From positions 20,030-84,029 of the IMG/VR virus record IMGVR_UViG_3300020442_001264: 64,000 nt of DNA; one strand, 5' to 3'. Of this stretch, positions 1-64,000 are shown piece by piece. This DNA is from a virus. The notes under the pieces were generated by a model. The model made no database searches. It saw only the letters and a list, made by a program, of their open reading frames with translations, and had not been told where the DNA came from. Both the position numbers and the translations under genes were made by a program. Within the stretch, counting starts at the first letter, position 1. Every line of letters begins with the position of its first letter.

Positions 1-3000
1 CCAGGTACAGTACCACTTCCAAAAGGCACAACAGTAAAAAATTCAGATACAGGACAATCATCAACAGCAACGGCAGGACCTGCCCCAAGTGATGTTGTTC
101 CGGCTCCGAAAGCACCTAGTGATGGTCCTTTAACTAGTCCGCCTATTATTGAATGTGGACCTGACCCTGACCAAGTACCAGAGCCTGAAGGACCGACATT
201 AACTCCTCAACAAATTGCGGCTCAGGCATTATTGGATCAGCACAATTTTCAAACTCAATTCATATTGCCACACCAGCAAGAAGCAGTGAAACCTCAAGCA
301 CAGACGAATTTAGAGAATCAAGGCACAAGATATAATCAACAAGGTGGATACAGTTTGGGTGGCCCAAGAACTGGTAGTGACGGTGGTCTTGTTTACGGGC
401 AACAGCAAGGTGCAGAATGGGGAGCAAATGAAAGACAATTCAATTATGAAACAGGAGAATGGGAATATGTGCCATCAGGTGCTAAATGGACTCAGGATGG
501 AGTAGAATATACCATGATGGCAGACGGCACTATACAAGGTGACGATGGTACTATTTGGGCTACTAAAAAAACAAGAATAACAATAGACGGAGCAAAAGGT
601 TCTTTAGGAGACAGATACGGTGATTATGGCATAGTCGGATTAACAGATCAAGGTAAAAAAGATGCAGATCCTGTTTTAAAAGCCAGACTTGCTATGATAA
701 ATCCTAGGTACCAGGCTAAAGCAGGAGAAGATCCTTCGTTACGCATCGATCATGCAGATAAAGAATGTAACACACTTATACCACATACCCATGCTTATGA
801 ACCTGTTGGTGAACCTTATTGTGTAGACGATGCAAATGGTAGAAATAAAGAGGGTATACAGCATCAATTATATAGATGTGCAAATGCAAACAACAACGAC
901 GAAGGTTGTGGAATGCCAGAATATATTGAAGAAACAAAAGGAGTCGCAACTTGTATCAAGCCATATGGTGGTTATATATCAGCAGTTTGGTCTGTTCCAA
1001 AAGTTGCAGAAGGCAGTAGTGCTGTGTATACTGTTACAACTGACAGTAATGTAAGAGACGGCACACAGGTCCTAGTTACTGTGAGCGGTAGTGCTAATGC
1101 TATAGCCGACACTGATTTGACTGGAAGTAGTTTTACATTAACAATCAATAATAGTACAGCAAGTAAAACAGTAAATTTCACTGCTGATGCAACAACAGAA
1201 GGCACTGAAACATTAACATTCACACTTGCTGAATACGACAATGACAACAACGAAACAGGACAAATGGTTGCAACAATCGACATTGATGACACCAGTCAGA
1301 CTCCAGTTCCAACTTATTCATCTATGACAATCAGTAACAGCACACTTAGAGAAAATGGTGGGTTAGTTGATTTAGTAGTAAGAGGCTCTCACCTAACAGA
1401 TGGAGCAACTATAGTTGGTACATTGAGTGGTACAGGTTTAACAAGAAGTGATTTTACAGCAGGCAGTGACTTAAACGATAATTTAGAAATTACATTTACT
1501 ATGAGTGACCAAGGTGGTAATGCATTTGTATCAGATGTAAAACAAATAGCCGCTATTGCAGATGTAACAACAGAAGGCGACGAAGCATTCACTATCACAT
1601 TAGCAAATTCAGACAGTAACGGTGCTAGTGCAGGACTTCCAAAATCAGTAACAGCAACTATAAAAGATGATTCACTCAGCCCAGCACCACCATATGAATG
1701 TGTGGATTACTATTTGTGGCATAACAATGGACCTACTCCAGAAACAACCAGTTTCTATTGTACTTCAGATACACAGAATCATACAATGCATGTGGCATTT
1801 GATATGTATAGTGCCAACGACGCATTGAGAGTTTATCAAAGTGACACAAAATATGGTAAGGACAGATTAATAGCAGGTACTCACTCAAACAGTACTTGTA
1901 GAAATATGACATCTGCAGAAAAAAATGAATTTAAAAACGTTATTTCAAACAATTCAGATCCTGGGAACAATTCAAGTGCCTTACAAACTCTCACAGACAT
2001 GAGTACAAATCCTGACAGTAACGGTGGTAGAGCATACGCAGGTATTTGTGAGTTCACATACAACCAAGCCAATGGTAGATATATCACAGTTGAAACTGTA
2101 AGAGGTACAAATGGCGGAAGTTCAGTATTTAGATGGTGGGCTCAAGTGTGTATTGACGAAGGTGAAAATCCATGGTACTTTGAAAAAGAAGGCGGACACT
2201 CAAGCGGAACACAATCATCAAGTGGACCTGGTAACGGTGCTAGTGCAGGCTATGTTGCAACAGGATCAGTTGCTGGTGCTATGAAATCCACACGTAAATC
2301 AACTAAGACAGCATCATACAGTATTCCATTGGGCATACCAAACTTTGGTAATGTTCCAATGACGCCTAGCAATCCAATTGGCTATCATATTAATTTCAAT
2401 GGCATTGGTTATAACGGAGTATATGGTTTCCAATCAGTTGGTAATGGTCCAGGATTAGGAACAAAGCCAATGGATTTTGCAGTACCAAGTGCATTACCTA
2501 GAATGAGAAGATTAAATGGCGGTGATGCATTTATGAGATACGGAATGAATAGAGCATCTTATCAAGATGACTTTACAAGATTCCATGATGCTGAATTTAC
2601 AGATGCAAGAAGACCATTAGACGGCAGACCTAGTTTCCAAAATCAAGCAGGCACAGTAACTCCAAAAACATCGAGTCCTATACCTGATAATAGTGCATTT
2701 AATCCAGAAAGTGCTCCTGAAAAGGTAAAACCAAGAGCAATGGAAATTAAACTGTTGGAAAAAACAAAGACAGGAGTATATCAACCTAAAAAAGGAAGTA
2801 AAGGTGATATATCATTGAGAATTGAGTTAGAAGAATATTGTAGGCAGACAAAAGTCCATTTTTGTACGGATAATACGTTTATGACAGACGGCGCCGACAC
2901 AGCAGGTCCCGGAGAAACGGATCATAGTAGATATGCTATAAGAGGTGGCGATACTTTTTGGGTAGGTGATACGCAGATTGACACCACAGGTGTTTTATCT

Positions 3001-6000
3001 GCTTCAGACATGAAGGCTAGAATCCAACAAGCAATGGGTAACAAAGTGAATGTGAATGTGACTAATGATCCAGACACAGGTCAGAAATGTGTAAGAGTAG
3101 CATTTAAAGATAACTCTGTTGGAGTACCTATTTTGAGAAATGGTTGTAAAGGTGGAGTATTAAAAGAAGTATTAGACTTTACAGTAAACAACAAAGATAA
3201 CAGGTCATTCAGTGAGAACACATATACAGCAGGTACTAGAACCAGCACAACAACTGTTAATACACTGGTAAATGCTGATACCGATTCAAATGTTGACACA
3301 CCTGATGTAAATGTTGGTTCTGTTTCAACAACAGCAACTGGCACTGATTTTATCACAAACACAATAACAGCCGAAGGAAGAAGACGCAGTGATAATCCAT
3401 CAACAATTACTGTAGGACATAATGGTTCTAAATATAGAGTTGGTGATATATTGAGAGCAGTAGGTGGTACAGCAGTAGGCAATACAAGTAAGCCTGGAAT
3501 GCAGATTGCAGGATTAGTTTTAGAACGAGGTGGTTTTGGATACGGAGTATGGGATGAAAACAGTCAACGATATGTATTGCCGGAAGGCTCTGTGCAAATT
3601 AGAGTAGGCGGCCCAGGAGAATCTGGATATGGCTTTGAACCAGATATGTCAGATTTAAGAGTAAATCCAATCACAGGTGAACTAGATTGTGCTTGGCAAG
3701 TTGCTTTAGGAGATGCTAATAGCCCTGGTGGTAAAAGAGGGCTGTTAGCAATACAAGGTTTAACTGGTGAAAAATACATATTCAATGATCCTCCTTCAAT
3801 AACAATAACAGGACTAGGAACAGGTGCTAGATTCTCAGTAGCATGGTTAAATTCTAAACCATCAGATGTTGAAGAAGTTGCAATATTTAAAGTTACATCT
3901 GTTGGAGATGAAGGACAGATTGAAGATATGAAGATTCTCAACAGAGGATTGTATGAAACATTCCCAGGAGATTTAAATTCAGGTATTCCATTAGAATATC
4001 ATACCACTAGAAAAGATGGCGACGGTAATGATGTTATTATCGGCACAACAGCAACAGGTTTTCAAGGGCAAGGAACAGGTGCTCGTGTGTTTATGACAGC
4101 AAGATTAATTGGTGACTGTAGACAGAAAGGCACAGCATTACAAGACATGGGATTAAGCGAAGGTCCACTAACTAGAGATGACTTTGACAAATACATTGTT
4201 GATTACATCAATGATCATTCAGAAGTAGACCCAGATGGAAATCCATATTTTAGTGCCGCCCTTACAAATAACGGTGGGATACCAGGAATAAGAGTAACGT
4301 CAGACCAAGGTGACGGAGTAGAAATTGGCGAAGGTCGTCCAGGTGATTTATCAGGATTCAATATTGATCCTGGTGCTTACATACCTGAGATTCCGCCAAA
4401 CATAGATATCACAGAAGGTAGTGCCGCGGCAGGTGATGGTTCAGGTGGAACAGGAGGACCAGGCAGAGGAAAAAGTATTAGATATTCTAGTAGGCATCCA
4501 TTTGCAATTAGTACTGACATAGGTGAGTTATTATCACAATCAGGCTTGTACAAATATGAATTGAGAAGATTAGACGGTACTAGCCCTATCACAATAACAT
4601 CATCAGATGCAAAAGCAATTCATGTTGATCCATTAGCATTGGAAAGTGTTAGACATAGCACTGAAACAGGTTTAGATATGGCAAACATTGCCAACGTGTG
4701 GATTGACAATTATAATGATACAGGAAAATGGGCATACTTAGAAAGTAACACAATTATAAGACAGCAAGAAGATTTAGTAGATACTAGATTTATCAGAGAC
4801 GTATTTACATATGATGAAACTTCTGCAGAAAAAGAATTTGATATAGATTTATATGATCCGTTTAAAGGTATTATTCCAGGTTTCATAGACAAAGAAATAG
4901 ATTTGAAAACATTGAGAGATCCAATAGTTTACGATGGTAGAAAGACAAAATACGGCAGAGCACAAGTAGGTTTAAGATGGTGGGATACTACCAATGTGAG
5001 ATATGAATGGTATGAGCAAGGATCTGGAAATTACGGAGCACAAGGTTATAACAATTATGAACGTTCTGTAAATTGGGGTAATATGTTCCCAGGTAGTAGA
5101 GTTGAAATTTACGAATGGGTTGAGAGTTTAAGTCCTCCAAGTTCTTTCACACAAGGAAGACCACATCCGGATCAAAACTTTATAACAGAATCTCATCCTG
5201 ATAAAACTGGTAAGCCTTTAACATATTACTATTTCTGGGCAACAGAGTTAGATGTTGTTTCTGATTTAGCAAGAGTAAACTACAACAAAGAAAGAACTAC
5301 TAGGGATATAACTAGGTTATTAACTGACTTGGAAAGTGAGAGAGTACCTTACACAGGTATTGTGTCTCCTGATGGACTTGTTGTTAATACACTAGGTGAT
5401 TTGATTAGAACTGAAGACAGTATTTTAAGTGTAAACTTTAAACGTAAAGACACAGAAGCAGTACAAAAACACAGCAGTTGGAATCTAGTAGGCGAAAATG
5501 ATACTGATGGTGCTATACCTAGAAATTTAAGTATTAAAATGATAGACAGTTTAGCAGGGTATAATGCTATTAAACAAGTTGTACCTGGTTCTGGATTAAG
5601 CACATCAGAAAGATTTGGTTCTAAATTTAGACCTAGACAAACAATGTTTAAGGATCTTAAGAAAGCAAGAAAACAGATGTTTGTAGTTATGAATGATATC
5701 TTTAAAGATATTAAAATGAATACAACTTTTATAGATTGGAAAAAAGAATTACCTAAGGATTATTCATTACTACAAGATGTAAATTGGTATGAAAAGCAAA
5801 GAATTAATAAAGTAGATAATAGCACAGTTTATTATGATAGCACATATAAACCTTTAAGAAAAGTAACAGATACAAAACAATTTGGTTTATTAACAAATGT
5901 ATTAGATAAGAGTATTATTCAGGTACAGAAAGATGATACACAAGCATACAAGTTATATGAGTATGATAAGAAAACTAATACATTTAAACTTATTGCAATC

Positions 6001-8223
6001 GAAAAAGAAACTGTAGCATGGAATGATAGTGTTTGGAATGATGCACAAAATCTCACAAGAGGTACGGAAATCAGAGACATACTAGTTGCATTGTATGAAA
6101 AAATATTTATTAATACATACGAAATACATTGGAACAAATTCTTTTTTGAAATGTTGAAGTATGCATACGCAGAGCAAGGTGAATTGGATTGGGCATTCAA
6201 AACAACATACCTAAAAGTTGTTAAAGAAGAAACAGATTTAATACCATTTAAAGGATTTAAAGTTGACAACTTTGATAAAGCCGTTGAATATTTCAATGAA
6301 GTAAAACCTTATAGTAGTAAGATTAGAAATTACAGTGATATCAAAAAAGCACCTGTTGAAATTTTATCAGGAAAAACAACAGACTTTGATAGACCACCTT
6401 ATTATGACGAAGACAATTATACAGTAAGAATATTAGATGCAAGTGTAAACGCAGATAACACCATTCTAAATTCAGATACTGATTATGCAGGTTTTGTGAG
6501 TAACAGTGATAAAGTTAGAACATTTGACCAAAAAATTATATTTGATAGAGTCAAAGGATCATTGTATGAAAACAGTTCTGGTGGAACTACACAAACAATT
6601 ATTGCAGACGGTTCAACAACAATATTCAATTTGAACTTCACTGTTGAAGATGAAAGTAGACTGGAAGTTCATGTAAACGGTGAAAAGATTGAAAAAACAT
6701 CAGACGGTGGTAATGTTACTAACTTCACAGTTGATTTAGGTAACTCGTTTGTTAGTTTTTCAGACGAAGCAAACATAAACAACAGAGTTGGCACACCGGA
6801 AAACGGTGACAAAGTTGAATTTAAATACATAGATGGTTTTGATCCGACATTAGAAACAATGAATGTATCTATTGCTAAGAACTTAGTAGCAATAGAGTCA
6901 AACAGTAATATTAATATTTCTAACACATCACAAAAATGGACAGCACCTGAAAGGTTATGGAAGTTTGACCCTGATGTGAGAAATGCAATTACCACAGCAT
7001 TTGATACAGCATATGGTACTGGTGCAGGTTCTAATACAGAGATAACAAGCAATATAAGTATTATGACTTCCATGGTTGCAGATGGTAATTTAAAACTTGC
7101 ATTAGATTTAATCAAGTCAAAAGTACATGCTACTTTCCAAGGCGAAGAATTAGATGCAAATGTATTCACAGATGTTGTTCCTGGTACACACCCAACAACA
7201 TTCTATACAGATAGCAGAGGATTTGATACTTATGCTTGGGACGATGGCTTATTTGATAGAGAAATTGAAGTAGATAACTTTGTTGGTATATTCAGCGAAA
7301 GTGCTTCAGGTAATGTAAATTACAGAGTAAATGATGAAACTGTTTATGGATTTGATGCTACAACATTCCTAAAACACAGATATGGTCCTGATAGACCTGA
7401 AGAACTTGCAGTGGTACAACCACTTGAAACATTAACTATGGATGTTTACACTAAAGGTAATACACAAATAAGTACAGACAGTACTGATGCAAGATATCTG
7501 GTGTTTATGGATATTTTTGGAAATAGCGAATATTATAGAAGAACTGTAAATGCATTAACAACAGTATCATCGAATGTTAATATTTGGGATAATGAAATTA
7601 ATGTTGTAGATGCAAGTAGATTGCCTGATGCTACAAAGAAAGACACAGCAGTTGTTTGGATCAACGGCGAAAGAATAGAATACGAAAAACGTGATACAGT
7701 AAACAATAAATTAGTAGGTATCACAAGAGGAACAAAAGGAACATCACCTAATACAGTTTTAACAGCAGGGGAAGGCATATTCAACGGAGAAGAAACTGAG
7801 AATATAAGATTAAGAGATGCCAATGGTAACATATTAAGAGACCCTGAGGACTTTAACTGGATTAAACCAGTAGCAATATTTGATGATACAGTTCCTTTTG
7901 ATGATGATTGGGACGGCACAGGAAGTCTAACAGGATTCCAAAACAATGTTATGACCACAGCAGGCACAGTTGGTGATTTACCATATGATGTTGATGCAGG
8001 AAACGTTACATTTGGATTTGACTCCAGTTGGGACAATTCAGGGTCGTTTAAGCCAACATCAAACGGTGTAGAAAATTACACACTCCCATCATTTGATATA
8101 GATGAAGATACAGGTTGGGATTCGGGTGATCAAACCCTTAAAGAAGCAAGAAGTATTACAGATAAAGGTACTGTCTTTAAAGCAAATACAAGTATTATAG
8201 ACTTCTTGCACAATTTTGATTAA
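1..8223 (+). CDS. Giant virion structural protein (left end missing)
   Basis: The reading frame is open from the first base, so the true start lies left of the window; the TTG at 232 is only an internal codon. At least 2740 residues are present. The N-terminal part seen is Pro/Gln-rich. Two Calx-beta-like beta-sandwich repeats follow, at about residues 334-430 and 437-555 of the visible part, each ending in a pattern like TTEGTETLTFTL. The rest is Gly/Asn/Thr-rich and beta-strand-like, with a late segment (VWINGERIEYEK, then GITRGTKGT) of a kind common in marine T4-like phage structural proteins. It lies directly upstream of fibre-type genes and has no catalytic motif. Role inferred: baseplate, tail-fibre or adhesion component. 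The structural assignment is fairly sure; the exact part of the virion is not. Confidence 0.75.
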   Translation, partial: PGTVPLPKGTTVKNSDTGQSSTATAGPAPSDVVPAPKAPSDGPLTSPPIIECGPDPDQVPEPEGPTLTPQQIAAQALLDQHNFQTQFILPHQQEAVKPQAQTNLENQGTRYNQQGGYSLGGPRTGSDGGLVYGQQQGAEWGANERQFNYETGEWEYVPSGAKWTQDGVEYTMMADGTIQGDDGTIWATKKTRITIDGAKGSLGDRYGDYGIVGLTDQGKKDADPVLKARLAMINPRYQAKAGEDPSLRIDHADKECNTLIPHTHAYEPVGEPYCVDDANGRNKEGIQHQLYRCANANNNDEGCGMPEYIEETKGVATCIKPYGGYISAVWSVPKVAEGSSAVYTVTTDSNVRDGTQVLVTVSGSANAIADTDLTGSSFTLTINNSTASKTVNFTADATTEGTETLTFTLAEYDNDNNETGQMVATIDIDDTSQTPVPTYSSMTISNSTLRENGGLVDLVVRGSHLTDGATIVGTLSGTGLTRSDFTAGSDLNDNLEITFTMSDQGGNAFVSDVKQIAAIADVTTEGDEAFTITLANSDSNGASAGLPKSVTATIKDDSLSPAPPYECVDYYLWHNNGPTPETTSFYCTSDTQNHTMHVAFDMYSANDALRVYQSDTKYGKDRLIAGTHSNSTCRNMTSAEKNEFKNVISNNSDPGNNSSALQTLTDMSTNPDSNGGRAYAGICEFTYNQANGRYITVETVRGTNGGSSVFRWWAQVCIDEGENPWYFEKEGGHSSGTQSSSGPGNGASAGYVATGSVAGAMKSTRKSTKTASYSIPLGIPNFGNVPMTPSNPIGYHINFNGIGYNGVYGFQSVGNGPGLGTKPMDFAVPSALPRMRRLNGGDAFMRYGMNRASYQDDFTRFHDAEFTDARRPLDGRPSFQNQAGTVTPKTSSPIPDNSAFNPESAPEKVKPRAMEIKLLEKTKTGVYQPKKGSKGDISLRIELEEYCRQTKVHFCTDNTFMTDGADTAGPGETDHSRYAIRGGDTFWVGDTQIDTTGVLSASDMKARIQQAMGNKVNVNVTNDPDTGQKCVRVAFKDNSVGVPILRNGCKGGVLKEVLDFTVNNKDNRSFSENTYTAGTRTSTTTVNTLVNADTDSNVDTPDVNVGSVSTTATGTDFITNTITAEGRRRSDNPSTITVGHNGSKYRVGDILRAVGGTAVGNTSKPGMQIAGLVLERGGFGYGVWDENSQRYVLPEGSVQIRVGGPGESGYGFEPDMSDLRVNPITGELDCAWQVALGDANSPGGKRGLLAIQGLTGEKYIFNDPPSITITGLGTGARFSVAWLNSKPSDVEEVAIFKVTSVGDEGQIEDMKILNRGLYETFPGDLNSGIPLEYHTTRKDGDGNDVIIGTTATGFQGQGTGARVFMTARLIGDCRQKGTALQDMGLSEGPLTRDDFDKYIVDYINDHSEVDPDGNPYFSAALTNNGGIPGIRVTSDQGDGVEIGEGRPGDLSGFNIDPGAYIPEIPPNIDITEGSAAAGDGSGGTGGPGRGKSIRYSSRHPFAISTDIGELLSQSGLYKYELRRLDGTSPITITSSDAKAIHVDPLALESVRHSTETGLDMANIANVWIDNYNDTGKWAYLESNTIIRQQEDLVDTRFIRDVFTYDETSAEKEFDIDLYDPFKGIIPGFIDKEIDLKTLRDPIVYDGRKTKYGRAQVGLRWWDTTNVRYEWYEQGSGNYGAQGYNNYERSVNWGNMFPGSRVEIYEWVESLSPPSSFTQGRPHPDQNFITESHPDKTGKPLTYYYFWATELDVVSDLARVNYNKERTTRDITRLLTDLESERVPYTGIVSPDGLVVNTLGDLIRTEDSILSVNFKRKDTEAVQKHSSWNLVGENDTDGAIPRNLSIKMIDSLAGYNAIKQVVPGSGLSTSERFGSKFRPRQTMFKDLKKARKQMFVVMNDIFKDIKMNTTFIDWKKELPKDYSLLQDVNWYEKQRINKVDNSTVYYDSTYKPLRKVTDTKQFGLLTNVLDKSIIQVQKDDTQAYKLYEYDKKTNTFKLIAIEKETVAWNDSVWNDAQNLTRGTEIRDILVALYEKIFINTYEIHWNKFFFEMLKYAYAEQGELDWAFKTTYLKVVKEETDLIPFKGFKVDNFDKAVEYFNEVKPYSSKIRNYSDIKKAPVEILSGKTTDFDRPPYYDEDNYTVRILDASVNADNTILNSDTDYAGFVSNSDKVRTFDQKIIFDRVKGSLYENSSGGTTQTIIADGSTTIFNLNFTVEDESRLEVHVNGEKIEKTSDGGNVTNFTVDLGNSFVSFSDEANINNRVGTPENGDKVEFKYIDGFDPTLETMNVSIAKNLVAIESNSNINISNTSQKWTAPERLWKFDPDVRNAITTAFDTAYGTGAGSNTEITSNISIMTSMVADGNLKLALDLIKSKVHATFQGEELDANVFTDVVPGTHPTTFYTDSRGFDTYAWDDGLFDREIEVDNFVGIFSESASGNVNYRVNDETVYGFDATTFLKHRYGPDRPEELAVVQPLETLTMDVYTKGNTQISTDSTDARYLVFMDIFGNSEYYRRTVNALTTVSSNVNIWDNEINVVDASRLPDATKKDTAVVWINGERIEYEKRDTVNNKLVGITRGTKGTSPNTVLTAGEGIFNGEETENIRLRDANGNILRDPEDFNWIKPVAIFDDTVPFDDDWDGTGSLTGFQNNVMTTAGTVGDLPYDVDAGNVTFGFDSSWDNSGSFKPTSNGVENYTLPSFDIDEDTGWDSGDQTLKEARSITDKGTVFKANTSIIDFLHNFD

Positions 8224-8250
8224 GAATTAAAACAATATATAATGAAAAGT

Positions 8251-8258
8251 GATAAATA
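8251..8258 (+). promoter_or_regulatory. T4-type late promoter core, leaderless position
   Basis: GATAAATA ends exactly 5 nt before the ATG at 8264, and no Shine-Dalgarno site lies between. In T4 the late box spans about -13 to -6, so transcription would begin at or next to the ATG. The same geometry recurs at five other genes in the window. Confidence 0.6.
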
Positions 8259-8263
8259 AGAAT

Positions 8264-8890
8264 ATGAACGTTAGCAATGACAAAGCAGAAAAGGAAATGA
8301 AGCAGGCTAGTAAACCAGTCGATGAAAATGCAGGCATCAAAATGTCAGGACATATCTTGATTAGAGATGCAGATACAAAAGAAGAATTTGTAAACAAAAG
8401 AAATGCAATTCATTATGGTAACATGGCAAATATGATAGCAAATGCATTGACCAACCAGTCAGGTGCATATATCCATTATATGGCTTTTGGTAACGGAGCA
8501 ACAAGTGTAGACTCAGCAGGCAAGGTGATTTATAAAGCACCACGTGTCAGTGAGTCTTTCGAAAATAGTGCAACTCTGTATAGTAGAACTTATGAGAAAG
8601 TTATAAGTAACAACACTACTACAGACAAGATTGAAATAATCACAGGAACTAGTTTTACAGATTTAAAAATGACTTGTACATTAGGTTATAATCAACCTGC
8701 AGGACAAGACGATTTTGATAGCAGTACAACTAATGAAGGCACATACGTTTTTGATGAACTTGGCTTGCTAAGTTATGCAACCGATCCTGCAGATAGTAAA
8801 TTGCTAACACATGTGATATTTCACCCAGTTCAAAAAAGTGCAAACAGAACAATTGAAATTATATATACTGTCAGGGTACAGTTAAATTAA
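8264..8890 (+). CDS. Putative virion structural protein
   Basis: A 208-residue protein following the giant structural gene. It has no enzymatic motif and is rich in Ser/Thr/Asn. Its C-terminal half has a beta-rich pattern (VFDELGLLSY, then TIEIIYTVRVQL) seen in small tail or baseplate-associated phage proteins. A GTG at 8249 would add five residues. I chose the ATG at 8264 because the late-promoter core TAAATA sits exactly 5 nt upstream of it, the spacing found at other starts here. No Shine-Dalgarno site is present. The gene ends 13 bp before the fibre gene. Function is inferred from position and composition only. Confidence 0.7.
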   Translation: MNVSNDKAEKEMKQASKPVDENAGIKMSGHILIRDADTKEEFVNKRNAIHYGNMANMIANALTNQSGAYIHYMAFGNGATSVDSAGKVIYKAPRVSESFENSATLYSRTYEKVISNNTTTDKIEIITGTSFTDLKMTCTLGYNQPAGQDDFDSSTTNEGTYVFDELGLLSYATDPADSKLLTHVIFHPVQKSANRTIEIIYTVRVQLN

Positions 8891-8903
8891 TAGAGGATAG
8901 AAA

Positions 8904-10868
8904 ATGACTTATTCAGTACAAAATACAGATGGTTCTAGAACCATTAACGTAGCCGCAAGTCAGGTAAACTCTTCTTTCAGTGTTGCACTGGTCGGTAGAA
9001 ATGTTAGTGGTTATGGACAATACTTTGTTCAAAACTCTATAAGACATTTAGAAAACTTTGCCAGTAGCTCAGCACCAGCAGATGACATTTTATTAACAGG
9101 TCAAGCATGGTACGACAAGAATGAAGATGTAATGAGAGTTTACGATGGCAGTGGCTGGCAAAGAATGAGTATTACAGTAAGTGCGGCGGCACCAAGCGGC
9201 GGTGTTAATTCAGGTACTGCTTACTATGATACAAAAGATGATAAATTAAAAGTGCATAACGGAACAGCATTTGTTGATGCCAGTTATGCAGGTAAAGTAA
9301 CAAACCAATTCAGTGGAATTTCCGACGTTGGTAGTCCAAGTTTATACGGAACAAGAATTAGAACTATGTATGTTCCGGGTAATGATGGTATCAAACGTGC
9401 CGTATTAGCATTGATGTATGTAAACAATGGTACAAATTCGTTCCAAGGTGCTACAAGCGGCGAAAGTGTAATGGCAATATTCAGTGACCATGCAGAGTTT
9501 ACAATTGATACAACAGCGACTTGGGAAATTGAAGGATTAGCAGATGTAAGTTTATACACAGAATTTACAGACTCCGATGGTATTGGTAACAAAATTAAAC
9601 CAGGTATGAACCTGAGACAAAAATACTCAGGTACTGCTATTGCATTAGCAAACGTGGCATTAGAAGCCAATATTGCAAATGCTATTCAAACAGGTAGTGG
9701 TAACATAGATGCTAACAACATTATTCATGTAGGACGTAGTTATGTACCAACAACCACAGACAACGAAACATTAGGTGCGGCAGGTTCAAGATTTTCTGAA
9801 CTACACATTGACACAATTTTTGTTGGTGATCCAGCATCTAGTTCAGCACAATATATTAAGAAAGCAAAAACAGGTGGTAACACCAGTGTTGTTTTAGATA
9901 TTGGTGAAAGTGATGCTCCAATTGATAATCTATATGTTACAAACGTAACATTGGCAAATGGCGGTGGCATCAGTGGTCTTAATGTTGAAAGTTTTGGTTC
10001 TAACGTAGCACCAATTGACGAAGTTTGGTCTTCTAACGTAATAGTTAATGAAGGTAATGTTTGGGTAAACAACTTAGGTTTCTATGGAGATTTAAGAAAT
10101 CCTGTAACAGGTAACATTGTTGTTGATGTAAGTGGTGACGCAGTTATAACCACTACAGGTACTGCAACAATGACTAACAAAACATTTGGCAGTGATATAC
10201 TTGCAACAGACAATAGTGTAAACATTGGTAATACTGGTACTAAATTTGGTACTGTTCACAGTTCAACATTTAATGGTGTTGATGCAGTATTATCAGGACA
10301 AGCAAATGCAACAACATTCAATGGTAATGTATCGGGTGCTTCAGCAACTTTAAGTGGTACTGTATCAGGTGGTACATTAACTGATGGAACATTGAGTTCT
10401 ACAGCAGGTACTATTACTGGTGGTGTTGCCGCAACATTTAGTGGTAACGTAACAGGTAACTATTTTGTTGGTACAGCAACAGCGGCTCAATATGCTGACT
10501 TGGCTGAGGTTTATTCAGCAGATTCAGATTATGAAGCAGGCACAGTTGTTAAAATTGGTGGTGATGCAGAAGTAACACAAACAGAATCACATGCAGATGT
10601 AGATGTGTTTGGTGTTGTTTCAAGTACGCCAGCATACTTGATGAACAGTGAAGCAGAAGGTTTACCAATTGCACTAGCAGGAAGGGTTCCTGTAAAAGTC
10701 ATTGGTAAAGTTGCCAAAGGCGAAAGGCTTGTAAGTTCAGATGTTCCGGGTGTTGCTTGGGCATTAGGCGAAGATGAATACGATGCTAGAGCAATAATTG
10801 GTAGAGCATTACAAAGTAAAGAAGATGGCGATGCAGGTATTATAGAAGCAGTCATTGGAGTAAAATAA
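8904..10868 (+). CDS. Tail-fibre-like protein with conserved phage C-terminal domain
   Basis: A 654-residue protein with a good Shine-Dalgarno site (GAGG about 8 nt before the ATG). The N-terminal 120 residues include a pattern (GQAWYDKNEDVMRVYDGSGW, then a related AYYDTKDDKLKVHNGTAF) that looks like a short internal duplication of fibre type. The middle (about 430-530) is a low-complexity Gly/Thr/Ser beta-helix-like stretch. The C-terminal 125 residues start at QYADLAEVYSADSDYEAGTV and resemble the Peptidase_G2/IMC-type C-terminal domain that many phage fibres carry and that helps trimer assembly; I infer this family by eye. Role: receptor-binding or side-fibre protein of the virion. Confidence 0.75.
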   Translation: MTYSVQNTDGSRTINVAASQVNSSFSVALVGRNVSGYGQYFVQNSIRHLENFASSSAPADDILLTGQAWYDKNEDVMRVYDGSGWQRMSITVSAAAPSGGVNSGTAYYDTKDDKLKVHNGTAFVDASYAGKVTNQFSGISDVGSPSLYGTRIRTMYVPGNDGIKRAVLALMYVNNGTNSFQGATSGESVMAIFSDHAEFTIDTTATWEIEGLADVSLYTEFTDSDGIGNKIKPGMNLRQKYSGTAIALANVALEANIANAIQTGSGNIDANNIIHVGRSYVPTTTDNETLGAAGSRFSELHIDTIFVGDPASSSAQYIKKAKTGGNTSVVLDIGESDAPIDNLYVTNVTLANGGGISGLNVESFGSNVAPIDEVWSSNVIVNEGNVWVNNLGFYGDLRNPVTGNIVVDVSGDAVITTTGTATMTNKTFGSDILATDNSVNIGNTGTKFGTVHSSTFNGVDAVLSGQANATTFNGNVSGASATLSGTVSGGTLTDGTLSSTAGTITGGVAATFSGNVTGNYFVGTATAAQYADLAEVYSADSDYEAGTVVKIGGDAEVTQTESHADVDVFGVVSSTPAYLMNSEAEGLPIALAGRVPVKVIGKVAKGERLVSSDVPGVAWALGEDEYDARAIIGRALQSKEDGDAGIIEAVIGVK

Positions 10869-10876
10869 GGTAAATA
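10869..10876 (+). promoter_or_regulatory. Late promoter core with leader
   Basis: GGTAAATA lies 26 nt before the ATG at 10903. A Shine-Dalgarno site (AGGAG, 10892-10896) follows, so this is the conventional leadered version of the late promoter. It overlaps the very end of the fibre gene region. Confidence 0.5.
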
Positions 10877-10902
10877 GTAGTAACATTTAGTAGGAGAAAA
10901 TT

Positions 10903-11949
10903 ATGGCAAGTGGTTCAACTTTAACAGTAACAGGCGGAACTAATATGGTGCAAGTCGTAGCAGGTGATACAATTGGTCCTGCAGACTATGACAATATGGT
11001 TGCTAATGTTTACAGACAGTTAGGCACACCAAATGATGTAACATTAGGTACTTATTCATCAAGTAGTACATATGGTTATAATCAATCAACAGGTAGTTTA
11101 AATGCCGCGACTGGCGAAGCCATCAATGCAAGTAGCACAGATAACGGCTACAAAAACCTACAAGACGAAGTTCAAACTCTTGCAACTTTCTTAGGGCATT
11201 CGTTAAACAGTTCAAGTAGTTCAGATTCATCAGCAGGTGATTCAATTACAGCAACTGATTGGAGTAACTTAATGGATGATGTCAAAGATGTATTTGATGC
11301 TAGACATTCTATTCCAGGTAGTAGTTTAACTACAGATGCCGCAGTAACAAGCACAAGAACAACAGGTTGGGGTAGTTCAAGTGAACCAGCAATTTTACAT
11401 CAGTTCACACTTACATTTGCCAACGAAGCGGCTTGTAGAGGTTTCTTTAACAGTGGTGGTGAAGTATTGTTTACCGCTTCAAGAAGTGGTGGAACATCAG
11501 GTAGTAGTGCAGGAACAATTGGTTCTCAAAATTCTAACTGGACATCACTATTAAGTGCAATGGGTACATTAAGATTTAATCTTGACGATTTAGTAAGTTC
11601 AGGATCAACAGGAACAAGTGCTAACAAAGGTTTTTATGAGCTCACAACAAACAACCAACAATTATATATTAAATACGGTTCAGGTGCTTATGCAAGTAAC
11701 TATTATAAAATTGAAGGTAGTGTAAACAGCACAACTAATCCAACAGTTTTAACTTTTAATGTAACAATGAGAGATGACCACGCATTAGGTGATGGTATCG
11801 GTCCTGACGGTATTGACGGTAACAGTGATGATAGCGACGGATACGTTGATGCTGTAGACGGCACAATTCAGAGTGTTATACAAACTAACAGAGCAAACAA
11901 TGGTATTGTCCATGTCGCTCCAAGTAGTGCTACAACAAGTAATTTATAA
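10903..11949 (+). CDS. Putative virion structural protein, Ser/Gly/Thr-rich
   Basis: A 348-residue protein preceded by AGGAG at 10892. It is strongly enriched in Ser, Gly, Thr and Asn and contains no catalytic motif. Segments such as GDTIGPADYDNMVANVYRQL and the Asp/Gly-rich stretch near residue 300 (DGIGPDGIDGNSDDSDG) are of the type found in structural proteins of marine T4-like phages; the latter may bind calcium. It is the last gene of the structural block and is followed by a strong terminator. Function is inferred from position and composition. Confidence 0.65.
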   Translation: MASGSTLTVTGGTNMVQVVAGDTIGPADYDNMVANVYRQLGTPNDVTLGTYSSSSTYGYNQSTGSLNAATGEAINASSTDNGYKNLQDEVQTLATFLGHSLNSSSSSDSSAGDSITATDWSNLMDDVKDVFDARHSIPGSSLTTDAAVTSTRTTGWGSSSEPAILHQFTLTFANEAACRGFFNSGGEVLFTASRSGGTSGSSAGTIGSQNSNWTSLLSAMGTLRFNLDDLVSSGSTGTSANKGFYELTTNNQQLYIKYGSGAYASNYYKIEGSVNSTTNPTVLTFNVTMRDDHALGDGIGPDGIDGNSDDSDGYVDAVDGTIQSVIQTNRANNGIVHVAPSSATTSNL

Positions 11950-11965
11950 TTAAAATACAATTTTT

Positions 11966-11996
11966 AAAGCCAGTTCATCGTAACTGGCTTTTTTTT
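11966..11996 (+). terminator. Rho-independent terminator
   Basis: A perfect 9-bp stem (AAGCCAGTT / AACTGGCTT) with a 6-nt loop is followed by an unbroken T run. It lies 17 bp after the stop codon of the last structural gene and separates that block from the biosynthetic island. Confidence 0.95.
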
Positions 11997-12000
11997 GACT

Positions 12001-12008
12001 GGTAAATA
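12001..12008 (+). promoter_or_regulatory. Late promoter core, leaderless position
   Basis: GGTAAATA ends 5 nt before the ATG at 12014, immediately after the terminator. No Shine-Dalgarno site is present. It is the probable entry promoter of the long rightward island. Confidence 0.6.
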
Positions 12009-12013
12009 CAGTT

Positions 12014-12376
12014 ATGTCGTCTAAACTAGAAAAAGCACTCGAATTCGCTAATTATCGTACAACTTTAAATGTACAGCACAATGCCTTAAAAGCAAAAGTG
12101 CAAACATTATTAAGTTATAGCATAAACGGTGGAACATTTGAAATATCGCAAGAACTGATTTCTTTTATCAAATTACTATTAGATAAAGAGTATACTGATG
12201 CAGTACTTTTAGATACTTATAATAATCCTATACAAATAGAAAATCTAGACGACTTCTTAGAGGAGATTTTATCAAGATACTTTGAAGCAGTAAATGAATA
12301 TCATGCTGAATATCAAAAAATAAGAAAAGCAAGAAAAGTACACAAATTGATAGATTTAAATTTAGATGACTCATAA
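12014..12376 (+). CDS. Conserved-type phage hypothetical protein
   Basis: A 120-residue, mostly alpha-helical protein with charged ends. I do not recognise a domain. It is the first gene after the terminator and has a leaderless-type late promoter 5 nt upstream. Its 3' end overlaps the start of the phosphomannomutase-like gene by 11 nt, so the two are probably translated together. The C-terminus is Lys/Arg-rich and then acidic. Confidence 0.65.
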   Translation: MSSKLEKALEFANYRTTLNVQHNALKAKVQTLLSYSINGGTFEISQELISFIKLLLDKEYTDAVLLDTYNNPIQIENLDDFLEEILSRYFEAVNEYHAEYQKIRKARKVHKLIDLNLDDS

Positions 12377-13061
12377 TTATATATTTGATGTAGACGGCAC
12401 ACTTACACCTAGCAGAGGTTCAATAGACCCAACATTCTATAAACAATTTTTACAGTTTGCAAAAACACACAGAGTATTTCTAGTTACAGGCAGTGACAAA
12501 ATGAAAACTGTAGAACAAATAGGATTAGAGATTTATAATACTTGTATGCAAGTATTTAATTGCAGTGGTAATGATATCTATTATGGGGATAAACAATTAT
12601 ATAAAAATAATTGGAAACTGCCCCAGGCGGCTAAAGACTGGCTAACAGTAAAATTAAATGAAAGCGAATATCCTATTAGAACAGGTTTACATTTTGAAAA
12701 CAGAACAGGTATGTGTAACTTTAGTGTAGTAGGCAGACATGCAGACCAAGAACAACGCAAAGACTATTATGCATACGATTGTATCGAAAAAGAACGAGAG
12801 AAAATATCACAGGAATTTAATTTAATGTTTCCAAAACTACAAGCAGATGTAGGTGGTGAAACAGGCATAGATGTTTTTCAAAAAGGTAAAAACAAAGCAC
12901 AGGTATTGCAATATTTTAGTAATCCAGAAACAATAAAATTTTATGGTGATAGAACAGATCCTGCAGGAAACGATTATTCTATTGCTTGTCTATTAGAACC
13001 TCATCAAGTCTATGCTGTCTCAGATTGGAAACATACATCGGAGTTATTAAAAAATGAGTAA
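12366..13061 (+). CDS. Phosphomannomutase-like HAD phosphotransferase
   Basis: A 231-residue protein resembling eukaryotic-type (HAD IIB) phosphomannomutase. The nucleophile motif FDVDGTLTPSRG is at residues 7-18 (Asp8 and Asp10). It also has NFSVVGR in the substrate region, GGETGIDVFQKGKNKAQ near residues 169-185, and the metal-binding motif YGDRTDPAGNDYSI near residue 200. Known members interconvert mannose-6-phosphate and mannose-1-phosphate, the precursor of GDP-mannose. In this island it would feed nucleotide-sugar synthesis. The start overlaps the previous gene by 11 nt and the end overlaps the next by 8 nt. The family is clear; substrate specificity is inferred. Confidence 0.8.
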   Translation: MTHNYIFDVDGTLTPSRGSIDPTFYKQFLQFAKTHRVFLVTGSDKMKTVEQIGLEIYNTCMQVFNCSGNDIYYGDKQLYKNNWKLPQAAKDWLTVKLNESEYPIRTGLHFENRTGMCNFSVVGRHADQEQRKDYYAYDCIEKEREKISQEFNLMFPKLQADVGGETGIDVFQKGKNKAQVLQYFSNPETIKFYGDRTDPAGNDYSIACLLEPHQVYAVSDWKHTSELLKNE

Positions 13062-13944
13062 AGGTTTTTTGATGTTTGCTCATAACAACAATGAGATTGA
13101 TTACCTAAAACTTGCTGTGGTAAATGCTTTACTTATAAAACAAAATTGTGATATACATGATATCACAGTGGTAACAAATCAGCACAGTTATGATTATACT
13201 GTAGAACAATTAGGAAAAGATTTTGTACATAATGCAATATCTAATATTGTAATTACAGAAAAAGATAAAGACTTTAAACGTGCAAATCAAAGACTATATA
13301 AAGATACCAGTCATACAAGCAAAGCATTGCCCTTCTACAACGTGGATAGATGCGATGCATACAATATATCACCTTATGACGAAACGTTGCTTATTGATGC
13401 TGATTATTTAATTTTGAGCAACAGTTTAAACAGTTGTTGGGGACATGAAAATGAATTAATGATGAATTGGTCATATCAAGATATCATGTCAGAACGAGAT
13501 GACCCGACATTAAAAAGATTAAGCCCAACAGGAATAACAATGTATTGGGCAACAGTAGTGTATTTTCGAAAAACAGATTTTGCAAAACAATTTTTTAAAA
13601 CAGTTGCACATGTAAGAGATCATAGAGAATTTTACCAAGATGTTTACAAATGGCCCGGCAATTTATACAGGAATGATTACAGTTTCAGTGTTGCCGCACA
13701 TATGATGAGTGGTTTTGTAGACAAAGGTATACCACAACTTCCAGTCCCCTATCTGTATAAAACTTTTGATACAGATGATATTCATAGTGCTCCGGCACCA
13801 AATGAACTCATTTTTTATCTTGAGAAACCCAAAAGTTTAGGCGACTTTATGTTATGCAGATGGAGTGGGCTGGATATCCATGTAATGAATAAATGGGCAA
13901 TAAATAGAACTAGTAATGTATTAATGGAGTATGCAAATGTATAA
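13054..13944 (+). CDS. GT-A-like glycosyltransferase
   Basis: A 296-residue protein with a Rossmann-like N-terminus (SKGFLMFAHNNN) and a DxD motif in TLLIDADYLI (Asp115-Ala-Asp117), as in metal-dependent GT-A transferases such as family GT8. The N-terminus and motif spacing match the product of the gene at 15800, so the two are paralogues. Donor and acceptor sugars are unknown. The gene overlaps both neighbours by a few bases, indicating coupled translation. Confidence 0.65.
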   Translation: MSKGFLMFAHNNNEIDYLKLAVVNALLIKQNCDIHDITVVTNQHSYDYTVEQLGKDFVHNAISNIVITEKDKDFKRANQRLYKDTSHTSKALPFYNVDRCDAYNISPYDETLLIDADYLILSNSLNSCWGHENELMMNWSYQDIMSERDDPTLKRLSPTGITMYWATVVYFRKTDFAKQFFKTVAHVRDHREFYQDVYKWPGNLYRNDYSFSVAAHMMSGFVDKGIPQLPVPYLYKTFDTDDIHSAPAPNELIFYLEKPKSLGDFMLCRWSGLDIHVMNKWAINRTSNVLMEYANV

Positions 13945-15280
13945 ATTATTACAACCATGGACTCCCGACTTTAATGCTAAGTATAGAGATATTTTTTATC
14001 TAGGTGAAAATCGACATAAGATAAGCATGAACAGTATGGACCACAGTCCTATAACAGATTTGAAACAACTTGGCTTTGATATAAAATATAGAAATAAAAT
14101 TCAAGGTGAACATTTTTTAAAATTTCTAATTGAACAAAATGCACAAAAAAATAGTATAACTTATGTAATGAATTTTGCATTAAGTGTGTACCCGTGGTAT
14201 GACTCAGGATCTGAGTTAAAAGATATTATAGAAAGTTTTTCTAGTGTTAAAGGCTTTGATAATTTAAAATGGCGGTTTGCAAACACATGGGATTTATATT
14301 GCATGGAAGAAGAACAAGATAGATTAAATTGGTTTTTAGAATCAACTAGTAAACTTAAACAAGAAAATATTATTATGGATTTAGTAAATTTTGATATAGT
14401 TGATTTATATAAAGAACATTTACCCAAAGCAGATATTAATTACAAAAGTGTGTATTTTTCAAACTTAGTACTTTGTAATATGAGAGGCAGAGATGTTTAT
14501 GAACCAACTTTAGACAAACGGGAAAAGCATGTTTTAACTTTTAATAATATTGTAAAGACACACAGAAATGCAATAGTCGATTTATGTGCTGAGCATGATG
14601 ATAAGACACTTTATAGTTATATAGGTAGAGATATTTTGTTGGACTCTGAAGAATGGGAATTGTTTGATAAAAATTATACTGCTGGTCCTCATATGGGTTT
14701 ACTATGGAGACCTCCATACAAATTAATAAATTCTGCTTACACACTTATTAGTACTGAGACATTTTTTGAAGACGACAGAACTTACAATTTTGACGACACA
14801 CGTCGAAGGTCAGCATTCGATAGAAGTCAGAATTGGGAATTATCAGATGATTTCGAAGGCAAACACAGAGAAAGTGTTGTGTTAAACAAAAACGTTAAAT
14901 ATGCATACATAACAGAAAAAAGTTTTAAATCTGCATTTTTTAAATTGCCTATGATTATTTGTGGTTTGCAAGGAAGTTTAAAAACTTGGCACAGGTTAGG
15001 CTTTGAAAGTTTTCCTGAGTTTTTTGATGAACAATATGATACTATTACAAATGCAGACGAAAGATTAGAAAAAGTTAAAAGTGAAATTTTAAAAATAATC
15101 AATATGGACACAAACGACTTACATGAGTTATACCATAGTAAAATTGTTCAAGAAAAATTAGAACATAATCAACAACAATTTTTTAAACATTATTTAAACG
15201 ATTTTAAATATCACACATTTAACTATAAACAGAATGTTCATCCGTTAATGGATAAAATTATGGAACAATCTGATGCGTAA
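13937..15280 (+). CDS. GT10-like glycosyltransferase, paralogue 1
   Basis: A protein of about 447 residues whose last third carries YITEKSFKSAFFKLPMIICG followed by LGFESFPEFFDEQYD. This matches the C-terminal half of GT10/fucosyltransferase-like GT-B enzymes, where the TEKxxK stretch contacts the nucleotide sugar. Three other genes in the window (26016, 27331, 28455) share this region. The N-terminal part is divergent. An ATG at 13931 is possible, but GGAG at 13926 is better spaced for the ATG at 13937. The family assignment is by motif only. Confidence 0.6.
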   Translation: MYKLLQPWTPDFNAKYRDIFYLGENRHKISMNSMDHSPITDLKQLGFDIKYRNKIQGEHFLKFLIEQNAQKNSITYVMNFALSVYPWYDSGSELKDIIESFSSVKGFDNLKWRFANTWDLYCMEEEQDRLNWFLESTSKLKQENIIMDLVNFDIVDLYKEHLPKADINYKSVYFSNLVLCNMRGRDVYEPTLDKREKHVLTFNNIVKTHRNAIVDLCAEHDDKTLYSYIGRDILLDSEEWELFDKNYTAGPHMGLLWRPPYKLINSAYTLISTETFFEDDRTYNFDDTRRRSAFDRSQNWELSDDFEGKHRESVVLNKNVKYAYITEKSFKSAFFKLPMIICGLQGSLKTWHRLGFESFPEFFDEQYDTITNADERLEKVKSEILKIINMDTNDLHELYHSKIVQEKLEHNQQQFFKHYLNDFKYHTFNYKQNVHPLMDKIMEQSDA

Positions 15281-15449
15281 GAAAAAACCACCTAAGTTAG
15301 GAGATTACATTGAGCATACTTGTAGACTTAACGGCACTTTTCAAGGCACAGTAGTACAACTATTAGGTATGCAATTTGTTTACGAAACAGGAGACGGCAA
15401 CACACGTTTTTGTTTATATAGAGAAGAGTGGAAACACATAGAGGAATAA
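15273..15449 (+). CDS. Small conserved-type phage protein (58 aa)
   Basis: A short gene that overlaps the end of the preceding glycosyltransferase by 8 nt. The product starts MRKKKPPKLGDYIEHTCR and is basic at the N-terminus, then beta-strand-rich, ending YREEWKHIEE. The alternation of hydrophobic residues suggests a small SH3-like barrel, but I do not recognise the family. The overlap and the close spacing to the next gene (2 bp) support it as real. Confidence 0.6.
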   Translation: MRKKKPPKLGDYIEHTCRLNGTFQGTVVQLLGMQFVYETGDGNTRFCLYREEWKHIEE

Positions 15450-15451
15450 CA

Positions 15452-15799
15452 ATGGAAGATTTTATTATTACATTAATTGTTTTAGGTCTATTGGCTGGCG
15501 CAATATATCTTAATGTAGTATTACAAGATACTAAAGCAATGGATATAATGAAAAAAATATTTTGGCCTTTGATTAAATTAAAAGAATGGGTTGACCCAAA
15601 CCACTGGGCAAATAAATTAGGCGAAAAGAGTGGTGCTTATGACAAAGCAAGAAACAGCAAAATAAGAAAATGGGGCGACAGTCTAGAAGGCTGGAGATGG
15701 TGGACTTGGCAAATTGTAGGTGGTGGAATTACACTTTTGATAATTGAATTCTTACTTAACATCACAATTGGCTATTCAATTCTACCTTGGAGATGGTAA
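15452..15799 (+). CDS. Small membrane protein
   Basis: A 115-residue protein. The ATG at 15452 is preceded by AGAGGA with good spacing, so I prefer it over the in-frame GTG at 15428. Two hydrophobic segments, at about residues 3-22 and 86-108, flank a Lys/Trp-rich central part. It is probably an inner-membrane protein with the charged middle in the cytoplasm. No known domain was seen. It sits between glycosyltransferase genes, where a membrane anchor for a glycan assembly complex would fit (inference). Confidence 0.6.
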   Translation: MEDFIITLIVLGLLAGAIYLNVVLQDTKAMDIMKKIFWPLIKLKEWVDPNHWANKLGEKSGAYDKARNSKIRKWGDSLEGWRWWTWQIVGGGITLLIIEFLLNITIGYSILPWRW

Positions 15800-16663
15800 T
15801 TGAGTAAAGGTTATATAGTAATAGCACAAAACAATGATACTGTGGATTATCTAGAACAGGCGTATGCTCTTGCTTTAAATTTAAAACTCACACAGAGTAC
15901 TGTAAGTAATCTAACAGTATGTGTAGATCCTAAGACTAAGTCGATGATTACACAAAAACATAAAAACGTTTTTGATAAAATTGTTGATATACCATGGACT
16001 GACAATGCCGCAGATGCAGAATGGAAAATTAATAACAAATGGAAATACTATTATATGACACCATATGATGAGACTGTTATACTAGACACTGATATGATAT
16101 TTCCGTTTGATGTAAGCAATTGGTGGGAACATCTAAGTACTAAAGATGTTTGGGCATGTACTAATGTAAAAACATATCGTAATGAGTTAGTAGATGATAT
16201 GTATTATAGATTAGATATGAAAAGAAATAAAATGCCAAATGTTTATACAGCATTTTTCTATTTTAAGAAAAGTGATACAGCAACAGAATTATTTAAAATG
16301 ATACAAATTATTTTTGAGAATTGGGAGAGGTTTTATTTTAAATATATGCCTAAAGGTAAACCTGACTGGCTAAGTGCAGATGTGGCATACAGTCTAGCAA
16401 TACAATTATTGGGTATAGAAGATAAATGTACTATGGATCATATAGAAGATTTACCTACGTTTATACATATGAAAAGTTTTGTGCAAAATATAGCAACAAG
16501 CGAAATAGAAGAAGATTGGACTAAGAGTATACCAACATATTATAAAAGTTATAAAGATTTTAAAATAGGAAATTTTCAAATTACATATCCTTTTCACTAT
16601 GTGCAAAAGGATTGGATGACAAAAGATAAAATACAGCAGATGGAAATAGAGGTCAATAAATGA
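15800..16663 (+). CDS. GT-A-like glycosyltransferase
   Basis: A 287-residue protein that begins with TTG directly after the stop codon of the preceding gene. The start is supported by its match to the paralogue at 13054 (SKGYIVIAQNN against SKGFLMFAHNN). The DxD motif is Asp96-Thr-Asp98 in ETVILDTDMIF. A Tyr/Trp-rich C-terminus follows. It is a predicted cytoplasmic, metal-dependent sugar transferase. It ends by overlapping the oxidase gene by 4 nt. Confidence 0.65.
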   Translation: MSKGYIVIAQNNDTVDYLEQAYALALNLKLTQSTVSNLTVCVDPKTKSMITQKHKNVFDKIVDIPWTDNAADAEWKINNKWKYYYMTPYDETVILDTDMIFPFDVSNWWEHLSTKDVWACTNVKTYRNELVDDMYYRLDMKRNKMPNVYTAFFYFKKSDTATELFKMIQIIFENWERFYFKYMPKGKPDWLSADVAYSLAIQLLGIEDKCTMDHIEDLPTFIHMKSFVQNIATSEIEEDWTKSIPTYYKSYKDFKIGNFQITYPFHYVQKDWMTKDKIQQMEIEVNK

Positions 16664-17226
16664 GAAATAAAATAGCATTAAGTATGGCAAAGTTTTTTAG
16701 ATTTTTTGCTGATACATTTTTTGCACAAAGATATGGACATAGAGCAGTAGTATTAGAAACTGTAGCAGGTGTGCCTGGTATGGTTGCAGGCATGTGGTTA
16801 CATTTTAAAAGTCTGCGTAAAATGAAAACAGGCTATGGACCTGACATAAGAGAAATGTTAGCAGAAGCAGAAAATGAAAGAATGCATTTGATGTTCTTTA
16901 TAGAAATAGCACAACCAAATTGGTTTGAAAGAGCATTAGTGTTAATTGCACAGATAACATTCATGATTTATTATTTTTTACTTTACATACTAAGTTATAG
17001 ATTAGCACACAAAATGATTGCATACTTTGAAGAAGAGGCAGTAAAAAGTTATACAGATTATCTTGCTCTTGTAGAAAGTGGACAAGTAGAAAATGTTCCT
17101 GCTCCACAGTTAGCAATAGATTATTATAAAATGAAAAAGAATGCAAAACTATCTGACTTAATAAAAAAAGTTAGAGCAGATGAAGAACATCATAGTAAAG
17201 TAAATCACAGGTACGCAGATGGATAA
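16660..17226 (+). CDS. Alternative / plastoquinol terminal oxidase
   Basis: A 188-residue di-iron quinol oxidase (AOX/PTOX family). All the diagnostic motifs are present: LETVA (32-36), NERMHL (72-77), FEEEA (123-127) and RADEEHH (172-178). The expected iron ligands are therefore there: Glu33, Glu73, His76, the Glu triplet 124-126, Glu175 and His178. A hydrophobic stretch at 94-112 fits monotopic membrane attachment. These enzymes pass electrons from quinol to oxygen without pumping protons. Cyanophages carry a related ptoX gene; here no photosynthesis gene accompanies it. It is embedded in the glycan island and overlaps both neighbours, so it is co-transcribed with them. Confidence 0.93.
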   Translation: MRNKIALSMAKFFRFFADTFFAQRYGHRAVVLETVAGVPGMVAGMWLHFKSLRKMKTGYGPDIREMLAEAENERMHLMFFIEIAQPNWFERALVLIAQITFMIYYFLLYILSYRLAHKMIAYFEEEAVKSYTDYLALVESGQVENVPAPQLAIDYYKMKKNAKLSDLIKKVRADEEHHSKVNHRYADG

Positions 17227-17824
17227 TTTAACACCAGGTGAACGTCTTGCCCTATTAAAAGAAGAAAAAGGCAACCTAGCAGAAGCTCAAAAAGAGATGA
17301 TTGCTTTTACCTATATTGTATATGACGAAGACGGTAATATACATTATAAAGGTATTACAAAACCAGATATGTCTACATATGATGACAGTTTTAAATTTTA
17401 TAAGTTTAATACATCAGATGTAAGAATTATAGATTCTCAAGGACAAAGTATGGCACAATTTTTAATAGAAGAAGATGAGCATGATGTATGCCATATAAAA
17501 TTAAAAACAATAGAGTCAACAAAAATACGAGCAAACAGAGATTTCTTAACAGAAATAACCAGCACAGATGACGATTATGATGTGATGTTTGGGTATACTG
17601 CAGATGACTGGGTGATATCTATACGTGAAAATTTAAAACTCAAACAGCAATTAAGTTTTTATATAACACCTATAAAAGAACCTCATATACTTTTAGAACG
17701 TGTTGCAGTACCATTAGAACTATTTGCCGATGATAATATTGTATTAATAAAACGAAAAAATAAAATATCAGAAAACTTCAGTATTTACACTCACAAGAAT
17801 TTTGACAAGTACTCTAGAATTTAA
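17219..17824 (+). CDS. Hypothetical protein
   Basis: A 201-residue, acidic, beta-rich protein overlapping the oxidase gene by 8 nt. No cysteine cluster, nucleotide-binding motif or membrane segment is visible. The middle (FLIEEDEHDVCHIKLKTIES) alternates hydrophobic and polar residues. It ends just before a late-promoter core. I do not recognise a family. Confidence 0.6.
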   Translation: MDNLTPGERLALLKEEKGNLAEAQKEMIAFTYIVYDEDGNIHYKGITKPDMSTYDDSFKFYKFNTSDVRIIDSQGQSMAQFLIEEDEHDVCHIKLKTIESTKIRANRDFLTEITSTDDDYDVMFGYTADDWVISIRENLKLKQQLSFYITPIKEPHILLERVAVPLELFADDNIVLIKRKNKISENFSIYTHKNFDKYSRI

Positions 17825-17832
17825 GATAAATA
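17825..17832 (+). promoter_or_regulatory. Late promoter core with leader
   Basis: GATAAATA overlaps the 3' end of the previous gene and lies 30 nt before the ATG at 17863. AGGA at 17852 provides a ribosome binding site. Confidence 0.5.
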
Positions 17833-17862
17833 TGTGCGTAGTTAACACAACAGGACGCACAT

Positions 17863-18861
17863 ATGGCAAAACTAGACGTTACAGAACTAGACATATTTTA
17901 TATTTCATACGATGAACCAAACTGTGAAGAACATTGGTCAGATTTACTAAACAAAGTACCTTGGGCTAAACGTGTTCATGGAGTAAAAGGTTTCGACGCC
18001 GCACATAAAGAATGTGCAAATCAATCAGAAACAGATAGATTTATCACCGTAGACGGTGACAACATTGTCATGCCTGATTTTTTTGAACAAGTACTAGACA
18101 TTCCTGATACTGACCACGATGGTAATAACATTGCAGAAAGTATTTTTAGTTGGAACGGCAAAAACATTTTAAACGGTTTAGTGTATGGAAATGGCGGACT
18201 AAAGTGTTGGCCTACAGAATACACAAAAACAATACACACTCACGAAGCCGCCACTGACGGTGAAGGTATGGAGTTTTGTTGGAAACTTAACTACATACAA
18301 CTAAATGATACATTTAGCGAAGTACATCAAACAGCCAGTCCATTCCAAGCCTTTAGAGCCGGCTTTCGTGAAGGTGTTAAAATGAGTTTGGATGAAGGCA
18401 CAAGAATAAAACCAGATGAGTTTAAAGAAAGAGTCTGGTGGCAGAACTATAATAGATTGCAAACATGGTGCAACATAGGAAGTGATGTTGAAAATGGATT
18501 ATGGGCAATTTATGGTGCTAGACTAGGTTGTAAAATGACAGTACTAAGTGATTGGGATACTAACTTGATATCAGATTATGATTGGTTTAAAGACTTTTTT
18601 AATAATGATGTTCTTCCACGTTTCCCAGGAGATGAGGTTTGTCGATACACAAAAGTTAATTGGAACAAGGAAATGTTGTACATAGGAATACAAGATTTAG
18701 GTGTAGAACTTAATGATAACATAAACGAAATGATGTTGTTTGATCCTAATGAGCAAATGTGTAAATTCTTTAAAAAGACTTATGTGAATCCAAGACGTTG
18801 GGGTGTAATGATTAGAGAAAAACAAATCCAAGATTTATTGGAGAAAGGATTAATTCAATGA
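17863..18861 (+). CDS. Glycosyltransferase-like protein; single-module relative of the 1312-aa repeat protein
   Basis: A 332-residue protein. The N-terminus has a Rossmann-like start (DIFYISYDEP), then VHGVKGFDAAHKECA (39-53) and an acidic motif VDGDN (63-67) in the place of a DxD. It then has VYGNGGLKCWPTEY (about 110-123) and a C-terminal Trp/Tyr-rich part. The same order of blocks is found at the end of the 1312-residue protein (43325): VRGVEGIFEAHKACA, VVDADAD, YGYGGVKLF, then a conserved AFRE/GFRE-VK stretch. Predicted role: sugar transfer; substrate unknown. It has its own late promoter and SD, starting a new transcription unit within the island. Confidence 0.6.
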   Translation: MAKLDVTELDIFYISYDEPNCEEHWSDLLNKVPWAKRVHGVKGFDAAHKECANQSETDRFITVDGDNIVMPDFFEQVLDIPDTDHDGNNIAESIFSWNGKNILNGLVYGNGGLKCWPTEYTKTIHTHEAATDGEGMEFCWKLNYIQLNDTFSEVHQTASPFQAFRAGFREGVKMSLDEGTRIKPDEFKERVWWQNYNRLQTWCNIGSDVENGLWAIYGARLGCKMTVLSDWDTNLISDYDWFKDFFNNDVLPRFPGDEVCRYTKVNWNKEMLYIGIQDLGVELNDNINEMMLFDPNEQMCKFFKKTYVNPRRWGVMIREKQIQDLLEKGLIQ

Positions 18862-19019
18862 AAACAGGTTGGACAATATGGAAATATGCCATAGGTTCAT
18901 TCAGTGATGAGAAAACAAAAGACTATGACAATTACGTTGCAGTAATAAGAACATTTGTAGTTTTAGTAAACGTTGTTTGTGCATTTTTTATTATGGCAAA
19001 CATCATACATAATTGGTAA
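18858..19019 (+). CDS. Small single-helix membrane protein (53 aa)
   Basis: The gene starts with an ATGA overlap of the previous stop and ends with a TAATG overlap of the next start. The product begins MKTGWTIWKYAIGSFSDEKT and has one membrane helix at about residues 29-48. Small proteins with a similar opening occur in marine T4-like phages (from memory). The double overlap makes a real gene likely. Function unknown. Confidence 0.65.
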   Translation: MKTGWTIWKYAIGSFSDEKTKDYDNYVAVIRTFVVLVNVVCAFFIMANIIHNW

Positions 19020-20656
19020 TGAGTATATACGATCAAGCCGCTGATAAGGCTAAAGAACAATTAGATAATATAAGCCCAACAATGTGCTATGCAAAATGGA
19101 GCCAAGTGTCTATGCATTTGACTAATGGCATGACGCATAGTTGCTACCATCCGCCTACACACAAAATACCGTTAGAAGAATTAGATAAAAATATTACAGC
19201 ATTACACAATACAGAAGAAAAGAAAGAACAACGTAGGCAGATGCTTAAAGGGGAAAGGCCCGAAGGTTGTAGTTATTGTTGGAATATAGAAGATACAGGT
19301 TCGAGGAGCGATAGAGTTTATCGTAGTGGAGAATATTGGGCACAGGAAAGCAGAGAAGATATAATGGATGCTGGTGCTAGTGGTAATATTAATCCTCGGT
19401 ATGTGGAAGTTAATTTTAATCAAGCATGTAATTTTAAATGTAGTTATTGTAGTCCACATTTAAGCACAAGTTGGCAAGAAGAAATAGAAGAATTTGGAGA
19501 ATATCCAACGACTGCTCCACATAACAACATTACTAGTCTAACTAACAAAGGTCTTATGCCACTTAAAATAAGCCAAGAAGATAATCCATACGTTACAGCA
19601 TTTTGGAAATGGTGGCCCGAGATGTATAAAACATTACGAGTGTTTCGTATGACAGGCGGTGAACCTTTAATGGACAAGAACACATTTAAAGTATTAGATT
19701 ATGTATATGAGCAACCAAACAAAGACTTAGAATTAAGTATAACATCAAATATGTGTCCAGTCAATGATGCATTGTTTGAAAAGTTTTTATCAAGTGTTAA
19801 AAAACTAGATAATGTACAACATGGTGCGGAAGTATATGTTAAGGATCCTTTAGATGGAACAGACTGGCAAACATGGCAACATTTTATAATAGGCGAAGAA
19901 GCAAAACGATATCACGACAGCGACTTACCAGTAATAGAGCGACATGATATACCGCAAACATTCTTACAAGTCGGACAATGTGAGGAACAAGACAATAACA
20001 GTTATACATACATTTATGAATACAACGATAAAGCATATCATAACTTTAGTGTGTTTGTAAGTTTAGATGGTTGGGGAGAACAAGCAGAATATATGCGTAA
20101 TGGTATGGACTTTGACCAACTATGGAATAATGTACATAGGTTTTTAGATGAAACTAGATATACTAGTGTTAATTTTATTAATACATTTAATTGTTTAAGT
20201 GTAACAAGTTTTAAAGAATTTTTAGAAGGAATATTAGAATTAAGAGAAAAGTGGAGTAAAGAAAATCAATTTGCAATGGGCTGGGAAGTACCGGAACAAC
20301 GTATATGGTTTGATATACCTTTACTGAGAAATCCTGCTTGGCAAAACTTACAAGTATTGCCTAGTCAATATCAGTCTTACATGGAAGAAGCAATACAGTT
20401 TATGGAACAAAATATTGCAAATGAAGATTATGTTGATTACAAAGGATTTAAAGATTTTGAAATTGCAAAAGCAAAACGTAACTTAGAAATTATGAAAAAA
20501 GAGTTGCCTCAAGAAAAATTAATTAGAGACAGAGCAGACTTTAATAAATTTTTTACAGAGCATGACTTAAGGCGTAACACAAACTTTTTAGCAACATTTC
20601 CAGAAATGCATGATTTTTGGGCAATGTGCGAAGAGGCGGAGGCACTTAATGGATAG
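19019..20656 (+). CDS. Radical SAM protein 1 (HPP subtype)
   Basis: A 546-residue protein. The core radical SAM cluster motif is CNFKCSYC (Cys137, Cys141, Cys144), followed by TGGEP near residue 209. Upstream lie further cysteines (Cys23, Cys42 in CYHPP, and Cys84/Cys87 in CSYC), arranged like an auxiliary iron-sulfur site placed before the core domain instead of after it. It is most similar to the gene at 22941, sharing the Cys-x-His-Pro-Pro signature. Members of this superfamily generate a 5'-deoxyadenosyl radical; the substrate is unknown. The start at 19019 overlaps the preceding stop (TAATG) and is preferred over the upstream TTG. Confidence 0.85.
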   Translation: MSIYDQAADKAKEQLDNISPTMCYAKWSQVSMHLTNGMTHSCYHPPTHKIPLEELDKNITALHNTEEKKEQRRQMLKGERPEGCSYCWNIEDTGSRSDRVYRSGEYWAQESREDIMDAGASGNINPRYVEVNFNQACNFKCSYCSPHLSTSWQEEIEEFGEYPTTAPHNNITSLTNKGLMPLKISQEDNPYVTAFWKWWPEMYKTLRVFRMTGGEPLMDKNTFKVLDYVYEQPNKDLELSITSNMCPVNDALFEKFLSSVKKLDNVQHGAEVYVKDPLDGTDWQTWQHFIIGEEAKRYHDSDLPVIERHDIPQTFLQVGQCEEQDNNSYTYIYEYNDKAYHNFSVFVSLDGWGEQAEYMRNGMDFDQLWNNVHRFLDETRYTSVNFINTFNCLSVTSFKEFLEGILELREKWSKENQFAMGWEVPEQRIWFDIPLLRNPAWQNLQVLPSQYQSYMEEAIQFMEQNIANEDYVDYKGFKDFEIAKAKRNLEIMKKELPQEKLIRDRADFNKFFTEHDLRRNTNFLATFPEMHDFWAMCEEAEALNG

Positions 20657-20900
20657 TAGAAAAATAATAGACGCTCTTAAAAAGGGAGTAGTCACAATAG
20701 TATTTGAAAAAATAGACACAAAAGAGATTCGAACAATGCCATGCACATTAAACAATGAGATATCAGAACAAACAATGAAAGTTGGTAATTACACCAGTAC
20801 TGACACAATAGTTTGTTATGGGTTAGATGTTAAAGCATGGCGTGATGTTAGAATAAACACAATCATAGAATGGTACGAAGGATACCCAAAGGAGGCGTAA
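20649..20900 (+). CDS. SH3-like barrel protein (DUF2693-type)
   Basis: An 83-residue protein starting at the ATG that overlaps the radical SAM stop by 8 nt. The pattern RKIIDALKKGVVTIVFEK, then MPCTLN, then LDVKAWRDVRINTIIEW matches the small SH3-barrel/DUF2693 proteins common in T4-like phages. These have no established function. Its 3' end overlaps the next start by one base. Confidence 0.7.
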   Translation: MDSRKIIDALKKGVVTIVFEKIDTKEIRTMPCTLNNEISEQTMKVGNYTSTDTIVCYGLDVKAWRDVRINTIIEWYEGYPKEA

Positions 20901-21226
20901 TGCTAGACATAGACAGTATAAGAAACACACTTACAACAAACTTAAACGAAACAAAGTCTGAGGGAGTTGATATAGATATAAATGTAAATGTAATAAGTGA
21001 AGCAAATGGCAAATTTAATGTACAAGTTCACGATAGTGCAGTTACAGTTGATGATGGAAACTTGGATAAAGCAGACATCACAGTAGGCTTTGTAAACAAA
21101 GATGTAATGATAGATATGTTTACAAAGGGAGCAAATCCTATGTCATTAGTTATGAGCGGTAAGATGACTTTTAACGGTGATATGGCAAAAGGAAAAAGTA
21201 TTAAGGGGTTATTCGTAAAAGAATAA
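20900..21226 (+). CDS. SCP2 (sterol carrier)-like protein
   Basis: A 108-residue protein with a strong Shine-Dalgarno site (AGGAGG, 7 nt before the ATG at 20900). The sequence ADITVGFVNKDVMIDMFT, then GKMTFNGDMAKGKSIKGLF, follows the SCP2-domain pattern (D-x-T-hydrophobic ... G-x-hydrophobic-x-GD-x2-K). Such domains bind lipids or act as accessory lipid-transfer modules. The N-terminal part is predicted beta. With the desaturase further on, it hints at a lipid-linked step in the pathway (inference). Confidence 0.7.
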   Translation: MLDIDSIRNTLTTNLNETKSEGVDIDINVNVISEANGKFNVQVHDSAVTVDDGNLDKADITVGFVNKDVMIDMFTKGANPMSLVMSGKMTFNGDMAKGKSIKGLFVKE

Positions 21227-21233
21227 TAATAAA

Positions 21234-21998
21234 ATGAAAGTTTTAATTTATGGATTACCTGGGTCTGGCAAAAGTTACTTAGCAGAAAAACTTTGCGAGT
21301 ATTTAGGTGATAAAGTAAAATGGATAAATGCTGATAAGGTTAGAGAAGAAGCAAATGATTGGGACTTCTCCGAAGAAGGTAGATATCGACAAAAACACAG
21401 AATGAAAATGCTGTGTGAACAAGCAGAAGCAGAAGGCAAAATAGCATTAGCAGATTTTGTTTGTCCTTATGTAACTGCAAGAGAAGAATTCAATGCAGAC
21501 TATAATATATTTGTGGATGCTATTGACGAAGGAAGGTTTGAAGATACAAACAAAATCTTTGAACGTGACAAAAATTATGATTACAGAATAAAAAATCATA
21601 ATAATATGGATGCAATTAATCTTGCTTGGATATTAGGTAACTTGTATATATGGGATTGGAAAGCACCTACAACACAAATGTTGGGAAGGTTCCAACCATG
21701 GCATGACGGTCATCAAGCATTGTTTGATAGAGCATTAGCAAAACACGGACAAGTGTTTTTAATGATTAGAAACATGGATACAGATGATAACAATCCTTAT
21801 CCGGCACCAGATGTTGCATCACACTTGAAAAGAGAATTGGTACATTATGCAGGTAGATTACAAATACAAGTAGTACCAAATATCGTAAACATAACTTATG
21901 GAAGAGACGTTGGATACAAAATTGAACAAGAACATTTTGATAAAAGCATTGAAGACATAAGTGCAACAAAAATAAGAAATGAAGGAAAGCAAACTTAG
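21234..21998 (+). CDS. Kinase-nucleotidyltransferase fusion
   Basis: A 254-residue two-domain protein. The N-terminal domain has a P-loop GLPGSGKS (7-14) and the layout of an adenylylsulfate-kinase-like P-loop kinase. The C-terminal domain has GRFQPWHDGH (about 151-160, the HxGH-type motif of cytidylyl/adenylyltransferases) and ISATKIR near the end. Fusions of this kind are known in marine phages. The likely chemistry is phosphorylation of a small molecule followed by nucleotidyl transfer, making an activated intermediate. The substrates cannot be read from the sequence. The 3' end overlaps the DUF2061 gene by 20 nt. Confidence 0.8.
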   Translation: MKVLIYGLPGSGKSYLAEKLCEYLGDKVKWINADKVREEANDWDFSEEGRYRQKHRMKMLCEQAEAEGKIALADFVCPYVTAREEFNADYNIFVDAIDEGRFEDTNKIFERDKNYDYRIKNHNNMDAINLAWILGNLYIWDWKAPTTQMLGRFQPWHDGHQALFDRALAKHGQVFLMIRNMDTDDNNPYPAPDVASHLKRELVHYAGRLQIQVVPNIVNITYGRDVGYKIEQEHFDKSIEDISATKIRNEGKQT

Positions 21999-22167
21999 AA
22001 GTTTAGGAAAAGCAATTACATGGAGAATCACTGCAACACTCACGACAATTATAATAGCATGGCTACTTATAGGAGATGTAAATGTTGCCATGGCGATTGG
22101 CAGTATAGAGTTTTTTGCTAAATTTTTAATTTACTACATTCATGAAAGAGTATGGAACAAAATATGA
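21979..22167 (+). CDS. DUF2061 small membrane protein
   Basis: A 62-residue protein with the DUF2061 signature: SLGKAITWRITATLTTIIIAW at the start and IGSIEFFAKFLIYYIHERVW at the end. It has two hydrophobic segments. DUF2061 genes often sit beside adenylylsulfate-kinase genes in bacteria, and here it overlaps a gene with such a domain. It is probably an inner-membrane protein of unknown role. Confidence 0.8.
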   Translation: MKESKLRSLGKAITWRITATLTTIIIAWLLIGDVNVAMAIGSIEFFAKFLIYYIHERVWNKI

Positions 22168-22331
22168 TAGCAAAAGATCCAGGAAAAATGCATTACTATA
22201 TTAGTTTAGTAAAAAGCGGAGTTAGAATAGCAGGTTGTATAGGAGCAGTGGTATTACAGAGTATAACACTTTTGGCTGTTTCTTTTTTACTTGCAGAGAT
22301 ACTAGGAATACTAGAAGAAGTAATTGATTAA
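22164..22331 (+). CDS. Small membrane protein (55 aa)
   Basis: The start ATG overlaps the previous stop (ATGA). An in-frame ATG at 22152 would add four residues. A hydrophobic segment runs from about residue 21 to 47 and the C-terminus is acidic. No family recognised. It is supported by the overlap and by the clean membrane pattern. Confidence 0.55.
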   Translation: MIAKDPGKMHYYISLVKSGVRIAGCIGAVVLQSITLLAVSFLLAEILGILEEVID

Positions 22332-22332
22332 G

Positions 22333-22340
22333 AGTAAATA
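22333..22340 (+). promoter_or_regulatory. Late promoter core, leaderless position
   Basis: AGTAAATA ends 5 nt before the ATG at 22346, right after the previous stop codon. There is no Shine-Dalgarno site. Confidence 0.55.
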
Positions 22341-22345
22341 CAACA

Positions 22346-22948
22346 ATGCCACATTTAAAAAGAATAGCAATTACAGGACACACTAAAGGTATAGGAAAAC
22401 AACTTTGGAATCGTCTAGAAGACAGAGGGTTTGAGCTTAAAGGCTTTAGTAAAAGTACTGGATTTAATTTACAACGTGTGAGTACATGTAAAAAGGTTGT
22501 ACAAGAGGTTGTAGATTGGAATGCTGATGTGTTTATAAATAATGCATACGTTCCTGATAATCAAGTTAGGTTGTTATATCTATTATATGAGCATTGGGAA
22601 AACAAGCCTAGGTTAATTGTAAACCTAAGTGCAACAAGTAGTGATAGTATCACTAACTTTAGTCAAATGGGTTACAATGAAAACTGGACTCCATATGTAA
22701 GTGACAAAGCAAGGTTAGACTTTGCTAGTCTACAATTGGCTAATATGTATAAAAAAGGCAAATGTAGAGTTAGTCTAGTAAAGCCTGGTTTTGTAGATAC
22801 TGACAGTACTGCTATGTTTAAAAGTTTTGCTGAAGACTATATGATGACAGCAGATAGTGTAGCAGAACAACTAGAATGGTTAATAGATTTAGGCAAGGAA
22901 GTACAAGTTAGAAATTTAAGTTTTGACGTAGGAAATTTCAATGGTTAG
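22346..22948 (+). CDS. Short-chain dehydrogenase/reductase
   Basis: A 200-residue SDR-family enzyme, shorter than the usual 250. It has the cofactor motif TGHTKGIG (10-17), NNA (65-67), a Ser-rich NLSATSS segment (93-99) and the catalytic Tyr117-x3-Lys121 (YVSDK). It would oxidise or reduce a hydroxyl/keto group with NAD(P)H. In this island a nucleotide-sugar or glycan precursor is a plausible substrate. It has a leaderless-type late promoter and overlaps the following radical SAM gene by 8 nt. Confidence 0.85.
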   Translation: MPHLKRIAITGHTKGIGKQLWNRLEDRGFELKGFSKSTGFNLQRVSTCKKVVQEVVDWNADVFINNAYVPDNQVRLLYLLYEHWENKPRLIVNLSATSSDSITNFSQMGYNENWTPYVSDKARLDFASLQLANMYKKGKCRVSLVKPGFVDTDSTAMFKSFAEDYMMTADSVAEQLEWLIDLGKEVQVRNLSFDVGNFNG

Positions 22949-24611
22949 AAAAGTAGGAGAAACACATAGAGAATTTAAAGCACGGATGATAGATCCTGTG
23001 TCAGAATCTTTTTGTGGTGCTAAGTGGCTAAATGCTACTATATGGTTAGGACATGGCGGAACTACAAGTTGCCATCACCCTCCAGCACATCAAATAGATT
23101 TAGAAGAAATAAAAACTAATCCAAGTGCTATACATAACAGTAGGCACAAAAAGAAAATGCGTGACATGATGCAACAGGGCACAAGACCTAAAGAATGTGA
23201 ATACTGTTGGAAAATAGAAGACATGGGTAAAGACGCAGACGGTAATGAACCTGTAAGTGATAGAGTATATAAAACTGTTATCTATGAGGATAGCGATTTA
23301 GAAAGAATTGCCACCCTAGATCCCCAGGCTGATGTTAATTTAAAAACATTAGAGATAGCATTTGATAGAACATGTCAACTAGCATGTAGTTATTGTAATC
23401 CTGCTTTTAGTAGCACATGGGTTAAAGACATTCGAACTAACGGCGGCTATCAAGGAATAAAAAGTGATGCAAGAGGTCACTTTATAGATGATGCTCCGTA
23501 CGCCGAACCATTTCAACGAGGAGACTTTAATCCTTATGTAGATGCATTTTGGAGATGGTGGCCCGAACTATCTAAAGAACTAGAAGAGATTAGAGTTACA
23601 GGTGGCGAACCTTTAATGACACCAGACATATATAAATTGTTTGACTGGTTTAAAGAAACAGATGACCCAAACAAACACAAAATGCGATTAGCAATTAATA
23701 GTAACTTAATGGCTAAAGAAGAACTTCTTAATAAATTTATAGATGCTACACAGCACATAGACCACTTTCATGTTTATACAAGTTGTGAAGCCTTTGGCCC
23801 ACAAGCAGAATATATCAGAGATGGCTTAGAGTGGGAAGTGTGGACCGAACACTTTGAACGTTTTGCCACAGAAGCAAACTATGAAGGTGTTCATATGATG
23901 ATGACCATTAATGCTTTATGTTTAGATACTATTACAAAGTTTTGGGATTGGTGTTTAGATATGAAACGAAAATACGGGCACCATGTACCTGGTATAAGTG
24001 TAAACATATTGCGTTTTCCAAGTTTTCAAAGTCCGTTAACATTACCAGACAATTTGCGTAAAATGTATCATGACGAAATTAGTGAATGGCTAAACAACGT
24101 AAGAGAAAAAGCAGAAACAGATAGCAACGGTGTAGAACTTTTACAACCGTGGGAACAAGACCAAATAAGTCGACTAATAGAATATTTAGACGTTGTTAAG
24201 ACCCCGCATAGAAATACAGCAGACAGAGAGTTACTAGAACACGACTTTAAAATATTTTACGAACAATACGATGCTAGAAGAAATTTTAATTTTAAAGAAA
24301 CATTTCCTAGACTAGCAGAATTCTATGACAGTATAAAAGTTTTAGATATAACTGACGGTGACAATGACGTACAATCGCCTGATAGTATAGGAATAAAAAA
24401 TACATTGTATGCAAAACGTATTGTAACAGAAGACGGTGAAGTCAAGGTAGTAGAAATGAAAGTTCGTGGTAGACAAACAGGGGAAAGCCAAGATGACTAT
24501 GACGATGACAAATATGCTGAAGACGAAGCCAAAAACAAACGTGTAGGAAGTAGCATTGGCTGGGATACCGAAGTTGACGGTTTAGGTGGAACAGTAGATG
24601 AAGAGGATTAA
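22941..24611 (+). CDS. Radical SAM protein 2 (HPP subtype)
   Basis: A 556-residue protein. The core motif is CQLACSYC (Cys145, Cys149, Cys152), with TGGEP about 75 residues later. N-terminal auxiliary cysteines are Cys25, Cys44 (CHHPP) and Cys86/Cys89 (CEYC). It is the closest paralogue of the protein at 19019. The C-terminal 90 residues are an acidic, Asp/Glu/Lys-rich tail absent from the other paralogues. It overlaps both neighbours, so expression is coupled with the SDR and with radical SAM protein 3. Confidence 0.85.
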   Translation: MVRKVGETHREFKARMIDPVSESFCGAKWLNATIWLGHGGTTSCHHPPAHQIDLEEIKTNPSAIHNSRHKKKMRDMMQQGTRPKECEYCWKIEDMGKDADGNEPVSDRVYKTVIYEDSDLERIATLDPQADVNLKTLEIAFDRTCQLACSYCNPAFSSTWVKDIRTNGGYQGIKSDARGHFIDDAPYAEPFQRGDFNPYVDAFWRWWPELSKELEEIRVTGGEPLMTPDIYKLFDWFKETDDPNKHKMRLAINSNLMAKEELLNKFIDATQHIDHFHVYTSCEAFGPQAEYIRDGLEWEVWTEHFERFATEANYEGVHMMMTINALCLDTITKFWDWCLDMKRKYGHHVPGISVNILRFPSFQSPLTLPDNLRKMYHDEISEWLNNVREKAETDSNGVELLQPWEQDQISRLIEYLDVVKTPHRNTADRELLEHDFKIFYEQYDARRNFNFKETFPRLAEFYDSIKVLDITDGDNDVQSPDSIGIKNTLYAKRIVTEDGEVKVVEMKVRGRQTGESQDDYDDDKYAEDEAKNKRVGSSIGWDTEVDGLGGTVDEED

Positions 24612-26013
24612 ACCATTATGGGCACATGGAAACATGCTACCCGAATCACCCAATAAAGTATTCTGTACAGCACCGTGGACACATACTTACATTTCACCGC
24701 AAAGTGAAAGACGTATGTGTTGTGCTAGTAGAGAAGAACACAAATTCCAAAAGCAGTACATCGACGCCAGCAACGATGAGAAGTATGGTGAAGTAAAAGA
24801 GTCTGGAACTATAGAAGACTACAAACAAAATGTTGTAAGCCTTAAAGAGCATTGGAACTCGCCTTACATGATGGACATAAGAAAGAAACTTATGGCAGGC
24901 GAACGTATTCCACAATGTGATGTGTGTAATGACAGCATACTAAGTCAAAGCACATATCGTCAATGGTTCACAGGATTTTTGTTTGAAAAATATATCGACA
25001 AATGTTTTGAGGAGACAGACGAAAATGGATACACTACTATGGAACCTATCAGTTTTGACTATAGGGTTAGCAATCTGTGTAACTTTAAGTGCCGTATGTG
25101 TGGCGAACAACTTAGCTCAACGTGGGAAACAGAAAAGAGACAACATGGTCATTGGACGCCTGAGAACCAACCGTTTATGGTTCCGGAGAACAAAGAGATT
25201 ATCGAGAAGTTCCAAAAAGAAGTTGTAGAAGAAGAATTTTGGGACGCCATATGTAGAGGCATTGTAGAAGAAATATATTGGGTAGGCGGTGAGCCACTAA
25301 TGTATGATATACATTGGCGCTCTATGGATAGACTATCACAAGACGGCAATTTAGACAAAGTACATCTAAGGTATAACAGTAATCTAAGTAGAGTTAGATA
25401 TGGCAAATACTATTTGTACGATTGGTTACCACAAGCAAAAGACTGGACCATGTGTGCAAGTATAGACGGCATAGGACAAATAGGCGAGTTTATACGAACA
25501 GGTTTAGACTGGGAGCAATGGGATAAAAACTTTAGAGAAGGTGTACAGTTACCAGGCGGACATCAAAAGATGTTGATGGACTTAACATTAACAGGCCCGG
25601 GCCTATTTGGTCTTAGAGACTTTGTAAATTACGCATTAGAGAATGATGTAAAGATAGAAACAAAGACAATGTTTGCCTTCCATCCAGATATTGTGTTCAG
25701 TTTTATGAGTTGGCCTAGACATATATTAGATAGAATAGTAAACAGTTTATTAGATGACTTACGACCTATAGTGACAGAAAAACAACAAACAGTAATTACG
25801 CAACTAGAGTCTATCCTAAATACTCCTACATTTCAAGAACAATTTCCTGATACAGCAGAAGACCAGTTCTTTAATGGCAGACAATGGCAAAGAACAATAG
25901 CAGAAATTAGAAATGACGGACACGAAAGTTTAACAATTGAAGATATTTATTCAGCAGACCAAGAATTATTAGATTGGTATTCACGTGTTGATCCAAAACA
26001 CAATAGTAGGTAA
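24598..26013 (+). CDS. Radical SAM protein 3
   Basis: A 471-residue protein with core motif CNFKCRMC (Cys161, Cys165, Cys168) and VGGEP near residue 225. The N-terminal cysteine set is FCTAPW (Cys23), CC (41-42) and CDVC (107, 110). This C...CC...CxxC order recurs in the five later paralogues. It overlaps radical SAM gene 2 by 14 nt. Substrate unknown. Confidence 0.85.
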   Translation: MKRIKPLWAHGNMLPESPNKVFCTAPWTHTYISPQSERRMCCASREEHKFQKQYIDASNDEKYGEVKESGTIEDYKQNVVSLKEHWNSPYMMDIRKKLMAGERIPQCDVCNDSILSQSTYRQWFTGFLFEKYIDKCFEETDENGYTTMEPISFDYRVSNLCNFKCRMCGEQLSSTWETEKRQHGHWTPENQPFMVPENKEIIEKFQKEVVEEEFWDAICRGIVEEIYWVGGEPLMYDIHWRSMDRLSQDGNLDKVHLRYNSNLSRVRYGKYYLYDWLPQAKDWTMCASIDGIGQIGEFIRTGLDWEQWDKNFREGVQLPGGHQKMLMDLTLTGPGLFGLRDFVNYALENDVKIETKTMFAFHPDIVFSFMSWPRHILDRIVNSLLDDLRPIVTEKQQTVITQLESILNTPTFQEQFPDTAEDQFFNGRQWQRTIAEIRNDGHESLTIEDIYSADQELLDWYSRVDPKHNSR

Positions 26014-26015
26014 CC

Positions 26016-27341
26016 ATGCTAAATTATGAATCATTCAACGACTCGGTAGTATGGTATATAAAAAAATTACTAAGCAGTGATGCTGTTCCATATAAAGACG
26101 TCATAAAAAATATAAAAGAATTTTATATTGTATCAACATTATGTGTTGCAGATGATATGGGAGGTGTTTCAGCAGATAAATCTAAAATATTAGAAGACAA
26201 TCAGGACTTAGTAAGCATAAGTCCTTATTTGGTAGAAGGAAACTTTTCTAATAAATTTGTATGCAAAACATTAATATCCGATGACCATAAATTATTAGAT
26301 GTAAAAAAGTTATGTGAAACATATCCAGATAAAACATTTTATTTTAGTATGGGTATATCTACATTTCCTAATAATGATAAAAATATATCATATGATAAAA
26401 TTGTAAAAAAATTAATTGACTTAGATGTAGATAACTTACATGTTTGTTTTATGAACGGATGGGATATGTACACAGACCAATGGGAAGGATTTGACAGATG
26501 TGAAAAAATAAAAAGATGCTTTGCAGATTGGCCTGAAGAAAAAATTAAATTTTTATTGTGTAACATTAGTATTGTGAGAAAATATAGAAAATATTTCCCA
26601 CAAGCAGATGTGCAATATTTTTCAATATACCCTGCAAGAATATTTGATAGTCCGGGCAAGAAAACTTATCCAAAACGTATTGTAGATAAAACACATAACC
26701 AACGCAGAAAAAAGAAAACTATTTGTTTAAATAATTATGAGAAACGTCATAGAACAGAAATCGTAAATTTATTAGACTATTACAAAGGCGATGTTTTTAT
26801 TTCTTATAGAGAACACGGTATATATTTAGATAAAGAAGTTACACCAAAATTTAATAAAAACTTTGAGCATGATTTTTTTAGAAATCAAGACAGTCCTCCT
26901 TATAGAATAATTTCAAATACATATAGTTGGATAGCAACAGAAACTTTGTTTTATGGTTCTAATCCTGGTACTTATAATGATAATTTTCAAACACTGGAAG
27001 GCTTTGTAACAGAAAAAACATTGAAAGCATTTTACTTTGAATTGCCTGTTCTTATTGTTGGTTTGCCTAGAACATATTTACATTTAAGAAGTATAGGATA
27101 TCAAACCTTTCCTGAATTTTGGGATGAAAGTTTTGACACAGAAGAAAACGATAGTGTAAGATTAGAACTTATAAAAAGGGAAATACAAAAGTTTTTAGAC
27201 AAACCTATACAAGAAATACATGAGATGTTTTGGAGTCCAGAGATACAAAATAAACTCGAAAACAATAAAAATTTATTTTTGAAATATGCTAAAAACGATC
27301 CATTTAGTAATTTAGGATTTAAAGAAAAATATGGATATTAA
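26016..27341 (+). CDS. GT10-like glycosyltransferase, paralogue 2
   Basis: A 441-residue protein. The C-terminal block FVTEKTLKAFYFELPVLIVG, then IGYQTFPEFWDESFD, matches paralogue 1 (13937) and the GT10-like pattern. A short upstream motif, ICLNNYEKRHRTE, is also conserved in the family (compare CLNSRPTKHRD in 28455). It is the first of three consecutive related genes (26016, 27331, 28455), which look like old tandem duplicates. Sugar and acceptor unknown. Confidence 0.6.
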   Translation: MLNYESFNDSVVWYIKKLLSSDAVPYKDVIKNIKEFYIVSTLCVADDMGGVSADKSKILEDNQDLVSISPYLVEGNFSNKFVCKTLISDDHKLLDVKKLCETYPDKTFYFSMGISTFPNNDKNISYDKIVKKLIDLDVDNLHVCFMNGWDMYTDQWEGFDRCEKIKRCFADWPEEKIKFLLCNISIVRKYRKYFPQADVQYFSIYPARIFDSPGKKTYPKRIVDKTHNQRRKKKTICLNNYEKRHRTEIVNLLDYYKGDVFISYREHGIYLDKEVTPKFNKNFEHDFFRNQDSPPYRIISNTYSWIATETLFYGSNPGTYNDNFQTLEGFVTEKTLKAFYFELPVLIVGLPRTYLHLRSIGYQTFPEFWDESFDTEENDSVRLELIKREIQKFLDKPIQEIHEMFWSPEIQNKLENNKNLFLKYAKNDPFSNLGFKEKYGY

Positions 27342-28458
27342 AACTATTAGATTTGAAAGAAGCAACTTTGATAATACAAAGTATAATGAAGCATCTAAGT
27401 TTCAAAGAAAATTCTTAAATGATTCAAAAGCATTAGAACTTGAACACAATATCTTTAGTTTATATGCTCAATTAACAGACGATGTGCCTGATGTTATAGA
27501 CTTTGCAAATCTACAAAGCAATGATTATTTTTACGAGATGTCCACGTTTCAATTTTATGCATTAGCGGACAGGTCTTGGATAAAAGATAAAAATATTATA
27601 GTAACAAATTTATACGAGCCTTGGATTATAGGTATTCCGTTTGATGACCAATTAGATATGATGCCTAAAGTATTTGACGATCCTACATTATTTGATTGTG
27701 TACATACTGCAAAAAGTTTTACAATTTGCTTAGACAATTCAGATCCTAGACTTGCTAAAAAGTATCCAGATATAAATTGGGTGTGTCCTAACATGTGGCA
27801 CTCAGAAGCATTTCTAAGTTTTACAGATGAGGTATCTATTTTGAGAACACAATTTGTTGAAAATGTAAACATGCTTGATTATATAGATGAACATACACAC
27901 AAAAATAAACCACATGACTTCACTTGCTTAATAGGCAAAATAAAACCACACAGGCTTGACTTTTGGTTCTCTTTAATTAATAATAGTTTAGTAGAGCACA
28001 ACATTGTAGGTAGTTGGGATAAACATATTATAAATCCCAAATATGAAATTAAACCAAATCAAGAAAAAGACAGAGTTATCAAACAAGAATGGATTGAAAA
28101 ATCTAAAGTTTGGATATCGTTAGAATCATTTCCTGAACAAAATGGTGATTGGCCTATAACACAGATTACAGAGAAAACGTTTAAGCCTATAAGATATGGT
28201 ATGCCTTTTATTGTGCATGGAAGTAAACACACATTACAAACACTAGAAGACATGGGTTACGATTCTTATAGAAGTGTATTTGGTGATTATATAAGAACTA
28301 ACTATCAAGAAACAAATGAGTATATTATAGACATTTTAAAAAATGTAGATACATATGACTGGGATAAAATAAAAGACATCGCTAAACATAATGTACAAGT
28401 TTTGCAAAAATGGGATAAGGAAAAATATTTTAAAAGTATTCTAAAGCAAATCAAATGA
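27331..28458 (+). CDS. GT10-like glycosyltransferase, paralogue 3
   Basis: A 375-residue protein overlapping the previous gene by 11 nt and the next by 4 nt. The C-terminal motif is QITEKTFKPIRYGMPFIVHG, followed by LEDMGYDSY. It is the most divergent of the four paralogues and lacks the DESYD-like acidic end. TEKTFKP is the form closest to classical fucosyltransferase-like proteins. Confidence 0.6.
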   Translation: MDIKTIRFERSNFDNTKYNEASKFQRKFLNDSKALELEHNIFSLYAQLTDDVPDVIDFANLQSNDYFYEMSTFQFYALADRSWIKDKNIIVTNLYEPWIIGIPFDDQLDMMPKVFDDPTLFDCVHTAKSFTICLDNSDPRLAKKYPDINWVCPNMWHSEAFLSFTDEVSILRTQFVENVNMLDYIDEHTHKNKPHDFTCLIGKIKPHRLDFWFSLINNSLVEHNIVGSWDKHIINPKYEIKPNQEKDRVIKQEWIEKSKVWISLESFPEQNGDWPITQITEKTFKPIRYGMPFIVHGSKHTLQTLEDMGYDSYRSVFGDYIRTNYQETNEYIIDILKNVDTYDWDKIKDIAKHNVQVLQKWDKEKYFKSILKQIK

Positions 28459-29642
28459 TAACATCACAAATATTTTTAACAGATGACAAGTATGATGGTA
28501 CCCAATGGGGTAGAGGAGAAATTGTTTTACCTTCTAAATATCTATTTGACAGGAGGCGTTCACTTCTACCCAATGCAGAAAGAAAACAAGAAAGATGGTT
28601 AGCAGAAGATTTTTTCAATAAAAGATATAATGACCAAGAAAGATTTTTAATAACATTTGGTATTACAGAAATTCCAGAGAATCAAAATTATGATTTAGTA
28701 AAAGAAATTGTGCAAAAGGTTAAGAGCATCCAAAACATATCTTTACTTTTTACAAATGATACAGACTTATATGACCATGCTTCTTGGAATAGAGAAAAGC
28801 AATGGTTAGAAGCATTATCAGATATGCCTCATGAACGAGTATATTTTATATTAAACAACACATTGTCTGTACAAAAATTTAATACAATACTACCAAACAC
28901 AAATGTAGAGTTTGGCTCTGCCTTTTTACATAGATTTATAGATAAACAAACAACTCCACTAAAATTAAATTTTAAACCCAGAAGTAAACACTTTTTATGT
29001 TTGAACAGCAGACCAACTAAACATAGAGATATAATTTACAATAAGTTAAAGGATTATGGTACTGCTTGGATGAGTTATAGAATGAGAAATGTGTTTTTAC
29101 CAAATGAAGATAATCCTTGGAATAATAATCAAAAAGATGTATTTAAAAAAGATCCTGAACTGGCAAATAAATCAGTCGGAACATTTGCTGATGACCCCGA
29201 TGGGAATTGGGAAAAGTTTCAAGATATTATACCTGCAGAGTTTTATAATGACAGTTGTATATATGTTTGTACAGAATCTGTATTTGGTGCTGTACCAAGA
29301 TTAAATCCTTCTGATCCTGTAGTGAACAGTCATTGGTGGACGGAAAAACTTATTAAATCATTCTTTTATAGACTGCCAGTAATTGTAGTAGGCAATCCAC
29401 ACGTATTAGAATCTATAAGAAGTTTGGGATTTAAAACGTTTAGTGACTTCTGGAGTGAGTCATATGACCACAAAACAGACTCAGATAGGCGTATGCAAAA
29501 CATACTTGATATACTAGAATCTTTAAACAATATGCCTATATCAAAAATTAATGACATGTACTACAGCAAAGAAATGCAGGACATTCTTAATCACAACTAC
29601 AAAAACATGTTTTCCTTAAATGATAAATATGTATGTAGTTAA
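28455..29642 (+). CDS. GT10-like glycosyltransferase, paralogue 4
   Basis: A 395-residue protein. The motif CLNSRPTKHRDIIY (about residue 180) and the C-terminal WWTEKLIKSFFYRLPVIVVG, then LGFKTFSDFWSESYD, place it with the other three. A late-promoter core lies inside its last codons. It is the last gene of the second transcription unit. Confidence 0.6.
   Translation: MITSQIFLTDDKYDGTQWGRGEIVLPSKYLFDRRRSLLPNAERKQERWLAEDFFNKRYNDQERFLITFGITEIPENQNYDLVKEIVQKVKSIQNISLLFTNDTDLYDHASWNREKQWLEALSDMPHERVYFILNNTLSVQKFNTILPNTNVEFGSAFLHRFIDKQTTPLKLNFKPRSKHFLCLNSRPTKHRDIIYNKLKDYGTAWMSYRMRNVFLPNEDNPWNNNQKDVFKKDPELANKSVGTFADDPDGNWEKFQDIIPAEFYNDSCIYVCTESVFGAVPRLNPSDPVVNSHWWTEKLIKSFFYRLPVIVVGNPHVLESIRSLGFKTFSDFWSESYDHKTDSDRRMQNILDILESLNNMPISKINDMYYSKEMQDILNHNYKNMFSLNDKYVCS
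29622..29629 (+). promoter_or_regulatory. Late promoter core with leader
   Basis: GATAAATA lies inside the 3' end of the preceding gene, 51 nt before the ATG at 29681. AGGAG (29670-29674) precedes that ATG by 6 nt. Confidence 0.45.
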
Positions 29643-29680
29643 TTCTACACACACAACAAACTAAAAATTAGGAGATAAAA

Positions 29681-30997
29681 ATGGCCTCAATCGGATTTAT
29701 CGGAGTGGGTAAGTTAGGACAAGCCTGCGCCGAGATGGTCGCCGAGGTACATGATGTTGTGGGATATGATATTAATCCTGTAGAGCCTGAAAACTTTACA
29801 ATGGTTAATAAAATGGAGGATGCTGTAAAAGGAAAAGACATTGTCTTTATTGCAGTTCAAACTCCACATGATCCACAATATGATGGAAAAGCACCTACCA
29901 GCCATTTACCCAACAAGGACTTCGATTACAGTACTGTAAAAAATGTTCTTAGCCAGGTAAATGCTGTGGCGACAAAAGAACAATTAGTAGTCCTTATTTC
30001 AACTGTTTTACCAGGAACGGTAAGACGTGAATTTGTTCAACTTATTAACAATGCAAGATTTGTTTATAACCCATATTTAATTGCAATGGGTACAGTTAAG
30101 TGGGACATGGTTAATCCAGAAATGGTAATGATTGGAACTGAAGACGGTTCCGAAACTGGAGATGCCAAACAGTTAAGAGACTTTTATGATACCATCATGC
30201 AGAACGATCCCAACTATGTAATAGGTACATGGGACGAAGTAGAATGCATTAAAGTCTTTTACAACACCTTTATTAGTGCAAAAGTAAGTTTAGTAAACAT
30301 GATACAAGACGTTGCAGAAAAACAAGGTAACATCAACGCAGAAGTTGTATGTGATGCTTTAGCAAATTCAGATAGACGTATTATGGGACCAGGTTATATG
30401 AAGCCAGGCATGGGCGATGGTGGTGCTTGTCACCCAAGAGATAATATTGCTCTACGTTTTATGGCTGAAGAATTAAACTTGGGTTACGACTTATTCGATG
30501 CAGTAATGCGTAGTAGAGAAGTACAAGCAGAAAACATGGCTAAAACTCTTATGGAACACACCAACGGATTTATGCATGCCGGTAGAACATATGATGAGAA
30601 ACCTATTATAATTATTGGTAAAGCATACAAGCCTATGGTTCCATATGAAGCAGGTTCAAGCAGTATGCTTGTTGGACATTATGTCGAAAAGTTAGGTGGT
30701 ACACTATATTACTACGATGAACAAACAGGTGATATACCTCCAGCGGAAGTACTTAGTCAGCCAGCAGTATATTTACTAGCACACAATCCTCAAATCACTT
30801 ATGGTGAACAGTTAGATACTGTGCCTAGATGGTACGGTGACCATACTGTTACAGGAGAAGAAGCAAGTTTTATTACAACTGCTAATGGCACTAATGTAGG
30901 ATTTGCTGAAGGAAGTGTTGTTATAGACCCATGGAGGAAAACTCCAGACGCACCAGGAATAACTGTAATACATTACGGTAACACAAGGAATAGATAG
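29681..30997 (+). CDS. UDP-glucose/GDP-mannose dehydrogenase family protein
   Basis: A 438-residue NAD-dependent nucleotide-sugar dehydrogenase. The N-terminal Rossmann motif is GFIGVGKLGQA (5-15). The substrate and catalytic region CIKVFYNTFISAK (189-201) carries the family's Lys and Asn, and the catalytic cysteine is Cys250 in GDGGACHPRDN. Such enzymes oxidise the C6 hydroxyl of a UDP- or GDP-hexose to a uronic acid. It has a strong Shine-Dalgarno site. It may act after the phosphomannomutase-like enzyme (inference). The N-terminal loop at residues 60-85 is shorter and more divergent than usual. Confidence 0.88.
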   Translation: MASIGFIGVGKLGQACAEMVAEVHDVVGYDINPVEPENFTMVNKMEDAVKGKDIVFIAVQTPHDPQYDGKAPTSHLPNKDFDYSTVKNVLSQVNAVATKEQLVVLISTVLPGTVRREFVQLINNARFVYNPYLIAMGTVKWDMVNPEMVMIGTEDGSETGDAKQLRDFYDTIMQNDPNYVIGTWDEVECIKVFYNTFISAKVSLVNMIQDVAEKQGNINAEVVCDALANSDRRIMGPGYMKPGMGDGGACHPRDNIALRFMAEELNLGYDLFDAVMRSREVQAENMAKTLMEHTNGFMHAGRTYDEKPIIIIGKAYKPMVPYEAGSSSMLVGHYVEKLGGTLYYYDEQTGDIPPAEVLSQPAVYLLAHNPQITYGEQLDTVPRWYGDHTVTGEEASFITTANGTNVGFAEGSVVIDPWRKTPDAPGITVIHYGNTRNR

Positions 30998-31000
30998 GAT

Positions 31001-31792
31001 ATGGTTACGGATCAGGAAATACTAGACTATATCTTTTCTAAGTGGGGTAAGAAACAAGAGATGTTGCAACTCAACGAGCAATATCGCTATACCCCTCCTT
31101 ACCCTACATTACATTTAGAAGATTTTATTCCTGAGCATGTGTCTAAGGCATTATACGAAGAAAGTAAAACTATACCTGAAAAGTTTTGGACAACTTTTAC
31201 TAGAGCAGGTAGTTATATGGAAGAGTGTAATGATTTAGAAGAGGCACCGGTTGCCCGAGCAGTTGTTAGTGCAATGCATAGCAAACCATTTTTAAAATGG
31301 TTAAGTAAGATATGTGATGTACAACATCTACTTCCTGATCCGTATCTTGTGGGGGCAGGATACATGAAAAGTTACAAAGGTGATAGTTTGAAAATACATA
31401 CAGACTTTAACTGGAATGAAGAATGTCAAACACACAGAGCATTAAGTTTAATACTATACTTTACACCGGAGTGGGACGAAGAATGGCATGGTGACTTACA
31501 GTTTTGGGATTTTGATAAAAAGAAAAGAGTTACCAGTTTCCCACCCAAGATGGGTAATGTTGTAGTTTGGAAATATCACAAACGTGGCTTTCATGGTCAT
31601 CCAAATCCTATCGATTGTCCTGATGATAAATTTAGAGTAGGTTTTAGATTATTTTATTACATCAGTGACAGTATACATGACTGGAGAGATCCACCACATA
31701 AAAGTTTATATTGGTATGACAAAGATAAAAGCCAACCATATCATATAGAAACAGAATACGGACATGGAAAATTAGATGATAAAGAACGTTAA
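31001..31792 (+). CDS. 2-oxoglutarate/Fe(II)-dependent oxygenase
   Basis: A 263-residue protein with the double-stranded beta-helix pattern. The iron ligands are His133-x-Asp135 (KIHTDFNW) and a distal His at 198 (GFHGHP); Arg212 in FRVGFRLF would bind 2-oxoglutarate. It resembles the prolyl-hydroxylase-like oxygenases (2OG-FeII_Oxy) common in marine phages and in sugar-modification clusters. Predicted reaction: hydroxylation of a protein or sugar intermediate. It overlaps the aminotransferase gene by 17 nt. Confidence 0.82.
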   Translation: MVTDQEILDYIFSKWGKKQEMLQLNEQYRYTPPYPTLHLEDFIPEHVSKALYEESKTIPEKFWTTFTRAGSYMEECNDLEEAPVARAVVSAMHSKPFLKWLSKICDVQHLLPDPYLVGAGYMKSYKGDSLKIHTDFNWNEECQTHRALSLILYFTPEWDEEWHGDLQFWDFDKKKRVTSFPPKMGNVVVWKYHKRGFHGHPNPIDCPDDKFRVGFRLFYYISDSIHDWRDPPHKSLYWYDKDKSQPYHIETEYGHGKLDDKER

Positions 31793-32783
31793 TCCAAACA
31801 ACAATTGGTGGATGTATGGATATGAAAATCCACTACATGAACTTGAAGCAGGTTATGAAGGTATTGATATATCACAAGTGCCAGCACAAGAATTTAAGGG
31901 TGGGTATGCTATACAAGATGATTATGTAACAAGAGAACTTGTTGACTATATGAAGTCAACAAATTGGAATAATTTTTTTGTAGCAGACGGTCATCACAAT
32001 CTACAAGTAGAATATAGAGAACTTTTTAAACGTTGGGTGCAATCAAGCAATTTAAATAAAATAAGATTTCAGAATTTAAATTTTGCATGTATTACTAACG
32101 GCACTTCAGAAGCATTCCAAATGTTTTTCTTGAGACACAATCAACGCCGCTTTAAATTTTTTAAAGGCGATTTTATGATGCATAAAGTTGCTAGTCATGT
32201 ATCACAGGTTGACTGGGAATGGATAGATGATAACGGTACTTTAGAATATGGTGATGCTTTAATAGTAAGTTGCCCATTTAGTGATACAGCAAGATTACCA
32301 GAAAACTTTGACGAGTGGATGGACTTAGCACATCGTTGTGACGTACCCGTATTGTTAGACATGGCATATTTTGGTACATGTGTAAATTTAGATATAGATA
32401 CAGAAAACTATCCTGCTATAGAAGAAATAACTTTTAGTTTAGGAAAAACATTTCCTATTATTGGTGCAAGAGCAGGTATAAGATTCCAAAGAGAATTAGT
32501 TGATGATCCTGTGACATTTGCAAATCAACATGGTATAGCAAATAATTTTGCATGTAAAATAGGTGTACATGCTATGACTAACTATAGTCCTGATTATATA
32601 CCTATAAAATATTACGATGCATATCATCAACTTTGTTTAAACCATGACTTATTACTTAGTAATTGTGTAATCTTTGCATTAAGTGATGACCAAAAATATA
32701 TGGAAATAAATAGAGGGAATACAAATACAAGACTTTGCCTAAGCAAATTTGTAAAGGAAAATTATGAGCTCAGCCAAAACTAA
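31776..32783 (+). CDS. PLP-dependent aminotransferase (fold type I)
   Basis: A 335-residue protein. The PLP lysine is Lys224 in FSLGKTFP, and the cofactor-binding Asp195 and Tyr198 lie in LLDMAYFG. ITNGTSEAF (106-114) is the phosphate-binding turn. It is shorter than typical aspartate aminotransferases (about 400) and lacks much of the C-terminal small domain. It could add an amino group to a keto-sugar or make an amino-acid precursor. It overlaps both neighbours by about 20 nt. Confidence 0.78.
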   Translation: MIKNVNPNNNWWMYGYENPLHELEAGYEGIDISQVPAQEFKGGYAIQDDYVTRELVDYMKSTNWNNFFVADGHHNLQVEYRELFKRWVQSSNLNKIRFQNLNFACITNGTSEAFQMFFLRHNQRRFKFFKGDFMMHKVASHVSQVDWEWIDDNGTLEYGDALIVSCPFSDTARLPENFDEWMDLAHRCDVPVLLDMAYFGTCVNLDIDTENYPAIEEITFSLGKTFPIIGARAGIRFQRELVDDPVTFANQHGIANNFACKIGVHAMTNYSPDYIPIKYYDAYHQLCLNHDLLLSNCVIFALSDDQKYMEINRGNTNTRLCLSKFVKENYELSQN

Positions 32784-34182
32784 CAGATATGGATTCCAGT
32801 ACGGAGCATTCGAAGAAAAAGAATTGTTCGATCCTGATTACAAATACTGTGCATTATTGTGGAGCCACATTAGCAACGAGCCAGGAGGTACAGTAAGAAC
32901 ATGCTGTATTGCTACAGAAAGAATTAAAGACGAAACTGGACAAGATTATAATCTGGGTGAACATGGTATGTTAGATATCTTGACTAGCAATACTATGAAA
33001 GAATATAGGAATCAAATAAGAAACGGAGAAGAAATACATAACTGTGAAACATGTTGGATAGATGAACGCAATGGCAAAGAATCAAAGAGACAACAATATA
33101 ACGAATATTATAAACAATGGTACGGACATGATGCTATTGTATGGAACGAAGAACCGACAAGATTAATAGATGCCCAATTAATTTTCGACAATACTTGTAA
33201 TTTAAAATGTAGAAGTTGCAATGCCAACTATAGTAGCAAGTGGAAAGAAGAAGCAGATGATAGAAAGATTCCTTATTGGGAGACTACTGCTAAAATAGAT
33301 ATGAATGATATAGAACGTAGTGCGTTTTGGAAAACATTAGATGAGTGGACTGAGAATGTATTACGTTTAGAAATAATGGGCGGTGAACCTTTCTATATGA
33401 AAGAGTTTAAAAAGTTTGTAGACTTTTTAATTGATACAGGCAGAGCAAAAAACATAGCATTAACATTAAGCACAAACGGAACTATAGCAGATAAAAACTT
33501 TTTAGATAAGATGGCTAAGAACTTTAAAGACTTAGCATTCAGTGTAAGCATAGATGGAATAGAAGACCAGTTTACATATTTAAGACATCCAGGAAAATGG
33601 AATGAAGTAAAAGAGAATTTAGATTATTATTATGAATTGCACAACAGTGAGTATCCTGTTTTTGTACAGATTACTCATACCGTAAGTGCATTAAACATTA
33701 TGTACTTGCCAGAGTTTCATAATTATTTTGAACAGCATTTTCCTAATTTTAAAATATGGAACAATGCAGTACATTATCCTAAATGGATATGTGCAAGTGT
33801 ATTGCCTAAGAAAGCAAAGAAACAAATTACAGATAAATTACTTAGACACAATTGGTTGCCTCAGTATAAAAGTGAGATACAAGCATTAATAGATTTTATG
33901 AATTCACCTTTATATGAAAACGGCTCTAGTGTAGTAGACAGTTTAAAAAGTAAATTTGATGAAGAAAAATTAAAATTCTTTGACCAAAGAAGCATAGAAA
34001 AGAAATGGGAAATTTTTAAATCACAGATAGTAGGAGGTGACATATACAGAGAAGAAAACTTTGTTCAGGTATTCCCTGAATTATATGAACTAATAAAAGA
34101 TGATTTTGATTATACAAAAGAATATGAAACTGTGTCGACAGCAGGATTCTTGCCAGTTAGTCAGGGAGAGTATAGCAATTGA
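32764..34182 (+). CDS. Radical SAM protein 4
   Basis: A 472-residue protein with core motif CNLKCRSC (Cys145, Cys149, Cys152) and MGGEP near residue 205. The N-terminal auxiliary cysteines are YCALLW (Cys29), CC (47-48) and CETC (94, 97). The N-terminal segment has SHISNEPGGTVRTCC, resembling a shortened SPASM-like loop. It overlaps the aminotransferase gene by 20 nt and the next radical SAM gene by 4 nt. Confidence 0.85.
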   Translation: MSSAKTNRYGFQYGAFEEKELFDPDYKYCALLWSHISNEPGGTVRTCCIATERIKDETGQDYNLGEHGMLDILTSNTMKEYRNQIRNGEEIHNCETCWIDERNGKESKRQQYNEYYKQWYGHDAIVWNEEPTRLIDAQLIFDNTCNLKCRSCNANYSSKWKEEADDRKIPYWETTAKIDMNDIERSAFWKTLDEWTENVLRLEIMGGEPFYMKEFKKFVDFLIDTGRAKNIALTLSTNGTIADKNFLDKMAKNFKDLAFSVSIDGIEDQFTYLRHPGKWNEVKENLDYYYELHNSEYPVFVQITHTVSALNIMYLPEFHNYFEQHFPNFKIWNNAVHYPKWICASVLPKKAKKQITDKLLRHNWLPQYKSEIQALIDFMNSPLYENGSSVVDSLKSKFDEEKLKFFDQRSIEKKWEIFKSQIVGGDIYREENFVQVFPELYELIKDDFDYTKEYETVSTAGFLPVSQGEYSN

Positions 34183-35438
34183 GTAAGACATATTGCCCAC
34201 TACCTTGGAATCACTTAGCAACACACCCGCACGGTGGTGTAACATTGTGCTGTATAAGTGACCATACTGATGGTTTGAATCGAGCAAGGAATTATAAGGA
34301 GGAACATAACGAATTCTTTGATTTAAATAAACAAACAATAAACGAACATATGAATAGCGACTACTACAAAGAAGTTCGCTTAGAAATGTTAAATAATAAG
34401 AAACCTAAAGCATGTATGCGATGTTATGAGGAAGAAGATAAAGGAATAAAAAGTAAGAGACAACATGAGACCGAAGTATTTAGACAGAACTCCCCCGATT
34501 GGGCATCCAAACTTACTAGTGAGGACGGGAGTATTCCTATGGATCTGCGTTTTGTTGAGTTGCGTCTTGGCAATGTATGTAACGTCCGTTGTCGTACATG
34601 CAATCCTGCAAGTTCCAGTAAATGGTTGGAAGACTATAAAAGCATTGTTCAAAAAGCAGACTTCGTCAACAAAGGATATCTAGGATTAAATTTTCCAGAT
34701 GACTTTAAGTGGGCAGAAGATGATAACTTTTATAATGACTTATATGAGTCTGCTCCAAACTTAGAACTACTTTATATTAATGGAGGAGAGCCTACATTAA
34801 TTAAACAACACTGGACTTACTTAAGAAAATTAGTAGAAAGCGGAAGGAGTAAAAATATAATTTTATGGTACAACATTAATTGTACTATGTTGCCACCAAT
34901 TGCTTTAGACTTGTGGCCCGAGTTTAAAGAAGCAAGAATATGTTTAAGCATTGATGACTTGGAAGATAGAAATGCTTTTATACGTTCAGGCACAGAGTGG
35001 CAGGCTGTTTGCAATACTGTAAACAAACTTAAAGATAATGAAGATAAATTAACTTTAAGAATAACGCAGACTGTTAGTGCATATAACTATGCTACATTAC
35101 CTGAGTTTTTTGAATGGGCTAAAAGCATTGGGATAGAAGTTGATATGAACTTTGTGTATGATCCTGATTACCTAAGTCCCATGGTTATACCACCTAGGGC
35201 AAGAGAGTTGATACATACACGATTCAGAAAACTATTAGGTAATGACCACAAACTAGGAACATTGTTGAGTATGTTTAATACTCCAGAGTGGGACGAGTTG
35301 AAGTGGGAACAGTTTTGTCGTTTCAACGACTTGTTAGATAAAAACGATACTGACTTAGGAAAAGTTTCTAATTGGAGAAATACATTTACTGAGTTATGTG
35401 AGGTTGTAGAGAAAAGTGGAAGTACTACGATATACTAA
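34179..35438 (+). CDS. Radical SAM protein 5
   Basis: A 419-residue protein that begins with TTG overlapping the previous stop. The start is supported because the family's N-terminal motif YCPLPWNH (Cys6) follows at once. Other auxiliary cysteines are CC (24-25) and CMRC (79, 82); the core is CNVRCRTC (Cys134, Cys138, Cys141), then NGGEP. It ends inside the desaturase gene (23-nt overlap). Confidence 0.85.
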   Translation: MSKTYCPLPWNHLATHPHGGVTLCCISDHTDGLNRARNYKEEHNEFFDLNKQTINEHMNSDYYKEVRLEMLNNKKPKACMRCYEEEDKGIKSKRQHETEVFRQNSPDWASKLTSEDGSIPMDLRFVELRLGNVCNVRCRTCNPASSSKWLEDYKSIVQKADFVNKGYLGLNFPDDFKWAEDDNFYNDLYESAPNLELLYINGGEPTLIKQHWTYLRKLVESGRSKNIILWYNINCTMLPPIALDLWPEFKEARICLSIDDLEDRNAFIRSGTEWQAVCNTVNKLKDNEDKLTLRITQTVSAYNYATLPEFFEWAKSIGIEVDMNFVYDPDYLSPMVIPPRARELIHTRFRKLLGNDHKLGTLLSMFNTPEWDELKWEQFCRFNDLLDKNDTDLGKVSNWRNTFTELCEVVEKSGSTTIY

Positions 35439-36177
35439 ACCAAAAGGCGATGCCTTAAGATGGGTTGCACATGCAGGATTACTTGCAGGCTTGCTCATGG
35501 GTCCTAACAATTATTGGTGGGCAACACTAGGCGTATACTGTTGGTTTGCTAGTATAGGATTATTTGTAGGACAACACAGATACTTTGCACATAGAAGTTT
35601 TAGAACAAACAAGTTTTGGGAAACTATTTTAAACATATCTGGAACATTAGCAAGTTTAACAAGCACGTTTGGATATGTTATAAAACACAGAGAACATCAT
35701 AAAGATTCAGATGGAAAGAATGATCCTCATAGTCCACATCATATGTCAGCATGGAAAAGTTGGACATTAGGATTAAAAGATGACAAGTATGATATAAAAC
35801 TAGGCAGGGACTGGATTCGTAATAAAGGTGTTATGCATACACATGTAAACTTCTTTGCTTATATTATTGCGTACAACATATTGTTAGCATTTATAGACCC
35901 TTGGCTTGTGTTATATGCATACTTGATGCCTGTTAGTTTGTGTGTATGGGCAACTGGTGCCTTTAACACATGGGGACATGGAAAAGGATTATCAAGTTTA
36001 GGTTACAGGACTTGGGACACAAAAGACCAAAGTGTAAATCATCATTTAGTAAATGTAATTACATTTGGAGAAGGCTGGCATAACAATCACCACAACAATC
36101 CAAGTGATTGGAGACATGGACAAGAGTGGTGGGAATGGGATTTTAACGCATGGGTAATAAAATTAATAAAACAATAG
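35416..36177 (+). CDS. Fatty-acid desaturase (acyl-CoA desaturase-like)
   Basis: A 253-residue membrane enzyme with the three histidine boxes of delta-9-type desaturases: HRYFAH (54-59), HREHH (91-95) and HNNHH (222-226). Hydrophobic segments at about 18-52 and 145-185 would form the membrane core. It would insert a double bond in an acyl chain using O2 and an electron donor. The gene starts with GTG, overlaps radical SAM gene 5 by 23 nt, and is itself overlapped by radical SAM gene 6. A role in altering host lipids, or in making a lipid-linked intermediate, is possible. Confidence 0.9.
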   Translation: MEVLRYTKPKGDALRWVAHAGLLAGLLMGPNNYWWATLGVYCWFASIGLFVGQHRYFAHRSFRTNKFWETILNISGTLASLTSTFGYVIKHREHHKDSDGKNDPHSPHHMSAWKSWTLGLKDDKYDIKLGRDWIRNKGVMHTHVNFFAYIIAYNILLAFIDPWLVLYAYLMPVSLCVWATGAFNTWGHGKGLSSLGYRTWDTKDQSVNHHLVNVITFGEGWHNNHHNNPSDWRHGQEWWEWDFNAWVIKLIKQ

Positions 36178-37454
36178 ACGAGATAAAAGAATTAGCAAAG
36201 GGCGATGCTTTTTGTATCCTTCCTTGGATACACATGCACCCATGGCCCGATGGTAGAGTGTTTACTTGTTGTCTGAGCGAACATCATAGTCCAATTGGCA
36301 ATTTAAATGAAATGGACTTAGACGAATGTTACAACAGTGACAATATGAAAAAGTTTAGATTGGACATGCTTAACAACAAAAAGATTTCTAATTGTACAAG
36401 ATGTTATGAACTAGAAGATATAGGGCACGACACTTTGCGTAAAAGAAGTAACAGCGAATTTATAGAAGAAAAATTTGCATACCACAACAACAAAGCAGAA
36501 ATTGTACAGCAAACAAATGATGATGGTAGTGTTGATAAAGTTCACTTAACTTATATGGATATACGTTTTAGTAATATATGCAATATGAGATGTAGAACAT
36601 GCGGACCTGATTTAAGTAGTCAATGGTTTGAAGATGCAGTAGACAGTAAGTTCAATAGAACACCTACACAAAAGATATTACAAATAAGAAAAGGTAATAC
36701 TGCATTTATGGAACAATTTGATCCATACTTAGATACAGTAGAGAAAATATATTGGGCAGGCGGTGAGCCGTTGATAATGGACGAGCATTGGTATATAATG
36801 AATAAGTTAGTTGAGATGGGCAGAACTAAAAAAGAAACTCCTATGAGAATCTTTTACAATACAAACTTTAGTAAATTAACATACAAGGATCAAGATGCTA
36901 TAGAGTTGTGGAAAAACTTTGATGAGGTTAGTGTAGGTGCAAGTTTAGATGCTGGTTGGAAGAAAGGAGAGTACTTACGCAAAGGTACAATATGGAGTGA
37001 AACACTTGCAAACAGAGAACGTATGAAACAAGAACTACCAGACAAAGACTTTAATATAAGTTGTACAGTCAGTATGTTTAATGCGTTAGATGTCTGCGAC
37101 TTTTATAAAAAGTTATGTGAGATAGAATTTATAGAACCTAAGGACTTTGGTATTAATATATTATTAGGTAAGCATGTACATAGGGCAACAGTATTGCCTG
37201 AACACATGAGAAAGCAAGTCCAAAAGAACATTGAAGAAACATTAGACTGGATAGGCGACCGTGATACAGTTGGTCGTGTTACAGATACATTTAAAAGTTT
37301 ACATCAGTTTATGGATGGTGATGATAGTCATTTGTTATCTGATAGTTTACAAGAATGTAAAGAGATGGATAGATTTAGAAGTGAAACATTGTTTGATGTG
37401 TTTCCAGAATTAGAAGATTTACGACCTTACTATGATGAGGAAATTGATGACTAG
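36150..37454 (+). CDS. Radical SAM protein 6
   Basis: A 434-residue protein with core motif CNMRCRTC (Cys144, Cys148, Cys151) and AGGEP near residue 205. The auxiliary cysteines are FCILPW (Cys22), CC (40-41) and CTRC (82, 85). The start overlaps the desaturase gene by 28 nt. It is similar in layout to paralogues 5, 7 and 8. Confidence 0.85.
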   Translation: MGNKINKTIDEIKELAKGDAFCILPWIHMHPWPDGRVFTCCLSEHHSPIGNLNEMDLDECYNSDNMKKFRLDMLNNKKISNCTRCYELEDIGHDTLRKRSNSEFIEEKFAYHNNKAEIVQQTNDDGSVDKVHLTYMDIRFSNICNMRCRTCGPDLSSQWFEDAVDSKFNRTPTQKILQIRKGNTAFMEQFDPYLDTVEKIYWAGGEPLIMDEHWYIMNKLVEMGRTKKETPMRIFYNTNFSKLTYKDQDAIELWKNFDEVSVGASLDAGWKKGEYLRKGTIWSETLANRERMKQELPDKDFNISCTVSMFNALDVCDFYKKLCEIEFIEPKDFGINILLGKHVHRATVLPEHMRKQVQKNIEETLDWIGDRDTVGRVTDTFKSLHQFMDGDDSHLLSDSLQECKEMDRFRSETLFDVFPELEDLRPYYDEEIDD

Positions 37455-38670
37455 ACCAGAACATTTTTGCATACTACCTTGGATTAATCAAGAGGCTCGC
37501 ACCAATGGAGAGATTGGTGTGTGCTGTGTTATGCAAGAAACAGCACCAGGGATAAATTTAGCAGACGGTCATACATTAAAAGATGCATGGGACAGCGAAT
37601 GGTTAGCAAATCTAAAACAAGATTTTTTAGATGGTAAAAAGCCTAAGGCATGTTACAACTGCTGGAATGAAGAAGAAGCAGGCATTGAAAGTAAACGTTT
37701 ACGTGAACTTAAAAAATTTCCTCATCACTTAGATAACCTGGACCATATAAAACCAAAGAGCATGGATTTAAAATTAGGAAATATTTGTAATACAAAGTGT
37801 AGAATATGTACAGGATTTGCTAGTAGTCAATGGGTGCCAGAAGAAATAGAACGAGACGGTGACACAAATCAGTTTGCACATCTTATGGGCAGACTAGGAC
37901 GTTGGCCCGAGCTCAATGAAAAGTTTTGGGAAGATATAGAAAATCAAATTGAAGAAGTAGAAAGTTTAGAGTTTTTTGGTGGAGAACCTTTTTTAATAAA
38001 AAGACATTTTGATATATTGCAAACATTAGTAGACAAAGGTAGAGCAAAAGATATTACATTGAGTTACAACACAAATGGTTCTATATACCCAGAGCAGTAT
38101 ATGGATTTACTTAAACAGTTTAAAGACGTTCAAGTATTTTTTAGTATAGACGGAGTAGATGAAAGATTTAATTATATTAGACATCCACAACAGTTTAATG
38201 AAGTAATAGAAAATTATTGGAAGTTTAAAAACACAGAATTTATTAGAACAAATATTTTTTATACTGTGAGTATATTTAATATTATGTATATGGATGAATT
38301 GTTACAGTTTCAATTAGATAATAACATTGATACTGAAATTCATTTCAATATGGTATATGTTCCACAACACATAAGTCCTAAAGCATTGCCTAAAAAAGTA
38401 AAACAAGTAATCACAGATAAATTTAAAGGTAATAATGATCCTAGAATACAAAGTACTTTGAATTTTATGAATCAAGAAGATTACGAAGGATACATGGATG
38501 AGTTTGTAAGACAAACATCATTCAGTGACAAATACAGAGGAGAAAGTTTTGCAGAAACATTTCCTGAACTATGGCAATACATGGAACCTTATTTTAAAAA
38601 TGAAAGTGTAATGGAATTAATGGACACTATGGATCATATAAATTTATTAGACAAGCACGATAAGATATGA
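37447..38670 (+). CDS. Radical SAM protein 7
   Basis: A 407-residue protein. I chose the ATG at 37447 because GAGG (37437-37440) is ideally spaced and the motif FCILPW (Cys8) follows directly; the ATG at 37432 would add five residues. Other cysteines: CC (26-27), CYNC (69, 72) and the core CNTKCRIC (Cys114, Cys118, Cys121), then FGGEP. It overlaps both neighbours by a few bases. Confidence 0.85.
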   Translation: MTRPEHFCILPWINQEARTNGEIGVCCVMQETAPGINLADGHTLKDAWDSEWLANLKQDFLDGKKPKACYNCWNEEEAGIESKRLRELKKFPHHLDNLDHIKPKSMDLKLGNICNTKCRICTGFASSQWVPEEIERDGDTNQFAHLMGRLGRWPELNEKFWEDIENQIEEVESLEFFGGEPFLIKRHFDILQTLVDKGRAKDITLSYNTNGSIYPEQYMDLLKQFKDVQVFFSIDGVDERFNYIRHPQQFNEVIENYWKFKNTEFIRTNIFYTVSIFNIMYMDELLQFQLDNNIDTEIHFNMVYVPQHISPKALPKKVKQVITDKFKGNNDPRIQSTLNFMNQEDYEGYMDEFVRQTSFSDKYRGESFAETFPELWQYMEPYFKNESVMELMDTMDHINLLDKHDKI

Positions 38671-39293
38671 GCAAAGTATTATTAAAAACATCAGGTAGAA
38701 CAGGCTCGCACTTGTTGTTAGACAAGTATGAGAAAGAAGGTCATAGGGTATACTTCACTGCTACACATGACACAAAATCATTGTACGAATATGATTTAAC
38801 AGAAAGTCTAATTCCGTTTAACTTTGATTTTATTGTGCAATGTCATTTAATGCAACTACCAAAAGACACATCACAATGGGATTTAATTTTTAACGTAAGA
38901 GGCGATATGATATCTCAGATATGTAGCAGTATAATTGCACACCACACAGATGTTTGGCATGGTGTTGCAGAAATTAAAGAAAAGATTGTAGTAGATAAAC
39001 ACACAATTAAACAACAAGTAATTAAGCATGTAAGTTTTAATACTTACATGAAATATGTTTGCGAATACTTGCCGTGGAAGTCTACACAAAGAATATCAAC
39101 AGAAGAAATACTACAAGAGGATTGGACTCATTTAGAATACAAAAAATCTATTAAACATGAAGATGCTATAGATGATTATGAGAATGTCAGGAAGTATGTT
39201 GCAAATGTACAAGCAAGATTTTATGACTTAGGTGTAGCATATGGTAAAACAGAATTTGATAAAAGGTACGGAGACAAATATGACATACAGTAA
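38667..39293 (+). CDS. Sulfotransferase-like protein
   Basis: A 208-residue protein with an N-terminal P-loop-like SGRTGSHLL (9-17), matching the 5'-phosphosulfate-binding loop of sulfotransferases. A TDVWHG segment near residue 100 also occurs (as TGVWHG) in the gene at 58688, so the two are probably related. If correct, it would move sulfate from PAPS to a sugar or other hydroxyl. The adenylylsulfate-kinase-like domain at 21234 could then belong to the same pathway (inference). The assignment rests on two short motifs. Confidence 0.5.
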   Translation: MSKVLLKTSGRTGSHLLLDKYEKEGHRVYFTATHDTKSLYEYDLTESLIPFNFDFIVQCHLMQLPKDTSQWDLIFNVRGDMISQICSSIIAHHTDVWHGVAEIKEKIVVDKHTIKQQVIKHVSFNTYMKYVCEYLPWKSTQRISTEEILQEDWTHLEYKKSIKHEDAIDDYENVRKYVANVQARFYDLGVAYGKTEFDKRYGDKYDIQ

Positions 39294-40581
39294 AACATTT
39301 TGTCCTTACCCTTGGATACATGTTATGACACAACCAAGCAGTACAGTGAACTTTTGTTGTGTTGCTAACGGTCAAATTAAAAATGATGACGGTAGTGTTT
39401 TAATGTTAAACAAAGGTGATGATATATCATCTGTTTGGAATAACAATCATTATAAAAAAATTAGACGTCAAATGATAGAAGGCGATAAAGTAGAAGGTTG
39501 TGAACCTTGCTATGATTTAGAAGATTTAGGAATTCCTAGTTATAGAGAAAACTATATAAAGGATTGGTTAGGCTTTCATAGGAATGCTGACCAAATTAAA
39601 AACATCATTGACAAAAGTATTGACAATGATTATGTTGTCGAAGAAACACCACAGTACTTAGATTTTAGATTAGGCACACTATGTAACTTGCGTTGCAGAA
39701 TGTGTCAGAGTCAAAACAGTAGTGCTATATATAAAGAATTAAAAGATGAGGAATTATACAATGAAGAAGAACGAAAGTTTATCGTGGAAACAAGTCATTG
39801 GGGTGACTTTAGCGATTATACTCAGCCTTGGTTTGATGATCCTGGGTTCCTTAGCACAGTGGAAACATGGTTGCCTAATGTCAACAGGCTTTACTTCACA
39901 GGGGGTGAGCCCACAATTATACAACGTGTGTATTGGATCCTCGAAAAATGTGTCGAGCTCGGAATAAATCAAAACATAGATTTAGTATTTAATAGTAATA
40001 TGACAAACATACAACCAAGGTTTTTAGACTTAATAGCCAAGTTTAAAGATGTGTTGATGTGTTTAAGTGTTGATGGCTATGGAACAACAAACGAATATAT
40101 AAGAAGTGGTAGCACTTGGAGTATAGTAGACAAACACATTAGAGACTATGCAAAGTCAGACGTAGTAGGTAATATACTGTTTAGTCCTGTAGTACAAATT
40201 TACAACATACTAGACATAACAAAACTATTGGACTATGCAGAAGAAATAACAAACGAGAGTGGTCGTAGAATAGATATCAGTTTCTTGTTAAACAATTATC
40301 CAAAGTGCTTGGATATAAGAAACTTGCCTAAAGGTATAAGAGTTGAAGCACAATTAACTTTACATGAGTGGTTGCAGAACAGCACATACTTTGATGACGA
40401 TGAACGTAACAGACAAAGTGTGTTAGGATTAATAAATGCATTAGACGACAAAAATGTAAACGAAGATGCAGAACATCAAATGCAAGTGTTTAGGAAGTAT
40501 ACAGAATTGTTAGACAATAAACGAAATCAAAGTATCGAAAAACAACTACCTAAATTATGGAGTAGACTCAAGTGGACATAA
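39280..40581 (+). CDS. Radical SAM protein 8
   Basis: A 433-residue protein starting at the ATG that overlaps the previous gene by 14 nt; GGAG lies about 7 nt upstream. The auxiliary cysteines are FCPYPW (Cys8), CC (26-27) and CEPC (74, 77). The core is CNLRCRMC (Cys135, Cys139, Cys142), followed by TGGEP about 75 residues later. It is the last of the eight radical SAM genes. Confidence 0.85.
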   Translation: MTYSKTFCPYPWIHVMTQPSSTVNFCCVANGQIKNDDGSVLMLNKGDDISSVWNNNHYKKIRRQMIEGDKVEGCEPCYDLEDLGIPSYRENYIKDWLGFHRNADQIKNIIDKSIDNDYVVEETPQYLDFRLGTLCNLRCRMCQSQNSSAIYKELKDEELYNEEERKFIVETSHWGDFSDYTQPWFDDPGFLSTVETWLPNVNRLYFTGGEPTIIQRVYWILEKCVELGINQNIDLVFNSNMTNIQPRFLDLIAKFKDVLMCLSVDGYGTTNEYIRSGSTWSIVDKHIRDYAKSDVVGNILFSPVVQIYNILDITKLLDYAEEITNESGRRIDISFLLNNYPKCLDIRNLPKGIRVEAQLTLHEWLQNSTYFDDDERNRQSVLGLINALDDKNVNEDAEHQMQVFRKYTELLDNKRNQSIEKQLPKLWSRLKWT

Positions 40582-41306
40582 CAAATAAAAAATATTTGTA
40601 TGCAGTTGGTTGTAGCCATATGGCAGGTAGTGAAGTGATAGAGTTTGGCAATACTGCAAGGACACATGAATCTATTAAGTATGCTTGGCCCGGACTACTA
40701 GCAGAACATTATGGATTGCATTATATAAATGATTCAGAACCAGGCGGTAGTAATGACTATATGGTTAGGAGTGTTATGCATTTTGTGAACAAATGGCTAT
40801 CACAAGATAGAGATCCTAGTGAACTATTAGTAGTTATAGGTTGGACAACAGACGAACGCATAGAGTTTACACATGAGAACAATGGTATAATGGAACATTT
40901 CCATTGGGCTAATGGTTGTGATTGGAGACCATTTTATAAAGATGGTAAAGGTCCTAAATTTGAAAATTGGTTTAAAGCATTGCAATTATATCATACCGAC
41001 TTTGACTTTGGTAGAATTAAACGTGTAATAAATATTACTTTAATAGATGCTTTTTTAAAAAGTAACAATATAGACTACATTCAAGTTAATAATTGTGCTA
41101 AGATGGATAAAGGACAATGGGAGTTTTTAAATATAGAGCACATGGTTAAAACATTTCCGTTTGATACATTTATAGAACCATATGATAGTTTCGTTGACCA
41201 ATATAAAGAAACACACAAAGAACATTTTTCAGATTGGTTACATGCAGATAAACATGTGCATAATTTATATTTTAAAAAACTTAAACAGAGGTTAGATAAT
41301 GACTAA
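40572..41306 (+). CDS. SGNH-like hydrolase
   Basis: A 244-residue protein that begins with GTG. The N-terminal block AVGCSHMAGSE has a Ser in the position of the GDSL nucleophile. GGSNDYMVR carries the Gly/Asn element, and the C-terminal DWLHADKHVHN has the Asp-x2-His pair. This order fits SGNH hydrolases, which often add or remove acetyl groups on glycans. A second, divergent SGNH-like gene lies at 59395. The family is inferred from three blocks. Confidence 0.6.
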   Translation: MDITNKKYLYAVGCSHMAGSEVIEFGNTARTHESIKYAWPGLLAEHYGLHYINDSEPGGSNDYMVRSVMHFVNKWLSQDRDPSELLVVIGWTTDERIEFTHENNGIMEHFHWANGCDWRPFYKDGKGPKFENWFKALQLYHTDFDFGRIKRVINITLIDAFLKSNNIDYIQVNNCAKMDKGQWEFLNIEHMVKTFPFDTFIEPYDSFVDQYKETHKEHFSDWLHADKHVHNLYFKKLKQRLDND

Positions 41307-41514
41307 TAAAGATAAAGAAGACTTTAACGGCTTAGGTCCTGTCGATAAAGTTATTGATATGGGAGACTTACAAGGTAATCCTATACCAGAAGAAAAAGAC
41401 ACAGAACAGAAGGACGTGGATTTAGATGATGTTGAACTTTCCGAAGAAGAGGAAGAATTGTTAAAAAAGAAATTAGAACAGATTCGTAAAAACGATCCAT
41501 TTATATATAGATGA
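41299..41514 (+). CDS. Small acidic protein
   Basis: A 71-residue, highly acidic protein (long Glu/Asp stretch at about 44-55, then a Lys-rich helix). No domain recognised. It overlaps the previous gene by 8 nt and the carbamoyltransferase by 4 nt. Confidence 0.6.
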   Translation: MTNKDKEDFNGLGPVDKVIDMGDLQGNPIPEEKDTEQKDVDLDDVELSEEEEELLKKKLEQIRKNDPFIYR

Positions 41515-43064
41515 GAATATTAGGAATTAGTTGTATGTTTCATGACGCGAGTACATGCGTTATAGAAGATGGTGAAATTTTATTTGCCGGACATGCAGAA
41601 AGATACAGTAGAGTAAAAAACGATGCATACTTAAATCAACGTTTGATGAAAGATACATTAAAACATGGTTTACCAGATATAATCGTTTTACACGAAAGTA
41701 CAAGATTAAAAAACAGAAGAAGATTAAAACAATTTACTTGGAGCAGTATTAAGGCGGCTATTACGGAAATAACTGCTGAAGAATGGATTGCAAAGTTTTA
41801 TCCACAGTTAAAAGGCATACCAGTAGTTAATTGTTTACATCACGAAAGCCATGCGGCGGCAGGCATACTTACTTCACCAGAACATTTTGATGATGCGGCT
41901 ATAATGACAATAGATGCTATAGGTGAATTCCAAACATCAACAATTTATAGATGGGAGACACATCGTAGTGGTGATACTAGAATGCAACTGCTACATGACA
42001 CAAATTTTCCAAACAGTTTAGGTTTATTTTATAGTGCTATTACAAGTGCTGTTGGTTTGAAACCTATGGAAGATGAATATATCTTAATGGGTATGGCGGC
42101 ATATGGTAAGCCATTATATGTAAATAAAATTAACAAAGAATTATTTAAACACCCAAATGCAACAGACAACTTGCGTGAATGTTTACATACTGTGAATATG
42201 AGTAAAGGTTTACCTAAAAACTTTATGAGTGCAGAAGCATTAGCAGACGAGCAAACACAATTTGATTTAGCCGCAAGTGCTCAACAAGTATGTGAAGAAA
42301 GAATATTGGCTTATGCCAAGTTAGCAAAAGAATACACACAAAGCAATAACTTAGTATTCATGGGAGGGTGTGCATTAAATTGTGTAGCAAACAGTAGACT
42401 ATATGAACTGTTTAATAATATACACATTATGCCTAATCCAGGAGATGCCGGTAGTGCCTTAGGTGCCGCGGCATTGTATTGGCATAAACATACTAGCAAA
42501 AGAGTAAATTGGAATGGTCCATATACTGGATATAATATTTCAGGTGAATGGCCAAAAGAAAAATTTTTACAAAGTATGCGTAAAGGACAAATATTTGGTG
42601 TAGCAAATGGTAAAGCAGAATATGGTCCTAGGGCTCTTGGTAACAGAAGTTTATTTGCTGATCCTAGAGGCGAAGAAATAAAAGATAAAGTAAATGAAAT
42701 AAAACGTAGGCAAAAGTTTAGACCTTTTGCTCCTATAGTATTAGAAGAACACGCCAGTGATTGGTTTGAAATGCCTGGTGGTGTTATAGATAGTCCTTAC
42801 ATGCAATTTGTTGCAAAATGTAAGAGACCAGAAATTATACCTGCGGTAGTACATGGGGATGGTACAAGCAGAGTGCAAACGGTTAACAGAAAAAATCATC
42901 CGGATTTATATCATGCTATGAGACAGTGGCATGCTGAGTCAGGGTGTCCAGTTGTTCTAAATACAAGTTTAAATATCAAAGGACAACCAATTGTTAATAC
43001 TGAAAAAGAAGCAGAAGAGTTTGCAACTCATTATAAGGTGCCAGTTCATGTCAGAGACGACTAA
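41511..43064 (+). CDS. NodU/CmcH-type carbamoyltransferase
   Basis: A 517-residue enzyme. The N-terminal Kae1/HSP70-fold domain has GISCMFHDAS (5-14), HHESHAA (110-116), NSLGLFYSAIT and LMGMAAYG, then ALNCVAN and PNPGDAGSALG. The YrdC-like C-terminal domain has AEYGPRALGNRSLFADPR, RPFAPIVL and NTSLNIKGQP. The protein transfers a carbamoyl group from carbamoyl phosphate, through carbamoyl-AMP, to a hydroxyl, for example on a sugar or antibiotic. Such genes are known in marine phages. Here it would carbamoylate the product of the island (inference). Confidence 0.92.
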   Translation: MRILGISCMFHDASTCVIEDGEILFAGHAERYSRVKNDAYLNQRLMKDTLKHGLPDIIVLHESTRLKNRRRLKQFTWSSIKAAITEITAEEWIAKFYPQLKGIPVVNCLHHESHAAAGILTSPEHFDDAAIMTIDAIGEFQTSTIYRWETHRSGDTRMQLLHDTNFPNSLGLFYSAITSAVGLKPMEDEYILMGMAAYGKPLYVNKINKELFKHPNATDNLRECLHTVNMSKGLPKNFMSAEALADEQTQFDLAASAQQVCEERILAYAKLAKEYTQSNNLVFMGGCALNCVANSRLYELFNNIHIMPNPGDAGSALGAAALYWHKHTSKRVNWNGPYTGYNISGEWPKEKFLQSMRKGQIFGVANGKAEYGPRALGNRSLFADPRGEEIKDKVNEIKRRQKFRPFAPIVLEEHASDWFEMPGGVIDSPYMQFVAKCKRPEIIPAVVHGDGTSRVQTVNRKNHPDLYHAMRQWHAESGCPVVLNTSLNIKGQPIVNTEKEAEEFATHYKVPVHVRDD

Positions 43065-43323
43065 TCCAGATTTAGAATTAATAAACAAAAAATGTAAAGA
43101 GCCTTGGCTTTTCGATGACAGTCTTACTGATGCAGAAAGAATGTATTGGAAGTTAAAAGGTGTTTGCCATGTGTGTAAATATCCTGTGGCTTATCACAAA
43201 GACGACTGTCCGTTTAGTGATGTGCAATTACACTTTGCACAAATAGACAAAGAATTATATGCTGTTACAGATATAGGATTTGTAAACAGTGAAAAGTTGA
43301 AACAACTGCTTAACAAGAAATAA
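43048..43323 (+). CDS. Small cysteine-containing protein
   Basis: A 91-residue protein starting at the ATG that overlaps the carbamoyltransferase by 17 nt. A CHVC pair followed by a third Cys (YHKDDCPF) suggests a small zinc site. No family recognised. It ends one base before the giant repeat gene. Confidence 0.55.
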   Translation: MSETTNPDLELINKKCKEPWLFDDSLTDAERMYWKLKGVCHVCKYPVAYHKDDCPFSDVQLHFAQIDKELYAVTDIGFVNSEKLKQLLNKK

Positions 43324-43324
43324 C

Positions 43325-46300
43325 ATGTACGATATTTTTTACATCGGCGATAACAACACACTAAAAGAAAGATTACCTTTTGCTAATCAAGTAAACAATA
43401 TTGATGAAATAAAATCTAATACAAAATTGTACTGGTTAGTAGACAGTAATACTAAAATTACCGATTGGGAATTATTTGATTTCAAACCAGATGTGCATAC
43501 AGAAAAATATGTACATGTGTGGAAATGGAATCAAGAAAATTATGGCGGAGTTAGTCTTCTGCCAAAAGGGGGAAGTGAGGAAACTGTATGGCATAACAAA
43601 GTTGTTTGTAAGAAACACTTTGACATATTGTTTGAGAATACACCAGGGAACTATTTTAAACAGAACCCATACAGTACTCACGTATGGTGTGTAGATAAAG
43701 ACTACATACTCAATGATGATATAGATTGGGCACCAGGGAACTTTGAACCAGACTATATCCACAGTTTCCATTTGCGTGGACAACTTGAACACAAGTATCC
43801 AGAACTTGAAGGGGGAGTTAAGTTATACCCACGCGAATGGTCATCTGCAGAAACAAAGTATCACAAATTCTTAGATGCAAATATCACATACCCAATACTG
43901 TATGTAAACGATGTTGATGATTATGCTCAACGTGATATATTAGAAGATGATTATGTTTGGCTAATAGATAAAGAACATTCTATAAATGTTAAAACAGTTG
44001 ATTGGGTTCCTAATGCATTTGAATACAACTATGTACATGTATTTAAAATGCCTTACCAATTAAAAGAAAAGTATCCTATGGCAATGGGAGGTATAAGACT
44101 TGTTCCTAAAGATTGGAAACAAGCAGAAATAAAAATACATCCTGCATGTCCTGTAGAAGATGAAGCATATGATGTGTTTTATGTAGACAGCGATGACTTC
44201 AATTCAGAAACATTCAGCGAGTATGCTCAACGTAGTAAAACTGATTGGTTCTGGATTGTAGATAGAGAACACACATTTAATGGTAAGTTATTGTATGTAC
44301 CAGCAAAGCACGAACTAGAATATATACATGTGTTTAAAGTGCCGGGACACTTAGAAGAACGTTACCCATTAGATTGTTTAGATCCGTGGGACAACAGATG
44401 CGGTGGCATTAAATTAATGAACAAGGAATTTGATGTTACACGTTACAAGTATCAAGAAGATGTTTGTCCTGTACGTTATGATATATTTTATGCAGATGAC
44501 ATAAACGATTATGAAACGCCTGCAAGAAAAAGTAGAACTAAAATGTTTTGGCTAGTGGATAGCGAACATCAAATCAATGAGGAGTTTAGATATGTACCAC
44601 AACAATATGACCAACAATACATACAGGTATTCAAGTTTCCAAATGACTTGGAACACAAATACCCAAGAGCAATTACAAATATCAGCGACAACAGAGCAGG
44701 AGGTATCAAACTTGTTCCAGTTAATGGGAGTGGCGATGCCAAGTTCGTTGACCAAAACCCAGTCGGAGGAAAAGTTTATCCCATCGTCTTTACTGATGCA
44801 TCAGATGTATCGCCTACGGAAGATTCTTGGATAGTACCTACAGCATTTAAAGGTATAGTAGATGTAGTACCATGGCAACCTAGTGTGTTTGAAAAGAATA
44901 CATGTCATGTGTTTGCAAATGGTTCTTTAAAATGGATGCCAGCACAATGGGACGGAGAAATAAAAAATCATGACTTTAGTCCTGTTATATTAAACATAGA
45001 GTTTGAAACATTTTCAAGTTATGAGGAAGGCAAAGACAAAAGTTTATTTAATTGGTTCTGGGTAGTTGATCCAAATGTAGAAGTATTAGATACATTTGAT
45101 TTTAGTTTCCAACCTAATGTGTTTGATGAAGGTAAAGCACATGTATGGCAAAAACTTAATCCTATAACAAACAAGCAATATGATTACGGTGGTGTTGAAT
45201 TACGTCATAAGAATGAAAAGAAAGGCAGACCTAAATACATGCGAGAACCTGCTTGTACGCAACGACCTTATCCAGTCTATACATTGACACCTCAGGATAT
45301 AAAACGTGGCTTAGACGACGTCTACGAACGTCTAGCAAACCAAACTGACGTGGGAATGATGTGGATAGTTGACAGTTTAGTACAGTTAGACGAAGACTTC
45401 AACTTTAGTTATTACCCTACTCAATATGATAAGGACGTAGTTCACATATGGAAACACGATGGAACAAGCAGAGTTACAGGTGTAAAACTAGTGCCTACAA
45501 GCATAAAATTTGAAAGTCATGACACTATATTACAAAATGCATTCGATAAATTAAAAGAAATACCCACTATTGCAAGTAAAGATATGGTATGGCCCGTTGA
45601 ACAATTAGCAGAAACCACAGTAAAAGGTGTAAAAGATGTGTTAGATTCGCACAAAGATGTGCGATATGTATATACAGTAGACCCAGATATTGATGTAGAT
45701 ACTGTGGAACAAGTAACACCACATGAAGAATTCTTGGATAATGTACACGTTTGGCAACGTACAAACAGCGAAGGACTGGTGATTGGGCATGGTGGATTGA
45801 GACTTTGGCCTACTGATTATGACATAGACTCACTTACAGATGAGCAAGTTGCTACATGTAGCATACCAGAACAGTTGATATTAAGTGCTGTTGGCGGTAC
45901 ACAAAAGGAATATCCTATACATTATTTGTCAGAAGATGGCGATATATTACAACAATTAGCAGACATAGACAGTAGTTGTGAGTCCAATATGTACTGGATA
46001 GTTGATCCTTTGGTTACATTTACACCAGATTGGCAGTGGGATTTTATTCCAACTAAGTGGGAAGAACAAGTTGTACATGTATTTCAAGACACGAATGAAG
46101 ACTTTAGAAGTGTTAGATTAGTACCTAAAGGAACATTTGACAAGCAACAATACACAATTAAACAAATAGTAAACAACAGTTTTAAAGATTTAAAACAAGT
46201 GTATAGACAAATAACAACTCCTACAGCATGGCCCATATACTACTTTGGGCAAGGAGAACATGGCAGTATGGGATTGAAGTTTCAATTAGAGCAGTTTGGT

Positions 46301-47263
46301 TGTCATGCAGAAGGCAAACATCTCAAACGTTTCTTCACAGTTGACGAACATACTGTAGTAGACAAAGACTTTAAATTTACACATACACCAAATTTAGACA
46401 GCATTAACAAAACACATGTGTGGCAAAGAACAAATCAAAGAACAGGGTTGGTACATAGTTATGGGGGAATTAGACTGTGGCCCAACCCGCCTGAAACTGC
46501 AATGGGCGACTTAACATCAGATAAAATACGTTTTAATAAAATGAAAGCAAACAGTTTACAGTATGTTAGAAGTAATGCTAGTAGTATACAACCATATGAA
46601 ATATTCATGTTGAGTTACAAAGAAGATGAATCAATTGTACAGCAACACATAGATGCTATCAGTATAAAAGGATTTGAAGTAAAACATGTGCGAGGTGTTG
46701 AAGGTATCTTTGAAGCACACAAGGCATGTGCAGAACAATGTGCAAGTGGAATGTTTTGGGTAGTTGATGCAGATGCAGATGTCAAAGAAGACTTTAACTT
46801 TGACTATATACCAGATGTGTATGACCAAGATGTTGTGCATGTGTGGGCAAGTGAGAATCCTGTTACAGGTGACCAATATGGTTACGGAGGTGTTAAACTG
46901 TTTAACACGCAACAGGTTAGGGAAGCGACTAGTTGGGGATTGGACTTTACCACAGGGTTGAGTACACGTTTTAAAGCAATGCCACAGATAAGTTGTGTGA
47001 CTAGATTTAACACAGACGCATACAGCACATGGCGTAGTGCATTCAGAGAAAGTGTTAAACTCACAATTAACAACAATGCAGAAAGTTCAAGTAGACTGGA
47101 CAGTTGGCTTAATCCATTAGCAGATTGTGATTACTGTGATGATGCCAAACATGGAGCAGAACAAGGTAAAGCATTCGCTTTGAAAAATAAACACGCACCA
47201 GAAGAGTTAAATAAAATTAATGATTATGAATGGTTGGAGGACACATGGAAACAATCAAGTTAG
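43325..47263 (+). CDS. Tandem-repeat glycosyltransferase-like protein (1312 aa)
   Basis: The protein is built of about twelve copies of an 80-115-residue unit. Each has a hydrophobic start (YDIFYxxD), then a W-(I/L/V)-V-D motif followed by an acidic or polar triplet, then Y-hydrophobic-HVF/HVW, and often GGIKLVP. The VD motifs lie near residues 39, 122, 214, 312, 409, 579, 681, 785, 892, 1005 and 1145; the unit near 502 is degenerate (SWIVPT). The last unit (about 1080-1312) keeps VRGVEGIFEAHKACA, VVDADAD and a C-terminal extension, and aligns with the single-module protein at 17863. My reading is that only the last module is likely catalytic and the others are binding or scaffolding copies. 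The methyltransferase gene overlaps its end. Confidence 0.65.
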   Translation: MYDIFYIGDNNTLKERLPFANQVNNIDEIKSNTKLYWLVDSNTKITDWELFDFKPDVHTEKYVHVWKWNQENYGGVSLLPKGGSEETVWHNKVVCKKHFDILFENTPGNYFKQNPYSTHVWCVDKDYILNDDIDWAPGNFEPDYIHSFHLRGQLEHKYPELEGGVKLYPREWSSAETKYHKFLDANITYPILYVNDVDDYAQRDILEDDYVWLIDKEHSINVKTVDWVPNAFEYNYVHVFKMPYQLKEKYPMAMGGIRLVPKDWKQAEIKIHPACPVEDEAYDVFYVDSDDFNSETFSEYAQRSKTDWFWIVDREHTFNGKLLYVPAKHELEYIHVFKVPGHLEERYPLDCLDPWDNRCGGIKLMNKEFDVTRYKYQEDVCPVRYDIFYADDINDYETPARKSRTKMFWLVDSEHQINEEFRYVPQQYDQQYIQVFKFPNDLEHKYPRAITNISDNRAGGIKLVPVNGSGDAKFVDQNPVGGKVYPIVFTDASDVSPTEDSWIVPTAFKGIVDVVPWQPSVFEKNTCHVFANGSLKWMPAQWDGEIKNHDFSPVILNIEFETFSSYEEGKDKSLFNWFWVVDPNVEVLDTFDFSFQPNVFDEGKAHVWQKLNPITNKQYDYGGVELRHKNEKKGRPKYMREPACTQRPYPVYTLTPQDIKRGLDDVYERLANQTDVGMMWIVDSLVQLDEDFNFSYYPTQYDKDVVHIWKHDGTSRVTGVKLVPTSIKFESHDTILQNAFDKLKEIPTIASKDMVWPVEQLAETTVKGVKDVLDSHKDVRYVYTVDPDIDVDTVEQVTPHEEFLDNVHVWQRTNSEGLVIGHGGLRLWPTDYDIDSLTDEQVATCSIPEQLILSAVGGTQKEYPIHYLSEDGDILQQLADIDSSCESNMYWIVDPLVTFTPDWQWDFIPTKWEEQVVHVFQDTNEDFRSVRLVPKGTFDKQQYTIKQIVNNSFKDLKQVYRQITTPTAWPIYYFGQGEHGSMGLKFQLEQFGCHAEGKHLKRFFTVDEHTVVDKDFKFTHTPNLDSINKTHVWQRTNQRTGLVHSYGGIRLWPNPPETAMGDLTSDKIRFNKMKANSLQYVRSNASSIQPYEIFMLSYKEDESIVQQHIDAISIKGFEVKHVRGVEGIFEAHKACAEQCASGMFWVVDADADVKEDFNFDYIPDVYDQDVVHVWASENPVTGDQYGYGGVKLFNTQQVREATSWGLDFTTGLSTRFKAMPQISCVTRFNTDAYSTWRSAFRESVKLTINNNAESSSRLDSWLNPLADCDYCDDAKHGAEQGKAFALKNKHAPEELNKINDYEWLEDTWKQSS

Positions 47264-47940
47264 ACAAGTGGGCAGATGTTAGTAGATACATAGACAGAGG
47301 TTTTTGGCAACCTGCTCCCACATACTTTGAACACATTGTTCAACGCAACACATACTATCCACCACATGCTTTCAGTAAAGGTCAGTTAGCATCAAAGAGT
47401 TGGTTACTCAAAGAGTTGGATCAAGTTGTAATTGATCCACCAGGCATAGTTGACCAACCCACACCCACAGTTGCTATATTGGGTTGTTGGATAGGCACCA
47501 TGGTGTGGAGTTTGCATGAACATTTTGATATAGAACGTATATACGGCATAGACAAAGATCCAGTAAGCATAGAAAAGAGTGAAACATTAAATCAACAGTT
47601 TGTGCAGGACAACTGGAAATACAAAGGCGTTGTTGCAGATGTAGACATGTTGGATTGTGGTGAAATGCAATTTGAAACAGGTGGCGAGTTGATTGATGTC
47701 AAACCCAATTGGGTTATTAACACCAGCAGTGAACACATGAGTACATTGTGGTTTGACAGCATAGAGTCTGACCAATTGGTCATAATGCAAACCAACAACA
47801 GCGAAGAGTTTGAAGGACACATCAATCCTTGTAGCAGTATACTGCAAATGCAAGAGATGTATCCCTTGAGTGAAACATTGTATGTGGGCGAACTTATTAC
47901 TCCAGCATACAGCAGATACATGCAGATAGGACACAAATGA
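47245..47940 (+). CDS. Class I SAM-dependent methyltransferase-like protein
   Basis: A 231-residue protein with GGAGG before the ATG at 47245. The motif VAILGCWIGTMVW (about 78-90) is a Rossmann SAM-binding motif I variant, followed by IYGIDKDPVSIEKS with the acidic residue of motif II. NWVINTSSEHM is in the position of motif IV. It probably methylates a small molecule or sugar. It overlaps the repeat gene by 19 nt and the next gene by 4 nt. Confidence 0.65.
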   Translation: METIKLDKWADVSRYIDRGFWQPAPTYFEHIVQRNTYYPPHAFSKGQLASKSWLLKELDQVVIDPPGIVDQPTPTVAILGCWIGTMVWSLHEHFDIERIYGIDKDPVSIEKSETLNQQFVQDNWKYKGVVADVDMLDCGEMQFETGGELIDVKPNWVINTSSEHMSTLWFDSIESDQLVIMQTNNSEEFEGHINPCSSILQMQEMYPLSETLYVGELITPAYSRYMQIGHK

Positions 47941-48644
47941 AGAACATAATTGTGGTGTGTAAACGTGGTTTCAAACGTACTAGAATGTATACTGTGGAAC
48001 ATGTAAACATCATGAAGAACATGTTGGATAGACACGGCACTGAATATGACAATTTTGTGTGTATCACAGACCAAAAAGACACAATGCCCAGTGACATAGA
48101 AGTATTTGAAATACCAGATATACCACAACACAAAGGTTGGTGGGCTAAAATAGAAACATTTAATCCTAAATTACCAGTAACAGGAGACAATTTATACATT
48201 GATTTAGACTGTGTGGTAGTGGATAACCTGGATTGCTTGTGGGAATATCAGCCAGGAGGACCTTGTAAAATAATTAATTGCAGTAAATATTATGCAGATA
48301 CTGTGGGTTGGCAGTACAACAGTAGTGTGTACAGATATAAAATTTCGGATTTTGAATTTATTTGGTGGGATTACAGAACCAAATGGGAACATATTCAACG
48401 AAATTATTTCTTTGGAGATGAGAAATACACATCAGATATGGACAAAAAAAGCAAAATGTATCCTGAAGAATGGATATATAATTATGAACATGTAATATTA
48501 CAAGGCGGTAGACATCATATGACCAGCATTAAAGCCGAAATTACTGATAGTGTGTTACCTGAAAACAGCAAAATTGTGTGGTTTGGTGGCGGACACAAGC
48601 CTTGGAGATGCAAGGATAACACCATAAAGGAGCATTATCAATGA
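47937..48644 (+). CDS. GT-A-like glycosyltransferase
   Basis: A 235-residue protein with a DxD motif in NLYIDLDCVVVDNLD (Asp89-Leu-Asp91) and a C-terminal WFGGGHKPW, which resembles the HG-x-KPW region of GT8 family enzymes. It is smaller than paralogues at 13054 and 15800. It probably transfers a sugar from a nucleotide donor with a metal ion. It overlaps its neighbours by 4 nt on each side. Confidence 0.65.
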   Translation: MKNIIVVCKRGFKRTRMYTVEHVNIMKNMLDRHGTEYDNFVCITDQKDTMPSDIEVFEIPDIPQHKGWWAKIETFNPKLPVTGDNLYIDLDCVVVDNLDCLWEYQPGGPCKIINCSKYYADTVGWQYNSSVYRYKISDFEFIWWDYRTKWEHIQRNYFFGDEKYTSDMDKKSKMYPEEWIYNYEHVILQGGRHHMTSIKAEITDSVLPENSKIVWFGGGHKPWRCKDNTIKEHYQ

Positions 48645-49138
48645 CACCAATTATGTTAGGCAAACGATTGGTCAAGCATCTACATGATGTTGTCACAGAA
48701 CAAGACTGGGTAGATGAGCCTTTACCACCCAATCACATGAACATACACCGTTCAGAACACCCAGTACCCAGTAAATTAGTGTTTGCTTTTGGACCGAAGG
48801 TCATAAAAGACTTACGACTACGCACTGGATTCACTGTGAGCATAGAGCAAATCAGCGGTGGAGGGGAGAGTCACAAACACAGTTGGAATGCATTTCCAAA
48901 AAAACGTGCTTGTTTGTTGATATATCTAGGAGACAATCCCACAGAACTGGGCTACACAGATCCCAGAAACAATGAATATCATACTGTGATGCTACACAAA
49001 GGCGATACTTTTATACTGAGCACACATCACAATTTCCATTACAACAACGTACACAGCGATACTGGGGCAATCTTTTTGACTGTTAATGCTGATATGAGTT
49101 GGAGTGATACTGTGAGACACTGGCAACACACCTGGTAG
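48641..49138 (+). CDS. Cupin-like protein
   Basis: A 165-residue protein with a beta-rich C-terminal half. SHKHSWNAFP (about 84-93) and a later THHNFHYNNVHSDTG provide several histidines in a cupin or double-stranded beta-helix-like order. It could be a metal-binding epimerase or oxygenase, but no full motif is visible. It is the last gene of the rightward island. Confidence 0.5.
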   Translation: MTPIMLGKRLVKHLHDVVTEQDWVDEPLPPNHMNIHRSEHPVPSKLVFAFGPKVIKDLRLRTGFTVSIEQISGGGESHKHSWNAFPKKRACLLIYLGDNPTELGYTDPRNNEYHTVMLHKGDTFILSTHHNFHYNNVHSDTGAIFLTVNADMSWSDTVRHWQHTW

Positions 49139-49145
49139 ACTACCA
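49133..49145. repeat. Palindrome at convergent stop codons
   Basis: TGGTAG-A-CTACCA contains the TAG stops of the converging genes in its two arms. It is too short and lacks T runs, so it is a weak terminator candidate at best. Confidence 0.4.
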
Positions 49146-49490
49146 TTTATCCAAGTTTACACCTCTGGTATTGAATGTGCCTAAGGCTCTGCTGTTTCTA
49201 TAATCAAATGGAACACTCACACTGAACGGATCTGATATGCCTGTGCCTACCCATTCTGCAGTATTGTATACAGTTGATGGATTCACATGGTCTAAATACT
49301 TGTCCACAAACATGTCGTTTGCTTCACACCATGCTTCTATTTCTTCATATGTGCCATACACCAAATGAGCATAAGGTGTGTGGTCTGAATGTAATACTCT
49401 GGCTATTTCTTGATGACTGATACAGTTACTGGTGTTTTCTATTATGGTTTCGTATCTGTTTGACTTGGGGTTGTACTGACTTTTGCTCAT
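49140..49490 (-). CDS. Hypothetical protein
   Basis: A 116-residue protein, tail-to-tail with the cupin-like gene. No domain or membrane segment recognised. There is no Shine-Dalgarno site before the ATG; a TTAAATTT sequence sits a few bases upstream and might be a weak variant of the leaderless late promoter. Confidence 0.55.
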   Translation of the reverse strand: MSKSQYNPKSNRYETIIENTSNCISHQEIARVLHSDHTPYAHLVYGTYEEIEAWCEANDMFVDKYLDHVNPSTVYNTAEWVGTGISDPFSVSVPFDYRNSRALGTFNTRGVNLDKW

Positions 49491-49632
49491 GCGTAAAATT
49501 TAAAAAATGTGCGATGCGACTGTGTAAACTGGCGTAACGACCTATAAGCACGGCGCAACGTTTGACTAAAGGTAATGCGTAGCCAATCACTTTTCAGACA
49601 ACCTGCTACACATTACACTAACCAAGGTGTTG

Positions 49633-49869
49633 TTACTTCTTACTGTCACCGATACCCAATATGTGGATAACAATGATGGCAACTATTAACCCTACCAATC
49701 CTTGACTGCCTAAACTGGCAACGATTGAAGAGATGTTACCAATAACATCACCAATGAATATAGTTGAACCAAACAGGATGTTTGACACTATACCCAATCC
49801 TAATAAACCTACTAATATTCCAGTTAGACTAGATATTACTAGATTTACATTTTCTACTACTGCTTTCAT
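49633..49869 (-). CDS. Small membrane protein
   Basis: A 78-residue protein with two hydrophobic helices (about 11-33 and 40-72, Gly/Ile/Val-rich) and a Lys-ending tail. It has a strong Shine-Dalgarno site (AGGAGGT) and a consensus sigma70-type promoter 37 bp upstream, so it is probably made early and in quantity. Function unknown; a membrane-active early protein is plausible. Confidence 0.7.
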   Translation of the reverse strand: MKAVVENVNLVISSLTGILVGLLGLGIVSNILFGSTIFIGDVIGNISSIVASLGSQGLVGLIVAIIVIHILGIGDSKK

Positions 49870-49905
49870 ACAATTACCTCCTATGAATTTAGTAATGAAC
49901 TGTAT

Positions 49906-49934
49906 ATTATATATGAAACATACACAGTTGTCAA
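49906..49934 (-). promoter_or_regulatory. Sigma70-type early promoter
   Basis: On the minus strand: TTGACA, 17 bp, TATAAT, a perfect consensus. It is preceded by AAAGG before the -35 box and drives the gene at 49869. Confidence 0.9.
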
Positions 49935-50055
49935 CCTTTATATACTGTATTGATGTGTATAAGCATACAGTATTGAACGCAATCCTTAAAGGTTCACAGT
50001 AGTATTTAAAAGAATCGACTGTGAAGTTATAACAGTTGTTGACTTTAATACCGTT

Positions 50056-50068
50056 ATACGGCCCGTAT
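50056..50068. promoter_or_regulatory. Palindrome, possible operator
   Basis: ATACGG-C-CCGTAT is a perfect 6-bp inverted repeat with a 1-nt centre, 41 bp before the start of the Bfd-like gene. It lies just after a TTGACT that could be a -35 box. An operator is possible; no regulator is known. Confidence 0.35.
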
Positions 50069-50108
50069 GATGCTGTTACAAGGTAATTAACTAGTAGAGG
50101 AGATGTTT

Positions 50109-50309
50109 ATGTATGTGTGTATATGTAATGCAATAACTGATAAAATGCTTAAGGAAGATGCACGTTATATTACCAAGTGTGGTACTAACTGTGGTAAGTG
50201 TATTCCTTATATACAGAAGAACTTAATACCCGGTACTGATGATGCTATATACAGTGAAACTGAACTGTTGACAGCATATGAACAGAGTAAACTGGGCGGT
50301 ATGGCATAA
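50109..50309 (+). CDS. Bfd-like [2Fe-2S] ferredoxin
   Basis: A 66-residue protein starting at the ATG at 50109; GAGGAG (50097-50102) is spaced 6 nt from it, better than for the ATG at 50103. It opens YVCICNAIT and later has CGTNCGKCIPYI, the Cys-x-Cys ... Cys-x2-Cys pattern of bacterioferritin-associated ferredoxin (BFD domain). Host Bfd releases iron from bacterioferritin. Here it could mobilise iron or pass electrons for the phage's many iron-sulfur enzymes (inference). It is the only rightward gene in its neighbourhood. Confidence 0.85.
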   Translation: MYVCICNAITDKMLKEDARYITKCGTNCGKCIPYIQKNLIPGTDDAIYSETELLTAYEQSKLGGMA

Positions 50310-50547
50310 TACTGTACAATAGGGCCTATATAGCACCCTAAAAATCCTGTGTGTAAAAATTTTTTCAAATAGGGGATATATGAACCCAGGGTATATATAC
50401 TGTAAAAAAATTGTGTTTCAACCGACGCCCTTTTTCAAAATTCGTCAACCCATCAGCACTATGCCGGTGCCCCCACCGAATTCTGAAAATTTAAATTATT
50501 TTTGATTATTCTTTTTTTGCCAGAACTGTGTGTATATAGTATACCCT

Positions 50548-50775
50548 CTAGTAGCCTGCCTTAGTTAGTAGTGTACCCACCAATACCATAGCACCCAGCA
50601 TTAAGAACAATGCACTACTAATGCTCAGCTCAGTGAATACCACTAACAGTATGAACAATCCCACAAGGAAACTGGCACCTCCACCAAACAACATCTCCCC
50701 AGCATAGTCTCTAGCCAGTCCTAATATAAGTATACTGAACCAAATCGTTACTGCTGTGATGATGAATGTGAACAT
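50548..50775 (-). CDS. Small membrane protein
   Basis: A 75-residue, very hydrophobic protein with about three membrane helices. It has a GGGAG ribosome binding site and a consensus sigma70-type promoter just upstream. No family recognised. The 238 bp on its downstream side (50310-50547) hold no gene; they contain AT-rich runs and one TACTGTA motif beyond the Bfd stop. Confidence 0.65.
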   Translation of the reverse strand: MFTFIITAVTIWFSILILGLARDYAGEMLFGGGASFLVGLFILLVVFTELSISSALFLMLGAMVLVGTLLTKAGY

Positions 50776-50806
50776 ATTACTCCCGTTTCCTTACTGTATA
50801 CATAGT

Positions 50807-50835
50807 ATTATACCGGAAATACTGGCAGAAGTCAA
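50807..50835 (-). promoter_or_regulatory. Sigma70-type early promoter
   Basis: Minus strand: TTGACT, 17 bp, TATAAT, with AAAAAGG directly before the -35 box. It drives the membrane protein gene at 50775. Confidence 0.88.
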
Positions 50836-50875
50836 CCTTTTTCGGTAGTTATTTGCCGGAATTTGTGGCAGAAAC

Positions 50876-51370
50876 CTATGCGGCAGAGTCCAGTTCTGCC
50901 TTTAATTGTGGGTCGTTTTGGTCAAACCAACCGTTAGCCACCTTGTATTGACACTGGTAGTCACTTCTTTCTGACTGGCTCAACGGTATCCACTGCTCAC
51001 TTTTAGCCAGAATCTCCTGCCTCATGTAGCCAAATTCGCCGTTAGTGGTGAACTTCAAGCAGGTCCAACGGTCACCTCTCCACTGAAACTCAATTGGAGT
51101 CTCCCATTCCTCACCTTCTGGGGCATTATCATCAACAATTTCCCATTCCAGAATGTATTCCATTGAACCTTCATGTGCATACTCAATAAGATCCGTCAAC
51201 GTGGGAATACCATGTTCAGCAATTTTATTGATATGCTGTGTACTCAAGTCACGAACCACATAGGTATTACCGCCCTTGAACTTCCAATACTGCGGACATT
51301 CGCCTACACCATCCCAATCATGAGCACCGTAGTTCTCTTTATACTGTGTGTGAATAACTAATTTGCTCAT
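50876..51370 (-). CDS. Conserved-type hypothetical protein
   Basis: A 164-residue protein. The ATG at 51370 has AGGAG well placed upstream; the longer frame to 51424 would run into the promoter. The N-terminus SKLVIHTQYKENYGAHDWDG and a Trp-rich middle look like phage proteins of unknown function found in diverse marine phages (from memory). No catalytic motif recognised. Confidence 0.65.
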   Translation of the reverse strand: MSKLVIHTQYKENYGAHDWDGVGECPQYWKFKGGNTYVVRDLSTQHINKIAEHGIPTLTDLIEYAHEGSMEYILEWEIVDDNAPEGEEWETPIEFQWRGDRWTCLKFTTNGEFGYMRQEILAKSEQWIPLSQSERSDYQCQYKVANGWFDQNDPQLKAELDSAA

Positions 51371-51402
51371 AACTCCTACCTTATTTGCTAAACTATGTAC
51401 AT

Positions 51403-51431
51403 AGTATACCGGATTTCGTGGCACATGTCAA
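51403..51431 (-). promoter_or_regulatory. Sigma70-type early promoter
   Basis: Minus strand: TTGACA, 17 bp, TATACT, preceded by AAAAAAGG. It drives the gene at 51370. Confidence 0.88.
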
Positions 51432-51528
51432 CCTTTTTTGCCAGAATTTTCGGTACTTTTTTCACGCAGATGTACGGTAGTTTATGATGCTAACACGGTT
51501 TTGACACATCAAGAGTGGTAAAAACCGT

Positions 51529-51568
51529 TATATGACGTCTATGTGCGTCATATAGGCCCTTACAGGGC
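51529..51568. repeat. Two adjacent hairpins
   Basis: The first has a 9-bp stem (TATATGACG / CGTCATATA) with an 8-nt loop. The second, 2 nt later, is GCCCT-TAC-AGGGC. No T run follows, so they are more likely structural or protein-binding than terminators. Confidence 0.55.
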
Positions 51569-51868
51569 ATGTAGAAGTGGCAATTGTGGTATACAGTAGA
51601 AAACCTTTTTTCTTGACTTCCGAACCGCTGACAGGCATTATTATATCATGCTCATAACACACCACTAGCACACATTTTCTACCGAAAATTACACACTATT
51701 ACACACTTCTGCACACACCGTAGCACTATATAGAACACATATACAGTTCATTTGCACTATATAGACATATCAGTATTACGTTACACACTCACGTACACAC
51801 TATAGAATTCGTATGCATGTATGTACGTTATTGTGTTTACAGTATTAATTAACAAGAAATTAACACGA

Positions 51869-51885
51869 GCTAACGAGTCGTTAGC
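51869..51885. repeat. Perfect palindrome
   Basis: GCTAACGA-G-TCGTTAGC, with 8-bp arms and a 1-nt centre, lies just before the AT-rich stretch. It could be a protein-binding site. Confidence 0.5.
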
Positions 51886-51985
51886 GAAGTGTTTATGCGT
51901 AAGCATATTAATTATTGATTAATTATTGCTATTAAATATATAATTATTAATTAATTCGGCTAACACTATACACTAGAGTAGGAAT

Positions 51986-52111
51986 TCAATCATCACAGTC
52001 GTCCCTTAAACCTTTAATATCACCTTTAAACCATCCGTCTATCAGTAGATATATCATTAAATTAGTTATTACCAATGTGATGAACAATCCCCATCCTGCT
52101 ACCATATCCAT
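51986..52111 (-). CDS. Small membrane peptide (41 aa)
   Basis: A short gene with AGGAGA about 8 nt before its ATG. The product starts MDMVAGWGLFITLVITNLMI and has one membrane helix, followed by a charged tail ending in DDCDD. It occupies the end of an otherwise gene-free block. No family recognised; the SD and membrane pattern support it. Confidence 0.6.
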   Translation of the reverse strand: MDMVAGWGLFITLVITNLMIYLLIDGWFKGDIKGLRDDCDD

Positions 52112-52192
52112 TACTGTCTCCTGTTGATATGCAATGATAATTGCAGTTTAACACGTTGGTGTGAGCACCTATTGTGTTATTTTTCGCAATTT

Positions 52193-52669
52193 CTAAGTTT
52201 TACGCCGTTTCTTAGGCGTTCGCGCCGTCTTAATGCTCTCCACCCTGTTGCCAGTTATCCACACATAGTTGTGATTACCTAACAGTTTAACTGGATCATC
52301 AGTGGTGTCCAGACTCTTACTCCAGTTCAACACTACACTATTTGGTATATTGTGCAAGTTGGTTAACTGTTTGCTATAGCCTTCTATACACTTGTTGAGA
52401 TGACATCCTGCTAGATACACATGTTCATAATCAGTTAATTGATGTATGTTTATTGTGGGATAATGATTCAGATGTTCACTTATAGGGTGGGCTGTTTCAT
52501 TTGTGTATATGTCGAACTGTTCTGTGTCCAACAACAACAATTCGCTTTTGATTAATTCATAAAACAATTGATGTTGAACATCCAGCCACGGTAAATGTTG
52601 TGCTCTTGGGTGTCCAATAACACTTTGTGGGTTTTGCCAACAATCTATTAATACTACTGCTTTCATCAT
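52193..52669 (-). CDS. Isochorismatase-like hydrolase (tentative)
   Basis: A 158-residue protein. The start MKAVVLIDCWQNPQ resembles the N-terminal Asp strand of isochorismatase-like cysteine hydrolases. VYLAGCHLNKCIEGY is at the place of their catalytic cysteine motif. The C-terminus is basic (KKRRK). The match is partial. It has an AAGG site and overlaps the next upstream gene by 4 nt. Confidence 0.45.
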   Translation of the reverse strand: MMKAVVLIDCWQNPQSVIGHPRAQHLPWLDVQHQLFYELIKSELLLLDTEQFDIYTNETAHPISEHLNHYPTINIHQLTDYEHVYLAGCHLNKCIEGYSKQLTNLHNIPNSVVLNWSKSLDTTDDPVKLLGNHNYVWITGNRVESIKTARTPKKRRKT

Positions 52670-52887
52670 TGCCTTTTGAAGTAGAAATCACCATTAGGTT
52701 CTGCTACAACTTCAAATACATCTCCTTCACTGACACCAAATTGTTCCATTGTCATGCCCTGTGCATCTCTGCTGTCAAACTTGAAATCACCTGTTTCATT
52801 GCGATATATTTTGTATTCCGCAAACATCATTGCTCTGTGTTTCTGCGGATTCTTTAACTGTTTGAACATCTTTTCTATGTCTTCCAT
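52666..52887 (-). CDS. Small hypothetical protein
   Basis: A 73-residue protein, taken from the ATG at 52887. A TTG at 52932 would add 15 Cys-rich residues but is an unlikely start. The pattern of GDVFEVVAEPNGDFYFKRQ suggests a small beta-fold with a ubiquitin-like or SH3-like feel. No function recognised and no obvious Shine-Dalgarno site. Confidence 0.55.
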   Translation of the reverse strand: MEDIEKMFKQLKNPQKHRAMMFAEYKIYRNETGDFKFDSRDAQGMTMEQFGVSEGDVFEVVAEPNGDFYFKRQ

Positions 52888-52922
52888 ACTGTTTGGGGCA
52901 CAGTTGTTGCAATAATACTGTA

Positions 52923-52989
52923 TGCAACACAATCACATGAATTCTACACGTTTATGAGTCATACAAGCCGGTATGCTGATTGTGTTGCA
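52923..52989. repeat. Long perfect inverted repeat
   Basis: Arms TGCAACACAATCA (52923-52935) and TGATTGTGTTGCA (52977-52989) match over all 13 bp with a 41-nt spacer. The spacer contains a second hairpin (CATAC / GTATG at 52960-52975). It lies between two leftward genes and could fold in RNA or bind a dimeric protein. Confidence 0.75.
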
Positions 52990-53007
52990 CCTAATTAGGG
53001 GCAAAAT

Positions 53008-53034
53008 TTGACGGTTAGGGGCAGATACCGTCAA
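53008..53034. terminator. Hairpin with flanking A/T runs, probable two-way terminator
   Basis: TTGACGGT / ACCGTCAA forms an 8-bp stem with an 11-nt loop. AAAATT precedes it and ATTTTT follows it, so it could stop transcription in either direction. It includes the stop codon of the gene at 53171. Confidence 0.6.
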
Positions 53035-53171
53035 TTTTTCGTCTTCTTGGGTTTTTTACCGAATATCTTTTCCCAATTGTCAGCATACTTTTGTTGGTTT
53101 GATTGCTTTCTTGCTGAGCCTTTTCCTCCATGCCATTTGCCGTGACTTTTTTCTATTTGTTTGTCAGTCAT
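53031..53171 (-). CDS. Small basic phage protein (46 aa)
   Basis: The start overlaps the end of the upstream gene by 8 nt. The product contains KSHGKWHGGKGSARK and YADNWEKIFGKK. A GKWHGGKGS-type small protein is familiar from T4-like marine phages (from memory), with unknown function. Its stop lies in a terminator-like hairpin. Confidence 0.7.
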   Translation of the reverse strand: MTDKQIEKSHGKWHGGKGSARKQSNQQKYADNWEKIFGKKPKKTKN

Positions 53172-54129
53172 TGAGTTCTACTCCCACAACATAAGGTGTG
53201 TTCATCAATGTTTCTGTTAATTGTTTATAACTAATTGTGCATCTACCCACAGGTGCTCTGCCCAAGTTGTATTTGGGTAAATGATAATCATAGCCATACA
53301 GTTCTGCATTGTTCAGTTTACACCAATCCCAATACTGCTGTCGTTGTGCATCAGGATCTATAACACCAAAATTCAGTTTGTCCACAGCAAAACACACACT
53401 ACCACTGATAACACTTTGTTGTTTTACTTCATTATTTTTAATTAATTCAACATCATCAGTGGCAAAAGCATGTCCTAAGTCTTTGCCCACTGTGAAAAAG
53501 TCTGAATATAAATCACCATTTTGTATGTTATTTTCAAAACATCTGTACATGTCATCAGTAATTTCGGGGTATTTTGCTCTCACATGGTCTGATGTGTGTC
53601 TAATCACATAAAAACTTTCGCCGAAATTACTGTTTGGTGCTTTTTCCAAACTGTGAACCAGTTTGTTCAATCGTTCCAAACTTGCCAAAAACTCTGGCGT
53701 AGCAGTTTTTTGCACTTCAGCATCTTCTAATGCAGTTTCAAAAGCATAATGAATACTGTTCAGTCTATTGATCCTAACTCGCTCATCAAGGTCAACATTG
53801 ATGTAACTATCACTGTCAAAGTCAATAAATCCCATTGATTTGCAATAATCAATCTCTCTGTTGATACTGTGAGCATCGCGAGTCCAACTGTCCCAACTAA
53901 TATGTTTGCCATATCTATTCCAATCTATAAAGTTTCGGGGTGAATGTTCACTTTCAGCAGTATTATTCAATATCAAGTTGGTGCTGTATAAAAATGCATC
54001 AACAACAGGACTGTCTAACAGTTCCCAACTAATACTTTGTTCACCACAAGGATATTCTGTGAGCCTGTGAGTACCGCTGTCGTCTATTTCTCCGTGTGGC
54101 TTGCTGTGAAAGTGTATGGTGTAATGCAT
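53164..54129 (-). CDS. Hypothetical protein
   Basis: A 321-residue, largely helical protein without a recognised domain. It has no Shine-Dalgarno site. A TAAATA core lies 6 nt before the ATG, one base more than at the six leaderless genes, so it may be a further case. Confidence 0.6.
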   Translation of the reverse strand: MHYTIHFHSKPHGEIDDSGTHRLTEYPCGEQSISWELLDSPVVDAFLYSTNLILNNTAESEHSPRNFIDWNRYGKHISWDSWTRDAHSINREIDYCKSMGFIDFDSDSYINVDLDERVRINRLNSIHYAFETALEDAEVQKTATPEFLASLERLNKLVHSLEKAPNSNFGESFYVIRHTSDHVRAKYPEITDDMYRCFENNIQNGDLYSDFFTVGKDLGHAFATDDVELIKNNEVKQQSVISGSVCFAVDKLNFGVIDPDAQRQQYWDWCKLNNAELYGYDYHLPKYNLGRAPVGRCTISYKQLTETLMNTPYVVGVELND

Positions 54130-54138
54130 GAATAATAT

Positions 54139-54342
54139 TTATTGCCTATTATCCATTGCATCCATTTTTTCCAGTTCTAATTCAACTGTTCCTGGTTTTT
54201 CTGGGTTTTCTTTTCCCATTCTGTACAATGTGTCAAACATCAGTGCCGCACCCAGCCTTACGCCTTCTTTGTGTCCAATAAAGTAACTGGTGGCACCACA
54301 GCCAATAACACATAATCCAAAAATAATCAACTCAGTCGTCAT
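54139..54342 (-). CDS. Small single-helix membrane protein
   Basis: A 67-residue protein with an N-terminal membrane helix (about 4-24) and a charged C-terminal tail. It overlaps the zinc-ribbon gene upstream by 11 nt. No family recognised. Confidence 0.6.
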   Translation of the reverse strand: MTTELIIFGLCVIGCGATSYFIGHKEGVRLGAALMFDTLYRMGKENPEKPGTVELELEKMDAMDNRQ

Positions 54343-54550
54343 AAGTTATCTCCTTGTTGTAACTCTCCAGCCTTGCTGGTATAACCACATTATAATTACA
54401 ATCCTCACAACATCTCTGCTCTTTGACAGGATAAGCATTGTGAGTCCATTCAGGTCTAACTGGATTACCACATATACTGCAATCTACCAGTTCACCTTTC
54501 AGTTTCATTATGGCAACTTCTGCCTGTTTTTCTGTAAACGTACTAGACAT
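54332..54550 (-). CDS. Zinc-ribbon-like small protein
   Basis: A 72-residue protein with CSIC and CCEDC pairs about 24 residues apart, the layout of a zinc ribbon. The start at 54550 overlaps the previous stop; the ATG/ACG-side extension to 54562 is less likely. A DNA- or RNA-related role is possible but not shown. Confidence 0.65.
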   Translation of the reverse strand: MSSTFTEKQAEVAIMKLKGELVDCSICGNPVRPEWTHNAYPVKEQRCCEDCNYNVVIPARLESYNKEITYDD

Positions 54551-54905
54551 TTGCGTCCTCATGTAAATGATGAATACTCATAAATTCTAATCTTTGTATC
54601 TGTTCTACAGCATTTTGCAGTTCAGGATCATTTAACATTCTCAGCACATCATTTGTTATAGGTGTTTCGTAACACAATTCTCCATCGTGAAATACTGCAA
54701 GTTCATAGTGACCTTTGACCATACTTTGATTTTTCCAATCCTTTTCGAAATCACCAGTGTTAGGAACATGATATTCAGGAATAATACTTGCACCATATCC
54801 ATTCTTAAATGTTAGGATAATTTGCTGACTGCCAGCCACTTCTTTTCGATGTGGCTTTATTTCAATTACTGGCTTTTCACCATTAATGTTCTCAAATCTC
54901 TTCAT
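54543..54905 (-). CDS. Hypothetical protein
   Basis: A 120-residue protein with a beta-rich first half (QQIILTFKNGYGASIIPEYH) and a helical end. I do not recognise a family. It overlaps both neighbours, so it belongs to the same operon as the Api92-like gene. Confidence 0.6.
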   Translation of the reverse strand: MKRFENINGEKPVIEIKPHRKEVAGSQQIILTFKNGYGASIIPEYHVPNTGDFEKDWKNQSMVKGHYELAVFHDGELCYETPITNDVLRMLNDPELQNAVEQIQRLEFMSIHHLHEDANV

Positions 54906-55362
54906 TCTCTTCTTCCCATTGCATCATTTCTTCTCTGATACCAAAAACTTCATCACATGCCTGTAACAAACTGTTATTTTCCCATTCGTCTGATTTCGTA
55001 TCAGGTACTTCAAACATTTCTCCATCAACTCCAGTAAATGCATTACCTGGTTCGTAATAAAAATGTTCGATTGTTACATCTTCATTTTGTGATAGGTATG
55101 TGTCAAATGCTTCTATAGGCGGTGACCATGCACTCATAAATGACACTTCAATTACACCATCTTCAACAGTATGTTCCATATATGGTTCGCAGATATCCCA
55201 TTTGGTACCCCAATGTTCCGTTGCACTTGTACCATAACCACCGTCTTTTTTTAAAGGCACCATGTATTCTAATAGCCTTTCTTCTTCTATTGCTTTAGCC
55301 ATGTTGTATATTTTATCAACAGGCCCATCAATTCTAACTCTATTCTCACACCAATTGGGCAT
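54892..55362 (-). CDS. DUF1281/Api92-like protein
   Basis: A 156-residue protein. The ATG at 55362 is preceded by GGGAGG and overlaps the previous stop (TAATG). The opening MPNWCENRVRIDG is the signature of the Api92-like (DUF1281, ferredoxin-like fold) family found in phages and plasmids. It is acidic at the C-terminus. Function unknown. Confidence 0.75.
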   Translation of the reverse strand: MPNWCENRVRIDGPVDKIYNMAKAIEEERLLEYMVPLKKDGGYGTSATEHWGTKWDICEPYMEHTVEDGVIEVSFMSAWSPPIEAFDTYLSQNEDVTIEHFYYEPGNAFTGVDGEMFEVPDTKSDEWENNSLLQACDEVFGIREEMMQWEEENEEI

Positions 55363-55499
55363 TAAAACAACCTCCCAACTAGAAAGCCTGCCCAAAAGAT
55401 AAAAATATCAAATACAAAATGCATGATAAATGAAAGAGCAAAAATCTCTTTCCAATGCACTTTACAAATTTGTAACCACTCTGCTAATCTTTTCATCAT
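55362..55499 (-). CDS. Small membrane peptide (45 aa)
   Basis: It starts with an ATGA overlap of the upstream stop and ends with a TAATG overlap of the Api92-like start. The product has a basic N-terminus (MMKRLAEWLQICK) and one membrane helix at about 20-42. The perfect fit between neighbours makes it credible. Confidence 0.65.
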   Translation of the reverse strand: MMKRLAEWLQICKVHWKEIFALSFIMHFVFDIFIFWAGFLVGRLF

Positions 55500-55744
55500 G
55501 CTAATTTAGTGTTGCAATCATTGAATACTTCATGTGCTTCTATACCAGGTACATCAAATTCATACCTTTCAACAGATTCACATTTAATATCCTGTTGCGG
55601 TTCTTTCATTGGATCTTCCATTGGGACAGGAATAATTTCAACATCAGTATTTTGTGCTTGGCAACCTGTTATATTTGCCATAGTGATAGTCATCACAAAC
55701 ATCATTGTCATTATTATTACTGCACCATTCTGTAATTCTTTCAT
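55496..55744 (-). CDS. Small lipoprotein-like protein
   Basis: An 82-residue protein starting at the ATG at 55744, with GAGG upstream. A hydrophobic leader (Met/Ile/Val-rich) ends in ANITGC, a lipobox-like site, followed by a polar, acidic mature part. It could be an envelope lipoprotein, for example with a role in superinfection exclusion or lysis (inference). The start overlaps the previous stop (ATGA). Confidence 0.6.
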   Translation of the reverse strand: MKELQNGAVIIMTMMFVMTITMANITGCQAQNTDVEIIPVPMEDPMKEPQQDIKCESVERYEFDVPGIEAHEVFNDCNTKLA

Positions 55745-55827
55745 TTTATCCTCGTTATATACCAACCGTAGGCAATGCCTAACATAAAACCAAATACGAG
55801 AAAAACTTGTAGCATTGCCGTTGACAT
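55741..55827 (-). CDS. Tiny membrane peptide (28 aa)
   Basis: It starts with GGAGAG 7 nt upstream, overlaps the ligase stop (TAATG) and ends in the next start (ATGA). The product is almost entirely one membrane helix (MLQVFLVFGFMLGIAYGWYI). It is very short, so confidence rests on the ribosome binding site and the two overlaps. Confidence 0.5.
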   Translation of the reverse strand: MSTAMLQVFLVFGFMLGIAYGWYITRIK

Positions 55828-57098
55828 TACAATTTCTCTCCTAACTCAAAACCTCTAAAAGTCTTGAACCTTGGGAACCTAAGACTCCATACATCATCAG
55901 CATCTTGACTTTGAGTAGCCGCATCGGCCCTTATCTCTACCAATTGTCCAATTACTTTGTCTTGGTTAGCCCAAATCTGCTCTCTGTTTTCATCAGTGAG
56001 ACCAGAACCTACGTTTAGGGAGAAGAACTTACCATCATCTTCTCCTTCTACAACTAGGGCGCCTAGCAAGCCTTCATTCTTTCCTGTACCTTCTTCTAGG
56101 TCTACTACCTTTAAGGTAACTTCAATGAAAGGCTTAATTTTAAGCCAGGCGTGACTACGTTTACATTTGTAGCCTTCATTAATAGGTTTAATCATTAGAC
56201 CCTCATATCCTTCGTCTAATGCAGTTTTATTCAGTTTATTAAACTCTGCCTGCCCTTCAGCAGTATCAAAGTTTACAAGGGTAACATCAACCAGTTTGAT
56301 GTTGTCATCAAACAGTGGTCTGATTGTAGTTAGCCTTGTTCTTCGTTCTCTGGCATCTAAGTCTGTGCCACCAGCATTGAATTCTTTCAGTGTAACCATG
56401 TCAAACAATGCCAAGTAGGCATCTTGTGTTTGAGCACCTTCTTTTCTATGAACCTGCTTCATCAAACTTTGGAAGTCATCGCTCATTACCTCACCATCAA
56501 ATACAAGTCCTTCAAACTCAGGCTTGCTTAAAGATTCTTCAATGTGAGGAAAGTTTTCTAACAGTTTGCCGTTACGTGAATGTAATGTTGCACTACCATT
56601 TTGTACGATAGCAATGACACGAACACCATCATACTTGTATTCAACATAACATTCACCAGCAATCTTTTTAGGGTGTTTAGCACCATCATGTGCTAACATA
56701 CAACCAAATAGTGGAATAGTATCCTTTTGAACTTTGTTGATTAGTTTAGCACCAGTACCACAACGCAAGTCTTTGATTAGTATTCGTCTGTACCAATCGT
56801 TCCATTGCTCTTGTGTGGACTTAGCCATTGCAACTAGGATAGCATCACGAGCCGCATGTCCTGTTAGTTCACGTTGCTGTAATTGATTAGCAAGTGTAAG
56901 GAACTGTTCAAAACTAAGTCCTTCTCCTGTAGGATCTTTCTTTACAGGAACTTCTTTAACACCAAAAGTAACAAGCGGATCAAGGCACAATTTTGCACCT
57001 TCAATAAACTCTTTGTTATCCAAGTTGTCTTTAATAACAGACTGCTTGAATAACGAACTGTTATCTGATTCCAACTTTTGTATTACTTTAAATGTCAT
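55827..57098 (-). CDS. ATP-dependent DNA ligase
   Basis: A 423-residue ligase. Motif I is KYDGVR (155-160) with Lys155 as the AMP-accepting residue; motif III is FDGEVM (200-205), motif IV EGLMIK (299-304) and motif V WLKIKP (318-323). An OB-fold region follows. An N-terminal helical domain has RRILIKDLRCG, similar to T4 gp30. It seals nicks during replication and repair. An AAGGAT ribosome binding site precedes the ATG. It heads the leftward group ending with the small membrane genes. Confidence 0.95.
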   Translation of the reverse strand: MTFKVIQKLESDNSSLFKQSVIKDNLDNKEFIEGAKLCLDPLVTFGVKEVPVKKDPTGEGLSFEQFLTLANQLQQRELTGHAARDAILVAMAKSTQEQWNDWYRRILIKDLRCGTGAKLINKVQKDTIPLFGCMLAHDGAKHPKKIAGECYVEYKYDGVRVIAIVQNGSATLHSRNGKLLENFPHIEESLSKPEFEGLVFDGEVMSDDFQSLMKQVHRKEGAQTQDAYLALFDMVTLKEFNAGGTDLDARERRTRLTTIRPLFDDNIKLVDVTLVNFDTAEGQAEFNKLNKTALDEGYEGLMIKPINEGYKCKRSHAWLKIKPFIEVTLKVVDLEEGTGKNEGLLGALVVEGEDDGKFFSLNVGSGLTDENREQIWANQDKVIGQLVEIRADAATQSQDADDVWSLRFPRFKTFRGFELGEKL

Positions 57099-57099
57099 A

Positions 57100-57282
57100 T
57101 TAATATCCTTGCGTCATATGTTCGTATCCTTCTTTGCAGTCTTCTAGACGCTCACCGCAAATACAATGCTCCTCTTCTTCTTGTGTTGGAGCACCAACCA
57201 AATCCCTTACTTCTGCTTCAGTAAGTTTATACTGAGATAGTCTCCTTTGCTTTCGCTTGTTGTTACTAATCTCAGTATGCAT
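57100..57282 (-). CDS. Small charged protein
   Basis: A 60-residue protein with a basic N-terminus, an acidic EEEE stretch and HCICGERLEDC, which might be a small metal site. It starts with a TAATG overlap of the upstream gene and ends one base before the ligase gene. No family recognised. Confidence 0.6.
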   Translation of the reverse strand: MHTEISNNKRKQRRLSQYKLTEAEVRDLVGAPTQEEEEHCICGERLEDCKEGYEHMTQGY

Positions 57283-57656
57283 TACTGTCTCCCAAAGTGG
57301 TCAGCAATAGCCTTTTGAACTACATCTTCTGCCATGTAACTCTTGCCACCTACATGCCATTGATAAGAACTAGACTGCCTAGAAACACTAGGGCCTTCTT
57401 CTTTCCAATCATAGATAGTTGCTGTGACATACTCCCAATCATCTGGAGATTCAGCATCCTCATCTAAGATTTTAAAAGTAAGTGTCCATTCAGTCCAAAC
57501 TTTATCATGTCCACCTTGTTCTTCAGCCTTATAAGTAGGCTCACCAAAAACATCAACCAAGTTGTAATAACTTTCGTTGATGTAACCTTGCAACGAAGTA
57601 CCGTTGATAGCGGCACTTTCGTCATTTTCTATATCAAGAATTTGAAAATCTAACAT
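57282..57656 (-). CDS. Hypothetical protein
   Basis: A 124-residue acidic protein starting with a TAATG overlap at 57656. It has a Trp-rich middle (KVWTEWTLTFKILDED) and a C-terminal helix. No recognised domain. It is part of the operon that begins at the 58104 promoter. Confidence 0.65.
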   Translation of the reverse strand: MLDFQILDIENDESAAINGTSLQGYINESYYNLVDVFGEPTYKAEEQGGHDKVWTEWTLTFKILDEDAESPDDWEYVTATIYDWKEEGPSVSRQSSSYQWHVGGKSYMAEDVVQKAIADHFGRQ

Positions 57657-58072
57657 TATTTGCTCCAATATGACTCACTCAATGGGTCCATGTAGTGAGG
57701 TGTATTTATCGACTGAGTTACAGTAATTTCCTCACCATTGTAAGGACTCTTACCAGTTTTTGTAATCATAGGCTCAATCAAAGCATACTCTTCAACATGC
57801 ATAACTCTGTAGTTATTTCTATCTGCTTTATGAGTTTGACCTAAGTCTTTATCAGTAGCAGTTCTGTAGGCATTGTATGCTCTTGAATGATATTCAGGCT
57901 TACCTTCAGCAACTACTTTTTCAACATCAGCAATAGCCTTTTCATAGAACTTAATAGTCCTAGTGATACCAGCCTTAGCCGCCCCTTCTGATTTGTAATT
58001 ACCAGTTTTCCAAGAAGGCCTGGTTGGCTCTTTGTGGATACTGTCATTACTTTTATCTACTATTACAAACAT
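57656..58072 (-). CDS. Hypothetical early protein
   Basis: A 138-residue protein starting at the ATG at 58072, which has AGGAG upstream; the longer frame to 58132 would run through the promoter. It is Lys/Ala/Tyr-rich and mostly helical, with no recognised domain. It is the first gene after a consensus early promoter. Confidence 0.65.
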   Translation of the reverse strand: MFVIVDKSNDSIHKEPTRPSWKTGNYKSEGAAKAGITRTIKFYEKAIADVEKVVAEGKPEYHSRAYNAYRTATDKDLGQTHKADRNNYRVMHVEEYALIEPMITKTGKSPYNGEEITVTQSINTPHYMDPLSESYWSK

Positions 58073-58103
58073 AAGAACTCCTACTTTCTTAATTAATACT
58101 ATT

Positions 58104-58132
58104 ATTATACGGAAAAAGGCTGAGCAAGTCAA
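58104..58132 (-). promoter_or_regulatory. Sigma70-type early promoter with A-tract
   Basis: Minus strand: TTGACT, 17 bp, TATAAT, preceded by AAAAAAAAGG and then CCAAAAAAAGTGG further upstream. The upstream part is nearly repeated at the 58615 promoter, suggesting a shared UP-like element. Confidence 0.9.
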
Positions 58133-58161
58133 CCTTTTTTTCCACTTTTTTTGGAAATATT

Positions 58162-58581
58162 TTACTTGATTTTAGCAAGTCTTTCCTCTCTGTAATCAAG
58201 AGCACCTTCACCTAAATAAATGTTACCATCGTCTGCTCTGTACAGAGTAGCCAATGATGCTTCATCATCCTTAGCCTTTTGCTCTAATGAAAATTCTGCC
58301 TGTTCAAAAGTGATAGCACCGATTTGAACAAAGTCTAACAGCATGTCAGCAAACGGAATTTCACCATTTGATTTCCATACAGTCAAACCATCTACCTGAG
58401 CAGTATCTTCGAATTTCATCTCAATACTCTTGCCCCAGATATTACCATTTGGATCAGGTCGAAGTTGTTCTGTGAAAAGAACGTCACCTGTAAAGGTTTT
58501 GTTATCATCATGCACAGATGCCATTCCAAAACGTTGCTTACGAATGGTCTCACCTGCTATTTTTACTTCATTTGCTAACAT
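58162..58581 (-). CDS. Hypothetical early protein
   Basis: A 139-residue protein with AGGAG upstream of the ATG. The sequence has a beta-rich centre (EMKFEDTAQVDGLTVWKSNG) and acidic helices. No recognised domain. It is a single-gene unit between two early promoters. Confidence 0.65.
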   Translation of the reverse strand: MLANEVKIAGETIRKQRFGMASVHDDNKTFTGDVLFTEQLRPDPNGNIWGKSIEMKFEDTAQVDGLTVWKSNGEIPFADMLLDFVQIGAITFEQAEFSLEQKAKDDEASLATLYRADDGNIYLGEGALDYREERLAKIK

Positions 58582-58614
58582 AAAAACTCCTACCTTTTTA
58601 CAAACTATACATAT

Positions 58615-58643
58615 ATTATAGGGTCAAACACCACCAAAGTCAA
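58615..58643 (-). promoter_or_regulatory. Sigma70-type early promoter with A-tract
   Basis: Minus strand: TTGACT, 17 bp, TATAAT, preceded by AAAAAACGG. It drives the gene at 58581. Confidence 0.9.
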
Positions 58644-58674
58644 CCGTTTTTTCCACTTTTTTTGGCATTTTTTG

Positions 58675-58682
58675 GTTAAATA
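58675..58682 (+). promoter_or_regulatory. Late promoter core, leaderless position
   Basis: GTTAAATA ends 5 nt before the ATG at 58688, with no Shine-Dalgarno site. TAAATATGTGC also occurs at the 17825 promoter. Confidence 0.6.
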
Positions 58683-58687
58683 TGTGC

Positions 58688-59314
58688 ATGATAGGGGTTA
58701 TTTCAGGGTATAGAACGGGTTCTACGACGCTCATAGAGGGCCTTAGCACACTTTTTGGGCTAGATTACAATCCAACGCACACTGGCGAGTTAGATTTTGC
58801 ACACGGGCATTATTATTCGCCCCACAGAGATGACATGATATATAAATTCATGCCCCAATCAGCAAGGCACAGAGAATCTGAACTTTGGGAAAGTATACAC
58901 GAAGATTGGTTATCAAAAAGTCAATTAATCTTCTCACTTAGACATGATGTAACTGCTCAAATTAAAAGTTATTATTTGGCAACCATAACAGGTGTTTGGC
59001 ATGGTGAAATGAATCCTATACAATCATACAATAATGTGCATTCAACAGACTTTAAAAATGTAGCAGACGTTCAAACTGATATTTGTATGAAAATGAATAG
59101 AGACACTTTAGAAGAATTTAAAGAGTCTTTTGTACAAAATTTACAAATGCAAAATGAAATATATGAGCAGTATGGTGGTGTAATTTCTGTTTTAGAACGA
59201 AGAAGTAGATTAGATTATAAGCCTTACAATTCGCCTTTTGTTTTGCCTGAACAGTTGAGAACTTGGGAAAGCGGCATTATCTTAAAAAATCACTTCCCTC
59301 ACTATAAATATTAA
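58688..59314 (+). CDS. Sulfotransferase-like protein
   Basis: A 208-residue protein. The N-terminal ISGYRTGSTTL is a phosphosulfate-loop-like motif, and TGVWHG in the middle matches TDVWHG of the gene at 38667. An in-frame ATG at 58682 overlaps the late-promoter box; the ATG at 58688 has the standard 5-nt spacing and is preferred. It is a rightward late gene set within leftward early genes, suggesting separate acquisition or a late function. Confidence 0.5.
   Translation: MIGVISGYRTGSTTLIEGLSTLFGLDYNPTHTGELDFAHGHYYSPHRDDMIYKFMPQSARHRESELWESIHEDWLSKSQLIFSLRHDVTAQIKSYYLATITGVWHGEMNPIQSYNNVHSTDFKNVADVQTDICMKMNRDTLEEFKESFVQNLQMQNEIYEQYGGVISVLERRSRLDYKPYNSPFVLPEQLRTWESGIILKNHFPHYKY
59303..59310 (+). 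promoter_or_regulatory. Perfect T4 late promoter box, leaderless position
   Basis: TATAAATA, the exact T4 late consensus, ends 5 nt before the ATG at 59316 and overlaps the 3' end of the previous gene. It is the best example of the leaderless arrangement. Confidence 0.65.
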
Positions 59315-59315
59315 T

Positions 59316-59405
59316 ATGGAGATATTTCTTTTAATTTGTTTAATGAGTTTGCCAATTGTAGCAGGAGCATATACTTTTTGGTTGTCTTACAAAATTAGCG
59401 GATAA
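59316..59405 (+). CDS. Tiny membrane peptide (29 aa)
   Basis: A 29-residue product (MEIFLLICLMSLPIVAGAYT at its start) that is almost entirely one membrane helix. It would be ignored on length alone, but it begins exactly 5 nt after a perfect TATAAATA. Its last 11 nt overlap the end of the converging SGNH-like gene. A holin-like or membrane-modifying role is possible, but unproven. Confidence 0.55.
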   Translation: MEIFLLICLMSLPIVAGAYTFWLSYKISG

Positions 59406-60282
59406 TTTTAGCAAACATATTTGCTAATTGTTCATGTCCATACTTTCCAAAATGAACATTATCTCTAGCAAAATCCCATTCTGTGTGTCTCAGATAATCT
59501 ATGGAGTTTGGTAGCCTTGGTACGTTTTTGTTGCATTTATTTTTAACATACTCTAACATCTCAGACTGAACAAAACCTTCTATTAATTTTACTTCATGAT
59601 GAACACACAGTTGTATTACAAGTTCTCTCCAAGTCCAAAATTCTAATAGTGATTGCTGTTTGCTTTGCAACAGATGTGCTTTAAAAAGTACGTCTGCTTG
59701 TTTATCTATACTAGTATTTCCAGGAGCAAACTGATATACAAAAGGTTCTACTTGTTCTTCAGTAATAAAGTCCAGTACTTGGTCATCTATTTGTTTTTCC
59801 TTATTTCCAACTAACATTTTTCTTTCTTTGCTGGGCCACAACACCAAAAGTGTATCTGGAATAAGTTCTTCTTCAAAACATTGTTTTATCAGCATGGCAG
59901 TTGTGTCAATACCTATACTACCTACTCCTAGATTAATATGATATGTGTTAAACATATCAGCAAGTCTCGAACCCCAAACTTCTGAATCTCTTACACCAAT
60001 TCCATATGTATGACTACACCCTGCTGTCATTATTGTGTTAGGTTTAATTACAAATTCATTGCCTCTAAAGTTATGTTTGTTGACGGTATACATATACTCG
60101 TCTTCTGTATAATCTTGCAAATTACCGCCATCTTTCCAAAAGTTTGGAGTATCTGATGGCTGATATTGGAATGTATTTTGCTTTATTTTACCATTTGTTT
60201 CTGGATTTGGTTGCAAACAAAATGGAAAACCTTTTTTTGCTTCAGTAAAAGGTCTGAGAGTATTATAATTAAGTTGTCCCAT
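59395..60282 (-). CDS. SGNH-like hydrolase
   Basis: A 295-residue protein. The SGNH blocks are TAGCSHTYGIGV (nucleophile Ser), GVGSIGIDT (Gly/Asn region) and ARDNVHFGKYGHEQLA (Asp-x2-His near the C-terminus). An N-terminal extension of about 90 residues precedes them. It is a possible esterase or O-acyltransferase acting on glycans. A leaderless-type late promoter lies 5 nt before the ATG. Confidence 0.6.
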   Translation of the reverse strand: MGQLNYNTLRPFTEAKKGFPFCLQPNPETNGKIKQNTFQYQPSDTPNFWKDGGNLQDYTEDEYMYTVNKHNFRGNEFVIKPNTIMTAGCSHTYGIGVRDSEVWGSRLADMFNTYHINLGVGSIGIDTTAMLIKQCFEEELIPDTLLVLWPSKERKMLVGNKEKQIDDQVLDFITEEQVEPFVYQFAPGNTSIDKQADVLFKAHLLQSKQQSLLEFWTWRELVIQLCVHHEVKLIEGFVQSEMLEYVKNKCNKNVPRLPNSIDYLRHTEWDFARDNVHFGKYGHEQLANMFAKIIR

Positions 60283-60287
60283 GTTAA

Positions 60288-60295
60288 TATTTAAC
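60288..60295 (-). promoter_or_regulatory. Late promoter core, leaderless position
   Basis: Minus strand GTTAAATA ends 5 nt before the ATG at 60282, with no Shine-Dalgarno site. This is the only minus-strand example with the exact 5-nt spacing. Confidence 0.55.
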
Positions 60296-60297
60296 TA

Positions 60298-60660
60298 TCA
60301 ATCTAAACTATTTGCAAATTTTTCGATGTCGTTTGATACCAATTTAAGCCACATAGCATCATCTTCGCTGTATAATATCAAAGTTTTTTTCTCTAAGAAA
60401 TAGGGCCAACGCATTTTCTCATGCAGTCTAAGTAGTAGTTTCTTATGTATTCCTTCTGCTACAGGAAATTTATAATTATCATACTCTGACTTCAGTAAAG
60501 TATTTCCTAACTTTGTTAATCTTAATCCTGAGAAAGTGTTGTCTGATATTTGAAGATTCTTAAAAAGCATATAGCAGACGTCCATTGTAGAGTATTGTTG
60601 CAGAGTTTCATGCTTCTGCATCATCTTTACTGCTATCTTATATTGAAGTTGGTCATTCAT
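60298..60660 (-). CDS. Hypothetical protein
   Basis: A 120-residue protein, taken from the ATG at 60660 that overlaps the previous stop by 8 nt. The segment LILYSEDDAMWLKL near the C-terminus resembles ISFENEDDALWFRLKI in the gene at 61999, hinting at a shared small domain. No function recognised. Confidence 0.6.
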   Translation of the reverse strand: MNDQLQYKIAVKMMQKHETLQQYSTMDVCYMLFKNLQISDNTFSGLRLTKLGNTLLKSEYDNYKFPVAEGIHKKLLLRLHEKMRWPYFLEKKTLILYSEDDAMWLKLVSNDIEKFANSLD

Positions 60661-60958
60661 CATTAACATCAGATTCAGTAACATACTCCCCTGATGTTAA
60701 TTTGACTACAGCAAATTCTTCTGTGCTGAAAGTTTTGTTTAACTTCTCTGCAAGATTGAAAGCATGTCCACTGTTACTGAAACTGACCTTTTTGTATTTT
60801 GGTCCTGGGTAACTTACAAGTTTATTCAATGTCCTTAAATTAATAGGTTTTCCTTTGTAAAACACACTGAATATTGCCTCAGCCGCCAATACCTGATCCG
60901 CTTTGTATGTGTCTTTGTGTACTGCTTCTAATAAAATTGTTGGTTTTGGTCTGCTCAT
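60653..60958 (-). CDS. Hypothetical protein
   Basis: A 101-residue protein with AGGAG 7 nt before the ATG at 60958 and a late-promoter core further upstream. It is basic in the middle and ends SGEYVTESDVNDE. No domain recognised. Confidence 0.6.
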   Translation of the reverse strand: MSRPKPTILLEAVHKDTYKADQVLAAEAIFSVFYKGKPINLRTLNKLVSYPGPKYKKVSFSNSGHAFNLAEKLNKTFSTEEFAVVKLTSGEYVTESDVNDE

Positions 60959-60978
60959 GTATAGTCTCCTATACACTT

Positions 60979-60986
60979 ATTTATCA
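60979..60986 (-). promoter_or_regulatory. Late promoter core with short leader
   Basis: Minus strand GATAAATA lies 20 nt before the ATG at 60958. If transcription starts about 6 nt downstream, the leader is about 15 nt and includes the AGGAG site. Confidence 0.5.
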
Positions 60987-61021
60987 TAAAAACGTGTTTT
61001 AATGGTTATTTAAAACTATGT

Positions 61022-61327
61022 TTAACTTTGCAGAACTGCTTTTAACTCACCTGTTTGGTGCATTTCAGTAACAATGTCGCAACCACCAACCAACTCACCT
61101 TTAACGAACAGTTGTGGGAATGTGGGCCAGTCACTGATGGTAGGTAATACTTGTCTTACTTCTGGATCTTCGAGTATATCCATATAACTAAACTCTACAT
61201 TGTTTTCTTTGAGTACATCAACTACTCTAGCAGAAAATCCACACCTTGGTTGATGTGGATCTCCTTTCATGAACAATATGATATTATTGTCATTGATTAT
61301 GTCTTCTAATTGTTTTTTAACGTCCAT
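61022..61327 (-). CDS. Monothiol (CGFS) glutaredoxin
   Basis: A 101-residue protein of the Grx4/GrxD type, with CGFS at 29-32, the conserved KGDPHQPRCGFS context and WPTFPQLFVKGELVGGCDI for glutathione binding. CGFS glutaredoxins bind a shared [2Fe-2S] cluster and pass it to client proteins. Its start overlaps the cytochrome stop (TAATG), so the three redox genes form an operon. Confidence 0.93.
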   Translation of the reverse strand: MDVKKQLEDIINDNNIILFMKGDPHQPRCGFSARVVDVLKENNVEFSYMDILEDPEVRQVLPTISDWPTFPQLFVKGELVGGCDIVTEMHQTGELKAVLQS

Positions 61328-61770
61328 TATTGAGGAAATCCTTCTTCTACAAATTTTCCAATTGTTTCTATTTGTGCATCAGATAAATTTGCGGCTTGTC
61401 CCCACATCATCTGACTCATAGGACCTACAGTCCCATTGTTTTTATATGTTGTGAGTTTATCTATGATTGTTGTTGCAGATTGTCCTGCTAATTTAGGACC
61501 TACTCCGCCTTTACCTGTTGGGCCATGACATGCGGCACAACCTGCCCATAAACCTCTGATGCTACTAAAATCATCTGCTTGAGCAAGTTCTCTTTTTGCT
61601 CTTTCTATGTCTACTGTAGTACCATGTACTTTGACATATTCTACATAACAATCACCTGTACAATTTTGTACTCTAGGATAACCTTTAACTTCTAAATCAG
61701 GATATATAACTCCTGCAAAAAATACTGTGAATACGGCACAGCCAACCAATACTAAACCTAGTTCTTTCAT
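61327..61770 (-). CDS. Class I c-type cytochrome
   Basis: A 147-residue protein with an N-terminal hydrophobic segment (about 5-22) that is a signal peptide or membrane anchor, and a heme-binding CAACH (78-82). A methionine ligand is likely in GPMSQMM (116-122). GVGPKLAGQ and the spacing resemble proteobacterial cytochrome c4/c5-type domains. Two more cysteines (37, 41) could form a disulfide. It would work on the periplasmic side and depends on host heme ligation. It lies between two glutaredoxin genes. Confidence 0.9.
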   Translation of the reverse strand: MKELGLVLVGCAVFTVFFAGVIYPDLEVKGYPRVQNCTGDCYVEYVKVHGTTVDIERAKRELAQADDFSSIRGLWAGCAACHGPTGKGGVGPKLAGQSATTIIDKLTTYKNNGTVGPMSQMMWGQAANLSDAQIETIGKFVEEGFPQ

Positions 61771-61997
61771 TTTTCTCCGTCTATGAGTTTTTTAAATTCT
61801 TGATAGCCACCAATTTTATCACCGTTTACAATGATTTGGGGAAAAGTTCTAGCACCTGGAAATGTTTCCATAAGTGTTTCTCTATCAAAATCTACATCTA
61901 ACATCTTAACTGTTAAATCATGTTCTTCTCTTTCTGCTAATGCTTTTGCCATGTCACAGAAAGGACATTGTGGTTTGCTATATATTTCTACTTTCAT
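61767..61997 (-). CDS. Dithiol glutaredoxin (CPFC)
   Basis: A 76-residue classic glutaredoxin with CPFC at 11-14 (KPQCPFCDMAK), RTFPQIIVNG with the cis-Pro, and GGYQEF. Such proteins reduce ribonucleotide reductase and protein disulfides. The 3' end overlaps the cytochrome gene by 4 nt. T4 NrdC has a similar job. Confidence 0.92.
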   Translation of the reverse strand: MKVEIYSKPQCPFCDMAKALAEREEHDLTVKMLDVDFDRETLMETFPGARTFPQIIVNGDKIGGYQEFKKLIDGEK

Positions 61998-61998
61998 T

Positions 61999-62319
61999 TT
62001 ATCTCTTTATTTTTAATCTAAACCAAAGTGCATCATCTTCGTTTTCGAAAGAAATCTTTGCATACTTTGTATCACGGATAACATCAAAATGCCATCCATA
62101 CTTTCCTTTTGCGTTACTATTTATATCTAGTAATATGTTATATGGTATTCCAACTGAACCCCATTCTTCGTCGAGACCTGTGTAATGACCTTGGTCCCAA
62201 ACTATTTCATGTTCAAAGAAATGATTATAACCACAACCCTCTCTCCAGTCATCACTTGCTGAAGTTCCATTGGTTTGTGGAGTAGTGCCTGTTGCTCTTT
62301 GTATCAGTGTTTTAATCAT
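61999..62319 (-). CDS. Hypothetical protein
   Basis: A 106-residue protein with an aromatic-rich middle and a C-terminal FENEDDALWFRLKI block also seen in the gene at 60298. It is 1 bp from the glutaredoxin start. No function recognised. Confidence 0.6.
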   Translation of the reverse strand: MIKTLIQRATGTTPQTNGTSASDDWREGCGYNHFFEHEIVWDQGHYTGLDEEWGSVGIPYNILLDINSNAKGKYGWHFDVIRDTKYAKISFENEDDALWFRLKIKR

Positions 62320-62486
62320 TTGTCTTTGAATTTGCCGCCTGTGTAAATTACTTCTTCTTTTGCAGGCTTGTTACTTTGGATTTCATTTATTACTCTGACT
62401 AAAAACTTTACGTCAAATGAAGTCTCCTTTGCATCTTGACTATCTAAATGCTTTACTCTGCTAATAAATTTGTCCAAATCACTCAT
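62316..62486 (-). CDS. Small hypothetical protein (56 aa)
   Basis: The start overlaps the previous stop (TAATG) and the stop overlaps the next start (ATGA). The product begins MSDLDKFISRVKHLDSQDAK and ends YTGGKFKDK. It is similar in style to small conserved proteins of marine T4-like phages (from memory). Helical; function unknown. Confidence 0.65.
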   Translation of the reverse strand: MSDLDKFISRVKHLDSQDAKETSFDVKFLVRVINEIQSNKPAKEEVIYTGGKFKDK

Positions 62487-63010
62487 TACTTGCTCATTGC
62501 CTTACGTTTAATTTTGTTAAGGACTTTAAGTCTTTGCTTGAGTTCTAGTTTAGTTTTAAATGGTCCTTCATAACCATAAGTTATTAATGTATTTAACTTA
62601 GGACAATTACCATGTTTCCAACCTTTCTCAAAGTTAATTGCATACCAACCTGCCGCATAATAAACTGTGCTATTCTCAGTTTTTGCGAACAATGGTATCT
62701 CTTCCATATAGTCAGGATGACTATGGTCAATAGGCACAGGATTTGGATAGTCAACTGCAAAGCCTTTGATATAAAAAGTTGCAGGTTGAGTCACATCTAA
62801 ATCAACACCTTCCTCAAATAAAAACTGATTCTTAAATGCTTCTTGAACATCTTCTTTTGTATCAAACAAAATAGTTTCAGTCTTGTCAAGATATGTAAAT
62901 TTATCTTGAACAGTTTTATGTAAAATGCCTACACGTTTGTCTGCATCGTTTACTATCCAAGCATCATCACTAATCTTTTGTAATTGTACTTGGTCTTTGA
63001 ACTTAATCAT
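62486..63010 (-). CDS. Hypothetical protein
   Basis: A 174-residue protein with a beta-rich N-terminal part (WIVNDADKRVGILHK) and a basic C-terminus (LKQRLKVLNKIKRK). No recognised domain. It overlaps both neighbours, so it is in the same operon as the RNase H-like gene. Confidence 0.6.
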   Translation of the reverse strand: MIKFKDQVQLQKISDDAWIVNDADKRVGILHKTVQDKFTYLDKTETILFDTKEDVQEAFKNQFLFEEGVDLDVTQPATFYIKGFAVDYPNPVPIDHSHPDYMEEIPLFAKTENSTVYYAAGWYAINFEKGWKHGNCPKLNTLITYGYEGPFKTKLELKQRLKVLNKIKRKAMSK

Positions 63011-63183
63011 TCTTTTTCTCCATTAATTGTTCCGTATTCGGAAATCAGTTCACGTTCTTGTTTCCCAAACTCTCTGCGATATAGTTTAGTATCAACTCTT
63101 TCATAGATATACTTTTTATCTGTACTGCCTGGATCTTTAATCTCAGCAAACATTTTATCTATATCTTTATTCAGCGATACCAT
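63007..63183 (-). CDS. Small charged protein (58 aa)
   Basis: It overlaps the RNase H-like gene by 17 nt and the next gene by 4 nt (ATGA). The product begins MVSLNKDIDKMFAEIKD; the second Met (residue 11) is an alternative start. Lys/Glu-rich and helical. No function recognised. Confidence 0.55.
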   Translation of the reverse strand: MVSLNKDIDKMFAEIKDPGSTDKKYIYERVDTKLYRREFGKQERELISEYGTINGEKE

Positions 63184-64000
63184 TCAACATACTCGCATAG
63201 TTATTAGGATTCTCACTCATACGTTGCAAGTTCCACTTAGCACAGAACTTCATAAAATGTATTCCTACATTCCTAATTTGTTCTGTTTTCTTTTGTTGTG
63301 AAATCCTTTCACGTATTAGTTCTTTAATTTCGTCAGGTTGAGCAGTTAGGTCAATAAGTATTCTGTTTCTTTCGAAACAATCTCTTACCCTTTGCTCATC
63401 ACCGTTATGGTCTACCCAACGTTGTAGCATAAAATTATTATAGTTAAAGCCTGTGCTGTTTCTATCGTCATAGGCTTCTTTTATGCCAGTCTTGTTCTTT
63501 GTGCCTTTTACTCTTGCACCAGGGTATGCACTAAACACATTGTCTGTAGGATCTCCCCTTACACATTTTTCAAACAATATGTATTCAGGATCTGGTAATT
63601 CTTTTTCATTACCTGTCTTTTTATCTATAACTCTATTGCCTGTCTTAGCATCTACAAAGCCTTCAAGGCTTACAAGTTGGTCAGTTGTGCCATTGTATTG
63701 TGTAACATTATCAGCCATTAGTTGATAAAAGTCACTGTCTGTACTAACAATCATGTGTTCATCATCTGGATGATCCTGTATCCACAATGCAATCATATCA
63801 TCTGCTTCTGCTTGTTCGCATCTAATAACACTACAATTTGTCTTATCAGCAAAGAACTTAACCATGTCATCATATGCTTCAAAGTATAATTCATCATCTT
63901 CTACTTCACGTGGACTACGTTGATCCATTGTAACTTTTCTATTCTTCTTGTAAGGCTCATAGAAGTCTTTACGCCAACTTCTACCTTCTAAACATAATAC
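63167..64000 (-). CDS. T4-type RNase H / 5'-3' exonuclease (right end missing)
   Basis: The frame stays open to the window edge, so the start is outside. At least 277 residues are visible. Motifs typical of the FEN/RNase H-like 5'-nuclease family are GRSWRKDFYEPYKKNRK at the visible N-terminus, QAEADDMIALWI, IVSTDSDFYQL and the acidic VRGDPTDN. T4 Rnh removes RNA primers from lagging-strand fragments, and the ligase at 55827 would seal the gaps. The ATG at 63926 is an internal Met. The family is clear; RNase H activity is inferred. Confidence 0.85.
   Translation of the reverse strand, partial: VLCLEGRSWRKDFYEPYKKNRKVTMDQRSPREVEDDELYFEAYDDMVKFFADKTNCSVIRCEQAEADDMIALWIQDHPDDEHMIVSTDSDFYQLMADNVTQYNGTTDQLVSLEGFVDAKTGNRVIDKKTGNEKELPDPEYILFEKCVRGDPTDNVFSAYPGARVKGTKNKTGIKEAYDDRNSTGFNYNNFMLQRWVDHNGDEQRVRDCFERNRILIDLTAQPDEIKELIRERISQQKKTEQIRNVGIHFMKFCAKWNLQRMSENPNNYASMLNGIAE

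What the first reader, a model, noticed from the sequence alone, without database searches (positions are those of the whole stretch)
59303..59318. Leaderless late genes: TAAATA placed exactly 5 nt before the ATG at six genes
Six genes have the core TAAATA followed by exactly 5 nt and then the start ATG: 8264, 12014, 22346, 58688 and 59316 on the plus strand and 60282 on the minus strand. At 59316 the box is the full T4 consensus TATAAATA. None of the six has a Shine-Dalgarno site. A T4-type late promoter box lies about -13 to -6, so transcription would start on or beside the A of the ATG. That predicts leaderless late mRNAs, which I do not know as a described feature of T4-like phages. A seventh possible case (54129) has 6 nt.
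Basis: partly seen in the sequence, partly recalled or inferred. Interest (0 to 1): 0.85.

Follow-up and report, generated by a model that had tools for sequence, protein, structure and literature searches.

The report
Leaderless late genes in T4-type phages
In a group of large, mostly marine, T4-related phages, many late genes carry their promoter box exactly five bases before the start codon, so their mRNAs should begin on the start codon itself with no ribosome-binding leader, something T4 does not do and for which I found no earlier description.

Summary
In detail: six TAAATA-N5-ATG gene starts lie in the window. They belong to a class that is far more than chance. The window comes from an 84 kb fragment of a T4-related jumbo phage. 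In its relatives, the distance from TAAATA to an ORF's ATG has a sharp one-nucleotide peak at 5: 111 cases against about 5 at neighbouring distances, pooled over 11 phages (114 proteins, 73 families). It also occurs in two cultured phages, HTVC008M (SAR11) and XacN1 (Xanthomonas), but not in T4, Syn9 or CBB. These starts have no Shine-Dalgarno (2/62, against 35/51 when the same box lies 21-25 nt away), are AUG only, and sometimes follow a terminator directly. The same box with normal leaders, and 3-nt-leader cases (22/23 purine), put +1 on the sixth base after TAAATA, which is the A of the ATG. A gp55-family sigma gene is present in all eight relatives tested. The genes include terminase, tail tube, gp25 and gp13. 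Best reading: gp55-type late promoters producing leaderless late mRNAs beside a leadered class. 5' ends are not mapped. Of the six, three are conserved in relatives; the one in the title (59316, 29 codons, no homologs) is the weakest.

The parts
8253..8266 (+). TAAATA box (8253-8258) + 5 nt + ATG (8264) of a baseplate-type structural gene (phrog_11259)
   Evidence: Spacer 5 kept in 12 of 80 homologs, ten of them in the close clade (L011-L023), while the flanking bases vary; spacer 6-8 in other near relatives; about 17-23 with an SD-like AGGA in distant ones
12003..12016 (+). TAAATA box (12003-12008) + 5 nt + ATG (12014) of a conserved 120-aa protein gene
   Evidence: Conserved in close relatives at spacer 5 (one at 6), with variable spacer sequence and homology from residue 1
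11969..11996 (+). Hairpin GCCAGTT-CATCGT-AACTGGC plus T8: intrinsic terminator directly before the 12003 box, leaving 17 nt between T-run and ATG
   Evidence: Sequence; hairpin and T-run conserved in the close relatives
22335..22348 (+). TAAATA box + 5 nt + ATG (22346) of a short-chain-dehydrogenase-like gene
   Evidence: Spacer 5 kept in three of the four homologs at 67% identity or more (L171, L173/G001, G009; not G008)
58677..58690 (+). TAAATA box + 5 nt + ATG (58688) of a weakly sulfotransferase-like gene, divergent from the minus-strand genes
   Evidence: the G001 homolog (34% identity) has GATAAGTA-N5-ATG, a one-mismatch box at the same spacer
59303..59318 (+). TATAAATA + 5 nt + ATG (59316) of a 29-codon ORF; weakest of the six
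   Evidence: no homolog found; box overlaps the end of the upstream gene
60280..60293 (-). TAAATA box (60293-60288) + 5 nt + ATG (60282) of a 295-aa protein gene (SGNH-hydrolase-like by eye only)
   Evidence: only about 30% identical homologs, without the box
54127..54141 (-). TAAATA box (54141-54136) + 6 nt + ATG (54129), spacer-6 case
   Evidence: G001 homolog (39.5% identity over 1-321) also has spacer 6

Best explanation
The (G)ATAAATA box is a T4-type late promoter read by the phage's gp55-family sigma factor on host RNA polymerase. Transcription starts on the sixth nucleotide after the box. In one class of late genes the box is placed so that this nucleotide is the A of the start codon (spacer 5, or 6 with +1 still on that A). 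The mRNA then starts 5'-AUG, has no leader and no Shine-Dalgarno, and is translated by the leaderless route, with the ribosome recognising a 5'-terminal AUG. In the same genomes a second class uses the same box with a 10-28 nt leader, often with a Shine-Dalgarno. Shown by sequence: box, spacing, loss of SD, AUG restriction, conservation, +1 signal, gp55 gene in relatives. Inferred: promoter activity, exact 5' ends, leaderless translation, late timing.
For: (1) One-nucleotide peak at spacer 5 in nine contigs of the group and in HTVC008M and XacN1; pooled ATG 111 at spacer 5 against 0-7 at spacers 0-4. (2) Unbiased hexamer-by-position scan: TAAATA at 5 ranks 1st in G019 (P 7e-14), 2nd in G001 (P 3e-14) and in HTVC008M (P 6e-11). 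(3) SD present in 2/62 spacer-5 starts, 35/51 at spacer 21-25, 345/802 long ORFs, 169/3000 random ATGs. (4) AUG only: at spacer 5 ATG 111, GTG 4, TTG 1, the latter two at background. (5) +1 signal: leadered sites have A 57% and purine 71% at the sixth base after the box (A elsewhere 38%, P 1e-9); 3-nt-leader sites have purine 22/23 there; T4 shows the same purine peak (73%); spacer-5 sites have pyrimidine at -1 in 96/106, against 41% at other ATGs. (6) Terminator ending 10-40 nt before ATG: 8/112 spacer-5/6 sites against 7/1086 ORFs. (7) Divergent starts 23-28 bp apart with back-to-back boxes in G017 and HTVC008M. (8) gp55 family in all 8 relatives and all 8 cultured phages tested. (9) Late functions: terminase, tail tube, gp13 adaptor, gp25. 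(10) Nine of nine HTVC008M sites in its first 50 kb match deposited start codons exactly.
Against: No RNA 5' ends are mapped. gp33 and gp45 homologs were not detected (the gp45 search had no positive control). The window's own 84 kb contig holds no gp55 gene; that is inferred from relatives. Many spacer-5 genes are not virion genes (radical SAM, SDR and others), so 'late' is not shown for each. Two of the six window genes and 59316 lack an exactly conserved box in homologs. Relatives in the pooled counts are not fully independent, although there are 73 protein families.
Confidence: 0.87

Rival explanations
1. The box is a late promoter but the working start codon is a downstream in-frame AUG, so the mRNA has a normal leader and the ATG at +1 is incidental.
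For: Some ORFs have further in-frame ATGs; for XacN1 163334 the annotators chose a start 24 codons downstream.
Against: ATG-specific peak at one spacer; homology begins at residue 1 in the 12014 and 22346 families; 9/9 deposited HTVC008M starts and 3 of 4 checked XacN1 starts agree.
Confidence: 0.05
2. TAAATA-N5 is a translation element (A/U-rich S1-binding or enhancer site) in a longer mRNA rather than a promoter.
For: The box lies where a Shine-Dalgarno would lie; A/U-rich leaders can replace SD.
Against: The other permutations of the same letters show no comparable peak in G001 or G009; no GTG/TTG starts; terminators and divergent promoters leave no room for a leader; the same box recurs at 15-33 nt with SD and a +1-like A.
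Confidence: 0.05
3. Chance matches of an A/T-rich hexamer in A/T-rich phage DNA.
For: Whole-window count is only modest (7 against 2.9); 59316 may well be such a match.
Against: Spacer-5 counts 6, 20, 10, 7, 14, 11 and 19 in separate contigs against about 0.1-1.1; conservation at three of the six window genes.
Confidence: 0.02

Closest known systems
T4 late promoters (gp55/gp33/gp45)
   Same: TATAAATA-type box; box-to-start spacing; purine at +1; gp55-family sigma gene; virion genes downstream
   Different: T4 places the box mostly 13-32 nt before ATG with SD (TATAAATA mode 23-28); none of the four T4 spacer-5 matches has the full octamer and none is at an annotated start. gp33/gp45 not detected here
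ATAAATA late motif of jumbo phage CBB (PMC5259590)
   Same: Jumbo myovirus with gp55-like sigma and ATAAATA before structural genes, no gp33/gp45 detected
   Different: CBB has no spacer-5 or spacer-6 class (0 sites)
phiKZ late promoters, TATG overlapping +1 (PMC7598289)
   Same: Jumbo phage whose late promoter motif contains ATG at the start site
   Different: In phiKZ +1 is the G of TATG and the enzyme is a phage-coded multisubunit RNAP; here +1 is the A, with a -10-like box and a gp55-type sigma
Leaderless mRNAs of alphaproteobacteria, e.g. S. meliloti (PMC3616915)
   Same: TSS on the A of AUG; AUG only
   Different: Host genes under host sigma factors; 171 leaderless TSS in a whole genome

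Membership tests
T4-type (gp55-dependent) late promoter | TATAAATA or NATAAATA box | tested here: met
   Consensus (G)ATAAATA, A 75% and G 58% at the two positions before TAAATA; the -13 T of T4 is not required in cyanophages either (PMC2984593)
T4-type (gp55-dependent) late promoter | Start at the sixth nt after the box (box -13 to -6), purine +1 | tested here: met
   By sequence signal only: with T4 as control
T4-type (gp55-dependent) late promoter | gp55-family sigma factor encoded | tested here: met
   phrog_234 at E 1e-21 to 1e-26 in all eight relatives tested; not in the 84 kb fragment itself
T4-type (gp55-dependent) late promoter | gp33 coactivator and gp45 clamp | tested here: inconclusive
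   phrog_254 only a weak hit in G005; phrog_223 none, no positive control; also missing in CBB (PMC5259590)
T4-type (gp55-dependent) late promoter | Precedes late (virion) genes | tested here: met
   Terminase, tail tube, gp13, gp25, head closure, tape measure; many others unknown or non-virion
Leaderless mRNA | 5' end on the start codon | not testable with these tools
   Needs 5' end mapping; predicted from box position
Leaderless mRNA | No Shine-Dalgarno | tested here: met
   2/62, about the level of random ATGs
Leaderless mRNA | AUG start only | tested here: met
   111 ATG, 4 GTG, 1 TTG at spacer 5

The most novel reading that the evidence does not exclude
These phages run a two-channel late programme: one gp55-type promoter feeds both leadered and leaderless late mRNAs, and the phage shifts the host ribosome toward the leaderless channel late in infection, perhaps with its own bS21 (and IF3 in some), so that promoter position sets translation timing or yield.
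Probability: 0.12. Interest if true: 0.88.

Novelty: new variant of a known kind. Interest (0 to 1): 0.74.

Why it matters
Both parts are known (T4-type late promoters, leaderless mRNAs), but in the papers searched I found no report of gp55-type late promoters fused to the start codon. It predicts to the nucleotide the 5' ends of about 100 phage mRNAs, including terminase and baseplate genes and genes of a cultured SAR11 phage, so it can be tested directly. It changes start-codon annotation in these phages and shows a clade-specific split: present in marine jumbo phages, HTVC008M and XacN1; absent in T4, Syn9 and CBB. That invites the question whether host ribosomes decide which phages can use it.

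Tried and rejected
Nucleotide search for named relatives: none. Whole-window shuffle test: too blunt, replaced by distance profiles. The idea that TATAAATA at 59303 is the best example: rejected, it is the weakest. Host explanation (alphaproteobacteria-type hosts): Atu_ph07 (Agrobacterium) shows no clear spacer-5 class (3 against 0-4 at neighbouring spacers), so host class alone does not explain it. bS21 as the cause: present in G001, G016-G019 and HTVC008M, but also in PA5oct and Atu_ph07, and absent in XacN1; association not convincing. IF3: in G016-G019, but also CBB and Atu_ph07. XacN1 is a softer case: spacer 5-6 peak in the profile but weak in the unbiased scan, and some sites repeat in its terminal repeats. 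PA5oct, of the nearest cultured type by terminase (55.6% in Pseudomonas phage 30-2), shows no clear class. Homolog search for the 60282 gene in IMG/VR found none.

Full report
What the window is. The window is bases 20030-84029 of an 84,029-base viral contig. It is a fragment of a T4-related jumbo phage. Near relatives include a 339,794-base contig (G001) whose gp23, gp20, gp17, gp18, gp43, gp41, gp44 and UvsX homologs are detectable with T4 proteins. No named phage is similar at DNA level; the nearest cultured terminase is that of Pseudomonas phage 30-2, 55.6% identical to G001's.

The observation. All six TAAATA-N5-ATG sites are there. The only other exact match in the window lies inside the giant ORF. 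Over the whole contig, TAAATA at spacer 5 before an ORF start occurs six times (ORF of at least 40 codons) against about 0.4 at other spacers. One of these, contig position 4579 outside the window, starts a gene of the same family as G001's gp25-like gene.

Relatives. In seven contigs the profile of TAAATA-Nk-ATG has a single-nucleotide peak at k=5 (for example G001 20, G009 10, G005 7, G017 14) with near emptiness at k=0-4. Two more contigs (G016, G019), the SAR11 phage HTVC008M (12) and the Xanthomonas phage XacN1 (9 at k=5, 8 at k=6) show it too; T4, Syn9 and CBB do not, nor clearly do PA5oct and Atu_ph07. A hexamer scan without prior choice ranks TAAATA at 5 first or second among start-linked signals in G000, G001, G019 and HTVC008M; in G001 it is on a par with AGGAGA, a Shine-Dalgarno. 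The 114 spacer-5 proteins fall into 73 families; the gp25 family has it in seven phages. Homologs of genes 8264, 12014 and 22346 keep spacer 5 in close relatives while the intervening bases change.

Why leaderless. The T4 box lies at -13 to -6 (PMC1524935), so +1 is the sixth base after TAAATA. In leadered sites of these phages that base is A in 57% and purine in 71%, and T4 itself shows the same purine peak. Sites with spacer 8 have a purine there in 22 of 23. In the spacer-5 class this base is the A of ATG, and the base before it is a pyrimidine in 96 of 106, against 41% at other starts, as expected of an initiator. Shine-Dalgarno motifs are at about random level in this class and frequent when the same box lies further away. 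Start codons are ATG only; leaderless TSSs in S. meliloti are also all AUG (PMC3616915). Terminators end just before the start in 8 of 112 spacer-5/6 cases against 7 of 1086 ORFs; the 12014 gene is an example, with 17 nt between T-run and ATG. In G017 and HTVC008M divergent genes start 23-28 bp apart with back-to-back boxes. In HTVC008M nine of nine sites within the annotated first 50 kb coincide with deposited starts, including a divergent pair (DNA end protector and head closure) and baseplate genes.

Machinery. A gp55-family gene is found in all eight relatives tested and in every cultured phage tested. gp33 and gp45 were not found, as in CBB (PMC5259590). Spacer-5 genes of G001 include terminase, tail tube, gp13 adaptor, gp25, the phrog_11259 protein and virion proteins, along with many of unknown or non-virion function.

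Limits. Everything rests on sequence. 5' ends, promoter activity and leaderless translation are inferred. Of the window's six, 8264, 12014 and 22346 are well supported by conservation; 58688 has a one-mismatch box at the same spacer in its G001 homolog; 60282 has no conserved box in distant homologs; 59316 (29 codons, no homolog) may be chance. 54129 at spacer 6 is conserved in G001.

Novelty. Ten literature searches found T4-type late promoters in jumbo phages and cyanophages (PMC5259590, PMC2984593) and phiKZ's TATG motif at +1 (PMC7598289), but no leaderless class under gp55-type promoters. The AR9 paper remarks that phage transcripts are often leaderless (PMC5312081), so leaderless phage mRNA as such is not new. 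Subscription papers were not searchable.

Noticed in passing
G000:C1:4542-4557 (outside window); G001:297409; G009:70140-; G008:13898-; G003 variant: Palindrome TTAAAACATGTTTTAA (or a near variant) sits 10 nt (9 in G003) upstream of a spacer-5 late box, in most of these genomes that of the gp25-like gene; one such place per genome; possible operator.
   Followed up: partly
G001:145827, G016:275501, G017:178386, G018:11263, G019:182211, HTVC008M:91237: Phage-encoded ribosomal protein bS21; in G016-G019 it is next to a phage IF3 gene.
   Followed up: partly
L102, L105, L110, L111 upstream of the 12014 homolog: Hairpin whose 3' arm carries GGAGG or similar, followed by T6-T7 directly before ATG: an SD inside a terminator-like stem.
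   Followed up: no
contig -10646 to 8223 in window coordinates: ORF of 6289 aa ending at window 8223.
   Followed up: no
window 19013-26013: Radical-SAM genes next to a kinase/cytidyltransferase gene and an SDR gene; possibly surface sugar synthesis.
   Followed up: no
spacer-8 sites pooled over 11 phages: A minor class with exactly 3-nt leaders: 23 sites with purine at +1 in 22, whereas spacer 9 is nearly empty (2).
   Followed up: partly
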